NCBI RefSeq assembly: GCF_019132845.1
Contig: NZ_JAHSPR010000004.1
Coordinates: 248,001-312,000, forward strand
Direction of reading: 5' to 3'
Origin: Advenella alkanexedens
Lineage (GTDB): Bacteria > Pseudomonadota > Gammaproteobacteria > Burkholderiales > Burkholderiaceae_B
Length of the DNA: 64,000 bases
The notes beneath the pieces are model-generated. The model had not been told where the DNA came from. It made no database searches and was given only the letters and a program-made list of their open reading frames with translations. The translations under genes and the position numbers were made by a program. Position 1 is the stretch's first letter, and each line of letters begins with the position of its first letter. Of this stretch, positions 1 through 64,000 are shown in pieces.

Positions 1-270
1 GGCCGCACCCGCTGCAATGCCGTCGGTAGCAACCGCTTGCATGTCTTCAGTTTTGGTAATAACAACGTTATGACCCATGGCAGCCGCAGGCAATTTACCT
101 ACGTGCTTCATGTTAATGGTAAATTCTTCGCATGTTTTACTAATGGAAATTTCTTTCGTGTTGAATTGCATGGCATCGTTCGATTCGATGTCTACAACAC
201 ACTCGGCTGCCAATACAGGGGTTGCAGCAACAGACAGAACAGCAGCAAGCGCCAATTTTTTGAAAGACAT
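1..270 (-). CDS. azu: azurin (blue copper protein), C-terminus cut by window start
   Basis: Periplasmic type-1 copper electron carrier. The visible 90 residues start MSFKKLALAAVLSVAA and carry a signal peptide cleaved after VLA. The mature part starts AECVVDIESNDAMQFN. In mature numbering Cys3 and Cys26 (the azurin disulfide) and Gly45-His46 (copper ligands) are all present. The other ligands (Cys112, His117, Met121) lie beyond the window. Trp48 of Pseudomonas azurin is replaced by Val. The start ATG at 270 follows an AGGAGA ribosome site. An FNR-type box lies about 120 bp upstream, fitting a carrier used in low-oxygen respiration. Known of the family: azurin donates electrons to nitrite reductase or to oxidases. 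Which partner is used here cannot be told from the window. Confidence 0.93.
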   Translation of the reverse strand, partial: MSFKKLALAAVLSVAATPVLAAECVVDIESNDAMQFNTKEISISKTCEEFTINMKHVGKLPAAAMGHNVVITKTEDMQAVATDGIAAGAA

Positions 271-385
271 ATATTTCTCCTGTGAATAAAACTTTTATAC
301 TTTCGTATCATACGATAAGTAATAAGCTAATGTTCAATATTAAACACTATTTTTGATTAATAGTTGAGTAAAATAGTAATAATTT

Positions 386-399
386 TTGATAAAAATCAA
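386..399 (-). promoter_or_regulatory. FNR/ANR-type box upstream of azurin
   Basis: The sequence TTGATaaaaATCAA is a perfect match to the FNR/ANR consensus TTGAT-N4-ATCAA. Its centre is about 122 bp upstream of the azurin ATG. A class II position (centre near -41) would put the transcription start near 351, and an AT-rich stretch that could serve as a -10 lies just before that point. The palindrome is seen directly; activation by an FNR homologue is inference. Confidence 0.7.
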
Positions 400-490
400 G
401 GGAATACCCTAGGATTTTTTAGCATGAGTGTAGATTGGTACTATACTGGCCGGTTGCGAATTATTTATTAACAACTCAAACAAATTGCAT

Positions 491-520
491 TAGTTAGATC
501 AATCTTAGTTAGATCAATCT
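491..520. repeat. 15-bp tandem direct repeat, two copies
   Basis: TAGTTAGATCAATCT occurs twice end to end, followed by a decayed third copy (TAGCTCGATCCATC). It lies between the tRNA-Leu terminator and the FNR box. No function is evident; it may be replication slippage. Confidence 0.8.
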
Positions 521-555
521 TAGCTCGATCCATCAAAAATAGATTCCGCCTAAAA

Positions 556-587
556 CAAAAAACCCTCACTCTTAAGAGTAAGGGTTT
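556..587 (-). terminator. Rho-independent terminator after secG / tRNA-Leu
   Basis: A hairpin forms from AAACCCT..ACTC TTAA GAGT..AGGGTTT. In minus-strand RNA it is followed by TTTTGTTTTA. It lies 30 bp past the tRNA-Leu 3' end and closes the tpiA-secG-tRNA unit, so azurin needs its own promoter. Confidence 0.85.
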
Positions 588-617
588 GCATTTTTGCTGA
601 TTCAGTTTTAAACCGAA

Positions 618-702
618 TGGTGCTCATGGCGAGACTCGAACTCGCACAGCTTTCGCCACTACCCCCTCAAGATAGCGTGTCTACCAATTCCACCACATGA
701 GC
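618..702 (-). tRNA. tRNA-Leu(GAG)
   Basis: An 85-nt class II tRNA with a long variable arm. Acceptor arms GCTCATG/CATGAGC pair, discriminator is A, and CCA is encoded. The anticodon loop TTGAGGG gives anticodon GAG, reading CUC/CUU. The T-loop GTTCGAGTC is canonical. It sits directly downstream of secG, as in many Burkholderiales. Confidence 0.96.
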
Positions 703-754
703 ATAAAACGTGTTCTGGAAAGCATTAAATTATAACGCATTTTCCAGAAAATTG

Positions 755-1240
755 TTATTGTTGCGTACTTTCTGCTGTTTTTTCAGACTCCGGCACCAAT
801 TCTGTTGGTGTTTCTACAACAGTTTCAGCAGGGGCAGCTTCAGAGACGGGAGCAGCAGGAACCGCTTCCGGTGCCGCAGGGACTGCGGGGGCAACCGGAA
901 CTGCAATATCAGCAGCAGGAGCCACTGGCAAGGCAGGATTCTGTGGTTGAAAACCTTCCATTAAACCACTGCTTGTTTGACTTGTCGCTGAATCGGGCGA
1001 TGAATTGCCCAAATAAGCAAGACCTGCGGTGGCCGCAAAAAACAGCACAGCCACCCATTTGGTTAAGCGCGAAAAAAAGTTTGCCGCACCGGTGGCCCCA
1101 AACAAACTGCCTGCGGAACCACTTCCAAAGGAAGAGCCCATATCGGCGCCTTTGCCCTGCTGCAGCAACACGAGCACAATGACGCTTAACGCAGCAATCA
1201 CCTGTACTACGGTTAGCAATGGATATAAATATGAAGGCAT
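755..1240 (-). CDS. secG: SecG, preprotein translocase subunit
   Basis: Small inner-membrane subunit of the SecYEG channel that assists SecA-driven protein export. The 161 residues begin MPSYLYPLLTVVQVIAALSV. Two hydrophobic helices lie at about 4-25 and 60-80. The SecG loop motif LLQQGKGADMGSSFGSGSAG lies between them. The C-terminal half is a low-complexity Ala/Pro/Glu/Val tail, longer than in E. coli SecG (110 aa) and of a kind common in this order. A GGAG ribosome site precedes the start. It begins 21 bp after tpiA and is followed by tRNA-Leu, so it is probably co-transcribed with both. Confidence 0.95.
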   Translation of the reverse strand: MPSYLYPLLTVVQVIAALSVIVLVLLQQGKGADMGSSFGSGSAGSLFGATGAANFFSRLTKWVAVLFFAATAGLAYLGNSSPDSATSQTSSGLMEGFQPQNPALPVAPAADIAVPVAPAVPAAPEAVPAAPVSEAAPAETVVETPTELVPESEKTAESTQQ

Positions 1241-1261
1241 AAAAGTAAAACTCCAAAAATA

Positions 1262-2020
1262 TTAAGCAGTAGCAATATTCAAAAATTCTTCGGCAACCAA
1301 GGCGGCACCACCCACCAATGCACCATCAATGTCGCTCATGGCAAACAGACTGGCCGCATTGGCAGCCTTGACACTGCCACCATACAGAACCTGGACATTT
1401 CCGGCACCCACCGTGTTTAACTGGGCACGGATATAAGCATGCACTTCCTGAGCCTGCTCAGGTGAAGCGGTAAGACCGGTACCAATTGCCCAGACCGGCT
1501 CATAGGCAATAACCATTTTATTGACCGCCTGCTCACCCAGAGCAAGCACCGGAGCCAGCTGCGCCTGAATGACCGCCAGGGTTTTTTCCTGTTCACGATC
1601 CTGCAGGGTTTCACCCACACAAACCACAGGTGTAATATTGTGAGCCAAGGCAGCCTGCGCTTTCAAGGCCACCTGTTCGCTGGTTTCCCCATGCAGGGCA
1701 CGACGCTCGGAATGACCCACCAGTACCCAGGTACAATTGAAGTCATTCAGCATGGTCGCAGACACTTCACCGGTAAATGCACCGGACTCCTGCAGGCTGA
1801 CATCTTGTGCACCCCAGGATACCGGGCTATCGGCCAATGCCTGCGATACCTGCCCCAGATAGGGAAAAGAAGGACAAACAGCAATTGTACAGTTAACAGG
1901 CGCTGTGGCATTTTCCACACCTTCACGAATGCCTTTCAAAAGCACTTCATTGGCAGCCAGGCTGCCATTCATTTTCCAGTTCCCAATAACCAGTCGCTGA
2001 CGCGTTTTTGCTGTTGTCAT
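1262..2020 (-). CDS. tpiA: triosephosphate isomerase
   Basis: Interconverts dihydroxyacetone phosphate and glyceraldehyde 3-phosphate in glycolysis and gluconeogenesis, in the cytoplasm. Its 252 residues are normal for the TIM barrel family. Catalytic residues are all visible: Lys16 in GNWKMNG, His103 in VGHSERR, and Glu174 in AYEPVWAIGTG. The phosphate-binding GGSVKAANA is near residue 215. It lies between the quinone oxidoreductase gene and secG on the same strand, with short gaps that suggest one transcript. Confidence 0.98.
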   Translation of the reverse strand: MTTAKTRQRLVIGNWKMNGSLAANEVLLKGIREGVENATAPVNCTIAVCPSFPYLGQVSQALADSPVSWGAQDVSLQESGAFTGEVSATMLNDFNCTWVLVGHSERRALHGETSEQVALKAQAALAHNITPVVCVGETLQDREQEKTLAVIQAQLAPVLALGEQAVNKMVIAYEPVWAIGTGLTASPEQAQEVHAYIRAQLNTVGAGNVQVLYGGSVKAANAASLFAMSDIDGALVGGAALVAEEFLNIATA

Positions 2021-2101
2021 AGTTAAGTCCGGCTTGTGTAAATATATACGGGTTAAATTTAATTAACCCAGTATTCTAACCCGTATATGGCCGATTTGTC
2101 T

Positions 2102-3085
2102 TTAATTTTCAAAAGTCAAAATAATTTTACCAATCTGCTCCCCCGCATCCATCATCGTGTGCGCCTCTACGACTTTTTCGAAGGGAAAGGTGGCATGAAT
2201 AACGGGCTTGATTTTGCCTGCTTCAAGCAATGGCCATACATGTTTTTGCAAAGACCGGGCAATTTCTGTTTTAAACGCAGGCGAACGTGGTCGCAGGGTT
2301 GAACCGGTAATGGTAAGGCGACGACGCATTAACTGATTGGTATCAATCGTTGCCTTGCTGCCCCCCAATTGGGCAATAATCACAATGCGGCCGTCATCGG
2401 CCAGACTATTGATATTGCGATTGACATATTCACCAGACACCATATCCAGAATGACGTTAACACCCTTGCCGTTGGTAAGGGCTTTGATTTCCTCAACAAA
2501 ATCCTGGGTTTTATAGTTAATACCCTTGTTGGCACCCAATGCCTCAACCGCCTTGACACGTTCATCGCTACCCACGGTCGCATAAACGGTATTGCCAAAA
2601 GCTCGCGCCAATTGAATCGCGGTTGTACCGATACCGCTGGCACCACCATGCACCAGCAAGGCTTCATCTTTAGCCAGGGCACCGCGATCAAACACGTTGG
2701 TCCAGACCGTAAAGTACGTTTCGGGCAAACCGGCCGCTTCTATATCGCTTAAACCCTTGGGAATAGGCAGACAGTTGCCAGCAGGGGCCGCACAGTATTC
2801 GGCATAACCACCACCAGGCGTAAGGGCACACACCCTGTCACCAATTTTAAGATCAGTTCCGGAAACATCGCCTTCCACAATAACACCCGCCACTTCCAGG
2901 CCGGGCAAATCAGAAGCATCCGCCGGTGGAGGATAAGAACCTTTGCGCTGGAACACATCCGGGCGATTAATGCCTGCGGCACTTACTTTAATCAAAACCT
3001 CACCGGCTTTTAGCACCGGTTTCTCACGTTCCACCACAGTCAGTACTTCGGGCCCACCCGGCTGTGAGATTTCAATTGCTTTCAT
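2102..3085 (-). CDS. NAD(P)H:quinone oxidoreductase, zinc-free MDR family
   Basis: Medium-chain dehydrogenase/reductase of the PIG3/quinone reductase type, expected to reduce quinones with NADPH in the cytoplasm. The 327 residues begin MKAIEISQPGGPEVL. The GroES-like domain holds GLEVAGVI around residue 65. The nucleotide-binding motif LVHGGASGIGTTAIQLA lies near residue 145. No catalytic or structural zinc cysteines are seen, which fits the quinone reductase subgroup. The start has an AAGGAAGAAGAC ribosome site. The order qor-tpiA-secG is typical of Burkholderiales. The physiological substrate is not identifiable. Confidence 0.88.
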   Translation of the reverse strand: MKAIEISQPGGPEVLTVVEREKPVLKAGEVLIKVSAAGINRPDVFQRKGSYPPPADASDLPGLEVAGVIVEGDVSGTDLKIGDRVCALTPGGGYAEYCAAPAGNCLPIPKGLSDIEAAGLPETYFTVWTNVFDRGALAKDEALLVHGGASGIGTTAIQLARAFGNTVYATVGSDERVKAVEALGANKGINYKTQDFVEEIKALTNGKGVNVILDMVSGEYVNRNINSLADDGRIVIIAQLGGSKATIDTNQLMRRRLTITGSTLRPRSPAFKTEIARSLQKHVWPLLEAGKIKPVIHATFPFEKVVEAHTMMDAGEQIGKIILTFEN

Positions 3086-3230
3086 TGTCTTCTTCCTTTT
3101 TATATAAGATCAGGGTAATCAAGCGCTCTATTCTAGCAGGCTCAGGCAGACACAAGGTGTTTGGACAAGACTTTAGGCACACACCAAATCCCCAAAAAAT
3201 GCACAGACCATAAAAAACACGATGAACATT

Positions 3231-3255
3231 AAAAAGGGAGCTGTGATCAGCCCCC
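3231..3255 (-). terminator. Rho-independent terminator of aspA
   Basis: In minus-strand RNA the hairpin GGGGGCTG-atca-CAGCTCCC (one G-U pair) is followed by TTTTTAATG. It begins about 30 bp after the aspA stop codon and separates aspA from the qor-tpiA-secG unit. Confidence 0.85.
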
Positions 3256-3287
3256 TCCTTGATGATGCCTTATGAATTGACCAGCAT

Positions 3288-4712
3288 TTAGACTGAAACG
3301 CTTTCCAGTCGTGGCGCAATCATATTTTCAGGACGCAAAATATCGGCCAGTACCTTTTCATCAAGCAGGTTTTCCTCTTTCACCAACTCAAGCACACCAC
3401 GTCCTGTTTCCAGCGCTTTTTTAGCAATGCGCGTTGAGTTTGCATAGCCAATAAACGGATTCAGGGCAGTTACCAGGCCAATTGAATTTTCGGCCAAAGC
3501 ACTGCAATGTGCCTCATTGGCAGTAATACCATCAATACACAATTCCCGCAGCATATCCATCGCGCGCGACAACAGGCCAATGGAGTCAAACATCTTGTAA
3601 GCAATCAGGGGCTCCATCACGTTCAACTGAAGTTGTCCGGCTTCGGAGGCCATGGTGACGGCAACATCATTACCGATAATTTCGAAAGCAATCTGATTGA
3701 CCGCTTCTGGAATGACCGGATTCACCTTGCCGGGCATGATGGAACTGCCTGGTTGACGGGCGGGCAGATTGATTTCATTAATACCAGTGCGAGGACCACT
3801 GGAAAGCAAACGCAAGTCATTACAGATTTTGGACAGTTTGACTGCAGTGCGCTTAAGCATGCCAGACAGCAGCACAAAGTCACCCATATCGTAAGTGGCT
3901 GCCACCAGATCAAAAGACGACTTCATGGGCTGACCGCTGATTTCAGCCAATTGCTTAACCACCAACTGCTGGTAACGGGGATCGGTATTAATGCCTGTAC
4001 CAATGGCGGTACCACCCAAATTAACCGCTGTTAACAAATTGGCCGCCACTGAGCGCAACAAGGGCAGATCATCCGCCAAAGTGGAAGCGAAAGCCTTGAA
4101 TTCCTGTCCCAGTGTCATGGGAACCGCATCCTGAAGCTGGGTCCTGCCCATTTTAAGGATATGCTCGAATTCATTGGCCTTGGCAACAAATGAGGCTGCG
4201 AGCTTATCGAGACTGACCAACAAAGACTCATGACTGAACAACAAACCGAGACGAATGGCGGTTGGGTAAGTGTCATTGGTGGATTGAGACATGTTCACGT
4301 CATTATTGGGATCCAGATACTGGTACTCACCCTTGGCATGATTCATTGACTCAAGACCGATATTGGCAATCACTTCATTGGCATTCATATTGGTGGAAGT
4401 ACCTGCTCCACCCTGGATCATATCCACCACAAACTGGTCATGAAACTCGCCCGCGACAATTCGTTGACAGGCTTTTTTGATAGCCTCGCATTTTTCCCCG
4501 GAAAGATAACCCAGTTCGCAATTGGCTTGCGCGGTTGCCTGTTTAACCATGGCAAAGGCATTGATGAAATCAGGGTAGTGAGACAATGGAATACCGGAAA
4601 GCTTGAAGTTTTCAATTGCTCTTAATGTTTGGACACCATAATAAACATCATCAGGAACCTCTTTCGTTCCCAATAAATCTTTCTCTATACGGTACGACTT
4701 ATTAGTTGACAT
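3288..4712 (-). CDS. aspA: aspartate ammonia-lyase (aspartase)
   Basis: Deaminates L-aspartate to fumarate and ammonia, feeding C4-dicarboxylate metabolism; a cytoplasmic homotetramer. The 474 residues match aspartase throughout. It begins MSTNKSYRIEKDLLGTKEVP, and continues with YYGVQTLRAIENF, GGAGTSTNMNANEVIANIGLE, QSTNDTYPTAIR and KMGRTQLQDAVPMTLGQEF. The superfamily signature GSSIMPGKVNPV (the SS loop) lies near residue 325. The LLGTKEVP start and the NIGLE segment favour aspartase over class II fumarase. The start has only a weak ribosome site. It is monocistronic, with its own terminator. Confidence 0.95.
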   Translation of the reverse strand: MSTNKSYRIEKDLLGTKEVPDDVYYGVQTLRAIENFKLSGIPLSHYPDFINAFAMVKQATAQANCELGYLSGEKCEAIKKACQRIVAGEFHDQFVVDMIQGGAGTSTNMNANEVIANIGLESMNHAKGEYQYLDPNNDVNMSQSTNDTYPTAIRLGLLFSHESLLVSLDKLAASFVAKANEFEHILKMGRTQLQDAVPMTLGQEFKAFASTLADDLPLLRSVAANLLTAVNLGGTAIGTGINTDPRYQQLVVKQLAEISGQPMKSSFDLVAATYDMGDFVLLSGMLKRTAVKLSKICNDLRLLSSGPRTGINEINLPARQPGSSIMPGKVNPVIPEAVNQIAFEIIGNDVAVTMASEAGQLQLNVMEPLIAYKMFDSIGLLSRAMDMLRELCIDGITANEAHCSALAENSIGLVTALNPFIGYANSTRIAKKALETGRGVLELVKEENLLDEKVLADILRPENMIAPRLESVSV

Positions 4713-4892
4713 ATTAAATAGAAATACACAAAAAACGACTTACGTCGCGTTAATAAAAAAAAAGAAGATGGTCCATACTAACAAATTTGATACTGCACGG
4801 ACACCCAAACACAAAAAATGCTCCCCCTCCTGACGGGCAATCTTTGTATTGACCTGCTTACATCTACATTGCATCTCTGCTTGCAAAAAGCA

Positions 4893-4929
4893 ATAAAAAA
4901 CCCCGGACCATTGCTGAATCCGGGGTTTT
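4893..4929 (-). terminator. Rho-independent terminator of the tRNA-Leu/tRNA-Ser unit
   Basis: AAAACCCCGGA pairs with TCCGGGGTTTT around an 11-nt loop. In minus-strand RNA it continues into a T-run (GGGGTTTTTTATTG). It lies about 7 bp past the tRNA-Ser CCA end. Confidence 0.9.
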
Positions 4930-4935
4930 GCATAC

Positions 4936-5025
4936 TGGCGGAAGCTGTGAGATTCGAACTCACGGAGGGCGCAAACCCTCGCCGGTTTTCAAGACCGGTG
5001 CATTCAACCGCTCTGCCAAGCTTCC
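4936..5025 (-). tRNA. tRNA-Ser(UGA)
   Basis: A 90-nt class II tRNA. Acceptor GGAAGCT pairs with AGCTTCC; discriminator G and CCA are encoded. The anticodon loop CTTGAAA gives TGA. A long variable arm (CGAGGGTTTGCGCCCTC) and T-loop GTTCGAATC are present. It is transcribed after tRNA-Leu(UAA). Confidence 0.97.
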
Positions 5026-5036
5026 TTTTTTCTCTC

Positions 5037-5124
5037 TGGTGCACTCGGCCGGAATCGAACCGGCACGGGCGCAATGCCCGAGAGATTTTAAGTCTCTTGT
5101 GTCTACCTATTTCACCACGAGTGC
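5037..5124 (-). tRNA. tRNA-Leu(UAA)
   Basis: An 88-nt class II tRNA. Acceptor GCACTCG pairs with CGAGTGC (one G-U); discriminator A and CCA are encoded. The anticodon loop CTTAAAA gives TAA. The variable arm is CGGGCATTGCGCCCG. Only 11 bp separate it from tRNA-Ser(UGA), so they form one transcript. Confidence 0.97.
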
Positions 5125-5442
5125 GACACACTTAAGAAAGAAGAAATATAGCATAGTAATTTAAATTATGTCCAGAAACACCTATTAAAAATTCATTTTT
5201 CCACAAAAATCATGTCTTTTTTACAACAATATTAAAAATCACTATAAAACCTGGTAACAACCCTTGGCATACAAACAATAAAGCTTTCCTTATTTCAATT
5301 GATTCCAAACAAACCTTTTTTTAATCATTACTTTCATTTAAGTGATTTTAAGAAACAAATTCGAAATAAGCATTCACCGATAATGTGCATAGAATGCTGT
5401 ACGGTAGAATTTCAGCTCACTAATGCTTGTTTGAGGCTCAAC
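5125..5442. other. AT-rich intergenic region
   Basis: 318 bp between the tRNA pair (minus) and the lipoprotein gene (plus). It must hold divergent promoters for both. No convincing ORF, RNA or repeat is seen. An open frame runs upstream of the lipoprotein start from 5299, but it lacks a ribosome site and precedes a lipoprotein signal, so it is not taken as coding. Confidence 0.5.
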
Positions 5443-6060
5443 ATGAAAAAGATTCTTGCTGTATTGGCCCTGACCACCAGCCTTGCCGGCTGCGTTATTG
5501 ATGATGGTTATGGCTATTATGATGATTATTACTATGGTCCCGGGTACGGCAGCGGGTATGGTTATACCAACTCGTATACCACCATCAACAACTATCGCTA
5601 TTACGACACCGATCGTCGTATCTGGGTAACGCGCAGCCCCGCTGATCAGAAAAAATATTGGGATAACAACAAAAAACCCGTCAATCAGAATCATTGGAAC
5701 CGCAAACCCGATAACGACCGTCACAACGCAAAACCCAAGGCTCCGCCACCACCTGTCTGGACCCAAAAAAACATCCAGGACAAGCGTCGTGCCGAGCAAA
5801 ACCGAAACCCCACTCAACGTTCCATATTCAAGAAGACTGAACAGCCACGCCCCAACTTACCTACCCCCAAAGAAAGGAATATTGACAAGCGCCGCATTGA
5901 GCAGCAACAAAACTCGCCTCAACGCCCCGCTTTCAACAAGCCTGAACAGGCTCGTCCAAGAATTGAACGAACCCGTCCAAATCAATCCTCATCAAGAGAA
6001 AGAAGCATCGACAATCGCCCAGATATACACAACCGAAACAACCCCAGTCGCCAACCATAA
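5443..6060 (+). CDS. lipoprotein with Tyr/Gly-rich head and basic repeat tail, unknown function
   Basis: A 205-residue exported protein that I do not recognise. It begins MKKILAVLALTTSLAGC. The lipobox LAGC predicts lipidation at Cys17, followed by Val-Ile-Asp-Asp, which fits outer-membrane sorting. Residues about 21-50 are a Tyr/Gly/Asp-rich stretch. The rest is basic, Pro/Asn/Gln-rich and probably disordered. The C-terminal half holds two imperfect repeats of about 35 residues (NIQDKRRAEQNRNPTQRS.. and NIDKRRIEQQQNSPQRPA..), plus a third decayed start (SIDNRPDIHNRNNPSRQ). The ATG at 5443 is chosen for its GAGG ribosome site and the signal peptide. A His-rich protein gene follows after 30 bp. 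Confidence 0.75.
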   Translation: MKKILAVLALTTSLAGCVIDDGYGYYDDYYYGPGYGSGYGYTNSYTTINNYRYYDTDRRIWVTRSPADQKKYWDNNKKPVNQNHWNRKPDNDRHNAKPKAPPPPVWTQKNIQDKRRAEQNRNPTQRSIFKKTEQPRPNLPTPKERNIDKRRIEQQQNSPQRPAFNKPEQARPRIERTRPNQSSSRERSIDNRPDIHNRNNPSRQP

Positions 6061-6090
6061 AATCCAGTTACCACACTGACAGGAGTAACC

Positions 6091-6366
6091 ATGAAAAAAC
6101 TATTACTACCCCTTTTGACCGCTGCCACCTTAAGCATGGGAACGGCCGCCAATGCGCAAGTTAATGTTGATATTGGAATAGGATTACCGGGTGTTGTGGT
6201 AGAGCGGCCACATCGTCATTACGCACCACCACCGGTCATTTATGTGGAACGTCACCGCCATATCCGGCCAAAGCCCGTTTATTTTTACGATAAACACCCA
6301 AGACACAGCCATAAATACTACAAAAAACACATTAAAAAACACGGACATCCGCACCACAGGCATTAA
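6091..6366 (+). CDS. small His-rich exported protein, unknown function
   Basis: A 91-residue protein with a clear signal peptide (MKKLLLPLLTAATLSMGTAANA, cut before QVNVDIGIG). The mature part is only about 69 residues and is about one quarter His, with many Tyr, Lys and Pro, ending KKHIKKHGHPHHRH. A CAGGAGT ribosome site precedes the ATG. It is probably co-transcribed with the lipoprotein upstream. The histidine content suggests periplasmic metal binding or interaction with an acidic partner, but that is inference only. No family is recognised with confidence. Confidence 0.72.
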   Translation: MKKLLLPLLTAATLSMGTAANAQVNVDIGIGLPGVVVERPHRHYAPPPVIYVERHRHIRPKPVYFYDKHPRHSHKYYKKHIKKHGHPHHRH

Positions 6367-6446
6367 TCGTCACAAGATCTAATGCAAGGAAAGCCCCCTA
6401 AAAATCGTTTTTGTTGTTTTTTTGTTGTTTTTTTGGATTTTTGACA

Positions 6447-6485
6447 ACATCTTTATTTCACCACTTGCAAATAAAGATGTTTTTA
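6447..6485 (+). terminator. Rho-independent terminator after the His-rich gene
   Basis: A perfect 12-bp stem (ACATCTTTATTT / AAATAAAGATGT) with a 10-nt loop, followed by TTTTATG. It ends the lipoprotein/His-rich unit. The preceding 6401-6440 is a T-rich low-complexity tract (TTGTTG interrupted by T-runs). Confidence 0.8.
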
Positions 6486-6530
6486 TGCAATAATTATTTC
6501 TTCACTGATTAACACGGTGAAGAAACAAGT

Positions 6531-6607
<77 letters not shown>

Positions 6608-6634
6608 TCCATTCCCAAGAATATAAAACAAGTT

Positions 6635-6671
6635 AGCCGCTTAACAGTTATTAAACTGAAGCGGCTTTTTT
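6635..6671 (+). terminator. Rho-independent terminator of tRNA-Pro
   Basis: AGCCGCTT/AAGCGGCT stem with an inner CAGTT-atta-AACTG stem, followed by TTTTTTG. It begins 28 bp after the tRNA. Confidence 0.9.
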
Positions 6672-6921
6672 GCGTCCAGTCCTTCAGTCCATTTACTCTG
6701 TTGCCTGACACCCACACGCATTCTGATATATATCAAATTGTTTTTAGAATAAAAATCCCCAATCCTTTTTCTTCCCTTAAACATATATACATTTATTTAC
6801 CAAAGAAATAAACTTAAATACGTTAAGCGATTGCGCAATCTGCATGTGCTTTTGCCTGTATAAAAATAAAAATCCAAAAACACACGATTTATTTTTATTT
6901 TCTACTTCAAGGATAGTAACA

Positions 6922-7905
6922 ATGTTGCATTTAAAGAAAACCGTGCTGGCCGCTGGGCTTGCAATTGGTTTTCTGGGTTTTAATACCCAGGCAGAAGAAA
7001 GCAAATACCCTGAACGACCCGTCAATATGGTCATCCCTTTTACAGCGGGCGGCCCTACCGATAATGTCGCGCGCTCTTTGGCTGAAGCCATGCGTACCCA
7101 GCTTGGGGAAACGGTTGTTGTTGAAAACAAGGCTGGCGCAGGTGGCACCATCGGCACAACTCATGTCGCCCACCAAAAGCCAAACGGTTACAATATTTTG
7201 CTCATGCATATCGGGTTTTCAACCGCCCCATCCCTATATAAAAACCTGGGTTACGATCCCGTCAAAAGCTTTGAGCCCATTGGCATGATTGTCGATGTCC
7301 CCATGACCATTATTGCCCGCGAAGATTTTCCGGCCAATAACATGAAAGAACTGGTTGAATATGTCAAGGCACACAAAGACGAAGTTACCCTGGCCAATGC
7401 CGGTGTTGGTGCTGCCAGCCATCTATGTGGCACCATGTTGATGTCTGCCCTTGATGTAGACCTGCTAACCATTCCCTATAAAGGCGCTGCCCCAGCCATG
7501 AACGATCTGCTGGGCAAACAGGTAGACTTGCTGTGTGACCAAACCACCAACACATCACAACAAATCCTGGGCAAAAAAGTTAAAGCTTATGCCATTACCA
7601 GTGCAGAACGCTCTCCTACCCTGCCCGATCTGCCAACCATGCAGGAAGAAGGCTTCAAGGATTTTCAGGTAGGTATCTGGCACGCATTGTGGGCACCGGC
7701 CGGTACTCCCAAGCCTGTCCTGGAAAAGCTTGAATCAGCACTGGCTGGTGCTTTAAAAGATCCAAAATTCAAGGAGCGCATGGACCAGCTGGGTGCCACC
7801 GTACTTGAAAACGATGCCCATCCAGCCGCTTTACAAGCCAAGGTTGAGCAACAAATCCCGGTATGGGCGGAGCTGTTTAAAAAAGCAGGCGTTGAACCAC
7901 AATAA
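6922..7905 (+). CDS. Bug-family (TctC-like) periplasmic solute receptor
   Basis: A 327-residue extracytoplasmic receptor of the tripartite tricarboxylate transporter (TctC/Bug) family. A signal peptide MLHLKKTVLAAGLAIGFLGFN precedes TQAEE. Family landmarks follow: YPERPVNMVIPFTAGGPTDN, VVVENKAGAGGTIGTTHVA, GYNILLMHIG, IPYKGAAPAMNDLLGKQVDL and WHALWAPAGTPKPVLEKL. The ATG at 6922 has an AAGGA ribosome site and is preferred over an upstream in-frame ATG at 6844. No TctA/TctB membrane genes are adjacent, as is usual for the expanded Bug family of Bordetella-like bacteria. The ligand (probably a carboxylate) cannot be named. Confidence 0.93.
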   Translation: MLHLKKTVLAAGLAIGFLGFNTQAEESKYPERPVNMVIPFTAGGPTDNVARSLAEAMRTQLGETVVVENKAGAGGTIGTTHVAHQKPNGYNILLMHIGFSTAPSLYKNLGYDPVKSFEPIGMIVDVPMTIIAREDFPANNMKELVEYVKAHKDEVTLANAGVGAASHLCGTMLMSALDVDLLTIPYKGAAPAMNDLLGKQVDLLCDQTTNTSQQILGKKVKAYAITSAERSPTLPDLPTMQEEGFKDFQVGIWHALWAPAGTPKPVLEKLESALAGALKDPKFKERMDQLGATVLENDAHPAALQAKVEQQIPVWAELFKKAGVEPQ

Positions 7906-7968
7906 GCCTGTTAACCGTATTTTTTCAGCCGCTTTTATCACAGGCATGAAAACCAAATAAACATTATG

Positions 7969-8015
7969 CAGTCACGTAACCGGAGAAAACCAATACGTGA
8001 CTGTATTTTGTTTTC
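7969..8015 (+). terminator. Rho-independent terminator after the Bug gene
   Basis: A perfect 10-bp stem CAGTCACGTA/TACGTGACTG with a 15-nt loop, followed by TATTTTGTTTTC. It lies between convergent genes and may also serve the minus strand. Confidence 0.85.
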
Positions 8016-8039
8016 GGGCTATTCCCGCATACCGCCTGT

Positions 8040-9617
8040 TTACCTTTCCACCAACAAACCCGCCATCCGTTGTACTTTCCGCCTTAAATCTTCCAGCGAA
8101 CCATCATTGACCACACTGAATGAAAGCGCTTCCCAACCCGCTGATACCGGCTCAAACCTGTCCGCCTGTGCATGCAATACCTCTACAGTGGCGTCCGATG
8201 GGTCTTTACCTTCCTGCGCTCTTTGAACAATACGGTTTTGCATGATGCGCTCGGGTGCCTCGCAGCTGATCAGCCTGAATGGCACATCCAAGCAGTTGGC
8301 AAGATCCTGAAACAAGCCCCGGTCGGACTGCCGCAAAAAAACAGCATCAACAACCACAACAAATCCGGCCTGCAACAGTTTTTCAGCAAGCTCAAGCAGG
8401 CGCGCGTATACCCGCTGGCTGGTCTCGGGCGCATAAAGGACGTCTTTATTCACATCCTGGCCACTTTTCAACGCTTTCCTGAACAGGCGCTTACGTTCAG
8501 TATCGGAGCGCAAGCGAATACCACCCATCTGGTCAGCCAGCATTTGCGCCACGGTAGACTTGCCCGAACCACTTAAGCCATACACCAGCACCAGGGCCCG
8601 CTGCGTTGCGCAAGACACGAAATGCCTGGCCAAGCGCCAGTATTGACTGAATTTTTCGTTCTTGCCTTGCATTAAGGCAATTTTGGCCCTGACCAAAGCC
8701 CGGTAGGCCGCATATTCTGGCAAAAGCCGTACCCCTTCATAGTCTCCACTTTCTTCCAGATAAGTATTCAGCAGGCGCGAGGCCAGCTCGGGCAAGCGAT
8801 TGGCCAGCAAATCCATATATGCAAAGGCCAAATCATTCATGACATCGATATTGCTTAAACTGTCGTCAAACTCAAGCGCATCAAAGGCCATGACCCGGTC
8901 TTGCCAAAGCACAATATTCCCCAGATGCAAATCACCGTGGCAGGGCCTGAAAAAGCCTTGTTCAATTCGCTGCCTGCGCCATGGAAGGTGGCATTCAAAC
9001 GTTGCCTTCAAGTCTTCCCTGAAACTCGTCCACTCCGCTGCTTCCGGCATGGTTGAAAAAAGCGGATGGGACTTGATTTCATCAAAACTTTCAAGCAGCC
9101 AGTCTAATGTGCTTTTTCCATTGGCCACCGTACCAGGCAGACGTGGCAAAGATTCATGAAAACAGGCCAAATGCCGCGCCAGTGTTTCCACCAGTGGGAA
9201 CGTCAGTCTTCCTTCACGCGCCATCACGGCAAATTCCTGGCGGCTGTCAAAACGGCGCATTTTCACCAGCCAGTCGATCACACCTTCCTGACCGTCAATA
9301 TCCGGAGCCTGCGGACTACCTGTTACCGGCAAAACAGCCAGATATAACTCTGGCGCCGTGCGCTGGTTGATGGCCAATTCTTTCAGGCAGTAATGATGCC
9401 GGTTTTCCAGCGTGGAAAAATCCAGAAACGGCAACTTAAGCGGTTTTTTCAGTTTATAGGCAAACTCACCAGCCAGAATAATGGTTGAAATATGGGTTTG
9501 CGTAACCACAACCTGCGCCCCTGTCTGCGCTTGAAGTTTTTGACGCAATCCTTCGACCATCAGCGCATGCCTGTCCAAGCTATCATCCTGTTGCTGCAAA
9601 TCCGTCATGTCTGACAT
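8040..9617 (-). CDS. fused aminoglycoside-phosphotransferase-like / P-loop kinase protein
   Basis: A 525-residue two-domain protein. The N-terminal two thirds are kinase-like of the COG2187 type, with LAGEFAYKLKKPLKLPFLDFS around residue 50 and the catalytic-loop motif CHGDLHLGNIVLW near residue 225, followed by FDALEFDDSL. The C-terminal part is a COG0645-type P-loop domain with Walker A GLSGSGKSTVA near residue 345. This bifunctional architecture is common in proteobacteria, but its substrate is unknown; there is no good reason to call it a resistance gene. It starts 5 bp after the metal ATPase gene, so it is probably translated from that transcript. Confidence 0.85.
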   Translation of the reverse strand: MSDMTDLQQQDDSLDRHALMVEGLRQKLQAQTGAQVVVTQTHISTIILAGEFAYKLKKPLKLPFLDFSTLENRHHYCLKELAINQRTAPELYLAVLPVTGSPQAPDIDGQEGVIDWLVKMRRFDSRQEFAVMAREGRLTFPLVETLARHLACFHESLPRLPGTVANGKSTLDWLLESFDEIKSHPLFSTMPEAAEWTSFREDLKATFECHLPWRRQRIEQGFFRPCHGDLHLGNIVLWQDRVMAFDALEFDDSLSNIDVMNDLAFAYMDLLANRLPELASRLLNTYLEESGDYEGVRLLPEYAAYRALVRAKIALMQGKNEKFSQYWRLARHFVSCATQRALVLVYGLSGSGKSTVAQMLADQMGGIRLRSDTERKRLFRKALKSGQDVNKDVLYAPETSQRVYARLLELAEKLLQAGFVVVVDAVFLRQSDRGLFQDLANCLDVPFRLISCEAPERIMQNRIVQRAQEGKDPSDATVEVLHAQADRFEPVSAGWEALSFSVVNDGSLEDLRRKVQRMAGLLVER

Positions 9618-9622
9618 CCATT

Positions 9623-11956
9623 TTAATAAGAAGGCTTGAAAGACAAGAGTCTAAGCCCGTTTAAAACCACCAGCAGACTGGCACCCATATCGGCAAAAAC
9701 TGCCATCCACATAGTCCCCATTCCGCCCAAGGTTAACAGCAAGAACACCAGTTTAATACCCAGCGCCCAAACAATATTTTGCACCAACACCCGATATGTC
9801 ACACGGGATAATTCAATAAAGCACGGTATTTTACGCAAATCATCATCCATCAGCGCAACATCGGCCGTTTCAATGGCCGTATCCGTGCCCATGGCTCCCA
9901 TGGCAAAACCGATCTCGGCCCGTGCCAGGGCGGGTGCATCATTGATCCCATCTCCCACCATACCCACCATGCCTGATTTTTGCAATTCAGCAATTACATC
10001 CAGCTTGTTTTCCGGCATTTGCTGTCCAAGCGCACGATCTATACCTACCTGGCGGGCGATGGTTTGCACGGTTTGCGAATTGTCGCCTGACAACATGATT
10101 GTTTTAACGCCCTGCTCATGCAGTCGCTGAATGGCTTGCCGACTATCGGGCCTGACCGTATCCGCCACCGCAAAGACGGCCATTACCCGGTTCTGGCAAC
10201 ACAGCAAGACAACTGTTTTACCCTGGCTTTCAAAAGTATGTACGGCTTGTATTACCGAGGCATTAAGCAAACCCTGTTCAAGCGCACGCCGTGGGCTTTC
10301 AAGCATATATTCCACACCATTAATGACACCTTGCACACCCCGGCCAGGCAAAGCCTGAAAACCCTCAACCGGATAGGCCAGCACACCGTCTTTGCGGGCA
10401 GCCTGCGCGACCGCCATGGATACCGGATGATCAGACAGGCCTGCCAGACTGGCGGCTATTCTTCGCGCTTCCGTTTCGTCCAGACTGGCCTTCTCCTGAC
10501 CCACACGCCCTCCCGAAACCTGCGTAACCGCCAACTTTTCAGGCATCAGCATCATGTCGGTTTGCACCGGCTTGCCTTGTGTGAGGGTTCCTGTTTTATC
10601 CAGCGCCAGCCAACGCAGTTTCCGGCCTTTTTCCAGATAGGCAGCCCCCTTAACCAGCACACCATGTCGGGCCGCAGCGGTTAAACCACTTACCAGGGTA
10701 ACCGGTGTTGAAATAACCAGGGCGCAGGGACAGGCAATCACCAACAACACCAGTGCCATATAGATGGCATCAAGCCAGGCGGTTCCCAGGACAAAGGGCA
10801 TAAAAACGGCCACCAACAAGGCCAGCAGACAAACCGCAGGCGTATAATATTTGGCAAACTGGTCCACAAACCGTTGCAAGGGTGCTTTGCTTGCCTGGGC
10901 CTGTTCCACTACCCGTATAATCCGGGCCAAGGTACTGTTTTCAGCCAAAGTACCCACCCTGAACTCGAGCAGACCACTTTGATTGATGGTACCGGCATAC
11001 AGCTCATCACCCTGCCGCTTGTCAACAGGCATGCTTTCACCCGTAATGGGCGCCTGATCCACCGTGGAATACCCCTTGACAACCGTTCCGTCAAGCGGAA
11101 TCCGCTCTCCCGGACGGACCTGCACAAGCGTCCCGGTTCCTACCTGCCCAACCGGCAATTCCTGCCAGCCTTTATCCGCCAGATAAACCCAGGCGGTTTG
11201 CGGCACCATTTGCAACAGACCGCTCACGGCATGACGGGCACGATCCAGTGACCTGGCTTCCAGCAACTCGGCGATACTGAACAGCACCATCACCATGGCA
11301 GCTTCGGGCCATTGCCCGATCAACAATGCACAGCTGACCGCAATCGTCATGAGTGCATTGATGTTTAACTGCCAGTTGCACAAGGCAATAACACCCTTGC
11401 GGTAAGTGCCCAGACCCGATAAAAATACGGCCAGCACCGCCAGCAAGGCAGAAAATAGCCATGGCCCTTCTACCCAATGAATGACTTCTGAAGAAATGGC
11501 CAAAATGGCGGCCACAGGCAGTTTCCAGCCAAACGGAAAGCGGCTTTTCCGCATGCTGTTTTTGCCAGCCACTACATCCGTTTCGGCAGTCTCTGGCTCG
11601 AAGCCCAAGGATTTAATCGCCTCAAGAATTGCATCCAGGGCCTGAGGTTGATGCACGACCAACAATTCACGCTGCATCAAATTAAAGCTCATGGTCATGA
11701 CCCCCGCAGTATTCTCAAGCCGGCTCCTTATGAGCCGCTCTTCGGTTGGACAATCCATTTGCATGATACGAATGGGGGTATGCACGGCATTACCCACCAC
11801 CTGCCGGGAGGGCAAATCCCTGAACCCCTCTTTGGATTCATGATGAGCATGACCAGACTTATGATCGTGCCCGTGCCCGTGCTCGTGCTCATGAACATGT
11901 TCATGTTCATGTTCATGTTCATGCTTATTATTATGTTGCTGGCAACAGCCTGCCAT
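9623..11956 (-). CDS. cadA: Zn/Cd/Pb-exporting P1B-type ATPase
   Basis: Inner-membrane pump that exports divalent soft metals using ATP. The 777 residues start MAGCCQQHNNK, followed by a His/Glu-rich metal-binding tail (about residues 9-45) and a heavy-metal-associated domain with MDCPTEE near residue 70. The transmembrane metal site CPCALVIST, the phosphorylation motif DKTGTLTQGKP, and the hinge MVGDGINDAPALARAEIG are all present. CPC with the Cys-rich, His-rich N-terminus places it in the ZntA/CadA group rather than the copper group. The start at 11956 is chosen because GGAG lies 8 nt upstream; a start 4 codons earlier lacks this. It is divergent from a CadR/PbrR-type regulator with a shared operator. 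Confidence 0.94.
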   Translation of the reverse strand: MAGCCQQHNNKHEHEHEHEHVHEHEHGHGHDHKSGHAHHESKEGFRDLPSRQVVGNAVHTPIRIMQMDCPTEERLIRSRLENTAGVMTMSFNLMQRELLVVHQPQALDAILEAIKSLGFEPETAETDVVAGKNSMRKSRFPFGWKLPVAAILAISSEVIHWVEGPWLFSALLAVLAVFLSGLGTYRKGVIALCNWQLNINALMTIAVSCALLIGQWPEAAMVMVLFSIAELLEARSLDRARHAVSGLLQMVPQTAWVYLADKGWQELPVGQVGTGTLVQVRPGERIPLDGTVVKGYSTVDQAPITGESMPVDKRQGDELYAGTINQSGLLEFRVGTLAENSTLARIIRVVEQAQASKAPLQRFVDQFAKYYTPAVCLLALLVAVFMPFVLGTAWLDAIYMALVLLVIACPCALVISTPVTLVSGLTAAARHGVLVKGAAYLEKGRKLRWLALDKTGTLTQGKPVQTDMMLMPEKLAVTQVSGGRVGQEKASLDETEARRIAASLAGLSDHPVSMAVAQAARKDGVLAYPVEGFQALPGRGVQGVINGVEYMLESPRRALEQGLLNASVIQAVHTFESQGKTVVLLCCQNRVMAVFAVADTVRPDSRQAIQRLHEQGVKTIMLSGDNSQTVQTIARQVGIDRALGQQMPENKLDVIAELQKSGMVGMVGDGINDAPALARAEIGFAMGAMGTDTAIETADVALMDDDLRKIPCFIELSRVTYRVLVQNIVWALGIKLVFLLLTLGGMGTMWMAVFADMGASLLVVLNGLRLLSFKPSY
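11900..11923. repeat. hexanucleotide repeat (TTCATG)4 inside cadA
   Basis: Four exact TTCATG units (CATGAA on the coding strand) encode His-Glu dipeptides of the N-terminal His tail. Degenerate CTCATG/CTCGTG/CCCGTG units continue the pattern on the low-coordinate side. Because units are 6 bp, slippage would change the number of His residues without breaking the frame. Confidence 0.85.
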
Positions 11957-11992
11957 AACGTACTCCACTTATCCGGTTATTCATTTATAATG

Positions 11993-12023
11993 ATTAAACA
12001 CCTTGTAGCAACTACAAGGTCAA
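11993..12023 (-). promoter_or_regulatory. cadA promoter with MerR-family operator
   Basis: On the minus strand -35 TTGACC (12018-12023) and -10 TTTAAT (11993-11998) are separated by 19 bp, the stretched spacing typical of MerR-regulated promoters. Between and overlapping them lies a perfect 9-bp dyad ACCTTGTAG-caa-CTACAAGGT (12000-12020). This is the expected binding site of the divergent regulator, which would twist the promoter into an active form when metal is bound. Confidence 0.88.
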
Positions 12024-12042
12024 GTGTTTTCAGGAGTCAGCA

Positions 12043-12471
12043 ATGAAAATAGGTGAATTGGCCAGTTTGCTCAACTGCAAAACGGAAACTATTCGGTATT
12101 ACGAGAAAGAAGGCTTGTTACCCAAACCCGAGCGTAATGCCAGCAATTATCGTCACTATGGTGAGGCACATGTTAAACGCTTGCGGTTTATCCGCAATTG
12201 TCGCTCACTGGATATGACACATGACGAGATTCGCACTCTGCTAATGGTGCAGGATGTAAGCAATGGCAACTGCGCCTGCTTTAGCCAGGTGATCGAAGAA
12301 CACCTGGGACATGTGGATGCCCGTATTCAGGAGCTATTGCACCTGAAAGAGCAACTGATTGACTTGAGAAAGCAATGTGAAACCGCGCAGGCGGTGGAAA
12401 ACTGTGGCATTTTCAGGCAGCTTTCCACGATGGAAAGCACCGAACCACCTACACGCCATTCACATTTATAG
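12043..12471 (+). CDS. cadR: MerR-family Cd/Pb/Zn-responsive regulator (CadR/PbrR type)
   Basis: A 142-residue metal-sensing activator. The N-terminal winged helix is MKIGELASLLNCKTETIRYYEKEGLL. A dimerisation helix spans about residues 80-110. Candidate metal-binding cysteines lie at the start of that helix (SNGNCACFSQ, near residue 78) and in KQCETAQAVENCGIF (near residues 113 and 121), the arrangement known for CadR/PbrR. A CAGGAG ribosome site precedes the ATG. It is divergent from the metal ATPase it presumably controls. The extreme C-terminus ends RHSHL; unlike some CadR proteins it lacks a long His tail. It converges on pstB with 5 bp between stops. Confidence 0.92.
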   Translation: MKIGELASLLNCKTETIRYYEKEGLLPKPERNASNYRHYGEAHVKRLRFIRNCRSLDMTHDEIRTLLMVQDVSNGNCACFSQVIEEHLGHVDARIQELLHLKEQLIDLRKQCETAQAVENCGIFRQLSTMESTEPPTRHSHL

Positions 12472-12476
12472 CAACA

Positions 12477-13253
12477 TTAACCGAAACGGCCGGTAATGTA
12501 ATCTTCAGTTTCCTTGCGCTGTGGTTTAACAAAGATTTTCTCTGTCTCACCAAACTCCATCAGCTCGCCCAGGTACATATAGGCAGTGTAGTCGGAACAA
12601 CGGGCTGCCTGCTGCATGTTATGGGTCACGATGGCAACGGTATAGTCTTTTTTCAACTCGGTAATCAATTCCTCGATTTTTACGGTTGAAATAGGATCAA
12701 GTGCCGAACAAGGCTCATCAAGCAATAACACCTCGGGTTTGATGGCCACACCACGTGCAATACACAAGCGCTGTTGCTGACCACCCGACAAGCCGTTACC
12801 ACTTTGACCGAGCTTGTCTTTCACTTCATTCCACAAAGCCGATTTAGTCAAGGCCCATTCAACCCGCTCGTCCATTTCAGCCTTACTGAGTTTTTCAAAC
12901 AACTTGACACCAAAAGCGATGTTGTCATAAATACTCATGGGAAACGGCGTAGGTTTTTGGAAAACCATTCCCACTTTTGCACGAATCAATGAAATATCGG
13001 TATTGGTGGTAAGCAGGTTTTCACCATCAAGGTTGATCTCACCTTCTGCACGCTGCCCTGGATACAATTCGAACATGCGGTTGAAGGTACGCAACAGGGT
13101 AGACTTGCCACAGCCCGAAGGACCAATGAAAGCAGTTACCTTGTTACGGGCAATACGCATGTTTACGTCTTTGATCGCGTGAAAACCACCATAATAAAAA
13201 TTCAGGTTTTTAACTTCGATCTTTGTCTCATCGACTGGAACCAAATTTTCCAT
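12477..13253 (-). CDS. pstB: phosphate ABC transporter ATPase PstB
   Basis: ATP-hydrolysing subunit of the high-affinity phosphate importer PstSCAB, at the inner membrane. The 258 residues contain Walker [10 protein letters not shown] near residue 44, the Q-loop [20 protein letters not shown] signature [14 protein letters not shown], Walker [13 protein letters not shown] and the switch His in [11 protein letters not shown]. It is the last gene of the pst operon here. No phoU follows; the next gene converges from the other strand. Confidence 0.97.
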
Positions 13254-13288
13254 TTCAATTTCCTAAAATCTGTATATCGATAATCTGT

Positions 13289-14176
13289 TTACTTACGGAA
13301 CAAACTGCGAGCCAGGATATTCAGGCCCAATACCAGCAGGGTAATCAGGGTTGCTCCTGCCCAGGCCAGCTCGTTCCAGTCTTTAAAGGGACTGGCCGCG
13401 TATTGATAAATAACCACTGGCAGGTTGGCCATTGGTGCATTCATGTTCCAGCTCATGAACTGGTTGGACAATGCGGTAAACAGCAAGGGAGCCGTTTCAC
13501 CCATAATGCGGGCCACTGCCAGCAAAATGCCGGTAATAATGCCTGAGCGCGCAGCACGGTAACAAATCATGGTCACAATACGCCATTTGGGGCAACCCAA
13601 CGCAGCAGCGGCTTCACGCAGGCTGTTTGGCACCAGCAAAAGCATGTTGTCGGTGGTGCGCACAACGACCGGAATAACCAGAATGGATAAGGCCAGCGCT
13701 CCTGCCCAACCGGAGTAATGACCCACATTGGACACATACAAGGAGTAAATGAACAAACCGATAATAATGGAAGGGGCTGATAGCAGGACATCGTTCAGGA
13801 AACGGGTAGCCGGTGCCAACCAGCCACGGCTGCCATATTCGGCCAGATAGGTGCCTGCCATGATGCCAATAGGCGTGCCAATAATGGTGCCCACCGCCGA
13901 CATAAGCACGGAACCAAGTATGGCGTTGGCCAAGCCTCCCGAATCACCCGGTCCGGGGGTGATTTCGGTAAACAGGGTAAAGGATAAGGATGCACCACCT
14001 TTAAGCAGCAAGGTAAGAATAATCCAGAAAAGCCAGAACAAGCCGAAAACCAGTGCAATGAAAGACAGCGTTAACATGACTTTATTGATTTTGCTACGTT
14101 TTCTATACAGGGCGTTATCGTTGTTAAGCAACGATTTTACAGGCGCAGATGTATTCAATGTAGAGTATGTATTCAT
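13289..14176 (-). CDS. pstA: phosphate ABC transporter permease PstA
   Basis: Inner-membrane permease of the phosphate importer. The 295 residues have about six transmembrane helices and the binding-protein-dependent transport motif [14 protein letters not shown] near residue 190, followed by [22 protein letters not shown] typical of PstA. It is preceded by pstC (18 bp gap) and followed by pstB (35 bp gap), in one operon. Confidence 0.95.
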
Positions 14177-14194
14177 TTTTTGTATCCGGTACGC

Positions 14195-15211
14195 TTAGGA
14201 TTTCTTGCCTTCACCCTTGGCTGCACGTGCAAGCAACAAGCGGGAAAGTGCCAAAACAATGGTCGTAATAAGGAACAGGATAAGACCCAGTTCGATCAAG
14301 GCTGATTTTTGCAAACCACCTGCCTCGTTGAATTCGTTCGCAATGGCAGAGGCAATAGAGTTTGCCGGAGAGAAAATACTGTCAGGCAAGCGGAAAGCAT
14401 TACCAATGACAAAAGTAACTGCCATGGTTTCACCCAATGCACGCCCAAGGCCAAGCATAATACCACCAATGACACCGCTGCGGGTATAAGGCAAGACGAC
14501 TTTCCACATGACTTCCCAGGTTGAAGCGCCCAACCCGTAAGCAGACTCTTTAAGCATGGCTGGCACCACCTCGAACACGTCACGCATGACCGAGGCAATG
14601 TAGGGAATGATCATAATGGATAAAATGAGACCGGCGGTGAACAGGCCAATACCAAAAGGAGGGCCCGAAAAAAAGCCGCCAATGACAGGAATATTGCCAA
14701 GTACGGCAATCATGCCGGGCTGAATGTATTCCTGGAAAATAGGCACAAAAACAAACAAGCCCCACATGCCATAAATAATGGAGGGAATCGCTGCCAGCAT
14801 TTCTACAGCAACACCCAATGGCCTGCGCAACCAGGCCGGGGCCAGTTCAGTCAGGAACATGGCGATACCAAAAGAAACGGGAACCGCAATAACCAGTGCA
14901 ATAAAGGCGGTTATCACCGTACCTAAAATAGGTACAACAGCGCCATATACATCATTGACAGGGTCCCAGTCATTTATGGTAAAAAATGACATACCATAGG
15001 CGGCAATGGTTTCACGACTTCCATAAACCAGGGAAACCATGATGGCTGCAAGCAAAATAAAGACGAAGAAGGCGAAAAACCTGGCTGTACCTTTGAACAA
15101 ACCATCTGCAAGTGCATTTTTACTTGTCGGGTTTGGTGGGATATCTTTTTTCATGGCTGAATCAGCAGTTTTAATATTAGAAGAAACGGAAGGGGTTATT
15201 GTAGCGCTCAT
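14195..15211 (-). CDS. pstC: phosphate ABC transporter permease PstC
   Basis: Second permease of the phosphate importer; 338 residues from [12 protein letters not shown]. It holds about six transmembrane helices, [20 protein letters not shown] and the conserved loop [20 protein letters not shown], then [20 protein letters not shown]. The frame stays open up to a TTG at 15277, but that stretch lies inside a terminator-like hairpin (15241-15271), so the ATG at 15211 is preferred. Its ribosome site is weak. Confidence 0.93.
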
Positions 15212-15240
15212 TCTCGACTCTACTTTTGAATTTTGCAAAA

Positions 15241-15271
15241 AACATGGCGGTTTTTTAATAACCGCCATGTT
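15241..15271 (-). terminator. hairpin terminator/attenuator between pstS and pstC
   Basis: A perfect 12-bp stem AACATGGCGGTT/AACCGCCATGTT with a 7-nt loop. In minus-strand RNA it runs into TTTTTTGC. It follows pstS by about 40 bp and precedes pstC. Partial termination would give excess binding protein over permease, which is usual for ABC operons. Confidence 0.85.
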
Positions 15272-15311
15272 TTTCAAACAAGGTTAGCCAATTAATTGAA
15301 CAGCCCGTTGT

Positions 15312-16358
15312 TTATTTCCAAACTGCTTCACCGCCAGTTGTTTTGATTTCAGATGCCCATGCATCACGAACCTGGCTGGTAACTGCTTCTGGCAGCGGTA
15401 CGTAGTCCAGCTCGGCGGCTGTTTTAGCACCATTTTTAAATGCCCAGTCAAAGAATGACAGCACTGCTTTTGTTTGCTCGGGTTTTTCAGCAACTTTATG
15501 CACCAGGATGAAAGTAGCTGCAGTAACAGGCCAGGATTCTGCACCGGGTTCGTTAGTTAACACAACACCCATACCTGGGGCACCTTTCCAGTCAGCATTG
15601 GCGGCAGCTGCTGCGAATGCTTTTTGTTCTGGCTGAACGAATTTACCGTCCTTGTTTTGCAATTGTGTCCAAGACAGGTTGTTTTGTTTTGCGTAAGCAT
15701 ACTCTACATAACCAACCGAATTTTTCAATTGACCTACGTAAGCAGCAACGCCTTCGTTACCTTTACCGCCCTGACCTACTGGCCATTTAACGGCCTTGCC
15801 TTCACCTACTTTTTCTTTCCATTCAGCAGAAACTTTAGACAGGTAGTTGGTCCAACCGAAGGTGGTGCCTGAACCGTCTGAGCGGTGAACAACAACGATG
15901 TCGGCGCTTGGCAGTTTAAGATCGGCGTTCAGGGCAACGATAGCAGGATCGTTCCATTTTTTGATTTTACCCAGGAAAATGTCGGCCAGTACAGAACCGG
16001 ACAGTTTCAGTTCACCGGGTTTGATACCTTCGATATTAACAACAGGCACTGTGCCGCCAATAACAGCAGGAAATTGCAGCAGATTGTTTTCTGACAGTTT
16101 GTCAGCTTTCATTGGGTCGTCGGAAGCACCGAAATCAACGGTTTTAGCAATAATTTGCTGTTGACCACCACCCGAACCAATTGACTGGTAGTTGATTTTA
16201 TTACCAGTTTCTGCTGCGTATTCAGATGCCCATTTTGCATAAATAGGATATGGGAAAGAAGCACCTGCACCAGTTACTGTACTGGCGGCCTGTACTGAAA
16301 AAGCAGCAGTGCCTAAGGCGACTGCCAATGTAACGCGTTTAAATGCATGCTTCAACAT
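15312..16358 (-). CDS. pstS: periplasmic phosphate-binding protein PstS
   Basis: Captures phosphate in the periplasm for PstCAB. The 348 residues start MLKHAFKRVTLAVALGTAAF; cleavage after VQA gives ASTVTGAGASFPYPIYAKW, the classic PstS mature start. Phosphate-binding segments GSGGGQQQI and HRSDGSGTTFGWTNYLS are visible. The start at 16358 has an AAGGAAAA ribosome site and follows a Pho box; longer in-frame starts have neither. First gene of pstSCAB. Confidence 0.97.
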   Translation of the reverse strand: MLKHAFKRVTLAVALGTAAFSVQAASTVTGAGASFPYPIYAKWASEYAAETGNKINYQSIGSGGGQQQIIAKTVDFGASDDPMKADKLSENNLLQFPAVIGGTVPVVNIEGIKPGELKLSGSVLADIFLGKIKKWNDPAIVALNADLKLPSADIVVVHRSDGSGTTFGWTNYLSKVSAEWKEKVGEGKAVKWPVGQGGKGNEGVAAYVGQLKNSVGYVEYAYAKQNNLSWTQLQNKDGKFVQPEQKAFAAAAANADWKGAPGMGVVLTNEPGAESWPVTAATFILVHKVAEKPEQTKAVLSFFDWAFKNGAKTAAELDYVPLPEAVTSQVRDAWASEIKTTGGEAVWK

Positions 16359-16420
16359 TGTTTTTCCTTTCGAGAAAAGTGGAAATGGATTTTTATACCA
16401 ATGACGACATAGTAAATCCC

Positions 16421-16442
16421 AAATATGACATGATTGTGACAG
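16421..16442 (-). promoter_or_regulatory. Pho box upstream of pstS
   Basis: On the minus strand two 11-bp units lie in tandem: CTGTCACAATC and ATGTCATATTT, matching the PhoB consensus of repeated CTGTCAT-N4. A TACTAT -10 candidate follows 7 bp downstream, at 16408-16413. The pstS start codon is about 60 bp further on. No phoB or phoR is in this window, so the regulator must be encoded elsewhere. Confidence 0.82.
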
Positions 16443-16641
16443 TTCTTGCATATTCGCTTGCGACTTGTCTAGACCACAACCTCCAAAAACCCTAATTAAT
16501 CAATAAATTAAAAGAAAGATGTTGATTTTTTACATCAGACAAAAAACGTGAACAAATGTCAACAAGCTTTAGGCCTCCTGAATTTGCCCACGTTTTCAAA
16601 GCCAGGCCCGGCTGGTGCCTGGTGATGACCGGGGGAAAGAA

Positions 16642-18726
16642 TTATTTACCCAGCAATCCCATTAAATGATTTTGCAAATTAAATGGTTGGCGACGGTTTC
16701 TGACACGCTGGTAATTGCCGTCGGGTTGCTGTTCCCAAGCCAGTACATTGTCTTTAAGCGCATAAGTGAATGACTCGGCAATAACCCGTTTTTTCAGTGC
16801 GGGATTTAACACAGGGAATCCGACTTCTACACGACGGAAAAAGTTGCGCTCCATCCAGTCAGCCGAAGAGAGATAGACCTGTTCTTTACCATTGTCATAA
16901 AAATAAAATACCCGGGAGTGCTCAAGGAAGCGCCCTACAATGGATCGCACGCGAATATTTTCAGACATACCGGCAACCCCGGCACGCAAGGCACACACCC
17001 CACGCACAATCAAGTCAATTTCCACTCCGGCCTGACTTGCCTCATAAAGGGCATTAATCACCTGGATATCCAGCAGGGAATTCATTTTGGCCATAATACG
17101 GGCCTTTTTACCCTGACGTGCGTTTTCTGCTTCATTATTAATCAGCGTTAGCATTTTGCCATGCAGGGTAAAAGGAGACTGCAGTAACAATTTCAGTGGA
17201 CGCCTGGCCCCCAAACCGGTTAACAGGGAGAATATCTTATCCATATCCTCGGTAATTTCCCGGTTGGCGGTTAGCATGCCAAAGTCGGTATACAGACGGG
17301 CTGTACGCGGATGGTAATTACCGGTACCCAGGTGACCATAGCGCACAATGCGGCGCCCTTCCCTTCTTAACACCAATGCCATTTTTGCATGGGTTTTATG
17401 ACCAACCACCCCATAAACCACATGCGCACCAACCTCTTCAAGTTTAGCGGCCCAATTGATATTGGTTTGTTCATCAAAGCGAGCCATCAGTTCTACCACT
17501 ACAGTAACTTCCTTGCCCGACTTGGCAGCCATAACCAGCAAACGCATCAATTCAGAGTCTTCACCGGTACGGTAAATGGTTTGCTTGATCGCGACCACGG
17601 CCGGGTCTATGGCTGCCGCCGTCAGAAAATCGATGACCGGATCAAAAGATTGGTATGGATGATGCAACAGCAGATCTTCTTTGGCGATCGCACTGAACAT
17701 ATGCTCAGGATGATCTTCCATTTTATCAAAGGGTGATGGAATTTTTGCCCTGTAACCTGGAAACACCAAATCGGTTCCCGCATCAATATCACACAACGGC
17801 ATGATGCGGGTCAGGTTAACCGAGCCCGCAGTACGGTATGTGTCAAGTGGTGTCAGCGCAAACTCGGATTGCAGGAAAACTTCCAGCTCTTCAGGGGTAT
17901 CCTCGGCAATCTCCAATCGAACCGCGGCACCAAAGTTGCGCTGGGACAACTCTCCCTGCAAAGCCTGCCGTAAATCGGTTACCTCATCTTCATCGACATA
18001 TAGGTCGCTGTTGCGGGTTACCCGCCATTGATACAGTCCCTTGACTTCCAATCCTGGAAACAGATCTCCGACAAACATCTGCATCAGACTGGACAGCAAA
18101 GTGTGTCCGTGTTTTTGGCCACACACTTCTTCGGGAATTTTTAACAGCCGCGGCAAGGCACGCGGTGCCTGAACAATGGCAATGGAAGAAGTGCGTCCAA
18201 ACGCATCAACACCCGATAGTGAAACGATAAAGTTAAGGCTTTTGTTATAGACCCGGGGAAATGGATGGGATGGATCAAGCCCGATGGGCGTCAATAAAGG
18301 CATCACATCCTCCAGGAACACCTCACGGGCCCAGGCCATCATGCTTTCGGTGTACTCCTGGGGCTTGAAAATATAAACCCCTTTCTCACGCAAGGCTGGC
18401 AAGATACTTTGATTTAATAAGGAATACTGCCGTTTAACCAGCTCATGCACATCTTTTTGCACCAACTCAAATGCCTCACTGGGTGTGTAACCATCATCAC
18501 CAATCACCCGTGGATTTCGTCGCTCCTGCTCTTTAAGGCTGGCAATCCGGATCTCAAAAAACTCATCCAGATTGGAACTGACAATACATATATATCGCAA
18601 GCGCTCTAGCAGTGGCGTATTTTCGTTTTCAGCCATTCCCAATACCCTGGCGTTAAACTTGAGTAAAGACAACTCCCGGTTCAGCAAATTGGGGGGTGAC
18701 ACATCTTCCTGGTTATTCTCGATCAT
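16642..18726 (-). CDS. ppk1: polyphosphate kinase 1
   Basis: Makes polyphosphate from ATP at the membrane periphery, by way of a phosphohistidine. The 694 residues match PPK1: N-terminal LNRELSLLKFNARVL, SSNLDEFFEIRIASLKEQ, then the phospholipase D-like catalytic domains with LLHHPYQSFDPVIDFL, IKQTIYRTGEDSELM, VELMARFDEQTNINWA and the autophosphorylation region VVGHKTHAKMALVLRREG, followed by YGHLGTGNYHPRTARLYTDFG. It is upstream of pstS on the same strand and divergent from ppx, so synthesis and breakdown genes share one 290-bp intergenic region. Confidence 0.97.
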   Translation of the reverse strand: MIENNQEDVSPPNLLNRELSLLKFNARVLGMAENENTPLLERLRYICIVSSNLDEFFEIRIASLKEQERRNPRVIGDDGYTPSEAFELVQKDVHELVKRQYSLLNQSILPALREKGVYIFKPQEYTESMMAWAREVFLEDVMPLLTPIGLDPSHPFPRVYNKSLNFIVSLSGVDAFGRTSSIAIVQAPRALPRLLKIPEEVCGQKHGHTLLSSLMQMFVGDLFPGLEVKGLYQWRVTRNSDLYVDEDEVTDLRQALQGELSQRNFGAAVRLEIAEDTPEELEVFLQSEFALTPLDTYRTAGSVNLTRIMPLCDIDAGTDLVFPGYRAKIPSPFDKMEDHPEHMFSAIAKEDLLLHHPYQSFDPVIDFLTAAAIDPAVVAIKQTIYRTGEDSELMRLLVMAAKSGKEVTVVVELMARFDEQTNINWAAKLEEVGAHVVYGVVGHKTHAKMALVLRREGRRIVRYGHLGTGNYHPRTARLYTDFGMLTANREITEDMDKIFSLLTGLGARRPLKLLLQSPFTLHGKMLTLINNEAENARQGKKARIMAKMNSLLDIQVINALYEASQAGVEIDLIVRGVCALRAGVAGMSENIRVRSIVGRFLEHSRVFYFYDNGKEQVYLSSADWMERNFFRRVEVGFPVLNPALKKRVIAESFTYALKDNVLAWEQQPDGNYQRVRNRRQPFNLQNHLMGLLGK

Positions 18727-19016
18727 GATTACCTTACAAATGATTTAATTTTTTATTTGTTGCTTATACACTATATAAATTACCATTTAATGACAATGTC
18801 GTATAAGCGCTTTTTTTCATTAATTTAATTATTTCTGTCTCATTGGCACACACTCACTTTACGCAAATCACATAACCCTCCAATTATGTTTGCCCCACTT
18901 ACTCAGTTAAAATTTCTGCAAATGTCGCTTAAATTTTTCGGCATTTATTCTTTTATACAAAACACACATTTATTTTTACTAAAATAGCGCAACTAAACAC
19001 CTAAGACAGCAAACGC

Positions 19017-20516
19017 ATGGATCAAAATAACTTATTAGCTGCCGTTGACCTGGGCTCCAACAGTTTCCGGCTTTCTATCGGACGCATTGTGCAGCGTGAA
19101 GGTATTTCACAAATCTATGCACAGGACAGACTGAAAGAAACGGTTCGCCTGGCAGCTGGCCTTGATAAGAACATGATTCTTAGTGAAGAAGCGATTGCAA
19201 GGGCGATTGCCGTGCTGGAACGGTTTGGCGACCGAATAGAAAACTTTCCTCCCGACCGCGTTCGTGTAGTGGCCACCAATACTTTTAGGGTTGCCCGCAA
19301 TATCAAGGAATTCCTGCCTCGCGCTGAAGCTGCATTAGGTTACCCGATTGAAGTGGTTGCCGGTCATGAAGAAGCCCGACTGGTTTTTTCGGGTGTGGCC
19401 CATGAACTGCCACCATCAGACGAAAAACGCCTGGTGATCGATATTGGCGGAGGCTCAACAGAATTCATTATTGGTCAAAACCTTGAACCCAAACTCATGC
19501 AATCTTTAAGCATGGGCTGCGTCAGCTTCACCAAAGCCTATTTTCCAGAAGGCGTAGTGACAGCTGAAGGTTTTGCCCATGCAGAAATTGCTGCCCGCAA
19601 AGAGCTGGAGGCCATCTCCAAACAATTCCAAAGAATGGGTTGGGCCGAAGCTTATGGCTCTTCCGGCACCGCAAAGGCCTTAGTGGCCACCCTGGAAGAA
19701 TCCGGCTTCTCGGAAAAAGGCATCACCCTTGATGGCATGCAAAAACTCAAGAAAGTCTTGATTCGCTACGGTTCTGCCAAAGCCCCCGAACTGAAAGGTC
19801 TTAAAATTGATCGTATGGAAGTGTTGCCCGCAGGACTGTCCATTATGATATCCGCCTTTAAAGAGCTTAAAATAGAACGCATGCTTCAGGGTGAAGGTGC
19901 GCTTCGGGTAGGTGTACTTTACGACATGCTGGGGCGGCAGGCCGCTGTTGACAAACGTGATGAATCGGTCAAGCAGTTTATCCGGCGCTACCATATAGAT
20001 ATCAAACAGGCCACTCGTGTCAAACAGCTCTCCCTGCAGTTTTTTGACCAACTGAAGCTTAATGATCCGCTGGCGGGCGAATTGCGTCAGGCTCTGGGAT
20101 GGGCCGCCGATTTGCATGAAGTGGGGTTAAGCATTTCACAAAACGCCTATCACAAACACACTGCCTATGTATTGGGCAATGCCGATATGCCGGGTTTTTC
20201 CAAAGCTGACCAAAGTGTTCTTTCATTACTAACGCTAGGCCACCAGGGCAAACTGGACAAAATCAACACCTACACCCCCACCAGAAACCAATGGCTTGCC
20301 TTGTTATGCTTAAGGCTGGCCACCCTTTTCCTGCGTCGCCGGCAACTGATCAACCCGGAAATTTCAAGACTGGACGTCAATGATAAAACCGTCTCGCTGA
20401 TTATTTCCAGCAAATGGCTGGCTCAGCATCCATTAACGCAGTACAGCCTTAAGCTGGAAACTTCGGAATGGAAACATGCCGACTCCTGTTTTTCCTTCAA
20501 GGTAGTACCGACATAA
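19017..20516 (+). CDS. ppx: exopolyphosphatase (Ppx/GppA family)
   Basis: Removes terminal phosphates from polyphosphate (and in this family often pppGpp). The 499 residues show the ASKHA-fold phosphate loop LAAVDLGSNSFRLSIGRI at residues 7-24 and the second ATPase-like motif VIDIGGGSTEFIIG near residue 140. The C-terminal half is HD-like with GWAADLHEVGLSIS and YHKHTAYVLGNADMPGFS. Divergent from ppk1. A possible -10 (TAAAAT) lies near 18980; the ribosome site is weak. Confidence 0.94.
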   Translation: MDQNNLLAAVDLGSNSFRLSIGRIVQREGISQIYAQDRLKETVRLAAGLDKNMILSEEAIARAIAVLERFGDRIENFPPDRVRVVATNTFRVARNIKEFLPRAEAALGYPIEVVAGHEEARLVFSGVAHELPPSDEKRLVIDIGGGSTEFIIGQNLEPKLMQSLSMGCVSFTKAYFPEGVVTAEGFAHAEIAARKELEAISKQFQRMGWAEAYGSSGTAKALVATLEESGFSEKGITLDGMQKLKKVLIRYGSAKAPELKGLKIDRMEVLPAGLSIMISAFKELKIERMLQGEGALRVGVLYDMLGRQAAVDKRDESVKQFIRRYHIDIKQATRVKQLSLQFFDQLKLNDPLAGELRQALGWAADLHEVGLSISQNAYHKHTAYVLGNADMPGFSKADQSVLSLLTLGHQGKLDKINTYTPTRNQWLALLCLRLATLFLRRRQLINPEISRLDVNDKTVSLIISSKWLAQHPLTQYSLKLETSEWKHADSCFSFKVVPT

Positions 20517-20564
20517 AGGCCATATTGGCATAAACTAATGGCTGTTTCCAATGCCTGATAAAAC

Positions 20565-20602
20565 AAAGGCCTCACTGGTAAACCAATGAGGCCTTTGCTT
20601 TA
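20565..20602. terminator. bidirectional terminator between ppx and olsB-like gene
   Basis: A perfect 10-bp stem AAAGGCCTCA/TGAGGCCTTT with a 12-nt loop between convergent genes. On the plus strand it runs into TTTGCTTT, on the minus strand into TTTGTTTTATC. Confidence 0.88.
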
Positions 20603-20612
20603 AAACCCAACA

Positions 20613-21377
20613 TTAATCTATGCCAAAATGCTTACGATAACGCGGATCCATACTTTCAATATCAATAATGATGGGAAAATCTGCCGCATTGAAATTGGGA
20701 TCCCAGGCAGGCTCACCACAAATACGGGCACCAATTTTAAGATATCCCTTGATCAAGGGAGGAATTTTGACTTCACCGGTAGCCTCAAGTTTGTCCAGTG
20801 GATAGGGATTTAACGGCGTTACCCTTGGCAATTCAGGGTGTTTGTCCATATCGGCCTTTGCCGCCCGCCACACCTGGGAAGCCTGCACACCACCATCAGC
20901 CAGACTGACACTGGCACAACCCAGCATATAGCGATAGTTTTTTTGATGCATAAACCTGGTCAGCCCTGTCCAAAGCATCATGATGGCAGAACCATTGCGG
21001 TAATCGGCATGGGTACAGGAACGACCGCATTCACACAATAAGTGACGGATATGATCCAAGCTGGAAATATCAAACTCGGATTCTGAATAATAACCATTGG
21101 CTTCAATGGCTTTTTCGGGTGTCATGACACGGTAAGTTCCCACAACCTGACCGGTTTTTGTATCACACACCATTAAGTGATAACACCATTGGTCATAACG
21201 GTCAATATCAACCCCATCAACGGCATCAGGAAAAACAGCGTTCATTTCTTTGGTATAAACATCGAAACGCAATCTTTGCAGCTGCTCCAATTCTTCCGGT
21301 GTTGTTGCAAGCCCCAAAACCAATCCAGGTTCATCCTGAGTTGCCGTATCCGCCTCTGTACGCAATAGTTCTTGCAT
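20613..21377 (-). CDS. olsB: OlsB-like ornithine N-acyltransferase (GNAT fold)
   Basis: A 254-residue member of the COG3176 acyl-ACP acyltransferase family, whose OlsB members acylate ornithine in the first step of phosphorus-free ornithine lipid synthesis. Landmarks are LQRLRFDVYTKEMN, VVGTYRVMTPEKA near residue 95, CECGRSCTHADYRNGSAIMMLW near residue 130, and PPLIKGYLKIGARICGEPAWD near residue 215. Ornithine lipids replace phospholipids when phosphate is short, so its place beside the pst, ppk and ppx genes supports the OlsB call. No olsA is next to it. The family also has members with other amine substrates. Confidence 0.8.
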   Translation of the reverse strand: MQELLRTEADTATQDEPGLVLGLATTPEELEQLQRLRFDVYTKEMNAVFPDAVDGVDIDRYDQWCYHLMVCDTKTGQVVGTYRVMTPEKAIEANGYYSESEFDISSLDHIRHLLCECGRSCTHADYRNGSAIMMLWTGLTRFMHQKNYRYMLGCASVSLADGGVQASQVWRAAKADMDKHPELPRVTPLNPYPLDKLEATGEVKIPPLIKGYLKIGARICGEPAWDPNFNAADFPIIIDIESMDPRYRKHFGID

Positions 21378-21437
21378 TCGCTTCTTTTCCTACGAAATGA
21401 TTAACAATGACATCATACCGATTTCATTTGACAAACA

Positions 21438-21475
21438 CTTTTCACAAACACGAAACATAAGGTGTTTGTGAAAAG
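21438..21475. repeat. perfect 14-bp inverted repeat
   Basis: CTTTTCACAAACAC and GTGTTTGTGAAAAG flank a 10-nt spacer, in the 137-bp gap between the olsB-like gene start (21377) and the glmM stop (21515). There is no T-run on either side, so it may be a factor-dependent terminator of glmM or an operator for the olsB-like gene. Confidence 0.7.
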
Positions 21476-21514
21476 CATTGTACTGTATTTGTTTTCTGGC
21501 GTGATGCGGTTGTT

Positions 21515-22855
21515 TTAGCAAGACAAATTAACGGCAGCAAGCTGATCAACACAGTGTTTGGCCAAATCGTAACTTTCGGCCTCCACCATCAAACGCAGTT
21601 TGGGTTCGGTACCCGAAGCCCTGATCAGGACGCGACCACGGCTGCCGAGCTCTTTTTCCACGGCTTCACGGGCAGCCTGAAGGCCTGTATGCGCCTCCCA
21701 TTTGACACCTTTGGCCAACGGCACATTAATCATGACCTGCGGATACATTTTCAGATCGGAAATCCATTCAGACAGTGTTTTTCCACTGCGAACCAAACCT
21801 TTAAGCACCTGCAAACCGGCAATAATACCATCACCCGTTGTGTGATGATCCAGACACAACAAGTGTCCAGAGCCCTCACCACCATAGAGCCAGCCATTTT
21901 TCTTCAAGGCTTCCAGCACATAACGGTCCCCTACTTTGGCACGCTCAAACGGGATCCCCAAGGCAGCCATTTGTTTTTCAAAACCATAATTGGTCATCAG
22001 TGTGCCGGCAACACCCTTGACCTGCCCCTGGGAAAGACGTTCCAGAATAATGGCATACAACAGCTCATCACCATTATAAATACGTCCATCGGCATCAACC
22101 ATCTGAATCCGGTCTGCATCACCATCAAGGGCAATACCATAATCAGCACCACGGGCACAAACCGTTGCAGCCAGTTTGTCGGGATACAGGGCGCCCACAT
22201 CCTGGTTAATATTGAAACCATCAGGATGACAGCCGATCTCAATCACCTCGGCACCCAGCTCACGAAAAACATATGGCGCAATGTTGTAGGCGGCACCATG
22301 TGCACCATCCACCACGATTTTCAGACCTTTCAAGTCCAGTTCATTGGGGAACGTGCTTTTACAAAATTCAATATAACGCCCTGCCGCATCATCAATCCGC
22401 CTTGCGCGGCCAATACTTTCCGAGTGTACGCAACCAATGGGCTCATCAATGGCCCGTTCAATTTCCTCTTCCACCTCATCGGGCAATTTGGTGCCCTGAC
22501 CGGAAAAGAACTTAATCCCGTTATCATCATAAGGATTATGCGAGGCACTGATCACCACCCCGGCCGTCAATCGCAAGGCACGAGTTAAGTAAGCGACCGC
22601 AGGCGTGGGAATGGGACCTGCCAGAAAAACATCAATACCTGCCGCACTCAGACCCGCTTCCAGGGCGGATTCGAGCATATAGCCGGAAACACGGGTATCT
22701 TTTCCGATCAAGACAATGGGGCGTCCGCCTCCCTGATGGTTCTTGGACAGAACACGTCCTGCCGCATACCCCAATCGCAAAGCAAATGCGGCATTAATCA
22801 GTTCTCCACCCACTTCACCCCGAATTCCATCGGTTCCAAAATATTTACGGCTCAT
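21515..22855 (-). CDS. glmM: phosphoglucosamine mutase
   Basis: Converts glucosamine-6-phosphate to glucosamine-1-phosphate for peptidoglycan and lipopolysaccharide precursors; cytoplasmic. The 446 residues are normal length. The phosphoserine motif [17 protein letters not shown] places the active Ser at about residue 105. The Mg loop DGDADRI is near residue 243, the sugar loop GGEGSGH near residue 327, and the phosphate site [14 protein letters not shown] is near the C-terminus. The start overlaps the folP stop by 4 bp (ATGA), so it is translationally coupled. Confidence 0.98.
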
Positions 22856-23700
22856 TCATTAGCTCCAAATTCAACGGCATTCCATACAGCCAAGGCGTCA
22901 CGCGTCTGGGCCACATCATGCACCCTGACTACCACTGCCCCCCGGGCCACACCTGCCAGCGCAGCGCCAATACTACCCGCCACCCGGTCATTGACCGGTT
23001 TATGGGTTACCGCACCAATCATGGTTTTGCGGGACACACCCACCAGTACGGGTGCTTTCAATTCATTCAGGGCTGCCATTTCACGCAATAATTGAAAATT
23101 CTGCTGCACTGTTTTACCAAAACCAAACCCCGGATCGATCATAATTCTACGAGGATCGATCCCGCTTTGCAGCATAATTTTCATTCTGTCCTGTAAAAAA
23201 GCAAACACTTCACGGGTAATATTGTTGTCATAATCTGGCGGATTAACCTGCATGGTTTTAGGTTCACCATGCATATGCATGATGCAAATTCCGCAATTCG
23301 GGAACTCACTGACGACCTCAAGTGCACCGGGCTGTCTTAATGCATAAATATCATTGATTAAGTCAACCCCCGATTGCAAGGCCGCCCTCATCACTTCGGG
23401 CTTGAAAGTATCAATCGACAGAGGCACGCCACAATCACGCAAGCCCTTTATAACGGGAATGACCCTATCGAGCTCTTCCTGAATACTGACCGGATCAGAA
23501 CCGGGACGAGTGGACTCTCCACCAATATCCAGGATATCGGCACCTTGCTCGACCAGCCCCAAGGCATGATCAATCGCCGCGTTGGTTGAAAAATGATGTG
23601 AACCGTCCGAAAAGGAATCGGGCGTAATATTCACTATCCCCATAATTAAAGGGCGCTCGAACCCCAGTTCAAAGCGCCCGCAAAGGAATGTACTATTCAT
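22852..23700 (-). CDS. folP: dihydropteroate synthase
   Basis: Condenses p-aminobenzoate with hydroxymethyl-dihydropterin diphosphate in folate synthesis; target of sulfonamides. The 282 residues show [15 protein letters not shown] near residue 20, [12 protein letters not shown] near residue 60, [20 protein letters not shown] and DPGFGFGKT near residue 190, and SRKTMIGAV near residue 225. It lies between ftsH and glmM in a conserved proteobacterial order and overlaps glmM by 4 bp. Confidence 0.98.
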
Positions 23701-23718
23701 TCAGTAAAAATATTATTA

Positions 23719-25620
23719 TTACACGGCAGTTGCCGGACTATCGCTGTCTTTACCTTTGGGAGCCGTGCCTGTTGGCGGGGGCATACCAGCGGAATCATGC
23801 GGTGCATCAGGCTCTTTAGGCGGACGAGGATCACGACCTTTCATAATGTCTTCGATCTGATCCGCATCAATGGTTTCCCACTCTAGCAGCGCTTTGGCCA
23901 TAGCATGCATTTTATCGCTGTTCTCTTCGATAATCTTGCGCGCAATGGCATATTGCTCATCGATAATCAAGCGAATTTCAGTATCCACCTTCTGCATGGT
24001 GGATTCTGACATATGTGTGGTTTTTGTCACACTTCGGCCAAGGAAGACTTCATTTTCGTTCTCGGCATAAACCATTGGGCCCAATGAGTCTGTCATCCCA
24101 TAGCGGGTAACCATGTCACGTGCAATGGCGGTTGCCCGCTCAAAGTCGTTTGAAGCACCGGTGGTCATTTGATTCATGAACACTTCTTCGGCAATACGGC
24201 CACCAAACAGTACAGCAATGGTATTAAGCAAACGTTCCCTATCCATGCTGTAACGATCGCCTTCGGGCAATTGCATGGTAACACCCAAGGCACGACCACG
24301 AGGAATAATGGTAACCTTGTGGACTGGGTCTGTTTTAGGCAGCATGCTTGCCACAATGGCGTGACCAGCCTCATGGTAAGCCGTATTCTTACGCTCTTCT
24401 TCGGGCATGACGATAGAACGGCGCTCGGCACCCATGATGATTTTGTCTTTGGCTTTTTCAAAATCGATCATGTCGACGGTACGTCCATTACGACGCGCGG
24501 CAAACAAGGCGGCTTCATTAACCAGGTTGGCCAGGTCTGCGCCCGAAAAACCAGGTGTGCCACGAGCCAGAACTGAAGCCACTACGTTAGGTGCCAAGGG
24601 CACTTTACGCATATGTACATTCAGGATTTGCTCACGACCACGCACATCGGGCAGGTTAACCACCACCTGACGGTCAAATCGACCAGGGCGCAGCAAAGCG
24701 GGATCCAGAACATCGGGACGGTTGGTGGCAGCAATCACAATCACGCTTTGACCGGACTCGAAACCATCCATTTCAACCAGCATCTGGTTGAGTGTTTGCT
24801 CGCGCTCATCGTTACCACCGCCCACACCGGCACCACGCTGACGACCCACTGCATCGATCTCGTCAATGAAGATAATGCACGGCGCGTGTTTTTTGGCATT
24901 TTCAAACATGTCACGAACACGGGAAGCACCCACACCCACGAACATTTCAACAAAATCGGAACCTGAAATGGTGAAGAACGGCACTTTTGCCTCGCCTGCA
25001 ATGGCTTTGGCCAGCAGGGTTTTACCGGTTCCCGGAGGACCCACCATTAACACGCCACGGGGGATACGACCACCCAGACGCTGAAAACGGGAAGGGTCAC
25101 GCAGGAAATCGACCAGTTCCTTCACATCTTCCTTGGCCTCATCGCAACCAGCCACATCGGCAAAGGTAATGGGGTTACTGCTTTCATCAAGCATACGGGC
25201 GCGGGATTTACCAAAACTGAAGGCACCGCCCTTGCCACCGCCCTGCATTTGGCGCATGAAAAAGAACCAGACCCCAATCAGCAATAACATGGGGAACCAG
25301 GAAATAATGGCGCTTAACAGAAAAGAAGGTTGCTCTGGTGGTTTGGCGGTTACTTTAACACCGTCACGCACCAGGTCGCCTACCATCCAGAGGTCTCCTG
25401 GAGAGGTTAGCGAATAGGGACGACCACCGCTTGGGGTCACGTGAATGGTATCACCCTGGATTTCCACGCTGGAAATCTTACCCTGCTTGGCGTCATTGAT
25501 GAACTGGGTATAACTGACGCCATCGTTATTACGCACGGGCGCATCATACTGCTTGAACACCGTAAACAGCACCAAGGCAACAATGGCCCACATGGCGAAT
25601 TTAGAAAAAGAATTATTCAA
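23719..25620 (-). CDS. ftsH: FtsH, membrane-bound AAA+ zinc protease
   Basis: Hexameric inner-membrane protease that degrades unassembled membrane proteins and regulatory proteins. The 633 residues have two transmembrane helices (about 8-24 and 100-122) around a periplasmic domain. Then come Walker [14 protein letters not shown] near residue 195, Walker [12 protein letters not shown], the second region of homology [20 protein letters not shown], and the zinc site HEAGHAIV near residue 416. The C-terminal tail is Pro-rich. It is followed 18 bp later by folP. Confidence 0.98.
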
Positions 25621-25822
25621 AGATCAGCTCTCCCGCATGAAATTTAGAGCTGCAATTTTTATGACTCATAAAAACTACAAAAAAACTAAGATTGCACCTG
25701 TTTACATTCTATATCATAGAAATAAAAAAGATGGAATTAGTGCATATTTCGAATGAATTAAAATGTATCGAAATATACATGAAAGATTTAAATTGGGACA
25801 AAACCGGAAATTGCAAGCCTGC

Positions 25823-26482
25823 TTAATCCTGAGGATCTTGCTCCCGAAGCTTCTTCAGACCCCGGGCAACCAGAAAAGTTTCCGATGATTTGTCACGCGA
25901 AGCCTTTGGTTTGCGCTCCACCACTCTTTTGAAATGCTGCTTGAACATTTCAACAATTTGTGAAAACCCGCTACCATGAAACGCCTTGACAATAAGCGCA
26001 CCATCGGGCTTGAGATGATCAAGGGCAAAATCCATAGCCAGCTCGCATACATGCTGGATACGCGCTGAATCGGCCGAGCTCACACCTGAAAGGTTGGGCG
26101 CCATATCCGAGATGACCAGATCCACCTGCTGATTGCCCACCTGCTCATGCAAGCGTGCCAGAACCTCATCCTCACGAAAATCGCCTTGCAAAAATTCCAC
26201 CCCAGCAATCGGTTCCATGGGTAAAATATCAAGTGCAATAACCCGGCCGTCCACTATGCCGCCCGGCCCAACCAATCTTTCGCGTGCAACTTGCGACCAA
26301 CTTCCCGGAGCAGAGCCCAAGTCGACTATAATATCACCCCGACGCATGAGCTTTTCTGAATCCAGGATCTCGATCAGCTTGAATGCAGCACGTGCCCGGT
26401 AACCTTTTTGCTGAGCCATTTTCACATATGGATCATTAATGTGCTGATGGATCCACTCTTTTGAGAATTTCTTTTTGGCCAT
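25823..26482 (-). CDS. rlmE: 23S rRNA 2'-O-methyltransferase RlmE
   Basis: Methylates the ribose of U2552 in 23S rRNA using SAM (also called RrmJ/FtsJ). The 219 residues begin [21 protein letters not shown]. The SAM loop [14 protein letters not shown] is near residue 60. The catalytic tetrad of the family is consistent with Lys in [12 protein letters not shown], Asp in [11 protein letters not shown], Lys in [10 protein letters not shown] and Glu in SSETFLV. It is divergent from yhbY with only 18 bp between starts, and upstream of ftsH as in E. coli. Confidence 0.96.
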
Positions 26483-26500
26483 TGCCGTATTTCCTAACTT

Positions 26501-27076
26501 ATGCCTATACTCGAATTAACATCTAAAGAACGCAGCGCCTTACGCTCTGCCGCCCACCCACTCAAACCGGTTGTCCTGATTGGCGATAACGGACTGACCG
26601 ATGCAGTCCTGAAAGAAATCGACACCAGCCTGACAGTTCATGGCCTGATCAAAGTCCGCGTCGCAGGAGACGACCGGCAAGCTCGCATTGATATGCTGAA
26701 TCAGATTTGCGACACACTTTCCTGTGCCAATATTCATCATTTGGGCAAAACGCTTATTCTATATCGTCACGGCTCGGCCAACCGTGCTTTTGAGGAAAAC
26801 GACAAAGAACCCCAACAGGCCAGCTATCGTAAACCTTCCGAACCTTATACACCCAAAAAACTGGCCGCCGCCGGCAAAAGTATCAAAGACAAGCGCCGTA
26901 AAACCGTCATCAAGAGTAATGACGCTCTGGCTTCCGACAACTCAAGACCTGCTCGCAAGCCCGTGGCAAAACCATCAGCCAGTCGCCCTGCCCATAATAT
27001 TCCGCGTCGTGCCGGCAGTGCCCTGTCCCTGCGTGCCGGACGCCGCAACAGTACAACACGCCGCGGCACCCGCTAA
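26501..27076 (+). CDS. yhbY: YhbY-family (CRM domain) RNA-binding protein with long basic tail
   Basis: The first 97 or so residues match the CRM-domain protein YhbY, which associates with pre-50S ribosomal subunits: [36 protein letters not shown] and the late motif [12 protein letters not shown]. coli YhbY is 97 residues, while this protein has 191. The extra C-terminal part is Lys/Arg/Ser/Pro-rich and probably disordered, ending [12 protein letters not shown]. Divergent from rlmE. It has its own terminator at 27153. Confidence 0.92.
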
Positions 27077-27152
27077 GATCATTCTTGCTGGCAGAAACTG
27101 CCAGCAATGATTACCGCCCTATCCCCGGATAGGGATCACTTCATTGACAATT

Positions 27153-27177
27153 GCCAGCATTCAAGCTGGCTTTTTTT
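27153..27177 (+). terminator. Rho-independent terminator of yhbY
   Basis: GCCAGC-attcaa-GCTGGC followed by seven T. A second small palindrome without T-run (TGCTGGCA-gaaac-TGCCAGCA, 27087-27107) precedes it. Confidence 0.9.
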
Positions 27178-27270
27178 GACGCCCGAAAAACAAAAATGCC
27201 AGCTCTTTAATTTAAGCGTGGCATGCAATTTCATGCTAGGCAAGCACAAAATCCTGAAACAACGATTTGT

Positions 27271-27747
27271 TTAATTATATGCGATCTCGATGATTTCGAA
27301 CTCTTTCTCGCCGGCGGGCACATTCACCATGACCACATCACCTTCCGATTTGCCAATCAGCGCACGGGCAACCGGGCTGGAAACGGAAATCAGGTTCTGG
27401 CGAATATCGGCCTCGAGATCACCCACAATCTGGTAAGTCACCGTTTCACTGGAACCCAGATCTTCGATAGTCACCGTTGCACCAAAAACAATACGATCAT
27501 CCACTTCCAATGTAGCCGGGTCAATGATATGCGCATTGGCCAAAGTGCCTTCAAGTTCCTTGATACGGCCTTCGATAAAACCCTGGCGCTCACGTGCGGC
27601 ATCATACTCGGCATTTTCAGACAAATCTCCCTGAGCGCGCGCCTCGGAGATTGCTTCAATGACATTGGGACGTTCGATGGTTTTCAAGCGGTGCAATTCT
27701 TCTTCTAAGCGCTTTGCACCACGCGCCGTTAATGGAATAGCTGCCAT
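27271..27747 (-). CDS. greA: transcription elongation factor GreA
   Basis: Rescues backtracked RNA polymerase by stimulating transcript cleavage. The 158 residues from MAAIPLTARGAKRLEEEL equal E. coli GreA in length. The coiled-coil tip ARAQGDLSENAEYDAARERQGF carries the essential acidic pair (Asp41/Glu44 region). The C-terminal FKBP-like domain holds TYQIVGDLEADIRQNLISVSSPVARALIGK. An upstream in-frame start (27759) would add four residues; 27747 matches the family start. Confidence 0.98.
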   Translation of the reverse strand: MAAIPLTARGAKRLEEELHRLKTIERPNVIEAISEARAQGDLSENAEYDAARERQGFIEGRIKELEGTLANAHIIDPATLEVDDRIVFGATVTIEDLGSSETVTYQIVGDLEADIRQNLISVSSPVARALIGKSEGDVVMVNVPAGEKEFEIIEIAYN

Positions 27748-27837
27748 AATTTCACACACTCATAAAAAACTAAACGCCCCGCATTATTTTTAAATAAATA
27801 CAGAGCGTTACAAATAAACACGCGTCTTTTTAAAAGA

Positions 27838-27872
27838 CAAAAAATTTCCCCGGTTCACTCTGAACCGGGGAA
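27838..27872 (-). terminator. Rho-independent terminator downstream of the permease gene
   Basis: A perfect 11-bp stem TTCCCCGGTTC/GAACCGGGGAA with a 5-nt loop. In minus-strand RNA it is followed by ATTTTTTG. It terminates the uracil/xanthine permease transcript before greA. Confidence 0.9.
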
Positions 27873-27986
27873 CTAACCACAATTGTGCTTAAATTTGATT
27901 AAAATTGCAAGTCATTTAATTAAAAGACATTTTTCTGTCGTCAAAAAACACGAACAAACGTCTACTCCGCTTTAACACCAGAAAAA

Positions 27987-29306
27987 TCAATACTTGCTTG
28001 CACGACAATTCAAGAGCGCATAAAGCAAAATGGCACCAAAAGTAGCCGTACCAATACCATTGAGCTCCAGAACCCCCATGGAAACTTTAAAATCTCCAGC
28101 GCCCAGAATCATGGTTACCGCCGCCACAATCAGGTTTTTATTGTCACTGAAATCAACCTGGTTAACCACCCAGATGCGGGCACCGGCAATAACGATAAGC
28201 CCAAAAACCACCACTGCAACACCACCCAGCACAGGGGCCGGAATGCTGTGAATCAGGGCCCCAAACTTGGGGGAAAAGCCCAGCAAGATGGCAAACAAGG
28301 CGGCAACCACAAACACGATGGTCGAATAAATGCGGGTCACGGCCATCACGCCGATATTTTCGGCATAGGTAGTAACGCCTGTTCCGCCCACCGAACCTGA
28401 CAGCATCGTCGCAACCCCATCCCCGACAAAAGCACGGCCCAGATACTGATCAAGATCCTGACCGGTCATGGCACTGACTGCCCGGATATGTCCCAGGTTT
28501 TCAGCCACCAGAATGACCGCCACCGGCACAATCACGGAAATGGCTGAAAGATTGAATTGAGGAGTGGCCAGGGAAGGCAAGCCAAACCATGCCGCATTCT
28601 GGATCGCGATAAAATCAATCGGCTGGCCCAGGCCCATGACATTGGCAAAAACCCAATACAGCACACTGGCCAAAACAAGCCCCACCAGAATCAGCAGGCG
28701 CTGTATGGTGCCTGAGGTAAAAACCGCAATAATGCCCACACATAGAATCGTCATAATCGACATGGCCGCTTCAAAATTACTGCCACTCCCCATGGCTCCC
28801 TTGGCCGCAATGGGTGCCAGATTCAAGCCAATCACGGCAACAATTGCGCCAGTGACAACCGGTGGCATCAGTTTTTCTATCCAGGCCGATCCATTGCCCC
28901 TTGAATTGGCATACCAAACGATAAGACCGATCAGGGTATAGACCGCACCGCAGGCAATGATGGCTCCCAAGGCCACCCCGATATTAAGGTTGGGGCCAGA
29001 ACCGGAATACCCGGTAACCGCCACGACGCCGCCGATGAAAGCAAAGCTGGAGCCCAGATAACTGGGTACTCTTCCTCCGACAAAGAGGAAAAAAATCAGG
29101 GTGCCAATACCCGACATCAAAATCGCCAGATTGGCATCAAAGCCCATCAATAATGGTGCCAGTACTGTTGAGCCGAACATGGCCACAACGTGCTGCACCC
29201 CCATGGCAACGGTTTGTCCTGCCGGCAAGTATTCATCAGGGGCAACCACCTGCCCGGGCTCAAGTTCGTCAACCTTGCGCCAGATTGGAAAATAGGATCC
29301 AGACAT
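27987..29306 (-). CDS. NCS2-family uracil/xanthine permease
   Basis: Inner-membrane nucleobase:cation symporter of the UraA/RutG group. The 439 residues hold about 14 hydrophobic spans. Family motifs are QHVVAMFGSTVLAPLLMGF near residue 40, VAENLGHIRAVSAMTGQDLD in the middle (conserved Glu), and GGTGVTTYAENIGVMAVTRIYS near residue 305, where the Glu binds the pyrimidine in UraA. TTYAENIG favours uracil over purine substrates. Monocistronic, with its own terminator. It is inserted between greA and carAB, which often lie close together in this order. Confidence 0.9.
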   Translation of the reverse strand: MSGSYFPIWRKVDELEPGQVVAPDEYLPAGQTVAMGVQHVVAMFGSTVLAPLLMGFDANLAILMSGIGTLIFFLFVGGRVPSYLGSSFAFIGGVVAVTGYSGSGPNLNIGVALGAIIACGAVYTLIGLIVWYANSRGNGSAWIEKLMPPVVTGAIVAVIGLNLAPIAAKGAMGSGSNFEAAMSIMTILCVGIIAVFTSGTIQRLLILVGLVLASVLYWVFANVMGLGQPIDFIAIQNAAWFGLPSLATPQFNLSAISVIVPVAVILVAENLGHIRAVSAMTGQDLDQYLGRAFVGDGVATMLSGSVGGTGVTTYAENIGVMAVTRIYSTIVFVVAALFAILLGFSPKFGALIHSIPAPVLGGVAVVVFGLIVIAGARIWVVNQVDFSDNKNLIVAAVTMILGAGDFKVSMGVLELNGIGTATFGAILLYALLNCRASKY

Positions 29307-29502
29307 TTCTTTCCCTTTAAAATTGTTTTACATAAATGCTGGAAGGAAAGTGTACGTCCTGAATGGCTTTGCTGGCAAGTAAATATAACAGGAAAACCAG
29401 GGGCAACCACTATTGGACAATTTAGTCAATCAATCGTATTGTGACATGGATATTGCCAGTCATATACCAAAAGCGATATTCCAACCACCAGGAGACAAAA
29501 CC

Positions 29503-30505
29503 ATGAAAGCCAAACTGAAACAAGGGCTCAAATGTGCCGTTTTAACCCTGATGCTCACCAGCGCCCCCAGCGCTTTTGCCGGTACCGTGACCATCATCAC
29601 CTCTTTTCCCTAGGAACTTACCCAAGCCTATAAAAACGCTTTTGAAAAAGCCAACCCTGACATCAAACTTGAAATATTAAATAAAAACACCGTTTCAGGA
29701 ATTGCCTATGTCCGAGAAACCCCGGAAGGTCAACGCCCCGAAGTTTTCTGGGCCAGCGCTCCCGATGCCTTTGAGGTTCTGGGGGCTGCCGGTCTGCTTG
29801 AAAAGGCGGGCGATATCTCAAATCCTGATGTCCCCGACAAAATCGGCAGTTTCCCCATTAATGATCCCAGCGGCCTATTCCTAGGGCAGGCACTGGCCGG
29901 CTACGGCATCATGTATAACACCCGCTTTCTTAAAGCCAAGAACCTGGCAGAACCCAAAGAATGGCACGACCTGCTCAAGCCGGAATGGTATGGCAATGTG
30001 GGCATGACCTCTCCATCACGTTCAGGCACGCAGCACCTGACCGTTGAAACCATTTTGCATAGGTGAGGGCTGGGATGAGGGCTGGAACACCATTTTTCGC
30101 ATGGCTGGCAACAGCAGCGCCTTAACCGAACGCTCGTTTGGCGTACCCGATGGCATCAATAACGGGCAATTCGGCGCAGGCCCGGTCATTGACTTTTTTG
30201 GACTATCCAGCAAATTTTCAAATTTTCCGGTTGAGTTTGTTTATCCGGAAACAACCGCCATCGTACCCGCCAATATCGCACTGATCAGCGGTGCCAAAAA
30301 TACAGGGGAAGGCCGCGTCACCGCCCGCGAAACCAATAAAGTCTCTCTTTATGTCGATGCAATTGGGGAACTGCACATTCCCGTCAACGGTGAGGTCCCT
30401 GAAGATGATGTTCTGGCGGCCAGGCGGTTGCACTTGCCCTACCCCCGTCACAAATACGCTTATTGCCAACGTCCACCACCCGTATCGCCTAAAGTAATAC
30501 AATAG
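29503..30505 (+). pseudogene. decayed ABC transporter substrate-binding protein gene
   Basis: A family 1 (iron/thiamine-type) extracellular binding protein gene broken in at least three ways. It starts MKAKLKQGLKCAVLTLML with a signal peptide and good ribosome site (CAGGAGAC). After 36 codons (TVTIITSFP) an in-frame TAG at 29611 interrupts. The same frame continues as ELTQAYKNAFEKANPDIKLE, VSGIAYVRETPEGQRPEVFW and MTSPSRSGTQHLTVETIL, until a frameshift near 30058. The next frame carries GEGWDEGWNTIFRMAGN, ERSFGVPDGINNGQFGAGP and PETTAIVPANIALISGAKNT. After that homology stops: the last 60 codons are unrelated to the usual C-terminal lobe. Loss of function is near certain. Confidence 0.9.
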
Positions 30506-30546
30506 AGCATTATTGAATTGAACAGGCAAATTGCTTTAAGAAACCC

Positions 30547-31173
30547 ATGTCACATACTGATATCTGGATTATCCGTCATGGAGAAACCGACTGGAACAGC
30601 GAACGCCGTTTGCAGGGCTGGCGAGATATTCCACTGAATGAGGCCGGCCTGGCTCAGGCAGAAAACCTGTGCAGGCACCTTAACCGGGATTTCTTTCCGG
30701 TTTTACCCCATCATATCTACACCAGCGACCTGCAGCGTGCCTATCATACCGCGCTGCCTTATGCGCGTGCCAACAATCTTGACATTACCACCCTGCCCGG
30801 CCTGCGTGAACGCAACTATGGCATTCTGGAAGGCAAACACTGGTCCGTCCTGAAAGAATACAACGCCATCCGTGAAGAAAACCTGGCCATCGAACTTAAC
30901 CAGAAAGAACACCAGGCTGAATCCCTGCAAACATTCTACGATCGAATCAGAAACACCCTGCTTGACCTGGCAAGGCAACACCTGAACGAAACACTGCTTG
31001 TCATTTCCCATGGTGGTGCCATTGACATGATGTGGCGGGCGGCCCATCAACTGCCTCCCAATGCCCCCCGTGAATTTACGCAACGCAATACATCCATTAA
31101 CCGTTTGCAAATTTCCCCTGAAAACAAATGGTCGGTCATATCGTGGGCCGATGCCAGTCATCTTGACCAATGA
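30547..31173 (+). CDS. histidine phosphatase family protein (GpmB-like)
   Basis: A 208-residue branch 1 histidine phosphatase. The catalytic RHG motif is at residues 10-12 (IIRHGETDWNSERRLQGW), with Glu13. The second Arg lies in DLQRAYHTALPYA, the acid/base Glu in RERNYGILEGKHW near residue 97, and the second His in LVISHGGAIDMM near residue 157. All catalytic residues are present. The substrate (phosphoglycerate, cofactor phosphate or other) cannot be told. It is followed after 70 bp by a YchJ-like gene on the same strand. Confidence 0.92.
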   Translation: MSHTDIWIIRHGETDWNSERRLQGWRDIPLNEAGLAQAENLCRHLNRDFFPVLPHHIYTSDLQRAYHTALPYARANNLDITTLPGLRERNYGILEGKHWSVLKEYNAIREENLAIELNQKEHQAESLQTFYDRIRNTLLDLARQHLNETLLVISHGGAIDMMWRAAHQLPPNAPREFTQRNTSINRLQISPENKWSVISWADASHLDQ

Positions 31174-31242
31174 CTCATCAAAAACCAACCATCCACCCCT
31201 AACCCTATTTCCGGCCATGCCCAGGAATCAAGGAGCGCAGTC

Positions 31243-31659
31243 ATGAGTAAAAAGAAAGATAAAAACACTGAAAAAGCAGTCTGCCCCTGCGGGGGCCATC
31301 AGGAAAAAAAACCATTTGCAGAATGCTGTGAGCCTTATCTCCTGGGTCAGGAACAAGCCCCGGATGCAGAGCGTCTGATGCGATCACGCTATTCTGCCTA
31401 CGTACACAGCAATGAGCATTACCTGCTGAATACCTGGCACCCGAGCACGCGACCAACCGCCCTTGATCTGGAAACGGCACCACCACAATGGCTGGGCCTG
31501 ACCGTACATGAATTCCATGAGATTGATGCCGACCATCAAGAAGTGTCTTTCACCGCCAAATACAAGCAAAACGGGAAAGCCTTTAAAATGCATGAAAACA
31601 GCCGTTTCGTGAAAGAAGATGGCAAATGGTTTTATTTTGATGGCGATGTGGTGGAATAA
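31243..31659 (+). CDS. YchJ-family (UPF0225) Cys-rich protein
   Basis: A 138-residue protein of the YchJ family. The N-terminal SEC-C-like zinc site has CPCGG near residues 14-18 and ECCEPYL near residue 29. The conserved core LMRSRYSAYVHSNEHYLLNTWHPSTR lies near residue 50 and the end is typical (DGKWFYFDGDVVE). The family adopts an NTF2-like fold and has no firmly known function. It may be co-transcribed with the phosphatase gene and the following SDR gene (26 bp). Confidence 0.9.
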   Translation: MSKKKDKNTEKAVCPCGGHQEKKPFAECCEPYLLGQEQAPDAERLMRSRYSAYVHSNEHYLLNTWHPSTRPTALDLETAPPQWLGLTVHEFHEIDADHQEVSFTAKYKQNGKAFKMHENSRFVKEDGKWFYFDGDVVE

Positions 31660-31685
31660 AAAGCGGCTTCCCGAAGGATAACAAG

Positions 31686-32447
31686 ATGCGTATTTTCATA
31701 ACAGGCGCCAGCAGCGGGCTTGGCAAAGCCCTGGCAACCGCTTATGCCAAACAAGGCGCCAGCCTGGGACTGCTTGGACGCAATACAGGTGCACTGGAAG
31801 AACTGGCGGCCAGCCTGCCCGGACAACACCGGGTTTATGCCCTGGATATTTTAAACAGAAGCGCCCTGCATGAGGCCGCCCGCGATTTTCTGGCGCAAGG
31901 ACCGGTTGATATCGTGATTGCCTGTGCCGGTATCAGCATTGGCACCTTGACCGAATATGAAGAAGACTTCGTCCAATTCCAGAAGGTGATCAACACCAAC
32001 CTGCTGGCCATGGTCGCCACCTTTGAGCCGTTCATCAAATCCATGAAAGCACGGGACAGCGGCACGCTGGTGGGCATCAGCAGCGTGGCCGGTGTACGCG
32101 GCTTGCCTGGCTCCAGCGCCTATTCTGCCTCCAAGGCGGCTACTACCACCTATCTGGAAAGCCTGCGGGTTGACTTGCACAATACCCGCCTTAAAGTAGT
32201 CACCATCGCGCCCGGGTTTATCGATACCCCCATGACGCAACACAATCCGTATAAAATGCCCTTCCTGATGCAGCCCGAGGACTTTGCCGATGCAGCCCTG
32301 AAGGCCATCGATAAAGGCTGCAGCTATACCGTTATTCCCTGGCAAATGGGAGTCGTGGCCAAACTGCTCAAATGGATCCCAAACCCGGTTTATGATTATT
32401 TTGCCTTCAAGTCGGGCAGAAAACCCAGAAACGGCTCACTGTCCTGA
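31686..32447 (+). CDS. short-chain dehydrogenase/reductase
   Basis: A 253-residue Rossmann-fold oxidoreductase. Cofactor motif TGASSGLG lies at residues 6-13, the NAG-like CAGIS near residue 80, catalytic Ser near 133 (GISSVAG) and Tyr146-x3-Lys150 (YSASK). The C-terminal part ends AKLLKWIPNPVYDYFAFKSG, with a hydrophobic or membrane-associating flavour seen in SDRs acting on lipids. The substrate is unknown. It starts 26 bp after the ychJ-like gene. Confidence 0.9.
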   Translation: MRIFITGASSGLGKALATAYAKQGASLGLLGRNTGALEELAASLPGQHRVYALDILNRSALHEAARDFLAQGPVDIVIACAGISIGTLTEYEEDFVQFQKVINTNLLAMVATFEPFIKSMKARDSGTLVGISSVAGVRGLPGSSAYSASKAATTTYLESLRVDLHNTRLKVVTIAPGFIDTPMTQHNPYKMPFLMQPEDFADAALKAIDKGCSYTVIPWQMGVVAKLLKWIPNPVYDYFAFKSGRKPRNGSLS

Positions 32448-32463
32448 TGGCATCACAAACCAA

Positions 32464-32501
32464 AAGGACTGACCCCGGATTCGTCACCGATTCAGTCCTT
32501 A
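32464..32501. terminator. bidirectional terminator between SDR and bacterioferritin genes
   Basis: AAGGACTGA...TCAGTCCTT, a 9-bp stem with a long inner loop between convergent genes. T-rich bases follow on the plus strand (TTATTC) and TTTTGG on the minus strand. Confidence 0.65.
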
Positions 32502-32568
32502 TTCAACCCGATTTTGCCTGGGCACCAATGCACGCGTGGTTTATGGTTTATGGCTTCAGATAAAATCA

Positions 32569-33033
32569 TTACAACTGCGATTGCAGGTAATTTTCCAGCC
32601 CCACATGCCTGATTAAATTCAGCTGCTGCTCCAGCCAGTGGGCATGATCCTGCTCGGTATCATCAAGCTGTTTCAGCAACAAATCACGTGATACATAATC
32701 ACCATGCTGCTCACACAGTGCCATGCCTTTTTTCAGGTTTTCACGCACCTCATATTCGGTGTCCAAATCATGCTGCAACATTTCAGGCACGTCTTTACCC
32801 ACGTTGATTTTGGCGGGAACCATATCCGGTGTTCCCTCGAGCATAAGAATACGACGAATCAGATCATCTGCATGACCGGTTTCATCTTCCATTTCATGAC
32901 CAATACGGGCGGCCAGTTTGGTGTAGCCCCACTCATCATACATGCGGGAATGAATAAAATATTGATCGCGGGCGGCCAATTCACCAGTGAGCAATTGATT
33001 TAAAAATGCAACTACTTCGTGATGTCCTTTCAT
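32569..33033 (-). CDS. bfr: bacterioferritin, predicted non-haem subunit
   Basis: Iron-storage protein; 154 residues form a 24-subunit shell. Ferroxidase ligands are all present: Glu18, Glu51, His54, Glu93, Glu127 and His130. The haem-binding Met at position 52 of E. coli Bfr is Thr here (Glu51-Thr52-Gly53-His54), so this chain should not bind haem by the usual Met pair. It may form a ferritin-like shell alone or mix with a haem-binding partner encoded elsewhere. Convergent with the SDR gene. Confidence 0.93.
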
Positions 33034-33082
33034 GATAATAAATTCCTTTTTATGAAGGTGGTGAATAGATTATAACCAGTTT

Positions 33083-33115
33083 AAAAAAATGCCCGCACAA
33101 GGCGGGCATTTTTTT
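33083..33115 (-). terminator. Rho-independent terminator of carAB
   Basis: An 8-bp stem ATGCCCGC/GCGGGCAT, flanked by A-run and T-run, so it can work in both directions. It lies about 60 bp past the carB stop and just upstream of the bfr start. Confidence 0.9.
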
Positions 33116-33173
33116 AATGTCTGGCAACAGGCGTAAAGAAAAAAACCGTTACGCCCCTTGCCCTGCAGCAAGA

Positions 33174-36100
33174 TTATGCCGCGTTGATGGAAGCATGCAA
33201 TGATTGCAGGGAATACACTTTCATACCCTGTGAGTCACGCAAATACTGCATACCTTCAACTGCGGCACGGGCACCTGCAATCGTAGTGAAGAAAGTAACC
33301 CGGGCAGCCAAAGCCTGGGTACGGATGGTACGGGAGTCCTGAATGGCGTTACGACGCTCTTCAACCGTATTGATCACCATGGCGATTTCACCGTTTTTAA
33401 TCATGTCAACAATATGTGGACGACCTTCGGTGACTTTATTAACCGCCAATACCGGCAGACCCGCCTCTTCCAGCGCAGCAGCCGTGCCACGGGTGGCAAC
33501 AAGCTTAAAGCCCAGATCGTGCAAGCCCTTGGCAATATCAACCGCCTTGGCCTTGTCCTGGTCTTTGACACTGATAAAGACCGTACCACTTTCTGGCAAA
33601 ATAACACCGGCAGCCAGCTGGGATTTAACAAAGGCCTCGCCAAAGGTTTCGCCAACCCCCATGACCTCACCGGTGGACTTCATTTCAGGGCCGAGAATGG
33701 TGTCAACACCCGGGAATTTGACGAAGGGGAATACCGCTTCTTTGACCGAGTAGTAAGAAGGCGTGATTTCCTTGCCGATACCCTGCTCAGCCAGGGTTTT
33801 ACCTGCCATGACACGCGCCGCGATTTTGGCCAGTTGCAAGCCGGTAACCTTGGAAACATAAGGAACCGTACGTGAAGCACGTGGATTGACTTCCAGCACA
33901 TAAACATCACCGTTCTGAATGGCAAACTGCACATTCATCAAGCCCTTGACGTTCAGTGCCTTGGCCATCAAGCCGGTTTGACGCTTGATTTCCTCGATGA
34001 CCTCGGCGGACAGGGAATACGGTGGCAAGCTGCATGCGGAGTCACCAGAGTGAACACCCGCCTGTTCGATATGCTCCATGACGCCGCCGATAAACACGGT
34101 TTCACCATCAGCCAGACAGTCCACATCAACTTCGGTCGCATTGTTCAGGAAGCGATCCAAAAGCACTGGAGAGTCGTTGCTGACTTTAACCGCTTCACGC
34201 ATATAGCGCTCGAGGTCAGTTTGTTCGTGAACAATTTCCATGGCGCGGCCACCCAGCACATAGCTTGGACGAACCACCAGCGGATAACCGATTTCAGCGG
34301 CATGGGCAATGGCTTCAGCTTCTGTACGCGCAGTACGGTTTGGTGGCTGACGCAGACCCAGTTTTTGCAACAGTTTCTGGAAACGCTCACGATCTTCAGC
34401 CACATCGATGGATTCGGGGCTGGTACCAATAATAGGCACCCCATTGGCTTCAAGGGCACGGGCCAGTTTCAGCGGCGTTTGGCCACCGTACTGAACAATC
34501 ATGCCTTCAGGTTTTTCAAGATGGACGATTTCAAGAACGTCTTCAAGCGTTAATGGCTCGAAATACAGACGATCGGAAGTGTCATAATCGGTAGAAACGG
34601 TTTCAGGGTTGCAGTTGATCATGATGGTTTCGTAACCATCTTCACGCAATGACAAGGAAGCATGCACACAGCAGTAATCAAACTCGATACCCTGGCCAAT
34701 ACGGTTGGGACCACCACCGAGCACGATGATTTTTTTCTTGTCGGTGGGTTCTGCTTCGCATTCTTCCTCGTAGGTGGAATACATATATGCGGTTTTGGTG
34801 GCAAACTCTGCGGCGCAGGTATCAACGCGCTTGTAAACCGGACGAACACCCAACTGATGACGCACCTTACGTACTTCAGACTCTGAAACGTCAAGCAGGA
34901 AAGCCAGGCGACGATCTGAAAAACCACGACGCTTGAGTTGACGCATCACGTTTTCATCAAGATCGGCCAGTGTTTTTTGCTCAAGCGCCAATTCGATTTC
35001 CACGATTTCCTGGATTTGATGCAGGAACCAGGGGTCAATCTTGGTTAAAGCATGCACCTCATCAAGGGTGAAACCCTGGGCAAATGCATCGCCCACGTAC
35101 CAGATACGCTCGGGGCCGGGTTCTGCCAATTCAACCTGCAGTTTTTCACGGTCCAGGGTTTTCTGGTTCAGGCCATCAACACCCACTTCCAGGCCACGCA
35201 GGGCTTTCTGGAAAGACTCCTGGAAAGTACGGCCCATGGCCATGACTTCACCCACGGATTTCATTTGAGTCGTCAGGTGAGAATCGGCCTGGGGGAATTT
35301 TTCGAAAGCAAACCGCGGGATTTTGGTAACCACATAATCGATGGTTGGCTCGAAAGAAGCCGGTGTTGTACCACCCGTAATTTCGTTTTGCAGCTCATCA
35401 AGTGTATAACCAACCGCCAGGCGGGCAGCGACTTTGGCAATCGGGAAACCGGTTGCCTTGGAAGCCAGCGCTGAAGAGCGAGACACGCGCGGGTTCATTT
35501 CAATCACAATCATACGACCGTTATCGGGATTGACCGCAAACTGCACGTTGGAACCACCGGTATCCACACCAATTTCACGCAATACCGCGATGGAGGCGTT
35601 ACGCATGATTTGGTATTCTTTGTCTGTCATGGTTTGGGCAGGTGCCACGGTGATGGAGTCACCGGTATGCACGCCCATGGGATCCAGGTTCTCGATAGAG
35701 CAAATGATGATACAGTTGTCCGCCTTGTCGCGCACCACTTCCATTTCAAACTCTTTCCAACCCAGCAGGGATTCTTCAATCAGCAATTCTTTGGTGGGAG
35801 AAGCCTCCAGGCCACGACGGCAGATAATCTCGAACTCTTCGGGATTATAGGCAATACCGCCACCGCTACCACCCAGTGTAAAGCTGGGGCGAATGACCAC
35901 TGGAAAACCGGCCGTACCGATTTCTGCGGCAATGTTTTTTTGTACTTCCCAGGCTTCTTCCATGCTGTGAGCCACACCGGACTTGGCAGACTCAAGACCG
36001 ATGGATTCCATGGCCTGTTTGAATTTAAGACGGTCTTCGGCCTTTTCAATCGCGTGCTCGTTAGCACCAATGAGTTCTACGTTATGCTTGGCCAAAACAC

Positions 36101-36416
36101 CGTTATGAGCCAGATCCAGCGCACAGTTAAGTGCGGTTTGACCACCCATGGTGGGCAACAGGGCATCCGGCTTTTCAGCTTCGATGATTTTTTCCACAGA
36201 CTGCCATGTGATGGGCTCGATATAGGTGACATCGGCCGTTTCAGGGTCTGTCATGATGGTGGCGGGATTACTGTTAACCAGAATGGTACGGTAACCCTCT
36301 GCCTTCAGGGCTTTACAGGCCTGGGCACCCGAGTAGTCAAACTCACATGCCTGGCCAATAATGATGGGGCCTGCCCCAATAATAAGAATGCTTTTTATGT
36401 CGGTACGCTTTGGCAT
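33174..36416 (-). CDS. carB: carbamoyl-phosphate synthase large subunit
   Basis: Makes carbamoyl phosphate from bicarbonate, ammonia and two ATP, for arginine and pyrimidine synthesis. The 1080 residues hold two homologous ATP-grasp halves. The first begins [20 protein letters not shown] and has [21 protein letters not shown] and [16 protein letters not shown]. The second has [41 protein letters not shown] and [11 protein letters not shown]. The C-terminal MGS-like allosteric domain starts near residue 940. It follows carA by 6 bp and ends in a strong terminator. Confidence 0.98.
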
Positions 36417-36422
36417 AATACT

Positions 36423-37580
36423 CTACTTTTGCTGTGCCATTTGGCTGATGAATTTATCGAACAGGACAATAATGTCATGAGGGCCGGGGCTGGCTTCAGG
36501 GTGCCCCTGGAAGCAGAAGGCGGGACGATCGGTCAGTTCGAAACCTTGCAAGGTGCCGTCAAACAGTGATACGTGGGTAACACGTGCATTGGCTGGCAAA
36601 GTGCCGGCATCTACTGCAAAACCGTGGTTTTGGGAGGTAATGTAAACACGACCGGTTTGTACGTCCTTGACAGGATGATTGTCACCATGATGGCCTGTTT
36701 TCATTTTCAGGGTTTGGGCACCAATAGCCTGCGCCAGGATTTGCTGCCCAAGACAAATGCCAAACAGCGGAATTTTTTTATCGAGAAGGGTTTTAACAGC
36801 TTCGACCGCATAACCGCAAGCACTTGGATCTCCTGGGCCATTAGCCAGGAAAATGCCATCAGGATTAAGGGCCAGAACTTCTTCTGCAGGTGTTGTGGCA
36901 GGCACCACCGTTAAGCGGCAACCCTTATCGGCCAGAATGCGCAAAATATTTGACTTCACGCCAAAATCATAGGCAACCACATGGTAGCTGGACTGGTTGG
37001 GCCGGGTATAACCCTTGCCCAATTGCCAGGTGCCTTCAGACCAGTTCTCGATTTGCTGGCGGCTGACCTGACTGGCCAGATCCTGGCCTTGCATACCCTT
37101 GTAACCACGCGCCAGTTCAAGTGCTTTTTCCACATCATCACCAACCAGGATACACGCACCCTGCGCACCTTTTTCACGCAACAGGCGCGTGATTTTACGG
37201 GTATCCACCTCTGAAATGGCCACGATGCCATTTTCTTTGAGATATTCAGGCAGTGACTGGGTGGCACGGAAATTTGAAATACGATCCGGGCAATTGCGGA
37301 TAACCATACCAGCAGCATGTGTCTTGAAAGATTCAACATCTTCCTTGTTAACACCCGTATTACCAATATGCGGGTAGGTGAAGCTGACAATTTGCTGGGA
37401 ATAACTGGGATCGGTCAGGATTTCCTGAAAACCAGTCATTGAGGTGTTGAAAACCAGTTCGGCTACGGTATGTCCGTTGGCGCCAATGGAAATGCCTTTA
37501 AATACAGTACCATCGGCCAAAGCCAGAATTGCGGTAGGGAATTCTGTGTTTTCCCCGAAAATATGTGACGGCAGCGTCAT
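36423..37580 (-). CDS. carA: carbamoyl-phosphate synthase small subunit (glutaminase)
   Basis: Hydrolyses glutamine and channels ammonia to CarB. The 385 residues contain the N-terminal CarA domain ([22 protein letters not shown]) and a class I glutamine amidotransferase domain. Its triad is Cys276 (FGICLGQQ), His360 and Glu362 ([11 protein letters not shown]). It lies 6 bp upstream of carB. No attenuator or operator was recognised in the 115 bp upstream. Confidence 0.98.
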
Positions 37581-37695
37581 AAAACCCCAAGTTCTAAAAT
37601 CAATAAGTAAACCTTGTTATTATACTGTTTTATTGATTTTCTATTGGAAATTTTACGTTTTTCTCACGAAAAAAAACGTTATTTTCTTTAATTTT

Positions 37696-38604
37696 CTAGG
37701 GTATCTGCACATCAAAAGCCAATGCCTCTCTTGAGGCATCTACATTAACCGTGAAAGCGAGCTTTTCCTGATAGAGGTCTTCGCCATACTCAAAGAAAGT
37801 GACCCGTATGCCATCGGACAGTTTTTTCTGGCTATGAAGCGTGGGATAGGTATAGCGGCTATTGGGCAATATGTACAGCTCACCCAGTAACTGACTGGAC
37901 ATGATGGGCACCCAGGCCTTGGAATTGGCGGCATTTTCAATAATCCAGGTAGGGCCTTCCGGCTTACCGGTTTTACATTTCACCAAAACCAGCGCCTTAC
38001 CGGAAACCTTGATATTTACCGTATGAAAATCAAGCGCATCGAAAGTGGAACTGTGACACCACTCGTATTGTCCCTGCAAGGGCAACACCAGTTCCCGCAG
38101 GGAAAGACGCGGATGCGACAATAATTCGGACTTTACCGGAACACGATCACTTTCCCGGTAAATGACGGTACGGTCCAGGTTGGTTTGCGCCCACTCGATC
38201 ATGCGCGGCAGGCGCTCAGCCAGGCAGGCCACCGTTTGACACAAAGCCAAACCGTTATTACGGGTTTTGATTAATCGACTGATTAAGACAGGACGGTCGG
38301 TTTGTGCCTGCAGGGCCGAACTGAGATAAAGCCATTCGAATAAACCGATGGCCACCTGTGTGTTTTCACACATGCTGGCCGGCCATTTTTTTTTATTTTC
38401 ACGTAACAGCTCAACACCACTTTGCCCAAACCTGCTTTTTATTACCGACTCGGGAATGCACGGATTCAGGGAGATTTCCTGAGCGGCGGACGACAAACCA
38501 ACGCCCACCTTTAAAAGGGAGCGATCAAATTGCGCATATACCGCGTCCACGGAAAAGAGCAGGCCAAAAAACACCATAAATAGCCTACCCAGCTTAAGTA
38601 GCAT
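37696..38604 (-). CDS. exported protein of unknown function
   Basis: A 302-residue protein I do not recognise. The N-terminus MLLKLGRLFMVFFGLLFSVDAVYAQ is a signal peptide with a VYA-Q cleavage site, so it is periplasmic or outer-membrane associated. Several cysteines (PCIPES, MCENTQ, LCQTVACLAER, EWCHS, VKCKTG) could form disulfides. Residues 30-155 look helical, and the C-terminal part looks beta-rich. The frame is well used and codon usage resembles the neighbours, supporting a real gene. It lies upstream of carA on the same strand but separated by 115 bp. Confidence 0.65.
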   Translation of the reverse strand: MLLKLGRLFMVFFGLLFSVDAVYAQFDRSLLKVGVGLSSAAQEISLNPCIPESVIKSRFGQSGVELLRENKKKWPASMCENTQVAIGLFEWLYLSSALQAQTDRPVLISRLIKTRNNGLALCQTVACLAERLPRMIEWAQTNLDRTVIYRESDRVPVKSELLSHPRLSLRELVLPLQGQYEWCHSSTFDALDFHTVNIKVSGKALVLVKCKTGKPEGPTWIIENAANSKAWVPIMSSQLLGELYILPNSRYTYPTLHSQKKLSDGIRVTFFEYGEDLYQEKLAFTVNVDASREALAFDVQIP

Positions 38605-38936
38605 TTACTTACAACCTTTTAATTAAATTGAACTGTTCCACAATGAAATCATATCAAGCTATCTACAAATAGACAGCCGATGTTACTATTTACCTATAAT
38701 TATATTACCCAGAGTGTAAAAAAATACTACCAAAACCCATGCTTGACAAGTAATTATTTGAAGAGGCAAAAGCCTACAATTAATATGCCACCCTGTCAAA
38801 CCTGAAACATATAAACGACATGACTGCACCCGGATTTTAATCCTGATTCAAAATCAGGCTATATTGTTGTATGGAATCTGAACAATAACTTCCACTATCG
38901 TTGCCATTATAATTTCTATTCTGGATACAAATATAT
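38605..38936. other. intergenic region upstream of tal with a small dyad
   Basis: 332 bp between divergent genes. The only structure noticed is CCTGATT-caa-AATCAGG (38842-38858), about 80 bp before the tal start. It resembles a regulator site or a weak hairpin. No RNA gene or ORF is supported. Confidence 0.4.
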
Positions 38937-39893
38937 ATGAGTAATCAATTAGATGAACTGCGTAAATTCACAACTGTCGTTGCCGACACCGGAGACTTCC
39001 AAAGCATGCGTGAGCACCGTCCCACCGATGCCACCACCAACCCGTCTCTTATTCTGAAAGCCATTCAGAAAGACGCGTACCGCCCCCTGCTGGAGCAAAC
39101 CATCCAGGATCATCCCAATGCCAGCACCCCAGAAACCCTGGATCACTTACTGGTAAGATTTGGCAAACAAATACTGGAGATTGTTCCGGGACGGGTTTCC
39201 ACCGAAGTGGATGCCCGCCTTTCATTTGATACCCAGGCCACCATCGAGCGTGCCCGCCACCTGATTGCGCTTTACGAAAAAGAAGGCATTTCGCGTGATC
39301 GCATTCTGATCAAAATCGCCTCCACCTGGGAGGGCATCAATGCGGCACGCACCTTACAAAAAGAAGGCATCAAGTGCAATATGACTCTTCTTTTCTCGAT
39401 GGCCCAGGCAGTCGCCTGCGCGGATGCCAAGGTGCAACTGATTTCACCCTTTGTAGGCCGTATTTACGATTGGTACAAAAGGAATGCGGGCAGCCAGTGG
39501 AATGAAGAAGCCAATGCCGGCATAAATGATCCGGGCGTCCAGTCGGTAACCCGTATTTACAATTATTTCAAGAAACACGATATCAAAACCGAAATCATGG
39601 GCGCCAGCTTCCGGAACAAGGGGCAAATTATTGCCCTGGCCGGCTGCGACCTGTTAACCATCAGCCCCGAATTGCTGGCAAACCTGGCACAAAGCCAGGA
39701 AGTGGTTCAGCCTGTACTGAATGCCAAGGAAGCCGGCCAGTTGGATATTGCCCCCATCAAAGCCAATGAGGTGGCCTTCCGTTTCATGCTGAACGAAGAT
39801 GCCATGGGTACTGAAAAACTGGCCGAAGGCATTCGCGCTTTCGTGGCCGACTCGATCAAGCTTGACCGGATTATTGAACAGGCCCGCGCCTAA
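38937..39893 (+). CDS. tal: transaldolase
   Basis: Transfers a dihydroxyacetone unit between sugar phosphates in the pentose phosphate pathway. The 318 residues match the TalB class. The first strand motif [13 protein letters not shown] lies near residue 30 (Asp31). The Schiff-base Lys is at residue 126 in [41 protein letters not shown] and [10 protein letters not shown] follow in order. It converges with recR. Confidence 0.97.
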
Positions 39894-39932
39894 GTATTAT
39901 TCGTGTACTTTTCTACCTTGCCGGGCACTCAT

Positions 39933-40541
39933 TCAAGAGCTTCGACGCTCGATGAAAGCCCAGGCAATGGTGCCAGCATCAACGTATTCAAGCTCGCTGC
40001 CAGTGGGAATACCACGGGCAATTCTTGACACCTTCAGCCCCCTGCTTTTAAGCATTTCCGCCAGGTAATGGGCCGTGGTTTCGCCCTCGGCCGTAAAATT
40101 GGTGGCCAGGATAACCTCTTGTACCTTGCCATCACTGACACGCTCGAGTAATTTATCAAAACCCAGATCATCGGGCCCCACCCCTTCCAGGGGTTTGAGG
40201 CTTCCCATCAGCACAAAATACAGGCCACGGTAACCATGGCTGGCCTCTATCATGTTCTGGTCTGCCGGGGTTTCCACAATGCAAAGCAGACTGTCATCAC
40301 GCTTGGGATTAAGACAGGTTTCACATATCTCATCCTGGGAAAACGAATGACAGCGTTTGCAGTGTCTTAAATGATTCACCGCATGCGACAGGGCAAAAGA
40401 CAGCTGCTGCGCCCCTTTACGGTCGTGTTGCAGCAAATGGTACGCCATGCGCCGGGCACTTTTGACACCAACACCGGGCAATCTGCGCAAGGCATCCACC
40501 AGCGCAGATAGCGGCTCCGGTTCAGGCAAATGATCTTGCAT
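39933..40541 (-). CDS. recR: recombination mediator RecR
   Basis: Works with RecO (and RecF) to load RecA at single-strand gaps. The 202 residues have an N-terminal helix-hairpin-helix ([17 protein letters not shown]), a four-Cys zinc finger ([16 protein letters not shown] near residue 57), and a Toprim domain with [15 protein letters not shown] and the conserved GPDDL segment. The start overlaps the ybaB stop by one base (TGATG), completing the conserved dnaX-ybaB-recR operon. Confidence 0.97.
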
Positions 40542-40867
40542 CAGAATGGGAACTTCATTCCCGGTGGCAATGGCAGGCCAGCCGTTACGGAAGACATTTT
40601 TTCCTGGGCAGTGCTTTCAGCCTTGCGCAGGGCATCATTGAAAGCGGCCGCCACCAAATCTTCCAGCATGTCTTTTTCGTCTTCCAGCAAGGAAGGATCA
40701 ATAACCACCCGTTTTACATCATTACGGCATGTCATGGTTACCTTGACCAGGCCACCACCGGAAGAGCCTTCAACCGTGATATCTGCCAGCGCTTCCTGGG
40801 CTTTTTTCATGTTGTCTTGCATTTGCTGGGCTTGCTTCATCAAGCCAGCCAATTGATTTTTCATCAT
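40541..40867 (-). CDS. ybaB: nucleoid-associated protein YbaB/EbfC
   Basis: A 108-residue DNA-binding protein of the YbaB/EbfC family. It begins [25 protein letters not shown] and carries the family signature [29 protein letters not shown]. It is thought to form tweezer-like dimers on DNA and is always found near recR. It lies between dnaX (76 bp upstream) and recR (1-bp overlap). Confidence 0.96.
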
Positions 40868-40944
40868 GATGAATGATTTCCTGCTTCATTAATTAATGGG
40901 ATCAGCCCGTATTTTAGTAGATTAAACCATAAAGATCATGATGA

Positions 40945-42864
40945 TCAGCACGGTTTAATACTTTCGGGAACCACCTGGGCGTCAAACTCTTCAATCAGGG
41001 CATTAATAAACTCGCTTTCCCGCACGCCCTGCTCGGCCTTTTCCTGGCGGGCAGCCTGCTCGGCACGAATAGAGGCGTAAGCGGTTTCCTCTACATTTTC
41101 GGCATATTCAAACGAAACCTTTACCACCTGCCCGAAATATTCACTCAACACCGTATTCAATTTTGCTTTGGCACCCAGCTCGTTGGTGTTTTTCACCGGG
41201 ATACGCAAGCGGATTTCATTCTCTTTCACGCCCAGCCATTCACTTTGCTTGGCAAACTCGGCCGCCACACCGCTTAAGGCCAACTCTTGCGACAAAACCG
41301 TCCAGTCATAAGGCGTCATTTGCTGAAGATTCCGATCGGGCAACTGGCCCTGATGGCTGGGTATCCAGGTAGCATCTTCCTGTTCAACCGGAAAAGACGC
41401 CATCTCGGGATCGGCCAGATCCATATCAGGGTCCGGGGGTATTGCCTGCGTAAAAGCCGCTTCATCATCAGGCTCGGACGCTGCCAGCATTTCCCACTCT
41501 GCCGGGATGTCTTCCCAGGCAGGAACAAAATCGTCAGCCGTTTTTTTTTCAGCCGTTTTCACCTTGTCATTATCATTGGCAGCGGTCTTCGCAACGGACG
41601 CCGCAACATCTGGAGCCGCCTCGTTGGAGGGAGCGTCTGAAGCCCCCTCTTGACTTGCTGGCATTGTGACTGTGGCAGGCTTTTCAGCGACAGACTTTTC
41701 AGTGGCCTGCTGCCCGGGTGACGGCATGGGTAATGCCATGGGTGACGACATGGCTGGCGCAGGCAAAGCAGCCATATCGACCGTGCTGACCAATGACAGC
41801 ATTCTTAAACCGGTCATGACAAAACCGGCATATTCATCGGGTGCCAAAGACAACTCGTTACGGCCATGCACGGCAATACTGTAAAACAGCTGCAGGGTAT
41901 CCGGATGAAACGCCCTGGCCAATGTCTGCATATCTTCATGCAAAGGGTCATCCGCCATGAGCGTGCCCGGCAAGCGCTGCTCTATCGCGATGCGCGAGAG
42001 CAAAACAGCCAGATCGGCCAGCGCACCTGAATAAGAAAACCCCCGCATCGACAACTCATTGGCCGTATCCATCACACCCTGTGCCGAACCCTGCAATAAA
42101 GCCTGCAAAAATCGCACCAGATATTTCTGGTCGATGGTGCCCAGCATTTCGCGAACGGCAGCATCGGTAATATTGGAAGAACTATAGGCGATGGCCTGAT
42201 CAGTCAAGGACAGGGCATCACGCATGGAGCCGGCAGCCGCCTGGGCAATAAGACGCAAGCCACCCAGGTCAAAACGCACGTCTTCCTGCTCAAGGACATT
42301 TTGCAAATGCCCGACAATCGCCTCGGGTGGCATTTGTTTTAAATTGAATTGCAGGCAACGGGACAATACCGTAACGGGAATTTTTTGTGGATCGGTGGTG
42401 GCAAGTATAAACTTGACATGCGGCGGGGGCTCTTCAAGCGTTTTTAGCATGGCGTTAAACGCATGCCCCGTTAACATATGGACCTCGTCGATCATGTAGA
42501 TCTTGAAACGACCGGCACTGGGCGCATACACGGCCTGTTCAAGCAACTGCGTCATTTCCTCAACGCGCCGGTTGGAGGCCGCGTCAAACTCAAGGTAGTC
42601 CACAAAACGGCCTTCGTCTATTTCAACGCAGGCACGACATTGACCGCAAGGCGTGGCGGTAATACCGGTTTCACAATTAAGGGACTTGGCAAGAATGCGT
42701 GACAGCGTGGTTTTACCCACCCCGCGAGTACCTGTAAACAGCCAGGCATGATGCAGACGCTGGGTATTAAGCGCATTGCTTAACGCCCTTACCACGTGCT
42801 CTTGGCCGACAAGGGTTTCGAAGGATCGGGGACGCCACTTACGGGCAAGAACAAGGTAGCTCAT
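40945..42864 (-). CDS. dnaX: DNA polymerase III tau subunit (and probable gamma by frameshift)
   Basis: Clamp-loader ATPase and organiser of the replisome. From MSYLVLARKWRPRSFETLVG the tau product is 639 residues (E. coli tau 643). Walker A GTRGVGKTTLSRILAKSLNC is near residue 45, the zinc-binding cysteines are in CGQCRACVEI, Walker B is YMIDEVHML, and the sensor is FILATTDPQKIPVT. The middle is Pro/Ala-rich. The C-terminal domain (from about 520) would bind the polymerase and helicase. An A9 run at 41541-41549, a Shine-Dalgarno-like element and a hairpin suggest -1 frameshifting to a gamma form of about 443 residues. The ATG at 42864 is chosen over 42897 because it gives the conserved start. 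Confidence 0.96.
   Translation of the reverse strand: MSYLVLARKWRPRSFETLVGQEHVVRALSNALNTQRLHHAWLFTGTRGVGKTTLSRILAKSLNCETGITATPCGQCRACVEIDEGRFVDYLEFDAASNRRVEEMTQLLEQAVYAPSAGRFKIYMIDEVHMLTGHAFNAMLKTLEEPPPHVKFILATTDPQKIPVTVLSRCLQFNLKQMPPEAIVGHLQNVLEQEDVRFDLGGLRLIAQAAAGSMRDALSLTDQAIAYSSSNITDAAVREMLGTIDQKYLVRFLQALLQGSAQGVMDTANELSMRGFSYSGALADLAVLLSRIAIEQRLPGTLMADDPLHEDMQTLARAFHPDTLQLFYSIAVHGRNELSLAPDEYAGFVMTGLRMLSLVSTVDMAALPAPAMSSPMALPMPSPGQQATEKSVAEKPATVTMPASQEGASDAPSNEAAPDVAASVAKTAANDNDKVKTAEKKTADDFVPAWEDIPAEWEMLAASEPDDEAAFTQAIPPDPDMDLADPEMASFPVEQEDATWIPSHQGQLPDRNLQQMTPYDWTVLSQELALSGVAAEFAKQSEWLGVKENEIRLRIPVKNTNELGAKAKLNTVLSEYFGQVVKVSFEYAENVEETAYASIRAEQAARQEKAEQGVRESEFINALIEEFDAQVVPESIKPC
41499..41564 (-). 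promoter_or_regulatory. candidate dnaX frameshift cassette
   Basis: On the coding strand an AGGTG (41560-41564) lies 10 nt before nine consecutive A (41541-41549). A -1 slip there reads AAA-AAC-GGC-TGA and stops at once, giving a product near 443 residues. Eighteen nt after the A-run is a hairpin CTGCC-t-GGGA-agaca-TCCC-GGCAG (41499-41522). E. coli dnaX has the same three elements around its slippery site. The 18-nt spacing to the hairpin is longer than the usual 5-9, so slippage of RNA polymerase on A9 (as in Thermus) is an alternative. Confidence 0.6.
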
Positions 42865-42939
42865 GAAATGATTGTAGCCCAGAAATGCAAACGTCACCCT
42901 GACGGTGACGACTGTTTTACTGAATATTTTTGTAGATGA

Positions 42940-43036
42940 GGGGTGAGCCTTACTCCGGCACTGAATCTAAACGGTTATGGCTGCTTCGTTCCCGACCTGA
43001 CCAGTTTCGCCGCCGACCCATGCGAAGGGGCCCACC
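42940..43036 (-). ncRNA. ffs: signal recognition particle RNA (4.5S)
   Basis: About 97 nt. Ends GGTGGGCC and GGCTCACC pair. The universally conserved apical domain is visible on the minus strand: GGTCAGGTCGGGAACGAAGC followed by AGCC, which binds Ffh and FtsY. It lies 75 bp upstream of the dnaX start on the same strand. Exact ends are estimated to within a few bases. Confidence 0.93.
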
Positions 43037-43108
43037 AAAAAGCATTGTAACAGCTTTCTGGATTATTACAATACAAAAATGCCAGCCGCCCCCAAACCGG
43101 ATGAAAAT

Positions 43109-43741
43109 TTAACGCCAGCGATAGCCTACGCCCACACCCGCACCAACGTCTCCACCTGAAGACCCCACCACAGAACCATTGAGCAACCACTTGCCGTTGT
43201 CAGTTGCGGCAGAGACACCAACGGCATAACCGGACTCACCCGACCAGGTACCGCCACCGACACCCACCACTTTTTCACCCGGCAAAACGGCCTGTGGCAA
43301 ATTGGCTGCGGCAATCGCGGCAGCCGTACCTTCATCAGCCTTACGTTCGGTTTGACGGATCTTGCGATTGACATCATTAAACATTTCCGTAGCTTGACCC
43401 AGGTTTACGGCATCGGTGGGCCGACTGCCCGCAGCCACTCCGGAAACCATGCGAGGACCTTCGCTACCCGCCATGGACACTTCTTTTCCATTGGCTTGCT
43501 CACCTACGGAAATCGTACGGGTTTGATTATTTTGAGTGACCGCTACGGGTGAAGAATCAGGCACGGCCTCATAAACAGCCTGCATGGCTGCCATAATGGG
43601 ACTAACCGCCTGCGCCACAGCAGGAACACTGCCCAAAACGGCAACCGCTGCCACCCCACAAACCATCCAATTGCGCAACACCGTGCTTTTGTTTTTTTCT
43701 GACTCTGTTTTTTTACATGCGGCATGAATAATCGGATTCAT
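43109..43741 (-). CDS. very short trimeric autotransporter (YadA anchor domain)
   Basis: A 210-residue protein. An extended basic N-terminus precedes a signal peptide ending in VPAVAQA (about residues 25-44). A short stalk (about 47-140) holds the YadA-head/neck-like GVAAGSRPTDAVNLGQ and a coiled-coil segment NRKIRQTERKADEGTAAAIA. The C-terminal part matches the YadA anchor: LPQAVLPGEKVVGVGGGTWSG, GYAVGVSAATDN, ending GVGVGYRW plus Arg. Three copies would form a 12-strand barrel. There is almost no head, so it is either a minimal surface stalk or the remnant of a larger adhesin. A terminal Arg after the aromatic is unusual for outer-membrane barrels. Confidence 0.85.
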   Translation of the reverse strand: MNPIIHAACKKTESEKNKSTVLRNWMVCGVAAVAVLGSVPAVAQAVSPIMAAMQAVYEAVPDSSPVAVTQNNQTRTISVGEQANGKEVSMAGSEGPRMVSGVAAGSRPTDAVNLGQATEMFNDVNRKIRQTERKADEGTAAAIAAANLPQAVLPGEKVVGVGGGTWSGESGYAVGVSAATDNGKWLLNGSVVGSSGGDVGAGVGVGYRWR

Positions 43742-43898
43742 TGGTTCTCCAAAACTAAAAATTTAGTAAACAAAATTAACTGACAAGCATTATTCCCTTT
43801 TTTATAAAAAATGTTTTATATAAACCAAGACACTAACAACTTATTACATAATTACAACCAGGCAGAACAAAGAATAATCGCTTAACCGACCGGGCCTC

Positions 43899-46800
43899 TT
43901 ACAAGGTCAGCCAACGGTTACCATCCAGCGCATAAATAACTGCCCGGGCAGGGCGTCCGTCCAACGCTGTCAAGCACTCACAATACTCCTGGAGCTGTTT
44001 ACGGTACGTTTGCCGCAAGCGGTTTTCAAACACCTCATCAGACTCATGCTCATGTTTCAGTGCCGTTTTGTAATCAACCACCAACCAGCCATCGGGGCCG
44101 GAAACCGCCACGTCCACAATCAGCACCTTGCCATTGACATCCACCAGCTCCCATTCCTGACGGGCATTGGGCTGTTGCAGCAGCCATTGCCCTTTATCAT
44201 GAGCCAGGCAATTCAGCAATAAAGATTGCACTCGTCCGGTTGCCTCACGGGCCTGTTGGGGACGCAGGCCTTCCTGGAGCAACTGACGCACAATAATATT
44301 TTCAGCCGACTGGATCCGCCCGGGTGTCCAGCCTTGTAATTGATCCTGCCCCATACGGGCCAGCCAGGCATGCACGACCGTACCGACATGCGCCTCATCA
44401 CGCTCTTCAAAATGCCAGGCGCCCCCCTCATGGAAGGTCAGGTCTGTTGGTTTTTGGGGTTTTCCGGCTTGCGGGTGCAGGGTCTGCATCATGGCACCGG
44501 TAAAACGGGTTAGCGGCGGCCCCACCACCTCATATTGGCCATCTTCACCGCCCTGCCCGTTCTTGGCCTGTGACACAGGCAGATAAGGGGGTTTAACCGT
44601 AAAGAAAGTATCCATTAAAGGCTGCAACCGTGAAAACAGCGTGCTGGATGCGGCATTGAGCACTTCCCCGTCCCTGACCTGCAAGACCGCCACCAAATGC
44701 AGTCGTTGACACGCCCGTGTAGCGGCCACGTATAACAGGCGGTCAAGTTCATACTGGGTACGTTTTTTCTCACGCCCGGCCAGATAGACCGAAATCGGAT
44801 CTTTTTCCTCGGATGCCCTGGGCTTGATAGGCCCCAGCAACAGGTGCCCCTCGGACTGTTCAAACCGAAGCAAGGGATCAGGGTTATTGCGTGGAACCCT
44901 GTTCAGGCCATACAAAATAACTTCCTGAAACTCCAGTCCCTTGGATTTATGCATGGTCATGATGGTCACCGCATTTTGCTCGTGAGAGGAAGCAGCATAC
45001 AGGCGCTCAAGTTCACGATCAAGATCGGCAGGATTCAGGCCCCCATACGGAGCAAGGTTATCCAGCAAGCGCAGCACCGTCTGCACATCGTCGTGCTCAC
45101 TTTCATGGTCATAAAAAACAAACCCGCCCAAAGCGCGCCAGACAGATTCCACATGCGCGGAAAAAGTAATCACATCATGTTCAAAAGGCCGATCAAGCAA
45201 GGCACGGGCCACGGGTAGTACACGAGCCCGCTCAGCATCCGATAAATCCAGCTCCCTGGCAAGCTCCGGATCATGACCGGAACCTGTCTCGGCCAGCATC
45301 TGCGCCAGCAACTGTGGCACGGGCATTTTCTGCTGCTCACCAAACAGGGTATCCAAGGTATTCAGGGTCAGTCCGCATAAAGGCGAACGCAGCAGTGAAA
45401 GCCAGGCCACACGGTCGGCCGGGTGCGACAGGGCTCGAATCAGCTGTACCAGATCAATCACCACCTGACGGTCTTTAAGCGGCTGAAAATCCACGGCCCG
45501 CACGGGAATACCTTCCAGAATCAGCCGGTGCATCAACTCATTCAGATGGGTACGTGCCCGCACCAGAATGGCCACAGGATCTTTTTTACCCGCATGTGTT
45601 TGCAAAGCCGTCCTGACCAATTCAATCACCCTGTCCTGAGCCGCTGTCTCTGCCATTTTCCGGCTTATTTCAATCGGTAACGGTTCTTCATCAGAGGCGG
45701 CCGCTTGCGGCAGGGTATGGGGCTCGAGCAAATGGGCGGGAATATGGCTACCATAATAAAACGGATGCATCAACACCGCCTCGGACTCGCCTGCCTCATT
45801 AAAAGCCACGGATGGCGTATATTTAATGGCCCCCAGAACGGGATTATCCCTGGCCGGAAATATCCGGGCAAAAGTTTGGTTCACCCACTCCACCACCCTC
45901 TGGCGGGAACGAAAATTTTCCGTCAACTTCAATACCGTCAGTGGCAAATCATTAATGCTTTCACGGGCCACTTTCAGAAACAGGCCCACTTCGGCTTTCC
46001 TGAAACGGTAGATCGATTGCATCGGGTCACCCACCAGAAACAGGGTGCGGCCTTCGTTGGCCAGCCAGCCTGACGTCAACTTGCGAATCAGGTCAATCTG
46101 CACCTGACTGGTATCCTGGAATTCATCGATCAGGATATGTTTGATCACGGCATCCAGCGACAGCAGCAATTCGGCCGGATTATCCACCGACCCCAAGGCT
46201 TGCCCTGCCCGCCAGGCGATTTCAATAAAATCCACTTCGCCTTCACTGGCAAACACCTGCTCAAGCTGTTGTGCAGCCAGTTTAAGACATTCCAGCAAAT
46301 TGCCAATAATATGAATTTGCTGCGGTGTCATCAAGACATCAGGCAAATCGGTCAAATCATGCAGGGCTTGCGCCCACTCTTCCGAGTCGGTCCGTTGTGA
46401 CTCCAGCCAGGCTTGCATGGCCTCCTTGTGCGCTGTCTTGGGGGGAAAGCCTTCGTTCTTGGTCAGGCGACTGCGCAACTGCCCTTTGCCCGTCAGCAAC
46501 AGGCGGGCCAGCGCCTTCCAACGACCAATATCCGTGAAATAAGGTGACAGGGGGCTCCCATCCCAATCAAGCAACGGGTAATCATCATAATGACCGGCAG
46601 CCGGGTCGGCCAGGGTGCTGGCCGCCATGCGTGCGATGGGAGCCAAAGTGTCGGCCCAGCCCATAGGCATCAGCCCACTGACCCTGGCAATGTCTTCATC
46701 CATGGCCTGCGCAAGGGATTCCATCACCGCCTGCATGGCACCTGCCGGATCATTCACCACCTGCAGCCACTGATCCCTGAACCCCAGCATATCCACCAGC

Positions 46801-47417
46801 AAGGCTTCGGCAGGCTGTAAATCCACATCCAGATGCGCCACCAATGCCTGTACACATTCGGTGCTGTCAATCAGGGCCAGTGTTTTACGTGCCGCCTTGC
46901 CATACAGGGTCCGGGCATCTTCGGTCACCGAAGGCATACCCCCCATACCCGACAACCAGGGCATGGATCTCACCAGCGAAGCACAAAAAGAGTCAATCGT
47001 TTTAATGCTCAGACGTGCCGGATGCGCCAGCAAATTCCAGCCCTTTTCCTGATCGCGCTGCAAGGCTGCCCGGGCCAGCTGCCAGCTTTTTTTCTGATGC
47101 GCCGATTCCGGCTCTTCTTGCTGCAAACCCAAAGCCAGTTTTTTCAACACCCGCGCATGCATTTCCGAGGCCGCCTTGCGGGTAAAGGTAATGGCCAGGA
47201 TTTCCTCGGGCCGGTTCACCGTGGCCAGCAAGGCCAGGATCCGGTCTGTCAACAATTCTGTCTTGCCGGAACCGGCCGGTGCCTGGATCAGAAACGACTC
47301 GTCGGGTTTGATGGCCCGGGCACGGGCCCGATGATCACTGGGCAAACGCGTTGCCGACGGATTGGGCGAATACGCCTGAACCTGTAAGGATTGATCTGCT
47401 GCCATCGTTTCACTCAT
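43899..47417 (-). CDS. addA: AddA-like UvrD-family helicase/nuclease
   Basis: Helicase-nuclease subunit for double-strand break processing before RecA loading. From the ATG at 47417 it has 1172 residues. Superfamily 1 motifs in order: FLIQAPAGSGKTELLTDRIL near residue 43 (Walker A), ITFTRKAASEM, LIDEFQDTSQVQ near 415, LVGDPMQSIYRFRKAEVGLF, MTMHKSKGLEFQEVILYG near 820 and LLYVAATRACQRLHLV. A C-terminal PD-(D/E)XK nuclease shows VDVAVSGPDGWLVVDYKT. It overlaps the addB-like stop by 8 bp. The pair resembles AddAB rather than RecBCD, since no recC or recD is nearby. Confidence 0.9.
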   Translation of the reverse strand: MSETMAADQSLQVQAYSPNPSATRLPSDHRARARAIKPDESFLIQAPAGSGKTELLTDRILALLATVNRPEEILAITFTRKAASEMHARVLKKLALGLQQEEPESAHQKKSWQLARAALQRDQEKGWNLLAHPARLSIKTIDSFCASLVRSMPWLSGMGGMPSVTEDARTLYGKAARKTLALIDSTECVQALVAHLDVDLQPAEALLVDMLGFRDQWLQVVNDPAGAMQAVMESLAQAMDEDIARVSGLMPMGWADTLAPIARMAASTLADPAAGHYDDYPLLDWDGSPLSPYFTDIGRWKALARLLLTGKGQLRSRLTKNEGFPPKTAHKEAMQAWLESQRTDSEEWAQALHDLTDLPDVLMTPQQIHIIGNLLECLKLAAQQLEQVFASEGEVDFIEIAWRAGQALGSVDNPAELLLSLDAVIKHILIDEFQDTSQVQIDLIRKLTSGWLANEGRTLFLVGDPMQSIYRFRKAEVGLFLKVARESINDLPLTVLKLTENFRSRQRVVEWVNQTFARIFPARDNPVLGAIKYTPSVAFNEAGESEAVLMHPFYYGSHIPAHLLEPHTLPQAAASDEEPLPIEISRKMAETAAQDRVIELVRTALQTHAGKKDPVAILVRARTHLNELMHRLILEGIPVRAVDFQPLKDRQVVIDLVQLIRALSHPADRVAWLSLLRSPLCGLTLNTLDTLFGEQQKMPVPQLLAQMLAETGSGHDPELARELDLSDAERARVLPVARALLDRPFEHDVITFSAHVESVWRALGGFVFYDHESEHDDVQTVLRLLDNLAPYGGLNPADLDRELERLYAASSHEQNAVTIMTMHKSKGLEFQEVILYGLNRVPRNNPDPLLRFEQSEGHLLLGPIKPRASEEKDPISVYLAGREKKRTQYELDRLLYVAATRACQRLHLVAVLQVRDGEVLNAASSTLFSRLQPLMDTFFTVKPPYLPVSQAKNGQGGEDGQYEVVGPPLTRFTGAMMQTLHPQAGKPQKPTDLTFHEGGAWHFEERDEAHVGTVVHAWLARMGQDQLQGWTPGRIQSAENIIVRQLLQEGLRPQQAREATGRVQSLLLNCLAHDKGQWLLQQPNARQEWELVDVNGKVLIVDVAVSGPDGWLVVDYKTALKHEHESDEVFENRLRQTYRKQLQEYCECLTALDGRPARAVIYALDGNRWLTL

Positions 47418-50094
47418 CTTCACTTTCCTGCGCCAGCCTTAAAAAGGGTTTGACATCACAATATTCCAAATCGCTTTCCCGCCAGGCCCGGTTGATGGCC
47501 TTCCCGGCAGAAAAATCTTCTGCCAATCGCGCCATGACCGTTTGCCAGCGTTGCAGCAAATCATCCCAGGATACGGCTGGCTCCCAACTGCTGCGATCAT
47601 CCAGGGCATCAACGCCCAGGTCTTCATTGGCAATACCCTTGAGTTCGATCTGACGCGCATTCAAACGGGCAAACAGCAAGCCGGCCACCGGATTGCCCTT
47701 GCCCGCCCCCATAACCGCGGCATAAAAAGGCAGCTGCAAATTAACGGGCACCTCTCGTGACCAATCCTGTTTGAAAGCCGGCGTACTGCCTGACTTATAA
47801 TCAATAATCACCTGCTGGCCATCGGCCAGGGTATCCACCCGGTCCATGCGTAATGACAGCCTGACCTGCGCATGCTGCCACTTCACATCCTGCTCGAGCT
47901 GTTGCACGACAAACGGTTCACGCCTGAGCTCGATCTGCAAAAAATCCATCACAATCCGACGGGCGCGGTCTTTTTCCATTTGCACAACAGCAGCATAATC
48001 ATGCTTGAGTTCCTGATCGGCAGCCAATTCCACGCACTCATTCACAAAACCCTCAAGCGAGCCGTCTTCAAACTTTTCAACCAGCCGTTCCCAGTCTTGC
48101 AACATGCCCCACACCAGCTCCATGACTTTATGCAGAAAAACACCCCGCACCCGCTGGCTGACCGCCTGCGGATAATCCTTCAACTCACGCGCCCCCAAAC
48201 GGTAACGGGCAAACGCCCACAGCGGGTTGCGTGCCTGGGTTTCCAGCACATCCATGCCACCACTAACGGAGCGCTTGCCCGAAAGCGCAGGCGCCTGGTG
48301 ATCGGATAAGACCTCAATATCACGACGGGGTTCTTCGCCTTTTGCACTGACACATAAAGTTTCAGCCTCAAATAATGGAATATTTTCCAATAATGATGAG
48401 GCCCTGAGTTCTTTTTCACCCTCCATCAGGGGCCAGCTTAAACGGACTTGAGGCGCACATTGCCGCAAGGCATGAAACAGCTCATCTGCCCAGGCTTTTT
48501 CCCGCTCAGGCGTGGCGCGTGGTGCATTGACCCTGCGCAGCGCGTTGACCGGCAAAAAAGGATTGGGACTTGGGCTGGCAGGCAGGACCTCGTCGGTCAG
48601 GCCAAGAATCCATACGGCATCCCAACGGCCGCCCTCTGCCTCCAGAAAACCCAGCACATCAAGCCGTGCCTTTTTATCCCGTTGCGGCTGAAAAGCCGAT
48701 TGACGTGCCAATCTGTGCAACAAGGCACAGGCACCGGTGGCATCCAGAAGCCCGCCCACCTCATATAAGGCAGAGAAACGAACCAGCAATTTTTCAAAAG
48801 CCTGACACACCTGAAAATTGGCGCTAGTCAGTGTTGCCGGACCAGGAAACCCGAAACTCACCAGACATTCACGAATACGCTGTGCCCATTGGTCGGTGCT
48901 GGCACGCGTGTACTTGCCCTGAAAAGGCTGACACCAGTGTTGATAAACCTCCTTGAACTTCAAGGACGCTGCCGTATCCAGCTCTTCAAACATGGCCAAC
49001 ACAACCGCCTCGGGAACCGTAATGTCTTCTTTCTGACGCAGCTGGGCATCGTATTGTGCCATGGCCGCCAACACCGAAGGCCTGGCGGCACAATGCCCTG
49101 CGAGCAAGGCCGCCCCCAGCACCTGTACCTCGCATTGCCCGCGACTGCCCAGCTGCGCCAGCAGCCTCAGCCAGGCGAAGGCCGCCCGCACGGGCGCCCA
49201 CTCGGTTAGAGGACGGCCAACCGCCACGTTCCAGCTTAACCCATGGCGACCCAGGTTTTGCGTTAACAAACGTCTGGCCAATGGGGCTTTGGCTTCCAGA
49301 TCCGGTGCCACAATGGCATACGTCCCCTGAGGGTTATCCTGCAGGGCCTGTCGTGCCCATTCAATCGCCGCTTCCCATTCTGCAGCCGTATCTCCCAACG
49401 CTGTCTTGCCAACATCACTGGCGCTGGCCGACTTTTCAGCCAGCACATACAGATTGGTCCCATTCGCCTGGCAAGCCTTTAACAGCCTGCCCAAACGGGG
49501 GGAGCACTCCGCAAACCCCAGCAAAACAATCTGCTTGGGCAAACTCAGGTTTTCATGATTTTCGAGTGCACGAATCAGACTTTCCTGCATCAGACAATCG
49601 TCTTCCGCATCCATCCGGGACAGGCGATGCAGGTAAGCCTGTTGCCATTGCCTGAACCGCTCGTACTCTTGCGTGCTTTCATCCTCCCTGACCTGAATAT
49701 GCCAGTCGGCACACAAATGATGGGCATCAGAAGCCATTTTTGCCGTTTGCTGCAAATCCAGTAAGCGTCCCGCCCCTTCTTCCTGCTCAATAACCGATTC
49801 CCACACCAATTGCTCGGCAAAACGGTCCAGTGCAATGGCCGGCACATGACTTTGAGTACTGAATAAACGATCATCATGCAAGGCACGAAGCCATCGGCCC
49901 AGCGGCATAATCCGGGGTAATTCAACAATACTGGCAGAAGGACCCATATGCTGGATCAGCCACTGTTTCAAACGCAATGCCTGCCGGTTGTTAACGGTCA
50001 GCACCAGTTGCTGACGGGCATCTGCCGCCACCAGCCCATCGATGGACAGCGCCGGCAAGGCGGAAATCATAAACTCAGGTGAAGCGGCAGTCAT
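47410..50094 (-). CDS. addB: AddB-like PD-(D/E)XK nuclease subunit
   Basis: Partner of the AddA-like helicase. The 894 residues from MTAASPEFMISALPALSIDG have an inactivated-helicase-like body (VLTVNNRQALRLKQWLIQ near the start; ILGLTDEVLPASPSPNPFLP near residue 510). A C-terminal RecB-family nuclease domain holds RMDRVDTLADGQQVIIDYKSG near 775. The ATG at 50094 has a strong GGAGG 3 nt before CTTATG and is preferred over an upstream alternative at 50133. The four-Cys iron-sulfur set of Bacillus AddB was not recognised. Overlap with addA implies coupling. Confidence 0.87.
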   Translation of the reverse strand: MTAASPEFMISALPALSIDGLVAADARQQLVLTVNNRQALRLKQWLIQHMGPSASIVELPRIMPLGRWLRALHDDRLFSTQSHVPAIALDRFAEQLVWESVIEQEEGAGRLLDLQQTAKMASDAHHLCADWHIQVREDESTQEYERFRQWQQAYLHRLSRMDAEDDCLMQESLIRALENHENLSLPKQIVLLGFAECSPRLGRLLKACQANGTNLYVLAEKSASASDVGKTALGDTAAEWEAAIEWARQALQDNPQGTYAIVAPDLEAKAPLARRLLTQNLGRHGLSWNVAVGRPLTEWAPVRAAFAWLRLLAQLGSRGQCEVQVLGAALLAGHCAARPSVLAAMAQYDAQLRQKEDITVPEAVVLAMFEELDTAASLKFKEVYQHWCQPFQGKYTRASTDQWAQRIRECLVSFGFPGPATLTSANFQVCQAFEKLLVRFSALYEVGGLLDATGACALLHRLARQSAFQPQRDKKARLDVLGFLEAEGGRWDAVWILGLTDEVLPASPSPNPFLPVNALRRVNAPRATPEREKAWADELFHALRQCAPQVRLSWPLMEGEKELRASSLLENIPLFEAETLCVSAKGEEPRRDIEVLSDHQAPALSGKRSVSGGMDVLETQARNPLWAFARYRLGARELKDYPQAVSQRVRGVFLHKVMELVWGMLQDWERLVEKFEDGSLEGFVNECVELAADQELKHDYAAVVQMEKDRARRIVMDFLQIELRREPFVVQQLEQDVKWQHAQVRLSLRMDRVDTLADGQQVIIDYKSGSTPAFKQDWSREVPVNLQLPFYAAVMGAGKGNPVAGLLFARLNARQIELKGIANEDLGVDALDDRSSWEPAVSWDDLLQRWQTVMARLAEDFSAGKAINRAWRESDLEYCDVKPFLRLAQESEDE

Positions 50095-50223
50095 AAGCCT
50101 CCATTCAAGATAGAAAACATCATTTGACAGCAATAATGATACTTGATTGGGCGTAACTTCACTGACAAATAATACAAATCACAGGCCATGCATCGGGCAT
50201 TAACAAGGCTGTGTTTTGAACAT

Positions 50224-50655
50224 TCACATAAACGGCAATGTTACCCGCACCTCTGCGGTTAACTTTTGCACGCCATGCTGGTTGCAAACGCTCAAATCCA
50301 TCACAAGCAACTGACCGGTTTCTGTCTGCTCCACCTGACTGACAGTGCCGGTACATACCGGCTGCTCTGCCAACTGCATGACGCTGACAAAGCGCACCTT
50401 GATATTGTCCAGATATTCTTGCCGCACAATGCGTGAAAGACACTGCTGCATGAAGGCAAAGGTAAACATGCCATGCACAAACACATCATCAAAACCGGCG
50501 GCTTGCGCATAATCACTGTCTATATGCAATGGGTTATGGTCGCCCGAAGCCCCCGCAAACAGGGCCAGTGCCGCGCGACTGAAGGGCTCCCCCTGCCATA
50601 GCGGCAAGCGATCACCCACCTTGCAATGTCTTAACTCAAACCCTGAATTGCTCAT
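50224..50655 (-). CDS. MaoC-family hot-dog dehydratase
   Basis: A 143-residue single hot-dog domain protein of the MaoC/(R)-enoyl-CoA hydratase type. The catalytic signature lies in FAGASGDHNPLHIDSDYAQAAGF near residue 37 (Asp and His), followed by VHGMFTFAFM. It overlaps the preceding MaoC-N-like gene by 4 bp, so the two probably form a heteromeric hydratase, as in many Burkholderiales. It is expected to hydrate an enoyl-CoA or related thioester; the substrate is unknown. Confidence 0.88.
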   Translation of the reverse strand: MSNSGFELRHCKVGDRLPLWQGEPFSRAALALFAGASGDHNPLHIDSDYAQAAGFDDVFVHGMFTFAFMQQCLSRIVRQEYLDNIKVRFVSVMQLAEQPVCTGTVSQVEQTETGQLLVMDLSVCNQHGVQKLTAEVRVTLPFM

Positions 50656-51098
50656 GATTTCCGATTTTCCACAAATACCGATCTTAAATCGGCAACATGT
50701 TTGCCATCCTGGTTTTCCACCCGCGTGTAACGGTCAAGAAAATACAGGGTGCCGTTTTTTTTGCTGTAGACATCAGCCACCCGGGAAGTAAACGTTAATA
50801 CATCACCGGCAAAACACTGGCCATGGCACATGAATTCCTGCGAGGCATGCAATGTTTTACCGGCATCCAGACCCACCTGGGTAAACCAGGCATAGGGGTC
50901 TTCCCTGTTCATTTCCAGACCGAACAACAGCCCCACGGGCACCACGACCGACGGATACCCCTGCGCTTTGGCATAAACCTCATCAAAGAACAAACGCTCG
51001 GTCTGCCCGGTGACTTTCGCATAAAACTGCACCTGGAACAGGGAAACCGGCACCTGGTGAGACCCCAATTCCTTACCGATCAACCCCGCTTCAGGCAT
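50652..51098 (-). CDS. MaoC N-terminal-type dehydratase subunit
   Basis: A 148-residue hot-dog protein of the FAS1/MaoC-N type. It includes VSLFQVQFYAKVTGQTERLFFDEVYAKAQGYPSVVVPVGLLFG near residue 20 and ends VENQDGKHVADLRSVFVENR. It lacks the GDHNPLH catalytic set seen in its neighbour, so it is likely the non-catalytic or complementary half of a two-subunit hydratase. Overlap ATGA with the next gene. It is preceded by a branched-chain-type binding protein gene (15 bp). Confidence 0.83.
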   Translation of the reverse strand: MPEAGLIGKELGSHQVPVSLFQVQFYAKVTGQTERLFFDEVYAKAQGYPSVVVPVGLLFGLEMNREDPYAWFTQVGLDAGKTLHASQEFMCHGQCFAGDVLTFTSRVADVYSKKNGTLYFLDRYTRVENQDGKHVADLRSVFVENRKS

Positions 51099-51113
51099 AT
51101 TGACTCCTTATGT

Positions 51114-52364
51114 TCAACGCTTTGTTACCAAGTGGCATTTGGATTCTGACAAAGGAAGGTTGGCATCTTCAGCTGAAATAACGCCCTTGATATGGTAATA
51201 ATCCCAGGGTCTTGTTGATTCGCCCGGTTTTTTCACTTCCAGCAAAAGCATATCATGAGCAAATTTGCCATCCTCCCTGATCTTGCCCTTGAACAGGCCA
51301 TCATCAATTTCTTTAGACTTCAAATACGCCATGACCTTGTCGGCATCGTCAGTACCGGTTTGCTTGATGGCATCCAGATAATTGATCACTGATGAATACA
51401 CCCCAGCCTGCCCCATACTAGGCATTTTGTTGGTTTTGGCATAATAGCGCTCTGACCAGTCACGGGTTTTGTCATCGCGATCCCAATAGAAACCTTCTGT
51501 CAGCATCAGGCCCTGTGCCGCATCCAGCCCCAACGCATGAATATCATTAATGAACATGACCATGGGTAAAATGCTTTGCTTTGACTGTGTGATGCCAAAT
51601 TCGGCCGCCTGCTTGACTGCGGTAATCGTGTCCTGGCCGCCATTAGCCAGGGCAATGACATCGGCATTGGACTGTTGGGCATTCAACAAATAAGAAGAAA
51701 AATCGGTTGAGTTCAGCGGGTGCCTGGAAGACCCCACAATCTTGCCATTGTTTTTTTCGATCACCTTGCCAGCGGCATCCATCATGGCACCGCCAAAGGT
51801 GTAGTTCACCGTAATAAAATACCAATTCTTCTTGCCTGAATCCAGCACGTGCTTGGCCGTCCCATTGGACAGCGAATACGTGTCATACACCCAATGCACG
51901 GTATTCTTATTGCATTGCTCGTTAGTCAACGGCAAGGACGCAGCTCCGGACACCAGCGCAACCCGATTCTTGTCCGCGGCAATTTTACTGACTGCCAAGG
52001 CAATATTAGAGGTGACCAGTTCGGTAATCACATCCACCTTGTCCACATCAAACCATGCGTTGGCCCTGGCCATGCCAATATCCACTTTGTTCTGGTGATC
52101 GGCACTGACCAGCTCGATGGGGGTCTTGAAATCCGGGTTCGCCTTCTGGAAATCCTCAATCGCCATTTGTGCCGCGGTGACGGCTCCGGCACCGCTAAAG
52201 TCCGAATAAGGACCACTCATATCCGTCAGCACCCCTACCTTGACCAGATTGTCACTGATTTTTGGCTCGGCAGCCTGTACTGCCGGCAATGCCGCCATAG
52301 CTAAAGACAGGCCCACACCGGCCTTTGCCACCTTACCTAAAATGCACATCCCTTCTTTTTTCAT
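51114..52364 (-). CDS. Liv-type ABC transporter substrate-binding protein
   Basis: Periplasmic binding protein of the branched-chain amino acid/amide family; about 416 residues. Signal peptide KVAKAGVGLSLAMAALPAVQA, then AEPKISDNLVKVGVLTDMSGPYSDFSG. SADHQNKVDIGMARANAWFD and WYFITVNYTFGGAMMDAAG are typical. Two adjacent ATGs (52367, 52364) follow GGAGACA; the second has better spacing. No membrane or ATPase subunits are nearby. Linkage to MaoC and acyl-CoA ligase genes suggests an organic acid or aromatic acid ligand rather than leucine, but this is inference. Confidence 0.9.
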   Translation of the reverse strand: MKKEGMCILGKVAKAGVGLSLAMAALPAVQAAEPKISDNLVKVGVLTDMSGPYSDFSGAGAVTAAQMAIEDFQKANPDFKTPIELVSADHQNKVDIGMARANAWFDVDKVDVITELVTSNIALAVSKIAADKNRVALVSGAASLPLTNEQCNKNTVHWVYDTYSLSNGTAKHVLDSGKKNWYFITVNYTFGGAMMDAAGKVIEKNNGKIVGSSRHPLNSTDFSSYLLNAQQSNADVIALANGGQDTITAVKQAAEFGITQSKQSILPMVMFINDIHALGLDAAQGLMLTEGFYWDRDDKTRDWSERYYAKTNKMPSMGQAGVYSSVINYLDAIKQTGTDDADKVMAYLKSKEIDDGLFKGKIREDGKFAHDMLLLEVKKPGESTRPWDYYHIKGVISAEDANLPLSESKCHLVTKR

Positions 52365-52480
52365 CATTGTCTCCATTTATGTAAATATATTTACTTATAA
52401 AGACGAATTATGCCGATTTTTAAAAATTAATAAAGCAATTGCTTATAGGGACTTTCCCTTCCCTGCCTGACAAAACGAAA

Positions 52481-52512
52481 AAAGGGCATATAAGAAAACT
52501 TATATGCCCTTT
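52481..52512 (-). terminator. Rho-independent terminator after the acyl-CoA ligase gene
   Basis: A perfect 14-bp stem AAAGGGCATATAAG/CTTATATGCCCTTT with a 4-nt loop. In minus-strand RNA it runs into TTTCGTTTTG. It separates the ligase gene from the binding protein gene downstream. Confidence 0.93.
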
Positions 52513-52544
52513 GGGTTCATCTTATTTAATTTTTAATTAAATAA

Positions 52545-54182
52545 TCATTTGGAAGGTGAAGACAACAGCTCTTGTGCCTGCTTTCTTAATTCATATTTCT
52601 GGATTTTACCGGTCGCTGTTTTTTGCAGCTCACCAAATATGATTTTTTTAGGCACTTTGAAACGGGCCAGATTCTCACGGCAATAATCCAGGATTTCGTC
52701 TTCCTGAACTTGTGCACCCTCTTTCAGCTCGACAAAGGCAACCGGAATTTCTCCCCATTTCTCATCGCCAAGCGCCACCACCGCGCAGTTGGCCACACCG
52801 GGATATTTATACAGCACATCTTCCACTTCGATACTGGAAATGTTCTCGCCACCTGAAATAATGATGTCTTTGCTGCGGTCCTTGATTTGTACATAACCGT
52901 CTTCATGCATGACACCCAAATCGCCCGTATGGAACCAGCCGCCTTCGAAGGCTTCCTGGGTGGCATGCGGATTTTTAAGATAACCCTTCATGACAATATT
53001 ACCCCGGAACATCAGCTCGCCCATTGATTGGCCATCAGCCTTGATGTCTTCCATGGTGGACGGATTTTTAACGCTTAAACCAGCCTGCAGGTGATAACGC
53101 ACACCCTGACGGGATTTGAGCCTGGCTCGATCTTCTATGCTTAACGCTTGCCAGCTGTCGTGCTCGACACAAACCGATGCAGGGCCATAGACTTCGGTAA
53201 GGCCGTAAACATGAGTGATATCAAAACCCATTTTTTCCATGCTGGCCAACACGGCCTCTGGAGGTGCCGCACCGGCAATTAAACCCTTGACGGTATGATC
53301 AATGCCTTTTTTCAATTCATCGGGCGCATTGGCCAGGGCCGAATGCACCACGGGGGCGGCACAGTAATGGGTAACTTTTTCATCACGGATCAAATCAAGG
53401 CAAACCTTGGCATCAAACTTGCGCAGGCAGACATTCACCCCGGCACGCGCAGCGATTGTCCAGGCAAAGCACCAGCCATTGCAGTGAAACAGGGGCAAAG
53501 TCCACATATAAACGGGGTGCTTGCCCATATCCCATTCTAAAATGTTTGACATTGCATTAAGGGCCGCCCCACGATGATGGTAAACCACCCCTTTGGGGTT
53601 GCCCGTGGTGCCCGACGTATAGTTAAGGGCGATGGCATCCCATTCATCTTCAGGCATTTGCCAATTATTGAGATCTTTGGCAGAAGCCAGGAAAGATTCA
53701 TAATCAAGTTCGGCAAACGGCTGGATATTTTGCGGACCCAGGGCATCATTAACCTGAACAATAGTAAGATGGGGCAGTTTACGACGGATTTGAGGAATGT
53801 GGGCCTCGAACTCGCTGTCTACCAGCAGCACCTCGGCCTCACCGTGTTCGAGGCAGAAAATAAGACTGTCTGTATCTAAGCGCACATTTAGCGAACAAAG
53901 CACACCCCCCGACATGGGCACCCCAAAATGGGCCTCTACCATGGCAGGCGTATTATGCAGCAAAACCGCAACCGTGGAATTGCGCTTTACACCCAACTGG
54001 CGCAGCGCCGCCGCCAACTGCTTGCAGCGACGGTTGGTTTCAGCCCAGTTTTGTCGGATAGGCCCATGAACGATTGCCAGACGGTCACCATATACACTGG
54101 CGGCGCGTTGCAGGTAATCAATAGGGGTTAAGGGTGCATAATTGGCCTGGTTACGCTGAAGGCCCGTATCAAAATCAGCCAT
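52545..54182 (-). CDS. acyl-CoA synthetase (AMP-forming)
   Basis: Activates a carboxylic acid to its CoA thioester through an acyl-adenylate. The 545 residues carry the ANL-family motifs: LNYTSGTTGNPKGVVYHHRGA near residue 185 (P-loop-like), VYGLTEVYGPA near residue 335, WFHTGDLGVMHEDGYVQIKDRSKDIIISGGENIS near 415-450, and the catalytic Lys in KTATGKIQKYELR near 530. Similar to the medium-chain/DmdB-like group. The substrate cannot be named. It is first in the minus-strand group containing the Liv-type receptor and the MaoC pair, though a terminator intervenes. Confidence 0.93.
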   Translation of the reverse strand: MADFDTGLQRNQANYAPLTPIDYLQRAASVYGDRLAIVHGPIRQNWAETNRRCKQLAAALRQLGVKRNSTVAVLLHNTPAMVEAHFGVPMSGGVLCSLNVRLDTDSLIFCLEHGEAEVLLVDSEFEAHIPQIRRKLPHLTIVQVNDALGPQNIQPFAELDYESFLASAKDLNNWQMPEDEWDAIALNYTSGTTGNPKGVVYHHRGAALNAMSNILEWDMGKHPVYMWTLPLFHCNGWCFAWTIAARAGVNVCLRKFDAKVCLDLIRDEKVTHYCAAPVVHSALANAPDELKKGIDHTVKGLIAGAAPPEAVLASMEKMGFDITHVYGLTEVYGPASVCVEHDSWQALSIEDRARLKSRQGVRYHLQAGLSVKNPSTMEDIKADGQSMGELMFRGNIVMKGYLKNPHATQEAFEGGWFHTGDLGVMHEDGYVQIKDRSKDIIISGGENISSIEVEDVLYKYPGVANCAVVALGDEKWGEIPVAFVELKEGAQVQEDEILDYCRENLARFKVPKKIIFGELQKTATGKIQKYELRKQAQELLSSPSK

Positions 54183-54438
54183 TGTGTCTCCTGTTGGCTA
54201 TTCATTAATTTATACAAGATGTTACCAGAAAGATTAACAAATAAACCTCGAATAGATCAATATATTGGCGATTATTTTTACCTATTCAAACACCGTAACA
54301 CCTTGATAACTGCTATTGCGTCAACTTTCATAATTATGTGACCCAAAAAATAACGCATCCGCTTGCAAACCCGCCACAATTGACCTAAAGTTGTCTAAAA
54401 TGCCAGATTTGTTTCTTTAACTCAGGCACTATCACTTC

Positions 54439-54960
54439 ATGAACACGGCACAAATCCAACTTCTGCGAGACGCAGCCAGGCAGGCTGATACTGGCAAGCA
54501 CTGGATTGCCACGGCCAAATTCCTGGACATCGCCAATCCCAAGATCATTGCCGATTTATGCGATGAAGTGCTTACCTTGCGGGCCGGGTACAACAAAACC
54601 CCCAGCATCATGCCCTCCAAAAATGCACTGGAAGAGGTTTTCCAAATGGAATGCCCCAACCCTTCCTGCGATAAAACCAAAGACGGCTATGCCATTCGCT
54701 ACGCCGGACAAACCTACGACCCCAACAAGGCAGAAGCAGCCCCAGGTGTTGCCTGGACCGCACAGGAAATGGCCATTTTCAAGGCCCGCCAGGACGGCAG
54801 CATTACAGAACTGCTAAGCCGCCTGGAAAACATGGCGCACATTCCCACCTGGTACCTGACGGTGGAAGCCGGCAGAAGAAAAGGTTACGAAGGCACACTG
54901 ATTTTCAAATACAGCAGGGAAGCCCCCAACCGGGCACAGCAGCTGACGTTTCTGGATTGA
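54439..54960 (+). CDS. protein of unknown function next to the CRISPR locus
   Basis: A 173-residue cytoplasmic protein that I do not recognise with confidence. The N-terminal part (HWIATAKFLDIANPKIIADLCDEVL) resembles the short helical segment of phage Ea22-like proteins. The middle holds MECPNPSCDKTKDGYAIRY, with Cys-x4-Cys that could be half of a zinc site, and the C-terminal part has YLTVEAGRRKGYEGTLIFKYS. Its ribosome site is weak. It is transcribed towards the cas genes and is followed by repeat debris. It could be a remnant of a prophage or defence island. Confidence 0.6.
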   Translation: MNTAQIQLLRDAARQADTGKHWIATAKFLDIANPKIIADLCDEVLTLRAGYNKTPSIMPSKNALEEVFQMECPNPSCDKTKDGYAIRYAGQTYDPNKAEAAPGVAWTAQEMAIFKARQDGSITELLSRLENMAHIPTWYLTVEAGRRKGYEGTLIFKYSREAPNRAQQLTFLD

Positions 54961-55012
54961 GGTTGAAGGTAGTTTACTACTCGTTGTGTTAATGCTTGTG
55001 CTCGTGTGCTCG

Positions 55013-55092
55013 TTCCCACGCTCCAGTGAAGTGACCCCTAAAAGTTGAATGGGTGTCCAACTTTTTGGGATCACTTTACTCCTGCGTGGGAA
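55013..55092. repeat. split TTCCCACGC...GCGTGGGAA palindrome
   Basis: The arms TTCCCACGC (55013-55021) and GCGTGGGAA (55084-55092) are reverse complements. With their flanks (GCTCG before, TGCA after) they match a short palindromic repeat type widely scattered in proteobacterial genomes. Here the two arms are 62 bp apart because another element sits between them. Confidence 0.7.
55025..55079. mobile_element. IS3-like fold-back remnant (MITE-like), 55 bp
   Basis: Two inverted ends nearly meet: AGTGAAGTGACCCC..AAAAGTTG (55025-55047) and the complement of AGTAAAGTGATCCCAAAAAG (from 55080 down to 55061), agreeing at about 20 of 23 positions. The inner parts TGACCCC.AAAAGTTGGACAC resemble IS3-family termini. 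The unit is flanked by TCC on both sides (55022-55024 and 55080-55082), a 3-bp duplication as IS3 elements make. No transposase is left. It lies 105 bp before cas1. Confidence 0.65.
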
Positions 55093-55184
55093 TGCATAAG
55101 ACCAACCAACTGGTTACTGAATGCTGGTCCAATTGAACTGCGTATCGTATGATCTATGCATGCCATAAATACTACGCAGGTAAG

Positions 55185-56153
55185 ATGAAACGCAAAACAC
55201 CTCAAATTCCCTCTACCGAGCTCAAAACCATCCTGCATTCAAAACGGGCAAACCTTTATTACCTGGAACACTGCCGTGTTTTGGTAAATGGGGGCCGTGT
55301 TGAATATGTAACAGACCAAGGCTCTCAATCTTTATATTGGAACATTCCAATTGCCAATACAACATGTATTTTATTGGGAACTGGCACATCCATTACCCAG
55401 GCAGCCATGCGGGAACTTGCAAAAGCAGGCGTCATGATTGGTTTTAGCGGTGGTGGTGGAACACCTTTATTTGCAGGCACAGAAGCCGAAATAGCTTGCG
55501 AATTTTTAAGTCCGCAAAGTGAGTATCGCCCAACCGAATACCTGCAAAAATGGTGTCAATTCTGGTTTAACGATGACAAACGCTTGGTTGCGGCAAAAAA
55601 CCTGCAAACCCAACGCCTAATGGTTATACAAAAATTCTGGCCCAAGTTTGAATGGGATTATCCACATGAGCAACTGCTTGCCTTACTTGAAAATGCCTCG
55701 AATGAATTCAATAATGTCAACGACCATCAATCCTTATTAACCGCAGAAGCCCGATTAACCCTAAAACTTTATGCACTTGCCAATCGTGCCACCATTAATG
55801 ATAGTGATTTTAGCAGGAGTAGCAGAGGCAACAGTATTGACCCGGCAAACCGGTTTTTAGATCACGGCAACTATTTGGCCTATGGCTTGGGCGCAACGGG
55901 ATGTTGGGTTTTGGGTCTACCACATGGCCTGGCAATTTTACATGGAAAAACACGTCGTGGCGGTCTGGTTTTTGATGCGGCCGATATTATTAAAGATGCC
56001 ATGGTTTTGCCACAAGCCTTTATTTCAGCGCAGTCAGGGGATAGTGAAAGTGATTTCAGGCAAGCATGTATAAGTCAATTCGCGCGTTTTGAAGCTCTTG
56101 ATATTATTATTGATACCCTTAAACAATTAGCCCTTACTACCCATTCAGCATGA
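55185..56153 (+). CDS. cas1: type I-F CRISPR integrase Cas1
   Basis: DNA integrase that inserts new spacers together with the Cas2 domain of Cas2-3. From the ATG at 55185 (AGGTAAG ribosome site) it is 322 residues, near the family length. It follows I-F Cas1 closely: PSTELKTILHSKRANLYYLE, RVLVNGGRVEYVTDQG and YWNIPIANTTCILLGTGTSI. The metal-binding residues are consistent with Glu in TAEARLTLK, His in LPHGLAILHGKTRRGG and Asp in VFDAADIIKDAM. An in-frame ATG at 55149 would add 12 residues without a ribosome site. The stop overlaps the cas2-3 start by 4 bp. Confidence 0.97.
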   Translation: MKRKTPQIPSTELKTILHSKRANLYYLEHCRVLVNGGRVEYVTDQGSQSLYWNIPIANTTCILLGTGTSITQAAMRELAKAGVMIGFSGGGGTPLFAGTEAEIACEFLSPQSEYRPTEYLQKWCQFWFNDDKRLVAAKNLQTQRLMVIQKFWPKFEWDYPHEQLLALLENASNEFNNVNDHQSLLTAEARLTLKLYALANRATINDSDFSRSSRGNSIDPANRFLDHGNYLAYGLGATGCWVLGLPHGLAILHGKTRRGGLVFDAADIIKDAMVLPQAFISAQSGDSESDFRQACISQFARFEALDIIIDTLKQLALTTHSA

Positions 56154-59100
56154 ATATTCTGTTAGTCAGTCAATGCCATAAGAATGCCCTTAAAGAAACC
56201 CGCCGTATTCTGGACCAGTTTGCCGAACGCTGTGGCGAGCGCACGTGGCAAACGCCTATCACTCAGGCAGGTTTGAATACCTTACGAAAATTATTAAGGC
56301 AAACCGCACGCAAAAACACGGCTGTTGCATGTTATTGGACACATGGCAAAAACCTGACTGAACTTTTATGGATTGTTGGCGACCAAAGCCAGTTCAATGA
56401 ACAAGGCCGAGTACCTACCAACAAAACACGTCGCAATATTTTACGTGCAGAAGATGAAAACCGATGGGTACATGGCTCTACCATTCAAATTGTTGCTACT
56501 ATCGCTGCCCTGTTACATGACATTGGCAAAGCCAACATCGGATTTGCCAAAAAACTTAAACCTGATGCTCCGTTACAGGCAGATCCTTACCGACACGAGT
56601 GGATTTCCTTGCGACTGTTTCAAGCACTAATATACGGCTGCCCTGATGATGAATCATGGTTAAAACGTTTTACTGAATTAGATGTTTATTTTTCAAATAA
56701 TTCTGACTGGCTTGAGCACTTAATCAATGATGAGAAAAAAAATGATACATCTCATTCATTTGCCAATCTGCCCCCCATTGCCCAATTGGTTTCATGGTTG
56801 ATCGTTACACATCATCGCATGCCCATTGAGACATTCTATGCAGATAAGCCTGCCCGTATTCGTGCACAGTTAAATGGTGAGTTACTCAACCGTAATGCCA
56901 GTAATTTTTATAAAAAACTAAAAGCGGTTGATGGCTGGGTTAAAAACCAAAAAGCCAACGATGAACGCAAAGACAGCAAAGAGTTCTGGCAATTTTCCAA
57001 CCAGGCCATGTATAGCCAAAGCTGGCAGAAACATATGAAACGCTGGGCCGGCAAAGCTCTCAACCATCCGCCCCTTAAGAAACTGGCAGCATCAGGCACC
57101 ATTAGCGACCCTTTTATATTGCACTTGGCACGTTTAAGCCTGATGGTGGGGGATCACAATTACTCCAGCTTAAAAAGCAATGACCCTAAACGCCTACAGG
57201 GCGACAGTGAATTTGATCTGATTGCCAATACCGATAGTCAGGGCAAACCCAAACAAAAACTGGACGAACATTTGATGGGAGTTGGTCAATTCACCGCGCG
57301 TTTTTCACGTCTTCTACCCAAATTTTCCCAGGAGCTGCCTGCGATAAAAAAACATAAAACATTCAATCAACGCACTACTATCGCCCGCTTTAACTGGCAA
57401 AACAAAGCCTTCGACCTGGCCAGATCACTTCAGGAAAGCAGCCATCAAAACGGTTTCTTTGGGGTCAACATGGCTTCTACCGGTTGCGGTAAAACACTGG
57501 GGAATGCACGAATAATGGCTGCCTTGGCCAATCCTAAAGCTGGCGTACGTTTCACTATTGCATTAGGCTTGCGTGTTTTAACTTTACAAACCGGTGAGGC
57601 TTTACGCCAAAAACTCAATCTGGATGACAGCAGCCTTGCCGTTCTAGTGGGCGGCCATGCCATGCGTGAGCTTTTCAATCTTTCCCAGCAGGCACAACAA
57701 AATGAAAACAGATATGCCAATCTGGGTAGCGAATCCATGCAAGAACTGGTTGAGGAGATAGTTAACGTCTCGGAAAGTGGTATTGAGACTGAGGAGCTTG
57801 GTACTATTATTGCCGACACAAAAGCGCGGCAATTGCTTTATACACCTATTGTCAGCTGCACCATTGACCACTTAATGGCAGCAAGTGAAAATGGTCGTGG
57901 CGGTAAACACATAACTCCAATTCTTCGTCTGCTTTCATCTGATTTAATTCTGGATGAACCCGATGATTTTGATCATAACGACTTACCCGCCCTTAGCCGG
58001 CTGGTTTATTTAACCGGACTGTTTGGCAGCAGGGTGCTTCTTTCTTCCGCCACCCTCACCCCGGATCTTATTTGTGGCTTATTTTCCGCCTATAAAGCAG
58101 GTAGGGAAATATGGAATTTTCATAATCAACATCCCAATAGAGGGGTTGACTGTTTTTGGGTTGATGAACACCAGCAACAACATCAAACCCATGATGAGGC
58201 CAATGGTTTTGCCCTGTCCCACACTGCCTTTGTAGAAAAAAGGGTCATAAAACTTCGACAGGAACCTATACGTCGAATAGGCAGCATATTAACCGTTGAT
58301 AATTGCACTTCCCAAGAAGGCAAGAAAATAAATTACGCAGAGCTCGCAAAACTGTTACTAAATTCAGCACAACAAATGCACGTCCATCATCATGAGATAT
58401 GCCCAACCTCCAAAAAACAGGTAAGTATTGGCTTAATACGGCTTGCTAACACTAAAAACATTATTCAAGTCGTTAAAGCAATGTATGAGCAGGAGCTTAT
58501 CACCGACACCGTTCATTTTCATCTATGCTGTTACCATGCACGGCAATTGCTTGTTTTACGCAATGCACTGGAAGCAAAACTGGACAAAATCCTAAATCGC
58601 AATAAAGAAAATGCGATATTTAGCCATAATGAAATACAGGATGCTCTAGCCCAAAGCCCAGCAAAGCAGCACATATTTATTGTAATTAGTAGCCCTGTCA
58701 GTGAAGTGGGTCGTGATCATGATTATGACTGGGCAATCGTTGAACCTTCATCTATGCGTTCAATCATCCAATTGGCAGGACGTATATGGCGACACCGCCC
58801 TCAAAAAAGCACAATAATACCCAATATTGCGATTATGAACAAAAATATTCGTGCATTAATACAAAGTAGTATTGTCGCTTTTGAAAGACCTGGTTTTGAA
58901 GATGGGAAAAAGTTCAAATTGGATGCCCATAATATTGAAACCTTGATTGCAGAAGAACAACTGAACCCAATTAATGCCGTGCCTCGCGTGCAAAAACCCC
59001 AGAACTTAACTCCTAAAACCAAGCTTGCCGACCTGGAGCATGCTGTAATTGCTGATGTTATTAACAACGCCCAACGTAACTATGTCAATGCATTTTGGCA

Positions 59101-59491
59101 ACCCGGTTTAAGCCACCTGCTCTGGATTCAACTACAGTTACTCAGCCCCTTCAGACAGCAAGATGTGTTGCAAACCGAATATATATGCATGCCTGATGAC
59201 AGCAACGAAACAGGTTTCAGCTTTGTACCTTCGGATATCGCCTGGAAAAACCAAGATATCAACCAAGTAAAAACCGTTAACTACCTTATTTTATTTTCAC
59301 AGTTTAAACATCATAATCCCGTTGTTTCACCCTGGCTGACCTGTGACTTAAATGAAGAACTGGAAAAACTGGCAGAAGAAAGGGGCAAAGATTATTTAAC
59401 CACTGCCAAAGAATTTGCAACTATCTCACTGGAAAACTATGTTGAAAACAAATCATGGCATTTTCATCCCTGGCTGGGATTTTGGCGATAA
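56150..59491 (+). CDS. cas2-3: type I-F Cas2-Cas3 fusion (helicase-nuclease)
   Basis: Fusion diagnostic of type I-F; it degrades targets after Csy recruitment and takes part in adaptation with Cas1. It has 1113 residues. A Cas2-like domain covers about 1-95 (MNILLVSQCHKNALKETRRI). The HD nuclease has ALLHDIGKANIGFAKKL (His-Asp near 123) and THHRMP. The SF2 helicase has ASTGCGKTLGNARIM near 445, DLILDEPDDFDH near 602, LLSSATLTPDL, SPVSEVGRDHDYDWAIVEPSS and QLAGRIWRHRP near 878. All catalytic motifs are intact, so interference should be active. It starts inside the cas1 stop (ATGA). Confidence 0.97.
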   Translation: MNILLVSQCHKNALKETRRILDQFAERCGERTWQTPITQAGLNTLRKLLRQTARKNTAVACYWTHGKNLTELLWIVGDQSQFNEQGRVPTNKTRRNILRAEDENRWVHGSTIQIVATIAALLHDIGKANIGFAKKLKPDAPLQADPYRHEWISLRLFQALIYGCPDDESWLKRFTELDVYFSNNSDWLEHLINDEKKNDTSHSFANLPPIAQLVSWLIVTHHRMPIETFYADKPARIRAQLNGELLNRNASNFYKKLKAVDGWVKNQKANDERKDSKEFWQFSNQAMYSQSWQKHMKRWAGKALNHPPLKKLAASGTISDPFILHLARLSLMVGDHNYSSLKSNDPKRLQGDSEFDLIANTDSQGKPKQKLDEHLMGVGQFTARFSRLLPKFSQELPAIKKHKTFNQRTTIARFNWQNKAFDLARSLQESSHQNGFFGVNMASTGCGKTLGNARIMAALANPKAGVRFTIALGLRVLTLQTGEALRQKLNLDDSSLAVLVGGHAMRELFNLSQQAQQNENRYANLGSESMQELVEEIVNVSESGIETEELGTIIADTKARQLLYTPIVSCTIDHLMAASENGRGGKHITPILRLLSSDLILDEPDDFDHNDLPALSRLVYLTGLFGSRVLLSSATLTPDLICGLFSAYKAGREIWNFHNQHPNRGVDCFWVDEHQQQHQTHDEANGFALSHTAFVEKRVIKLRQEPIRRIGSILTVDNCTSQEGKKINYAELAKLLLNSAQQMHVHHHEICPTSKKQVSIGLIRLANTKNIIQVVKAMYEQELITDTVHFHLCCYHARQLLVLRNALEAKLDKILNRNKENAIFSHNEIQDALAQSPAKQHIFIVISSPVSEVGRDHDYDWAIVEPSSMRSIIQLAGRIWRHRPQKSTIIPNIAIMNKNIRALIQSSIVAFERPGFEDGKKFKLDAHNIETLIAEEQLNPINAVPRVQKPQNLTPKTKLADLEHAVIADVINNAQRNYVNAFWQPGLSHLLWIQLQLLSPFRQQDVLQTEYICMPDDSNETGFSFVPSDIAWKNQDINQVKTVNYLILFSQFKHHNPVVSPWLTCDLNEELEKLAEERGKDYLTTAKEFATISLENYVENKSWHFHPWLGFWR

Positions 59492-59585
59492 AAAACGTAT
59501 AGCAGTTCATTCTTCAAGCAGACTAAGACCCTCTTGCATTACCTTTCTGACAGCACTGCCACCTTCATGCATTTACTGTTATTTA

Positions 59586-59600
59586 CAGGTTTTCGACCTG
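59586..59600 (+). other. small hairpin upstream of the mini-CRISPR
   Basis: CAGGT-tttcg-ACCTG, a 5-bp stem with 5-nt loop, the same geometry as the Csy4 hairpins but with unrelated sequence and no handle-like tail. It overlaps a possible -35 (TTTACA, 59582-59587) that could pair with a weak -10 (TATTAG, 59606-59611, 18 bp spacing) to start a transcript just before the first degenerate repeat. It could be an operator or chance. Confidence 0.35.
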
Positions 59601-59622
59601 AAATCTATTAGAATGGCGGAGT

Positions 59623-59703
59623 TTTCTCCACCGAAAAGGTGGCTTATAAATTTCTATTTGCATATTTTTTGAAATTTTTACCGCCGAACAGGTGGTCGTT
59701 TCC
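59623..59703 (+). ncRNA. CreR-like mini-CRISPR: two degenerate repeats with one pseudo-spacer
   Basis: Repeat 1 (59623-59650) and repeat 2 (59676-59703) align to the 28-nt array repeat at about 17 and 11 positions. Both keep the Csy4 hairpin geometry: CCACC-gaaaa-GGTGG and CCGCC-gaaca-GGTGG against CTGCT-gcata-AGCAG in the array. The 5-bp stem, 5-nt loop, C6-G20 closing pair and loop bases G11, A13 and A15 are preserved. After repeat 1 comes CTTATAAA, 7 of 8 bases of the crRNA handle CTTAGAAA; repeat 2, which needs no handle, has lost it. The 25-nt pseudo-spacer (59651-59675) begins TTTCTATTTGCATATTTT and matches the csy1 promoter downstream. Predicted product: a guide for the Csy complex that represses csy transcription. 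Confidence 0.8.
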
Positions 59704-59731
59704 TCACAATCAAGATTAAAATTTAATTATT

Positions 59732-59768
59732 CCTTTCTATTTGCATATTTTAATAATAAACTTATAAT
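59732..59768 (+). promoter_or_regulatory. csy1 promoter overlapping a self-protospacer with CC PAM
   Basis: -35 TTGCAT (59741-59746) and -10 TATAAT (59763-59768) are 16 bp apart. Directly over the -35 lies TTTCTATTTGCATATTTT (59734-59751), identical to the first 18 nt of the mini-CRISPR pseudo-spacer. It is preceded at once by CC (59732-59733), the type I-F PAM in the right orientation. In the mini-array the same bases follow the repeat handle, not CC. Binding of a Csy complex here would block RNA polymerase. Match ends at position 19, so Cas2-3 cutting should not follow. Confidence 0.8.
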
Positions 59769-59812
59769 TAATATAAAAATAAATATATTTTCTTCTTGTT
59801 ACAGGATACGTC

Positions 59813-61189
59813 ATGAACAGTATAACCAAAGACCAAGTAGATCAAGCTATTCAAAATTTCCTTGCCGAGCAAATCAATAAAAAGACCGAAGACGAAGTTA
59901 AAAAGCTTGAAAAGGCCAAAATTGCGGGAAATATTACCGACATTGAAGCGCTTACAAAGCACATCAATGAAACACAAGAAAAATATGAGCTGAATACATG
60001 GATTGGTGACGCTGCCCATAGGCTATCCAAGCAACTGCATTTTGGAACACATATCTCCAAAGGCATTCACCCAGACAGCAAGGGTAACAATATCAATTTT
60101 CAAAGCATTCAGGAATTGCCTAAGCATCTTGTTGGTTCTCAATCTATTAAGCACCCCTCTTTGGATGCCACAGGCAACGCCGCTGCTCTCCCCTTGGCCT
60201 CATTCTTCAACACACCAATAGAAAACACAAACTACAAACTGCGCGACCTAATTCAGCATGAACATCCAGCACTAAAAAGCTGTTTTGCAAATGACAAAAT
60301 TCTTTCCGAGCAATATGCGCAAATTTTCAAAGACACCCTAGACAACAAAATCGAATTTCCCAAAACAGATGCGCGCAACAAACAACTGCTATGGCCTGCC
60401 AATACAGATACCATTGAGATAAATGGCGATGATTATATTTGCCTGATACCACTACACCCATCTGCTATGGTCAATCGACTTTATCAAAAAGTCAATGCAA
60501 AATACTCAGAAGAAAACAAACAAGCCCGAGAAAACAGCAAAAAGAAAAACACAGATAAAACCCAAGCCTATTTTTCCATTAATAATTTGGCAGTAGTTAA
60601 ATTAGGCGGCACCAAACCACAAAATATTTCACAATTAACCAGCTCCCAAGGAGGCCGCAATTATTTGCTGCCATCCCTGCCACCAAAAATTAACAGCAGA
60701 CCCAAATTTCATCTTGGGCAAAAACAAACCAGTCTATTTAATAAAAACTTAAGCTATTACTGTTTCGCCAGTATTCAGAATTTTTTCAACGTAATAGAAG
60801 AACAAGCAAACAACGTTGGCATTCGCACAAAAAGAAAAGAGGCTCTTGAAGAAATTATTAATAAAGTTTTTGAAATTGCTGACTCTATTCAGTCCACCTA
60901 TGAGCCAGGCTGGAGCAAAACCCATGATTTGGAATGGTCACAAAAATATTGGCTTGACCCCGAACGAGCCTTACTAATCAATGAAGAAAACTTCAAGGCA
61001 GATAAAGACAGCACAGACTGGATCAGTGAAATTGAACATGCTTTTGCCAGCTGGATCAACAGTTTAATCAGAAAAAACTTCCCAAAACTAAAAGAAAATA
61101 TTGCCGATCCTGAATATGCCGAATGGCGTAAAACACTACGTCGAAGAATAAAAGCCAGTGCACAAAAAAATGAAGGAGTATTTGAATGA
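59813..61189 (+). CDS. csy1: type I-F Csy1 (Cas8f), large subunit of the Csy complex
   Basis: Recognises the PAM and, with Csy2, caps the crRNA 5' handle in the Csy surveillance complex. The 458 residues begin MNSITKDQVDQAIQNFLAEQ and include PKHLVGSQSIKHPSLDATGNAAALPLASF, LLWPANTDTIEINGDDYICLIPLHPSAMVNRLYQKVN and AVVKLGGTKPQNISQLTSSQGGRNYLLPSLPP. The residues after GGRNYLLPS lie in the region that reads the PAM in characterised Csy1. AGGATACGTC precedes the ATG. The stop overlaps csy2 by 4 bp. Preceded by its own promoter, separate from cas1-cas2-3. Confidence 0.95.
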   Translation: MNSITKDQVDQAIQNFLAEQINKKTEDEVKKLEKAKIAGNITDIEALTKHINETQEKYELNTWIGDAAHRLSKQLHFGTHISKGIHPDSKGNNINFQSIQELPKHLVGSQSIKHPSLDATGNAAALPLASFFNTPIENTNYKLRDLIQHEHPALKSCFANDKILSEQYAQIFKDTLDNKIEFPKTDARNKQLLWPANTDTIEINGDDYICLIPLHPSAMVNRLYQKVNAKYSEENKQARENSKKKNTDKTQAYFSINNLAVVKLGGTKPQNISQLTSSQGGRNYLLPSLPPKINSRPKFHLGQKQTSLFNKNLSYYCFASIQNFFNVIEEQANNVGIRTKRKEALEEIINKVFEIADSIQSTYEPGWSKTHDLEWSQKYWLDPERALLINEENFKADKDSTDWISEIEHAFASWINSLIRKNFPKLKENIADPEYAEWRKTLRRRIKASAQKNEGVFE

Positions 61190-62118
61190 GTTACCTAAGC
61201 AATTACCTTGTGCTGAACAAAATTCGTATTCAAAACGCCAATGCCATTTCAAGCCCACTAACCTATGGTTTTCCGGCCATTAGTGGTTTTATTGGTGCCA
61301 TTCATGCCCTTAACCGAAAAATCAAAAACATTTTCCCTGGTATAAGACTTGATGGCACCTTAATTGCTTGTCATGAATATCATTTACATGCCTATCGCCC
61401 ATATAACTCGGCAGACTATACATTCAACCTAACTAGAAACCCCATCAAAAAAGATGGGAAAACCGCTGCCATTGTGGAAGAAGGCAGAATTGATTTAACT
61501 GTGAGCCTGGTAATTGAAGTATTCGACGATATTGATCTAAGCGATAACGATGCGTTACAACAAAAACTAATTGATTACGTACAAAAACAAATGATGCAAC
61601 AACGACTTGCCAGTGGCAGCGTTATGCACATTCAAAAAGCATCTCTTGTGCCCGCATATGGCGAAGAAGGGATTTCTCCCATTATCAACTCATTAATACC
61701 CGCCTTTGTATTAATGGATGCCGCTCAGGAACTGGTTGATATAACCAACGAATTAAAAGCCAAACATCCAGATGCAACCCCGCTTGATGCCTTAATAGAA
61801 ACAGCCACACTGCACCACGTACCGGAAACGGATAGTGACGAACCTGAGGCCACTCAATGGAAAACAAAAAGCATTAAGACCGGCAGGGGCTGGATTGTTC
61901 CTATTGCAGTTGGATATCAAGGCATTTACGAACCCTTTACCTGCGGTGAACTGGAAAACTGTCGTACATCTGAATACCCCAGTCAATATGTTGAGTGCAT
62001 TTACTCATTAGGGAAATGGGTTTTTCCATATCGGATAGAAGACAATTTTAATTCTGCTTTTTGGCGTTTTAAGCAGCCAGAAAACAATCTTTATTTAATT
62101 TCACAATCTGAATATTAA
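61186..62118 (+). CDS. csy2: type I-F Csy2 (Cas5f)
   Basis: Cas5-like subunit that forms a dimer with Csy1 and holds the crRNA 5' end. The 310 residues begin MSYLSNYLVLNKIRIQNANA. ISSPLTYGFPAISGFIGAIHALNRKI near residue 22 is the family hallmark. Later motifs include RLASGSVMHIQKASLVPAYG, AAQELVDITNELKAKHPDATPLDALI and GRGWIVPIAVGYQGIYEPF. It overlaps csy1 and is followed 13 bp later by csy3. Confidence 0.95.
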   Translation: MSYLSNYLVLNKIRIQNANAISSPLTYGFPAISGFIGAIHALNRKIKNIFPGIRLDGTLIACHEYHLHAYRPYNSADYTFNLTRNPIKKDGKTAAIVEEGRIDLTVSLVIEVFDDIDLSDNDALQQKLIDYVQKQMMQQRLASGSVMHIQKASLVPAYGEEGISPIINSLIPAFVLMDAAQELVDITNELKAKHPDATPLDALIETATLHHVPETDSDEPEATQWKTKSIKTGRGWIVPIAVGYQGIYEPFTCGELENCRTSEYPSQYVECIYSLGKWVFPYRIEDNFNSAFWRFKQPENNLYLISQSEY

Positions 62119-62131
62119 GGAGTTATACACA

Positions 62132-63142
62132 ATGGCAAAATTATCTACTGCAAGTGTATTGGCATTTGAACGAAATTTAGATATATCTGATTGTACCTTC
62201 GAACAACTCGACAGCCAAAACCCGGATAACAAAAAAACAGTCGTTAACGTCCGGGAAAAATCAGTCCGTGGAACCATTTCCAATCGTTTAAAAAATACAA
62301 TCACAAATGATCCTGCAAAACTGGATGCCGAAATTGAAAAAGCAAACCTTCAAAAAGTGGATGTAGCAACCCTGGATAATGACAAAGATACGCTTGTTGC
62401 CTGTTTCAGTTGTAAGGTTCTGCCCTTTACCGGCAAACCCAATGTTTGTAATGACCCCGACTACCAAATCAAACTGCTTTCTACTGTCCAGTCTTATCTT
62501 AACGAAACTGGTTTAAGCACTTTAGCCCGCCGTTATGCTATTAATATTGCCAACGCCCGTTGGCTTTGGAGAAATAGAATTGGTGCAGAAAAAATCCATG
62601 TAACAGTAAGCTGCTCGATTGATGGGGAAAAATTTTCTCTTTCTTTTGATAATGCAAAAAACTTGCCTTTAAACTCATTTGATATTGAGAATGAGCAAAT
62701 CGATCAATTAGCCAAAATTATTGAGCAAGGGTTCAAAAATGAGCAATTTGTTATCTTATACATTGAAGCACAAGCCATTGTAGGTTATGGCCAGGAAGTT
62801 TATCCCTCTCAAGAATTGATTTTGGACACAGGAAAAACAAAAAGCAAAGTACTCTATCAAATTGGTGATGTAGCCAGCATACACTCCCAAAAAATTGGTA
62901 ATGCCCTGCGTACCATTGACACCTGGTACAGTGATGACGCCCAATTCCCGATCGCTGCTGAACCCTATGGTTCTGTCACAACTTTAGGGACAGCATTTAG
63001 ACAACCCAAAGCTAAAAAGGATTTTTATACACTATTCGACAACTGGATATTAAAAGATGAAAAACCAAGTCCAGAAGATCAACATTATGTAATTTCAGTC
63101 CTAATTCGTGGTGGTGTATTTGGCGCTGCAGGCAAGGAGTAA
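62132..63142 (+). CDS. csy3: type I-F Csy3 (Cas7f), backbone subunit
   Basis: Forms the helical backbone (six copies on a 32-nt spacer) that holds the crRNA. The 336 residues begin MAKLSTASVLAFERNLDISDC. Conserved pieces are KSVRGTISNRLKN, CSCKVLPFTGKPNVCNDPDY-like CFSCKVLPFTGKPNVCNDP, ARRYAINIANARWLWRNRIGAEKIHV, and IDTWYSDDAQFPIAAEPYGSV near the C-terminus. An AGGAG lies before the ATG. Csy4 starts 2 bp after its stop. Confidence 0.96.
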   Translation: MAKLSTASVLAFERNLDISDCTFEQLDSQNPDNKKTVVNVREKSVRGTISNRLKNTITNDPAKLDAEIEKANLQKVDVATLDNDKDTLVACFSCKVLPFTGKPNVCNDPDYQIKLLSTVQSYLNETGLSTLARRYAINIANARWLWRNRIGAEKIHVTVSCSIDGEKFSLSFDNAKNLPLNSFDIENEQIDQLAKIIEQGFKNEQFVILYIEAQAIVGYGQEVYPSQELILDTGKTKSKVLYQIGDVASIHSQKIGNALRTIDTWYSDDAQFPIAAEPYGSVTTLGTAFRQPKAKKDFYTLFDNWILKDEKPSPEDQHYVISVLIRGGVFGAAGKE

Positions 63143-63144
63143 GT

Positions 63145-63720
63145 ATGTCGGAGCTATCCCATTACTTTGATGTTAAAGCAATTCCACAAGCTGATATAAC
63201 TCAATCCCAAGTAATTAGCCATATTATGCAATTATTACATCAGCTACTCCCAAAATTCAATGGGAAAATTGGTCTTAGCTTTCCGGCCTATGGACAACAA
63301 AAAACCTTAGGAGGAATTATCCGTCTTTTGGGAGGTGAAAAAGACATTTCTGCCATTAATCAAGAAGCACTGCTACTCAATAGCATGAAAGACTACGCCT
63401 TAATCGGCGCTGTTATTCCCATTCCAGAAACAGTCAATAGCTATGCTTATTTTAGCCGTCTCCATCACAAAGGAGCCAGCCATATCAGGAGAAGCCAAAA
63501 GCGATTAACTGAACGAGGGGAGTGGTCTGATGAGATTGCAGAAAATATGCTTGCAAAATATATGAAGCAAAAAAATTATCCTCATGTTCATTTAAAAAGC
63601 AGTACTACTGGCCAAAACTGGATACTCCAGATAAAACGGCAGCAGACTAATCTCCCTAGCAATAAGGGGATGTTCAACTCCTTTGGATTAAGTACACAAC
63701 TTACTGTACCTCTTTTTTAA
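63145..63720 (+). CDS. csy4: type I-F Csy4 (Cas6f), crRNA-processing endonuclease
   Basis: Cuts pre-crRNA at the base of each repeat hairpin and stays bound to it. The 191 residues begin MSELSHYFDVKAIPQ. The general-base His is His32 in QLLHQLLP (His29 of the Pseudomonas enzyme). The Arg-rich helix that reads the RNA major groove is SHIRRSQKRLTERGEW. The catalytic Ser region corresponds to HLKSSTTGQNW. Near the C-terminus MFNSFGLS has Phe where Pseudomonas Csy4 has Tyr176 (CYGLS), a change expected to be tolerated. AGGAGTAAGT precedes the ATG. Confidence 0.95.
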   Translation: MSELSHYFDVKAIPQADITQSQVISHIMQLLHQLLPKFNGKIGLSFPAYGQQKTLGGIIRLLGGEKDISAINQEALLLNSMKDYALIGAVIPIPETVNSYAYFSRLHHKGASHIRRSQKRLTERGEWSDEIAENMLAKYMKQKNYPHVHLKSSTTGQNWILQIKRQQTNLPSNKGMFNSFGLSTQLTVPLF

Positions 63721-63727
63721 ATTTTGA

Positions 63728-63794
63728 CCCTTTTTAAAGCCAATAATAAATACAATATAAAATCAATGAGTTAGACATCGGCTTTAAAAAAGGG
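63728..63794. repeat. inverted repeat framing the distal IHF site in the leader
   Basis: CCCTTTTTAAAGCC (63728-63741) and GGCTTTAAAAAAGGG (63780-63794) are reverse complements apart from one extra A. The 38 bp between them hold the distal IHF site near the centre. Type I-F leaders are known to use such upstream motifs, brought to the integrase by IHF bending. Confidence 0.75.
63761..63773 (+). promoter_or_regulatory. IHF site, leader-distal
   Basis: AATCAATGAGTTA is a perfect match to WATCAA-N4-TTR. Its centre is about 89 bp upstream of repeat 1. Confidence 0.75.
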
Positions 63795-63814
63795 GAAAAA
63801 CCATAATTATTCTT

Positions 63815-63827
63815 TAACAACTTGATA
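63815..63827 (-). promoter_or_regulatory. IHF site, leader-proximal
   Basis: TAACAACTTGATA is a perfect reverse match to WATCAA-N4-TTR. Its centre is about 35 bp upstream of repeat 1, the position of the proximal IHF site in known I-F and I-E leaders. Confidence 0.75.
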
Positions 63828-63855
63828 AATCAACAATATTCTTTTAGAATTTCTA

Positions 63856-64000
63856 GTTCACTGCTGCATAAGCAGCTTAGAAATTGACGGTAGGCGTAAT
63901 GCGGTGGGCTTCGTCGTTCACTGCTGCATAAGCAGCTTAGAAAGTAACGATATTCAGGCAAGGCATGGAAATAAAGTTCACTGCTGCATAAGCAGCTTAG
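63856..64000 (+). CRISPR. type I-F CRISPR array, leader end; continues past the window
   Basis: Repeats of 28 nt start GTTCACTGCTGCATAAGCAG and end CTTAGAAA. Copies are at 63856-63883 and 63916-63943; a third at 63976 is cut after 25 nt by the window end. Two spacers of exactly 32 nt lie at 63884-63915 and 63944-63975. The hairpin is CTGCT-gcata-AGCAG, cut by Csy4 after G20 to leave the CTTAGAAA handle. Repeats are identical where visible. Neither spacer was noticed elsewhere in the window. Confidence 0.98.

What the first reader, a model, noticed from the sequence alone, without database searches (positions are those of the whole stretch)
59732..59768. The pseudo-spacer targets the csy1 promoter: 18-nt seed match behind a CC PAM and over the -35
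The first 18 nt of the pseudo-spacer recur exactly at 59734-59751. The copy is immediately preceded by CC, the I-F PAM, on the correct strand and side, while the mini-array copy is not, so the guide's own locus is protected. The match covers TTGCAT, the -35 of a promoter with a perfect TATAAT 16 bp on and csy1 40-45 bp downstream. A seed-length match should bind Csy without licensing Cas2-3. This predicts negative feedback: free Csy complex shuts csy1-4 off, and shortage of crRNA or anti-CRISPR inhibition turns it on.
Basis: partly seen in the sequence, partly recalled or inferred. Interest (0 to 1): 0.95.

Follow-up and report, generated by a model that had tools for sequence, protein, structure and literature searches.

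The report
Self-silencing guide beside CRISPR genes
Just in front of its interference genes this bacterium carries a tiny CRISPR-like unit whose guide matches the genes' own promoter, so the immune complex very probably turns down its own production, and similar units occur at the same place in many related immune systems.

Summary
In the cas2-3/csy1 gap of a type I-F locus, two degenerate repeats that keep the 5-bp stem, 5-nt loop and 8-nt handle flank a 25-nt pseudo-spacer. Its first 18 nt recur exactly at 59734-59751 behind a CC PAM. The copy covers a predicted -35, with TATAAT at 59763-59768 and csy1 44 nt further. Chance is negligible: the longest repeat in 300 shuffles is 13 nt; a repeat pair occurs in 0 of 3000.

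I surveyed the region upstream of csy1 in 133 loci; 45, the window included, hold such a mini-CRISPR. In 45 of 45 the guide has a CC-PAM match in the same region (p<0.005 each). Canonical array spacers reach p<0.05 in 20 of 362, swapped guides in 15 of 360. Complementarity is near perfect except at positions 6, 12 and 18, the bases that flip out in type I complexes.

18 of 41 non-redundant loci have distal targets, 11 with a creT-like mini-ORF. The window has no room for a toxin gene. It is best read as a type I-F CreR through which Csy represses csy1-4. CreR is published for I-B, I-E and V-A. Transcription, processing and repression are untested.

The parts
56150..59491 (+). cas2-3 (type I-F Cas3f)
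   Evidence: TIGR02562, E=0; upstream neighbour of the gap
59492..59812 (+). cas2-3/csy1 intergenic region, 321 nt, 32% G+C
59623..59650 (+). psiR1: degenerate I-F repeat; stem CCACC/GGTGG, loop GAAAA, handle CTTATAAA
   Evidence: same geometry as the array repeat, 17 of 28 identical, 7 of 8 in the handle; Rfam CRISPR-DR4 E=0.043, 21.5 bits against a gathering score of 35; hairpin -8 kcal/mol when folded alone
59651..59675 (+). pseudo-spacer (guide), 25 nt
   Evidence: first 18 nt identical to the target
59676..59703 (+). psiR2: second degenerate repeat; stem CCGCC/GGTGG with one G-U, loop GAACA
   Evidence: hairpin -9.3 kcal/mol when folded alone
59732..59733 (+). CC PAM of the target
59734..59751 (+). 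target (protospacer), 18-nt exact match
   Evidence: p=0.001 in the survey test
59740..59768 (+). predicted csy1 promoter: TTTGCA, 17 nt, TATAAT (or TTGCAT, 16 nt)
   Evidence: 10 of 12; not above chance on its own
59803..59806 (+). AGGA, probable ribosome-binding site of csy1
59813..61189 (+). csy1, first gene of csy1-csy2-csy3-csy4
   Evidence: TIGR02564 E=9e-115; csy2, csy3 and csy4 also above cut-off
63856..64000 (+). start of the canonical I-F array (100 repeats; continues to G000:C15:317825)

Best explanation
The 59623-59703 element is a mini-CRISPR encoding a crRNA-like regulatory RNA (type I-F CreR). Csy4 would cut after each stem, giving an RNA with the handle CUUAUAAA, a guide of about 25 nt and a 3' hairpin. 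This RNA assembles with Csy1-Csy3. The complex finds CC plus 18 matching bases at the csy1 promoter, and its footprint covers the -35 and probably the -10, blocking RNA polymerase. Because pairing stops after 18 bp, Cas2-3 should not be engaged. The result is negative feedback on csy1-4: surplus effector represses it, while shortage of effector, competition by crRNAs from the 100-repeat array, or an anti-CRISPR that stops Csy from binding DNA would relieve it. Shown here: anatomy, match, PAM, rarity, and that the same arrangement with its own matching guide recurs in many I-F loci. Inferred: transcription, processing, binding, repression and response to inhibitors.
For: Exact 18-nt match in register behind CC, with negligible chance. 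Repeat geometry conserved. 45 of 45 mini-CRISPRs in the survey have a CC-PAM target in the same region, 41 of 45 at p<=0.001; nine other dinucleotides in place of CC give 0 to 3 of 45 at p<0.02. Controls: 20 of 362 array spacers (from 25 loci) and 15 of 360 swapped guides at p<0.05. In 41 non-redundant loci positions 1-5 match in 41 of 41 each, 7-11 in 36-40, 13-17 in 31-38, but 6, 12 and 18 in 14, 8 and 14. Promoter-like pairs lie beside the target in 18 of 41 loci; mononucleotide shuffles give mean 5.6, sd 2.2, maximum 15 over 500 rounds. In the window no SD-led mini-ORF lies between target and csy1, or leftward on the other strand.
Against: No expression or binding data. The promoter call in the window is not above chance by itself; no promoter for the mini-array and no terminator were found. 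The mirror strand around the targets also has promoter-like pairs in 11 of 41 loci. psiR stems differ in sequence from the canonical repeat, so Csy4 cleavage is not assured, and when 59618-59705 is folded whole the two repeats pair with each other rather than as two hairpins (a canonical unit does the same). Unlike most members the window also matches at 6, 12 and 18, and TTAT precedes the last three bases before both copies (22 of 25 nt alike), so a recent local duplication is possible. No close relative tests this exact guide: 0 of 9 same-genus genomes have a csy1 match.
Confidence: 0.82

Rival explanations
1. It is the antitoxin (CreA) of a CreTA toxin-antitoxin module, as in type I-F Acinetobacter, and the repressed promoter makes a small toxic RNA.
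For: Same gap, same anatomy and CC PAM as the published Acinetobacter CreA. In 11 of 18 loci with distal targets an SD-led ORF of 7-13 codons lies 80-160 nt from the target (shuffled mean 0.8, maximum 3).
Against: In the window only 57 nt of 18% G+C separate the target region from csy1, with no SD-led mini-ORF and no strong hairpin, and no SD-led mini-ORF leftward.
Confidence: 0.06
2. The 18-nt repeat is a duplicated promoter fragment or a protein operator, unrelated to guide RNA.
For: 22 of 25 nt match if the flank TTAT is included, and the window matches even at positions 6, 12 and 18, which pairing would not require.
Against: The repeat starts exactly at the first base after a repeat-like handle and exactly after CC. 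All 45 surveyed elements, the window included, have such a match, with 41 different guides and mismatches at every sixth base.
Confidence: 0.05
3. It is a former regulatory guide, now decayed and no longer processed or transcribed.
For: Repeat stems are diverged (psiR1 17 of 28 identical); no promoter or terminator for the mini-array was found.
Against: Each hairpin keeps geometry and stability when folded alone, and the guide-target match is perfect over 18 nt, which decay would erode. Degenerate repeats are described for the Acinetobacter CreA too.
Confidence: 0.06
4. It is an ordinary self-targeting spacer that leads to cleavage or to primed spacer uptake.
For: PAM and 18-bp match are present.
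Against: The guide is 25 nt, not 32, and its 3' part is unmatched; such partial matches recur in 45 loci, whereas canonical spacers (at most 20 per locus) show no excess of matches in these regions.
Confidence: 0.01

Closest known systems
CreR, Cas-regulating RNA (Liu et al. 2023, Cell Host Microbe; not in the library, seen only through passages of reviews PMC13131331, PMC12948488 and PMC12737573)
   Same: Mini-CRISPR, crRNA-like guide, partial complementarity to a cas promoter, autorepression that senses crRNA supply and anti-CRISPRs (here predicted only).
   Different: Reported for types I-B, I-E and V-A; here type I-F, between cas2-3 and csy1 and on the csy1 strand, aimed at the interference half of the locus.
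CreTA of type I-F Acinetobacter (PMC10097628; passages and section 6 seen)
   Same: cas3-csy1 gap, two degenerate repeats, CC PAM, 17 of 20 guide bases paired, Csy-dependent repression shown by the authors.
   Different: Acinetobacter represses a toxin gene (creT) with a 33-bp ORF, and creA runs divergently from it; here no creT is found and the guide aims at the csy1 promoter.
Cas9 autorepression by a natural single guide, tracr-L (name recalled; SpyCas9 autorepression is in a PMC13131331 passage)
   Same: An effector represses its own expression, and anti-CRISPRs relieve this.
   Different: Class 2 effector; no mini-CRISPR (recalled).
Racr RNA anti-CRISPRs (PMC10651486; start of abstract in the listing only)
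   Same: Repeat-like element outside an array.
   Different: [quoted passage not shown] here two repeats within the cas locus.

Membership tests
CreR (Cas-regulating RNA) | mini-CRISPR with degenerate repeats of the cognate subtype | tested here: met
   geometry and handle kept; 0 of 3000 shuffles give a pair
CreR (Cas-regulating RNA) | partial complementarity, next to a PAM, just upstream of cas genes | tested here: met
   CC plus 18 nt, 79 nt before csy1 ATG
CreR (Cas-regulating RNA) | the target overlaps the active cas promoter | tested here: inconclusive
   target covers the -35 of a 10-of-12 promoter match, but such matches are not above chance in this stretch; no start site known
CreR (Cas-regulating RNA) | no toxin gene under the repressed promoter | tested here: met
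   57 nt to csy1, no SD-led mini-ORF, no strong hairpin
CreR (Cas-regulating RNA) | effector-dependent repression, relieved by crRNA surplus or anti-CRISPR | not testable with these tools
   needs reporter assays
CreTA (type VIII toxin-antitoxin) | creA-like mini-CRISPR with PAM-flanked target | tested here: met
CreTA (type VIII toxin-antitoxin) | creT gene downstream of the target promoter | tested here: not met
   no SD-led mini-ORF on either strand; a toxic RNA without such an ORF was not excluded, but only 57 nt remain before csy1
canonical type I-F array | near-identical repeats and 32-nt spacers | tested here: not met
   psiR1 17 of 28 identical to the array repeat; guide 25 nt
Racr | solitary repeat unit on a viral genome | tested here: not met
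   two repeats inside the cas locus beside cas2-3 and csy1

The most novel reading that the evidence does not exclude
The cas2-3/csy1 gap of type I-F loci is a dedicated slot for regulatory guides that has switched between repressing a toxin (CreTA) and repressing csy1-4 itself (CreR). In the window's form only the interference genes are under feedback, so the Csy complex measures its own unused capacity and is refilled when crRNA or an anti-CRISPR ties it up.
Probability: 0.55. Interest if true: 0.78.

Novelty: new variant of a known kind. Interest (0 to 1): 0.72.

Why it matters
Type I-F is a main model for anti-CRISPR work, and the regulators of it named in the listings I saw are not guide-based cas autorepression (CRP-cAMP and GalM, Rsm, BaeR and H-NS, sRNAs acting on the array leader). 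An RNA-guided feedback at csy1 would mean that anti-CRISPRs raise Cas supply, and that deleting csy genes or overloading arrays changes csy expression. The natural guides also form a sample of 41 different partial matches, conserved in a way that suggests binding without cleavage, useful for rules of target recognition.

Tried and rejected
A distant-mode similarity search of the gap among plasmids gave nothing. Of six viral contigs with Csy3, two had a csy1 in my ORF search and neither a mini-CRISPR. Rfam gave a sub-threshold CRISPR-DR4 match for psiR1 and two weaker matches, lysM-TM7 and CRISPR-DR18, that I take as chance. Promoter scanning alone was not informative in the window. I first read the mini-CRISPRs of L008 and L011 on the wrong strand: the scan used reversed guides, which showed the L008 targets reversed and no good target for L011; the survey on both strands mended this. 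I considered that positions 6 and 12 might be actively mismatched, and dropped it: match rates of 14 and 8 of 41 are close to the expected 0.30 and 0.21. The survey weights ignore positions 6, 12 and 18; this was chosen after seeing L008 and before the survey.

Rows dropped or limited: 14 duplicate loci of 147 with csy1; 32 of 77 repeat pairs, being array pairs or extra pairs in L074 (10), L080 (3), L085 (10), L094 (8) and L071 (1), chosen by me before the target scan; 4 of 45 near-identical guides for the position profile; 9 of 133 loci for the tree, by length and score of Csy1. For 70 of 133 loci no array repeat was seen and a generic I-F repeat was used instead. In some proximal loci (L022, L037, L049, L062) the csy1 start is uncertain, so their class is unsure. 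The 133 loci may still hold some close kin.

Full report
What is there. The window ends in a type I-F locus: cas1, cas2-3, csy1-csy4, each over its NCBIfam cut-off, then an array of 100 identical repeats that runs to near the contig end. Between cas2-3 and csy1 lie 321 nt of 32% G+C. There two repeat-like hairpins keep the canonical layout: 5 nt, 5-bp stem, 5-nt loop, 8-nt handle. The first, 59623-59650, has handle CTTATAAA against CTTAGAAA in the array; the second is 59676-59703. Rfam sees the first as CRISPR-DR4 below its threshold. Folded alone each repeat forms its hairpin; folded as one 88-nt piece the two repeats pair with each other, as a canonical repeat-spacer-repeat unit also does. 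The 25 nt between them start with TTTCTATTTGCATATTTT, which recurs exactly at 59734-59751 behind CC.

Chance. No other exact copy exists in the 2.99-Mb draft genome, and no other site has CC plus a full match outside positions 6 and 12 (the next sites have 2 mismatches; 28 sites have up to 3, these two included, against 19 for the reversed control pattern). Shuffles of the gap gave no repeat above 13 nt in 300 and no repeat pair in 3000. By contrast, the promoter alone (TTTGCA, 17 nt, TATAAT) is not rarer than expected in such A+T-rich sequence.

Survey. 147 loci had csy1, 133 after removing repeats of the same place. 45 hold a mini-CRISPR upstream of csy1. By gap length: 0 of 37 with under 60 nt, 1 of 15 with 60-150 nt, 37 of 58 with 150 nt or more, and 7 of 23 where cas3 was not seen upstream. 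For each I asked whether the guide has a CC-flanked match in the same region. All 45 do, at p<0.005 against shuffled guides, 41 at p<=0.001; the window has p=0.001. With nine other dinucleotides in the place of CC, 0 to 3 of 45 reach p<0.02. The test is calibrated: 20 of 362 canonical spacers from 25 loci and 15 of 360 guides taken from other loci reach p<0.05. Even within Gilliamella several guides differ while each matches its own locus, so guide and target change together.

Signature. In 41 non-redundant loci positions 1-5 match in all; 6, 12 and 18 match in 14, 8 and 14, about the rate expected by chance; the other positions from 7 to 17 match in 31 to 40; beyond 18 the match fades. Type I guide backbones flip out every sixth base (established knowledge of Cas7/Csy3, recalled), so the pattern points to guide-DNA pairing in Csy and not to a protein operator. 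The scan gave no weight to positions 6, 12 and 18, which can leave them at chance but cannot create the near-perfect match elsewhere; swapped guides show no excess of matches.

Promoters and two classes. Promoter-like pairs of at least 9 of 12 lie beside the target in 18 of 41 loci; mononucleotide shuffles give mean 5.6 and maximum 15 over 500 rounds; the mirror strand gives 11. In the 26 loci with mini-CRISPR and target both on the minus strand, a -35-like start (TTGA, TTTA or TTGT) follows the PAM at once (offset 22) in 10 and at offset 24 in 5. Targets fall into a distal class (18 loci, about 200-310 nt before csy1, with one at 555), a proximal class (18, including the window) and five far ones in Gilliamella and Frischella. 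The distal class carries an SD-led ORF of 7-13 codons in 11 of 18 (shuffled mean 0.8, maximum 3 over 200 rounds), several ending in RRA or RRV. This resembles creT of Acinetobacter, described as a conserved 33-bp ORF with SD downstream of the target (PMC10097628, section 6 read). The proximal class has none (0 of 18) and the far ones none (0 of 5); the proximal stretch is shorter, so absence says little there statistically. In the window simply no room is left (57 nt).

Interpretation. The window's guide is aimed at csy1, so the mechanism is that of CreR: the effector loaded with a crRNA-like RNA represses its own genes. I saw passages of reviews; [quoted passage not shown] The primary CreR paper did not appear in my searches and was not read; its supplement may hold type I-F candidates. 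My searches listed no paper on a type I-F CreR, which is not proof that none exists.

Descent. The Csy1 tree (quick method, 124 of 133 loci) places the window with Pasteurellaceae and Orbaceae loci (SH-aLRT 94), near Alcaligenaceae ones; the smallest set with support of 95 or more has 41 rows. All 15 mini-CRISPRs on the csy1 strand lie in that set, together with 3 on the other strand. Among the 44 labelled rows orientation needs 3 changes against 12.7 in shuffles, so it is largely inherited; 80 rows without a labelled mini-CRISPR were not counted.

What is not shown. There are no transcripts, no Csy4 processing and no repression. The mini-array's own promoter is not found, and it may be read from cas2-3. 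The window matches also at 6, 12 and 18, unlike most, which suggests a recent origin of the guide from the promoter. With 100 array repeats competing, the guide would act only when effector is in surplus, which is the sense of the proposed loop.

Noticed in passing
L011, L020, L040, L042, L044, L045, L107, L112, L120, L125, L144 (csy1 upstream): 11 of 18 distal-target loci carry an SD-led ORF of 7-13 codons 80-160 nt from the target, several ending in RRA or RRV, in several after a strong hairpin: possible uncharacterised I-F creT toxins in many families.
   Followed up: partly
L080, L085 and L094, csy1 start: In these Pasteurellaceae-like loci the target lies on the minus strand within about 35 nt of the csy1 start; in L080 the PAM complement GG is part of the likely ribosome-binding site. 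Further CreR candidates without room for a toxin.
   Followed up: partly
L078, L082, L088, L089, L095: Gilliamella and Frischella loci have 520-890 nt of A+T-rich DNA between target and csy1, content unknown.
   Followed up: no
window 55149-63720: cas genes have 41% G+C against 49.7% for window 1-50000, and Csy1 groups with Orbaceae and Pasteurellaceae: probably acquired horizontally.
   Followed up: partly
G000:C15:312036 and 312156: Repeats 4 and 6 of the array are followed by identical spacers.
   Followed up: no
L094: Record titled Pseudomonas stutzeri NCTC11607 has a cas locus placed within Pasteurellaceae; possibly mislabelled or transferred.
   Followed up: no
window 63722-63799: Inverted repeat (23-nt arms, 32 nt apart) between csy4 and the array, beginning TTTTGACCC; L009 and L010 also have TTTTGACCC after csy4.
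   Followed up: no
window about 322-642 and 11878-12198: Exact direct repeats of 19 and 22 nt within these two of 199 321-nt pieces; the next longest is 13 nt (the pieces do not fall in line with the csy1 gap).
   Followed up: no
   Followed up: partly
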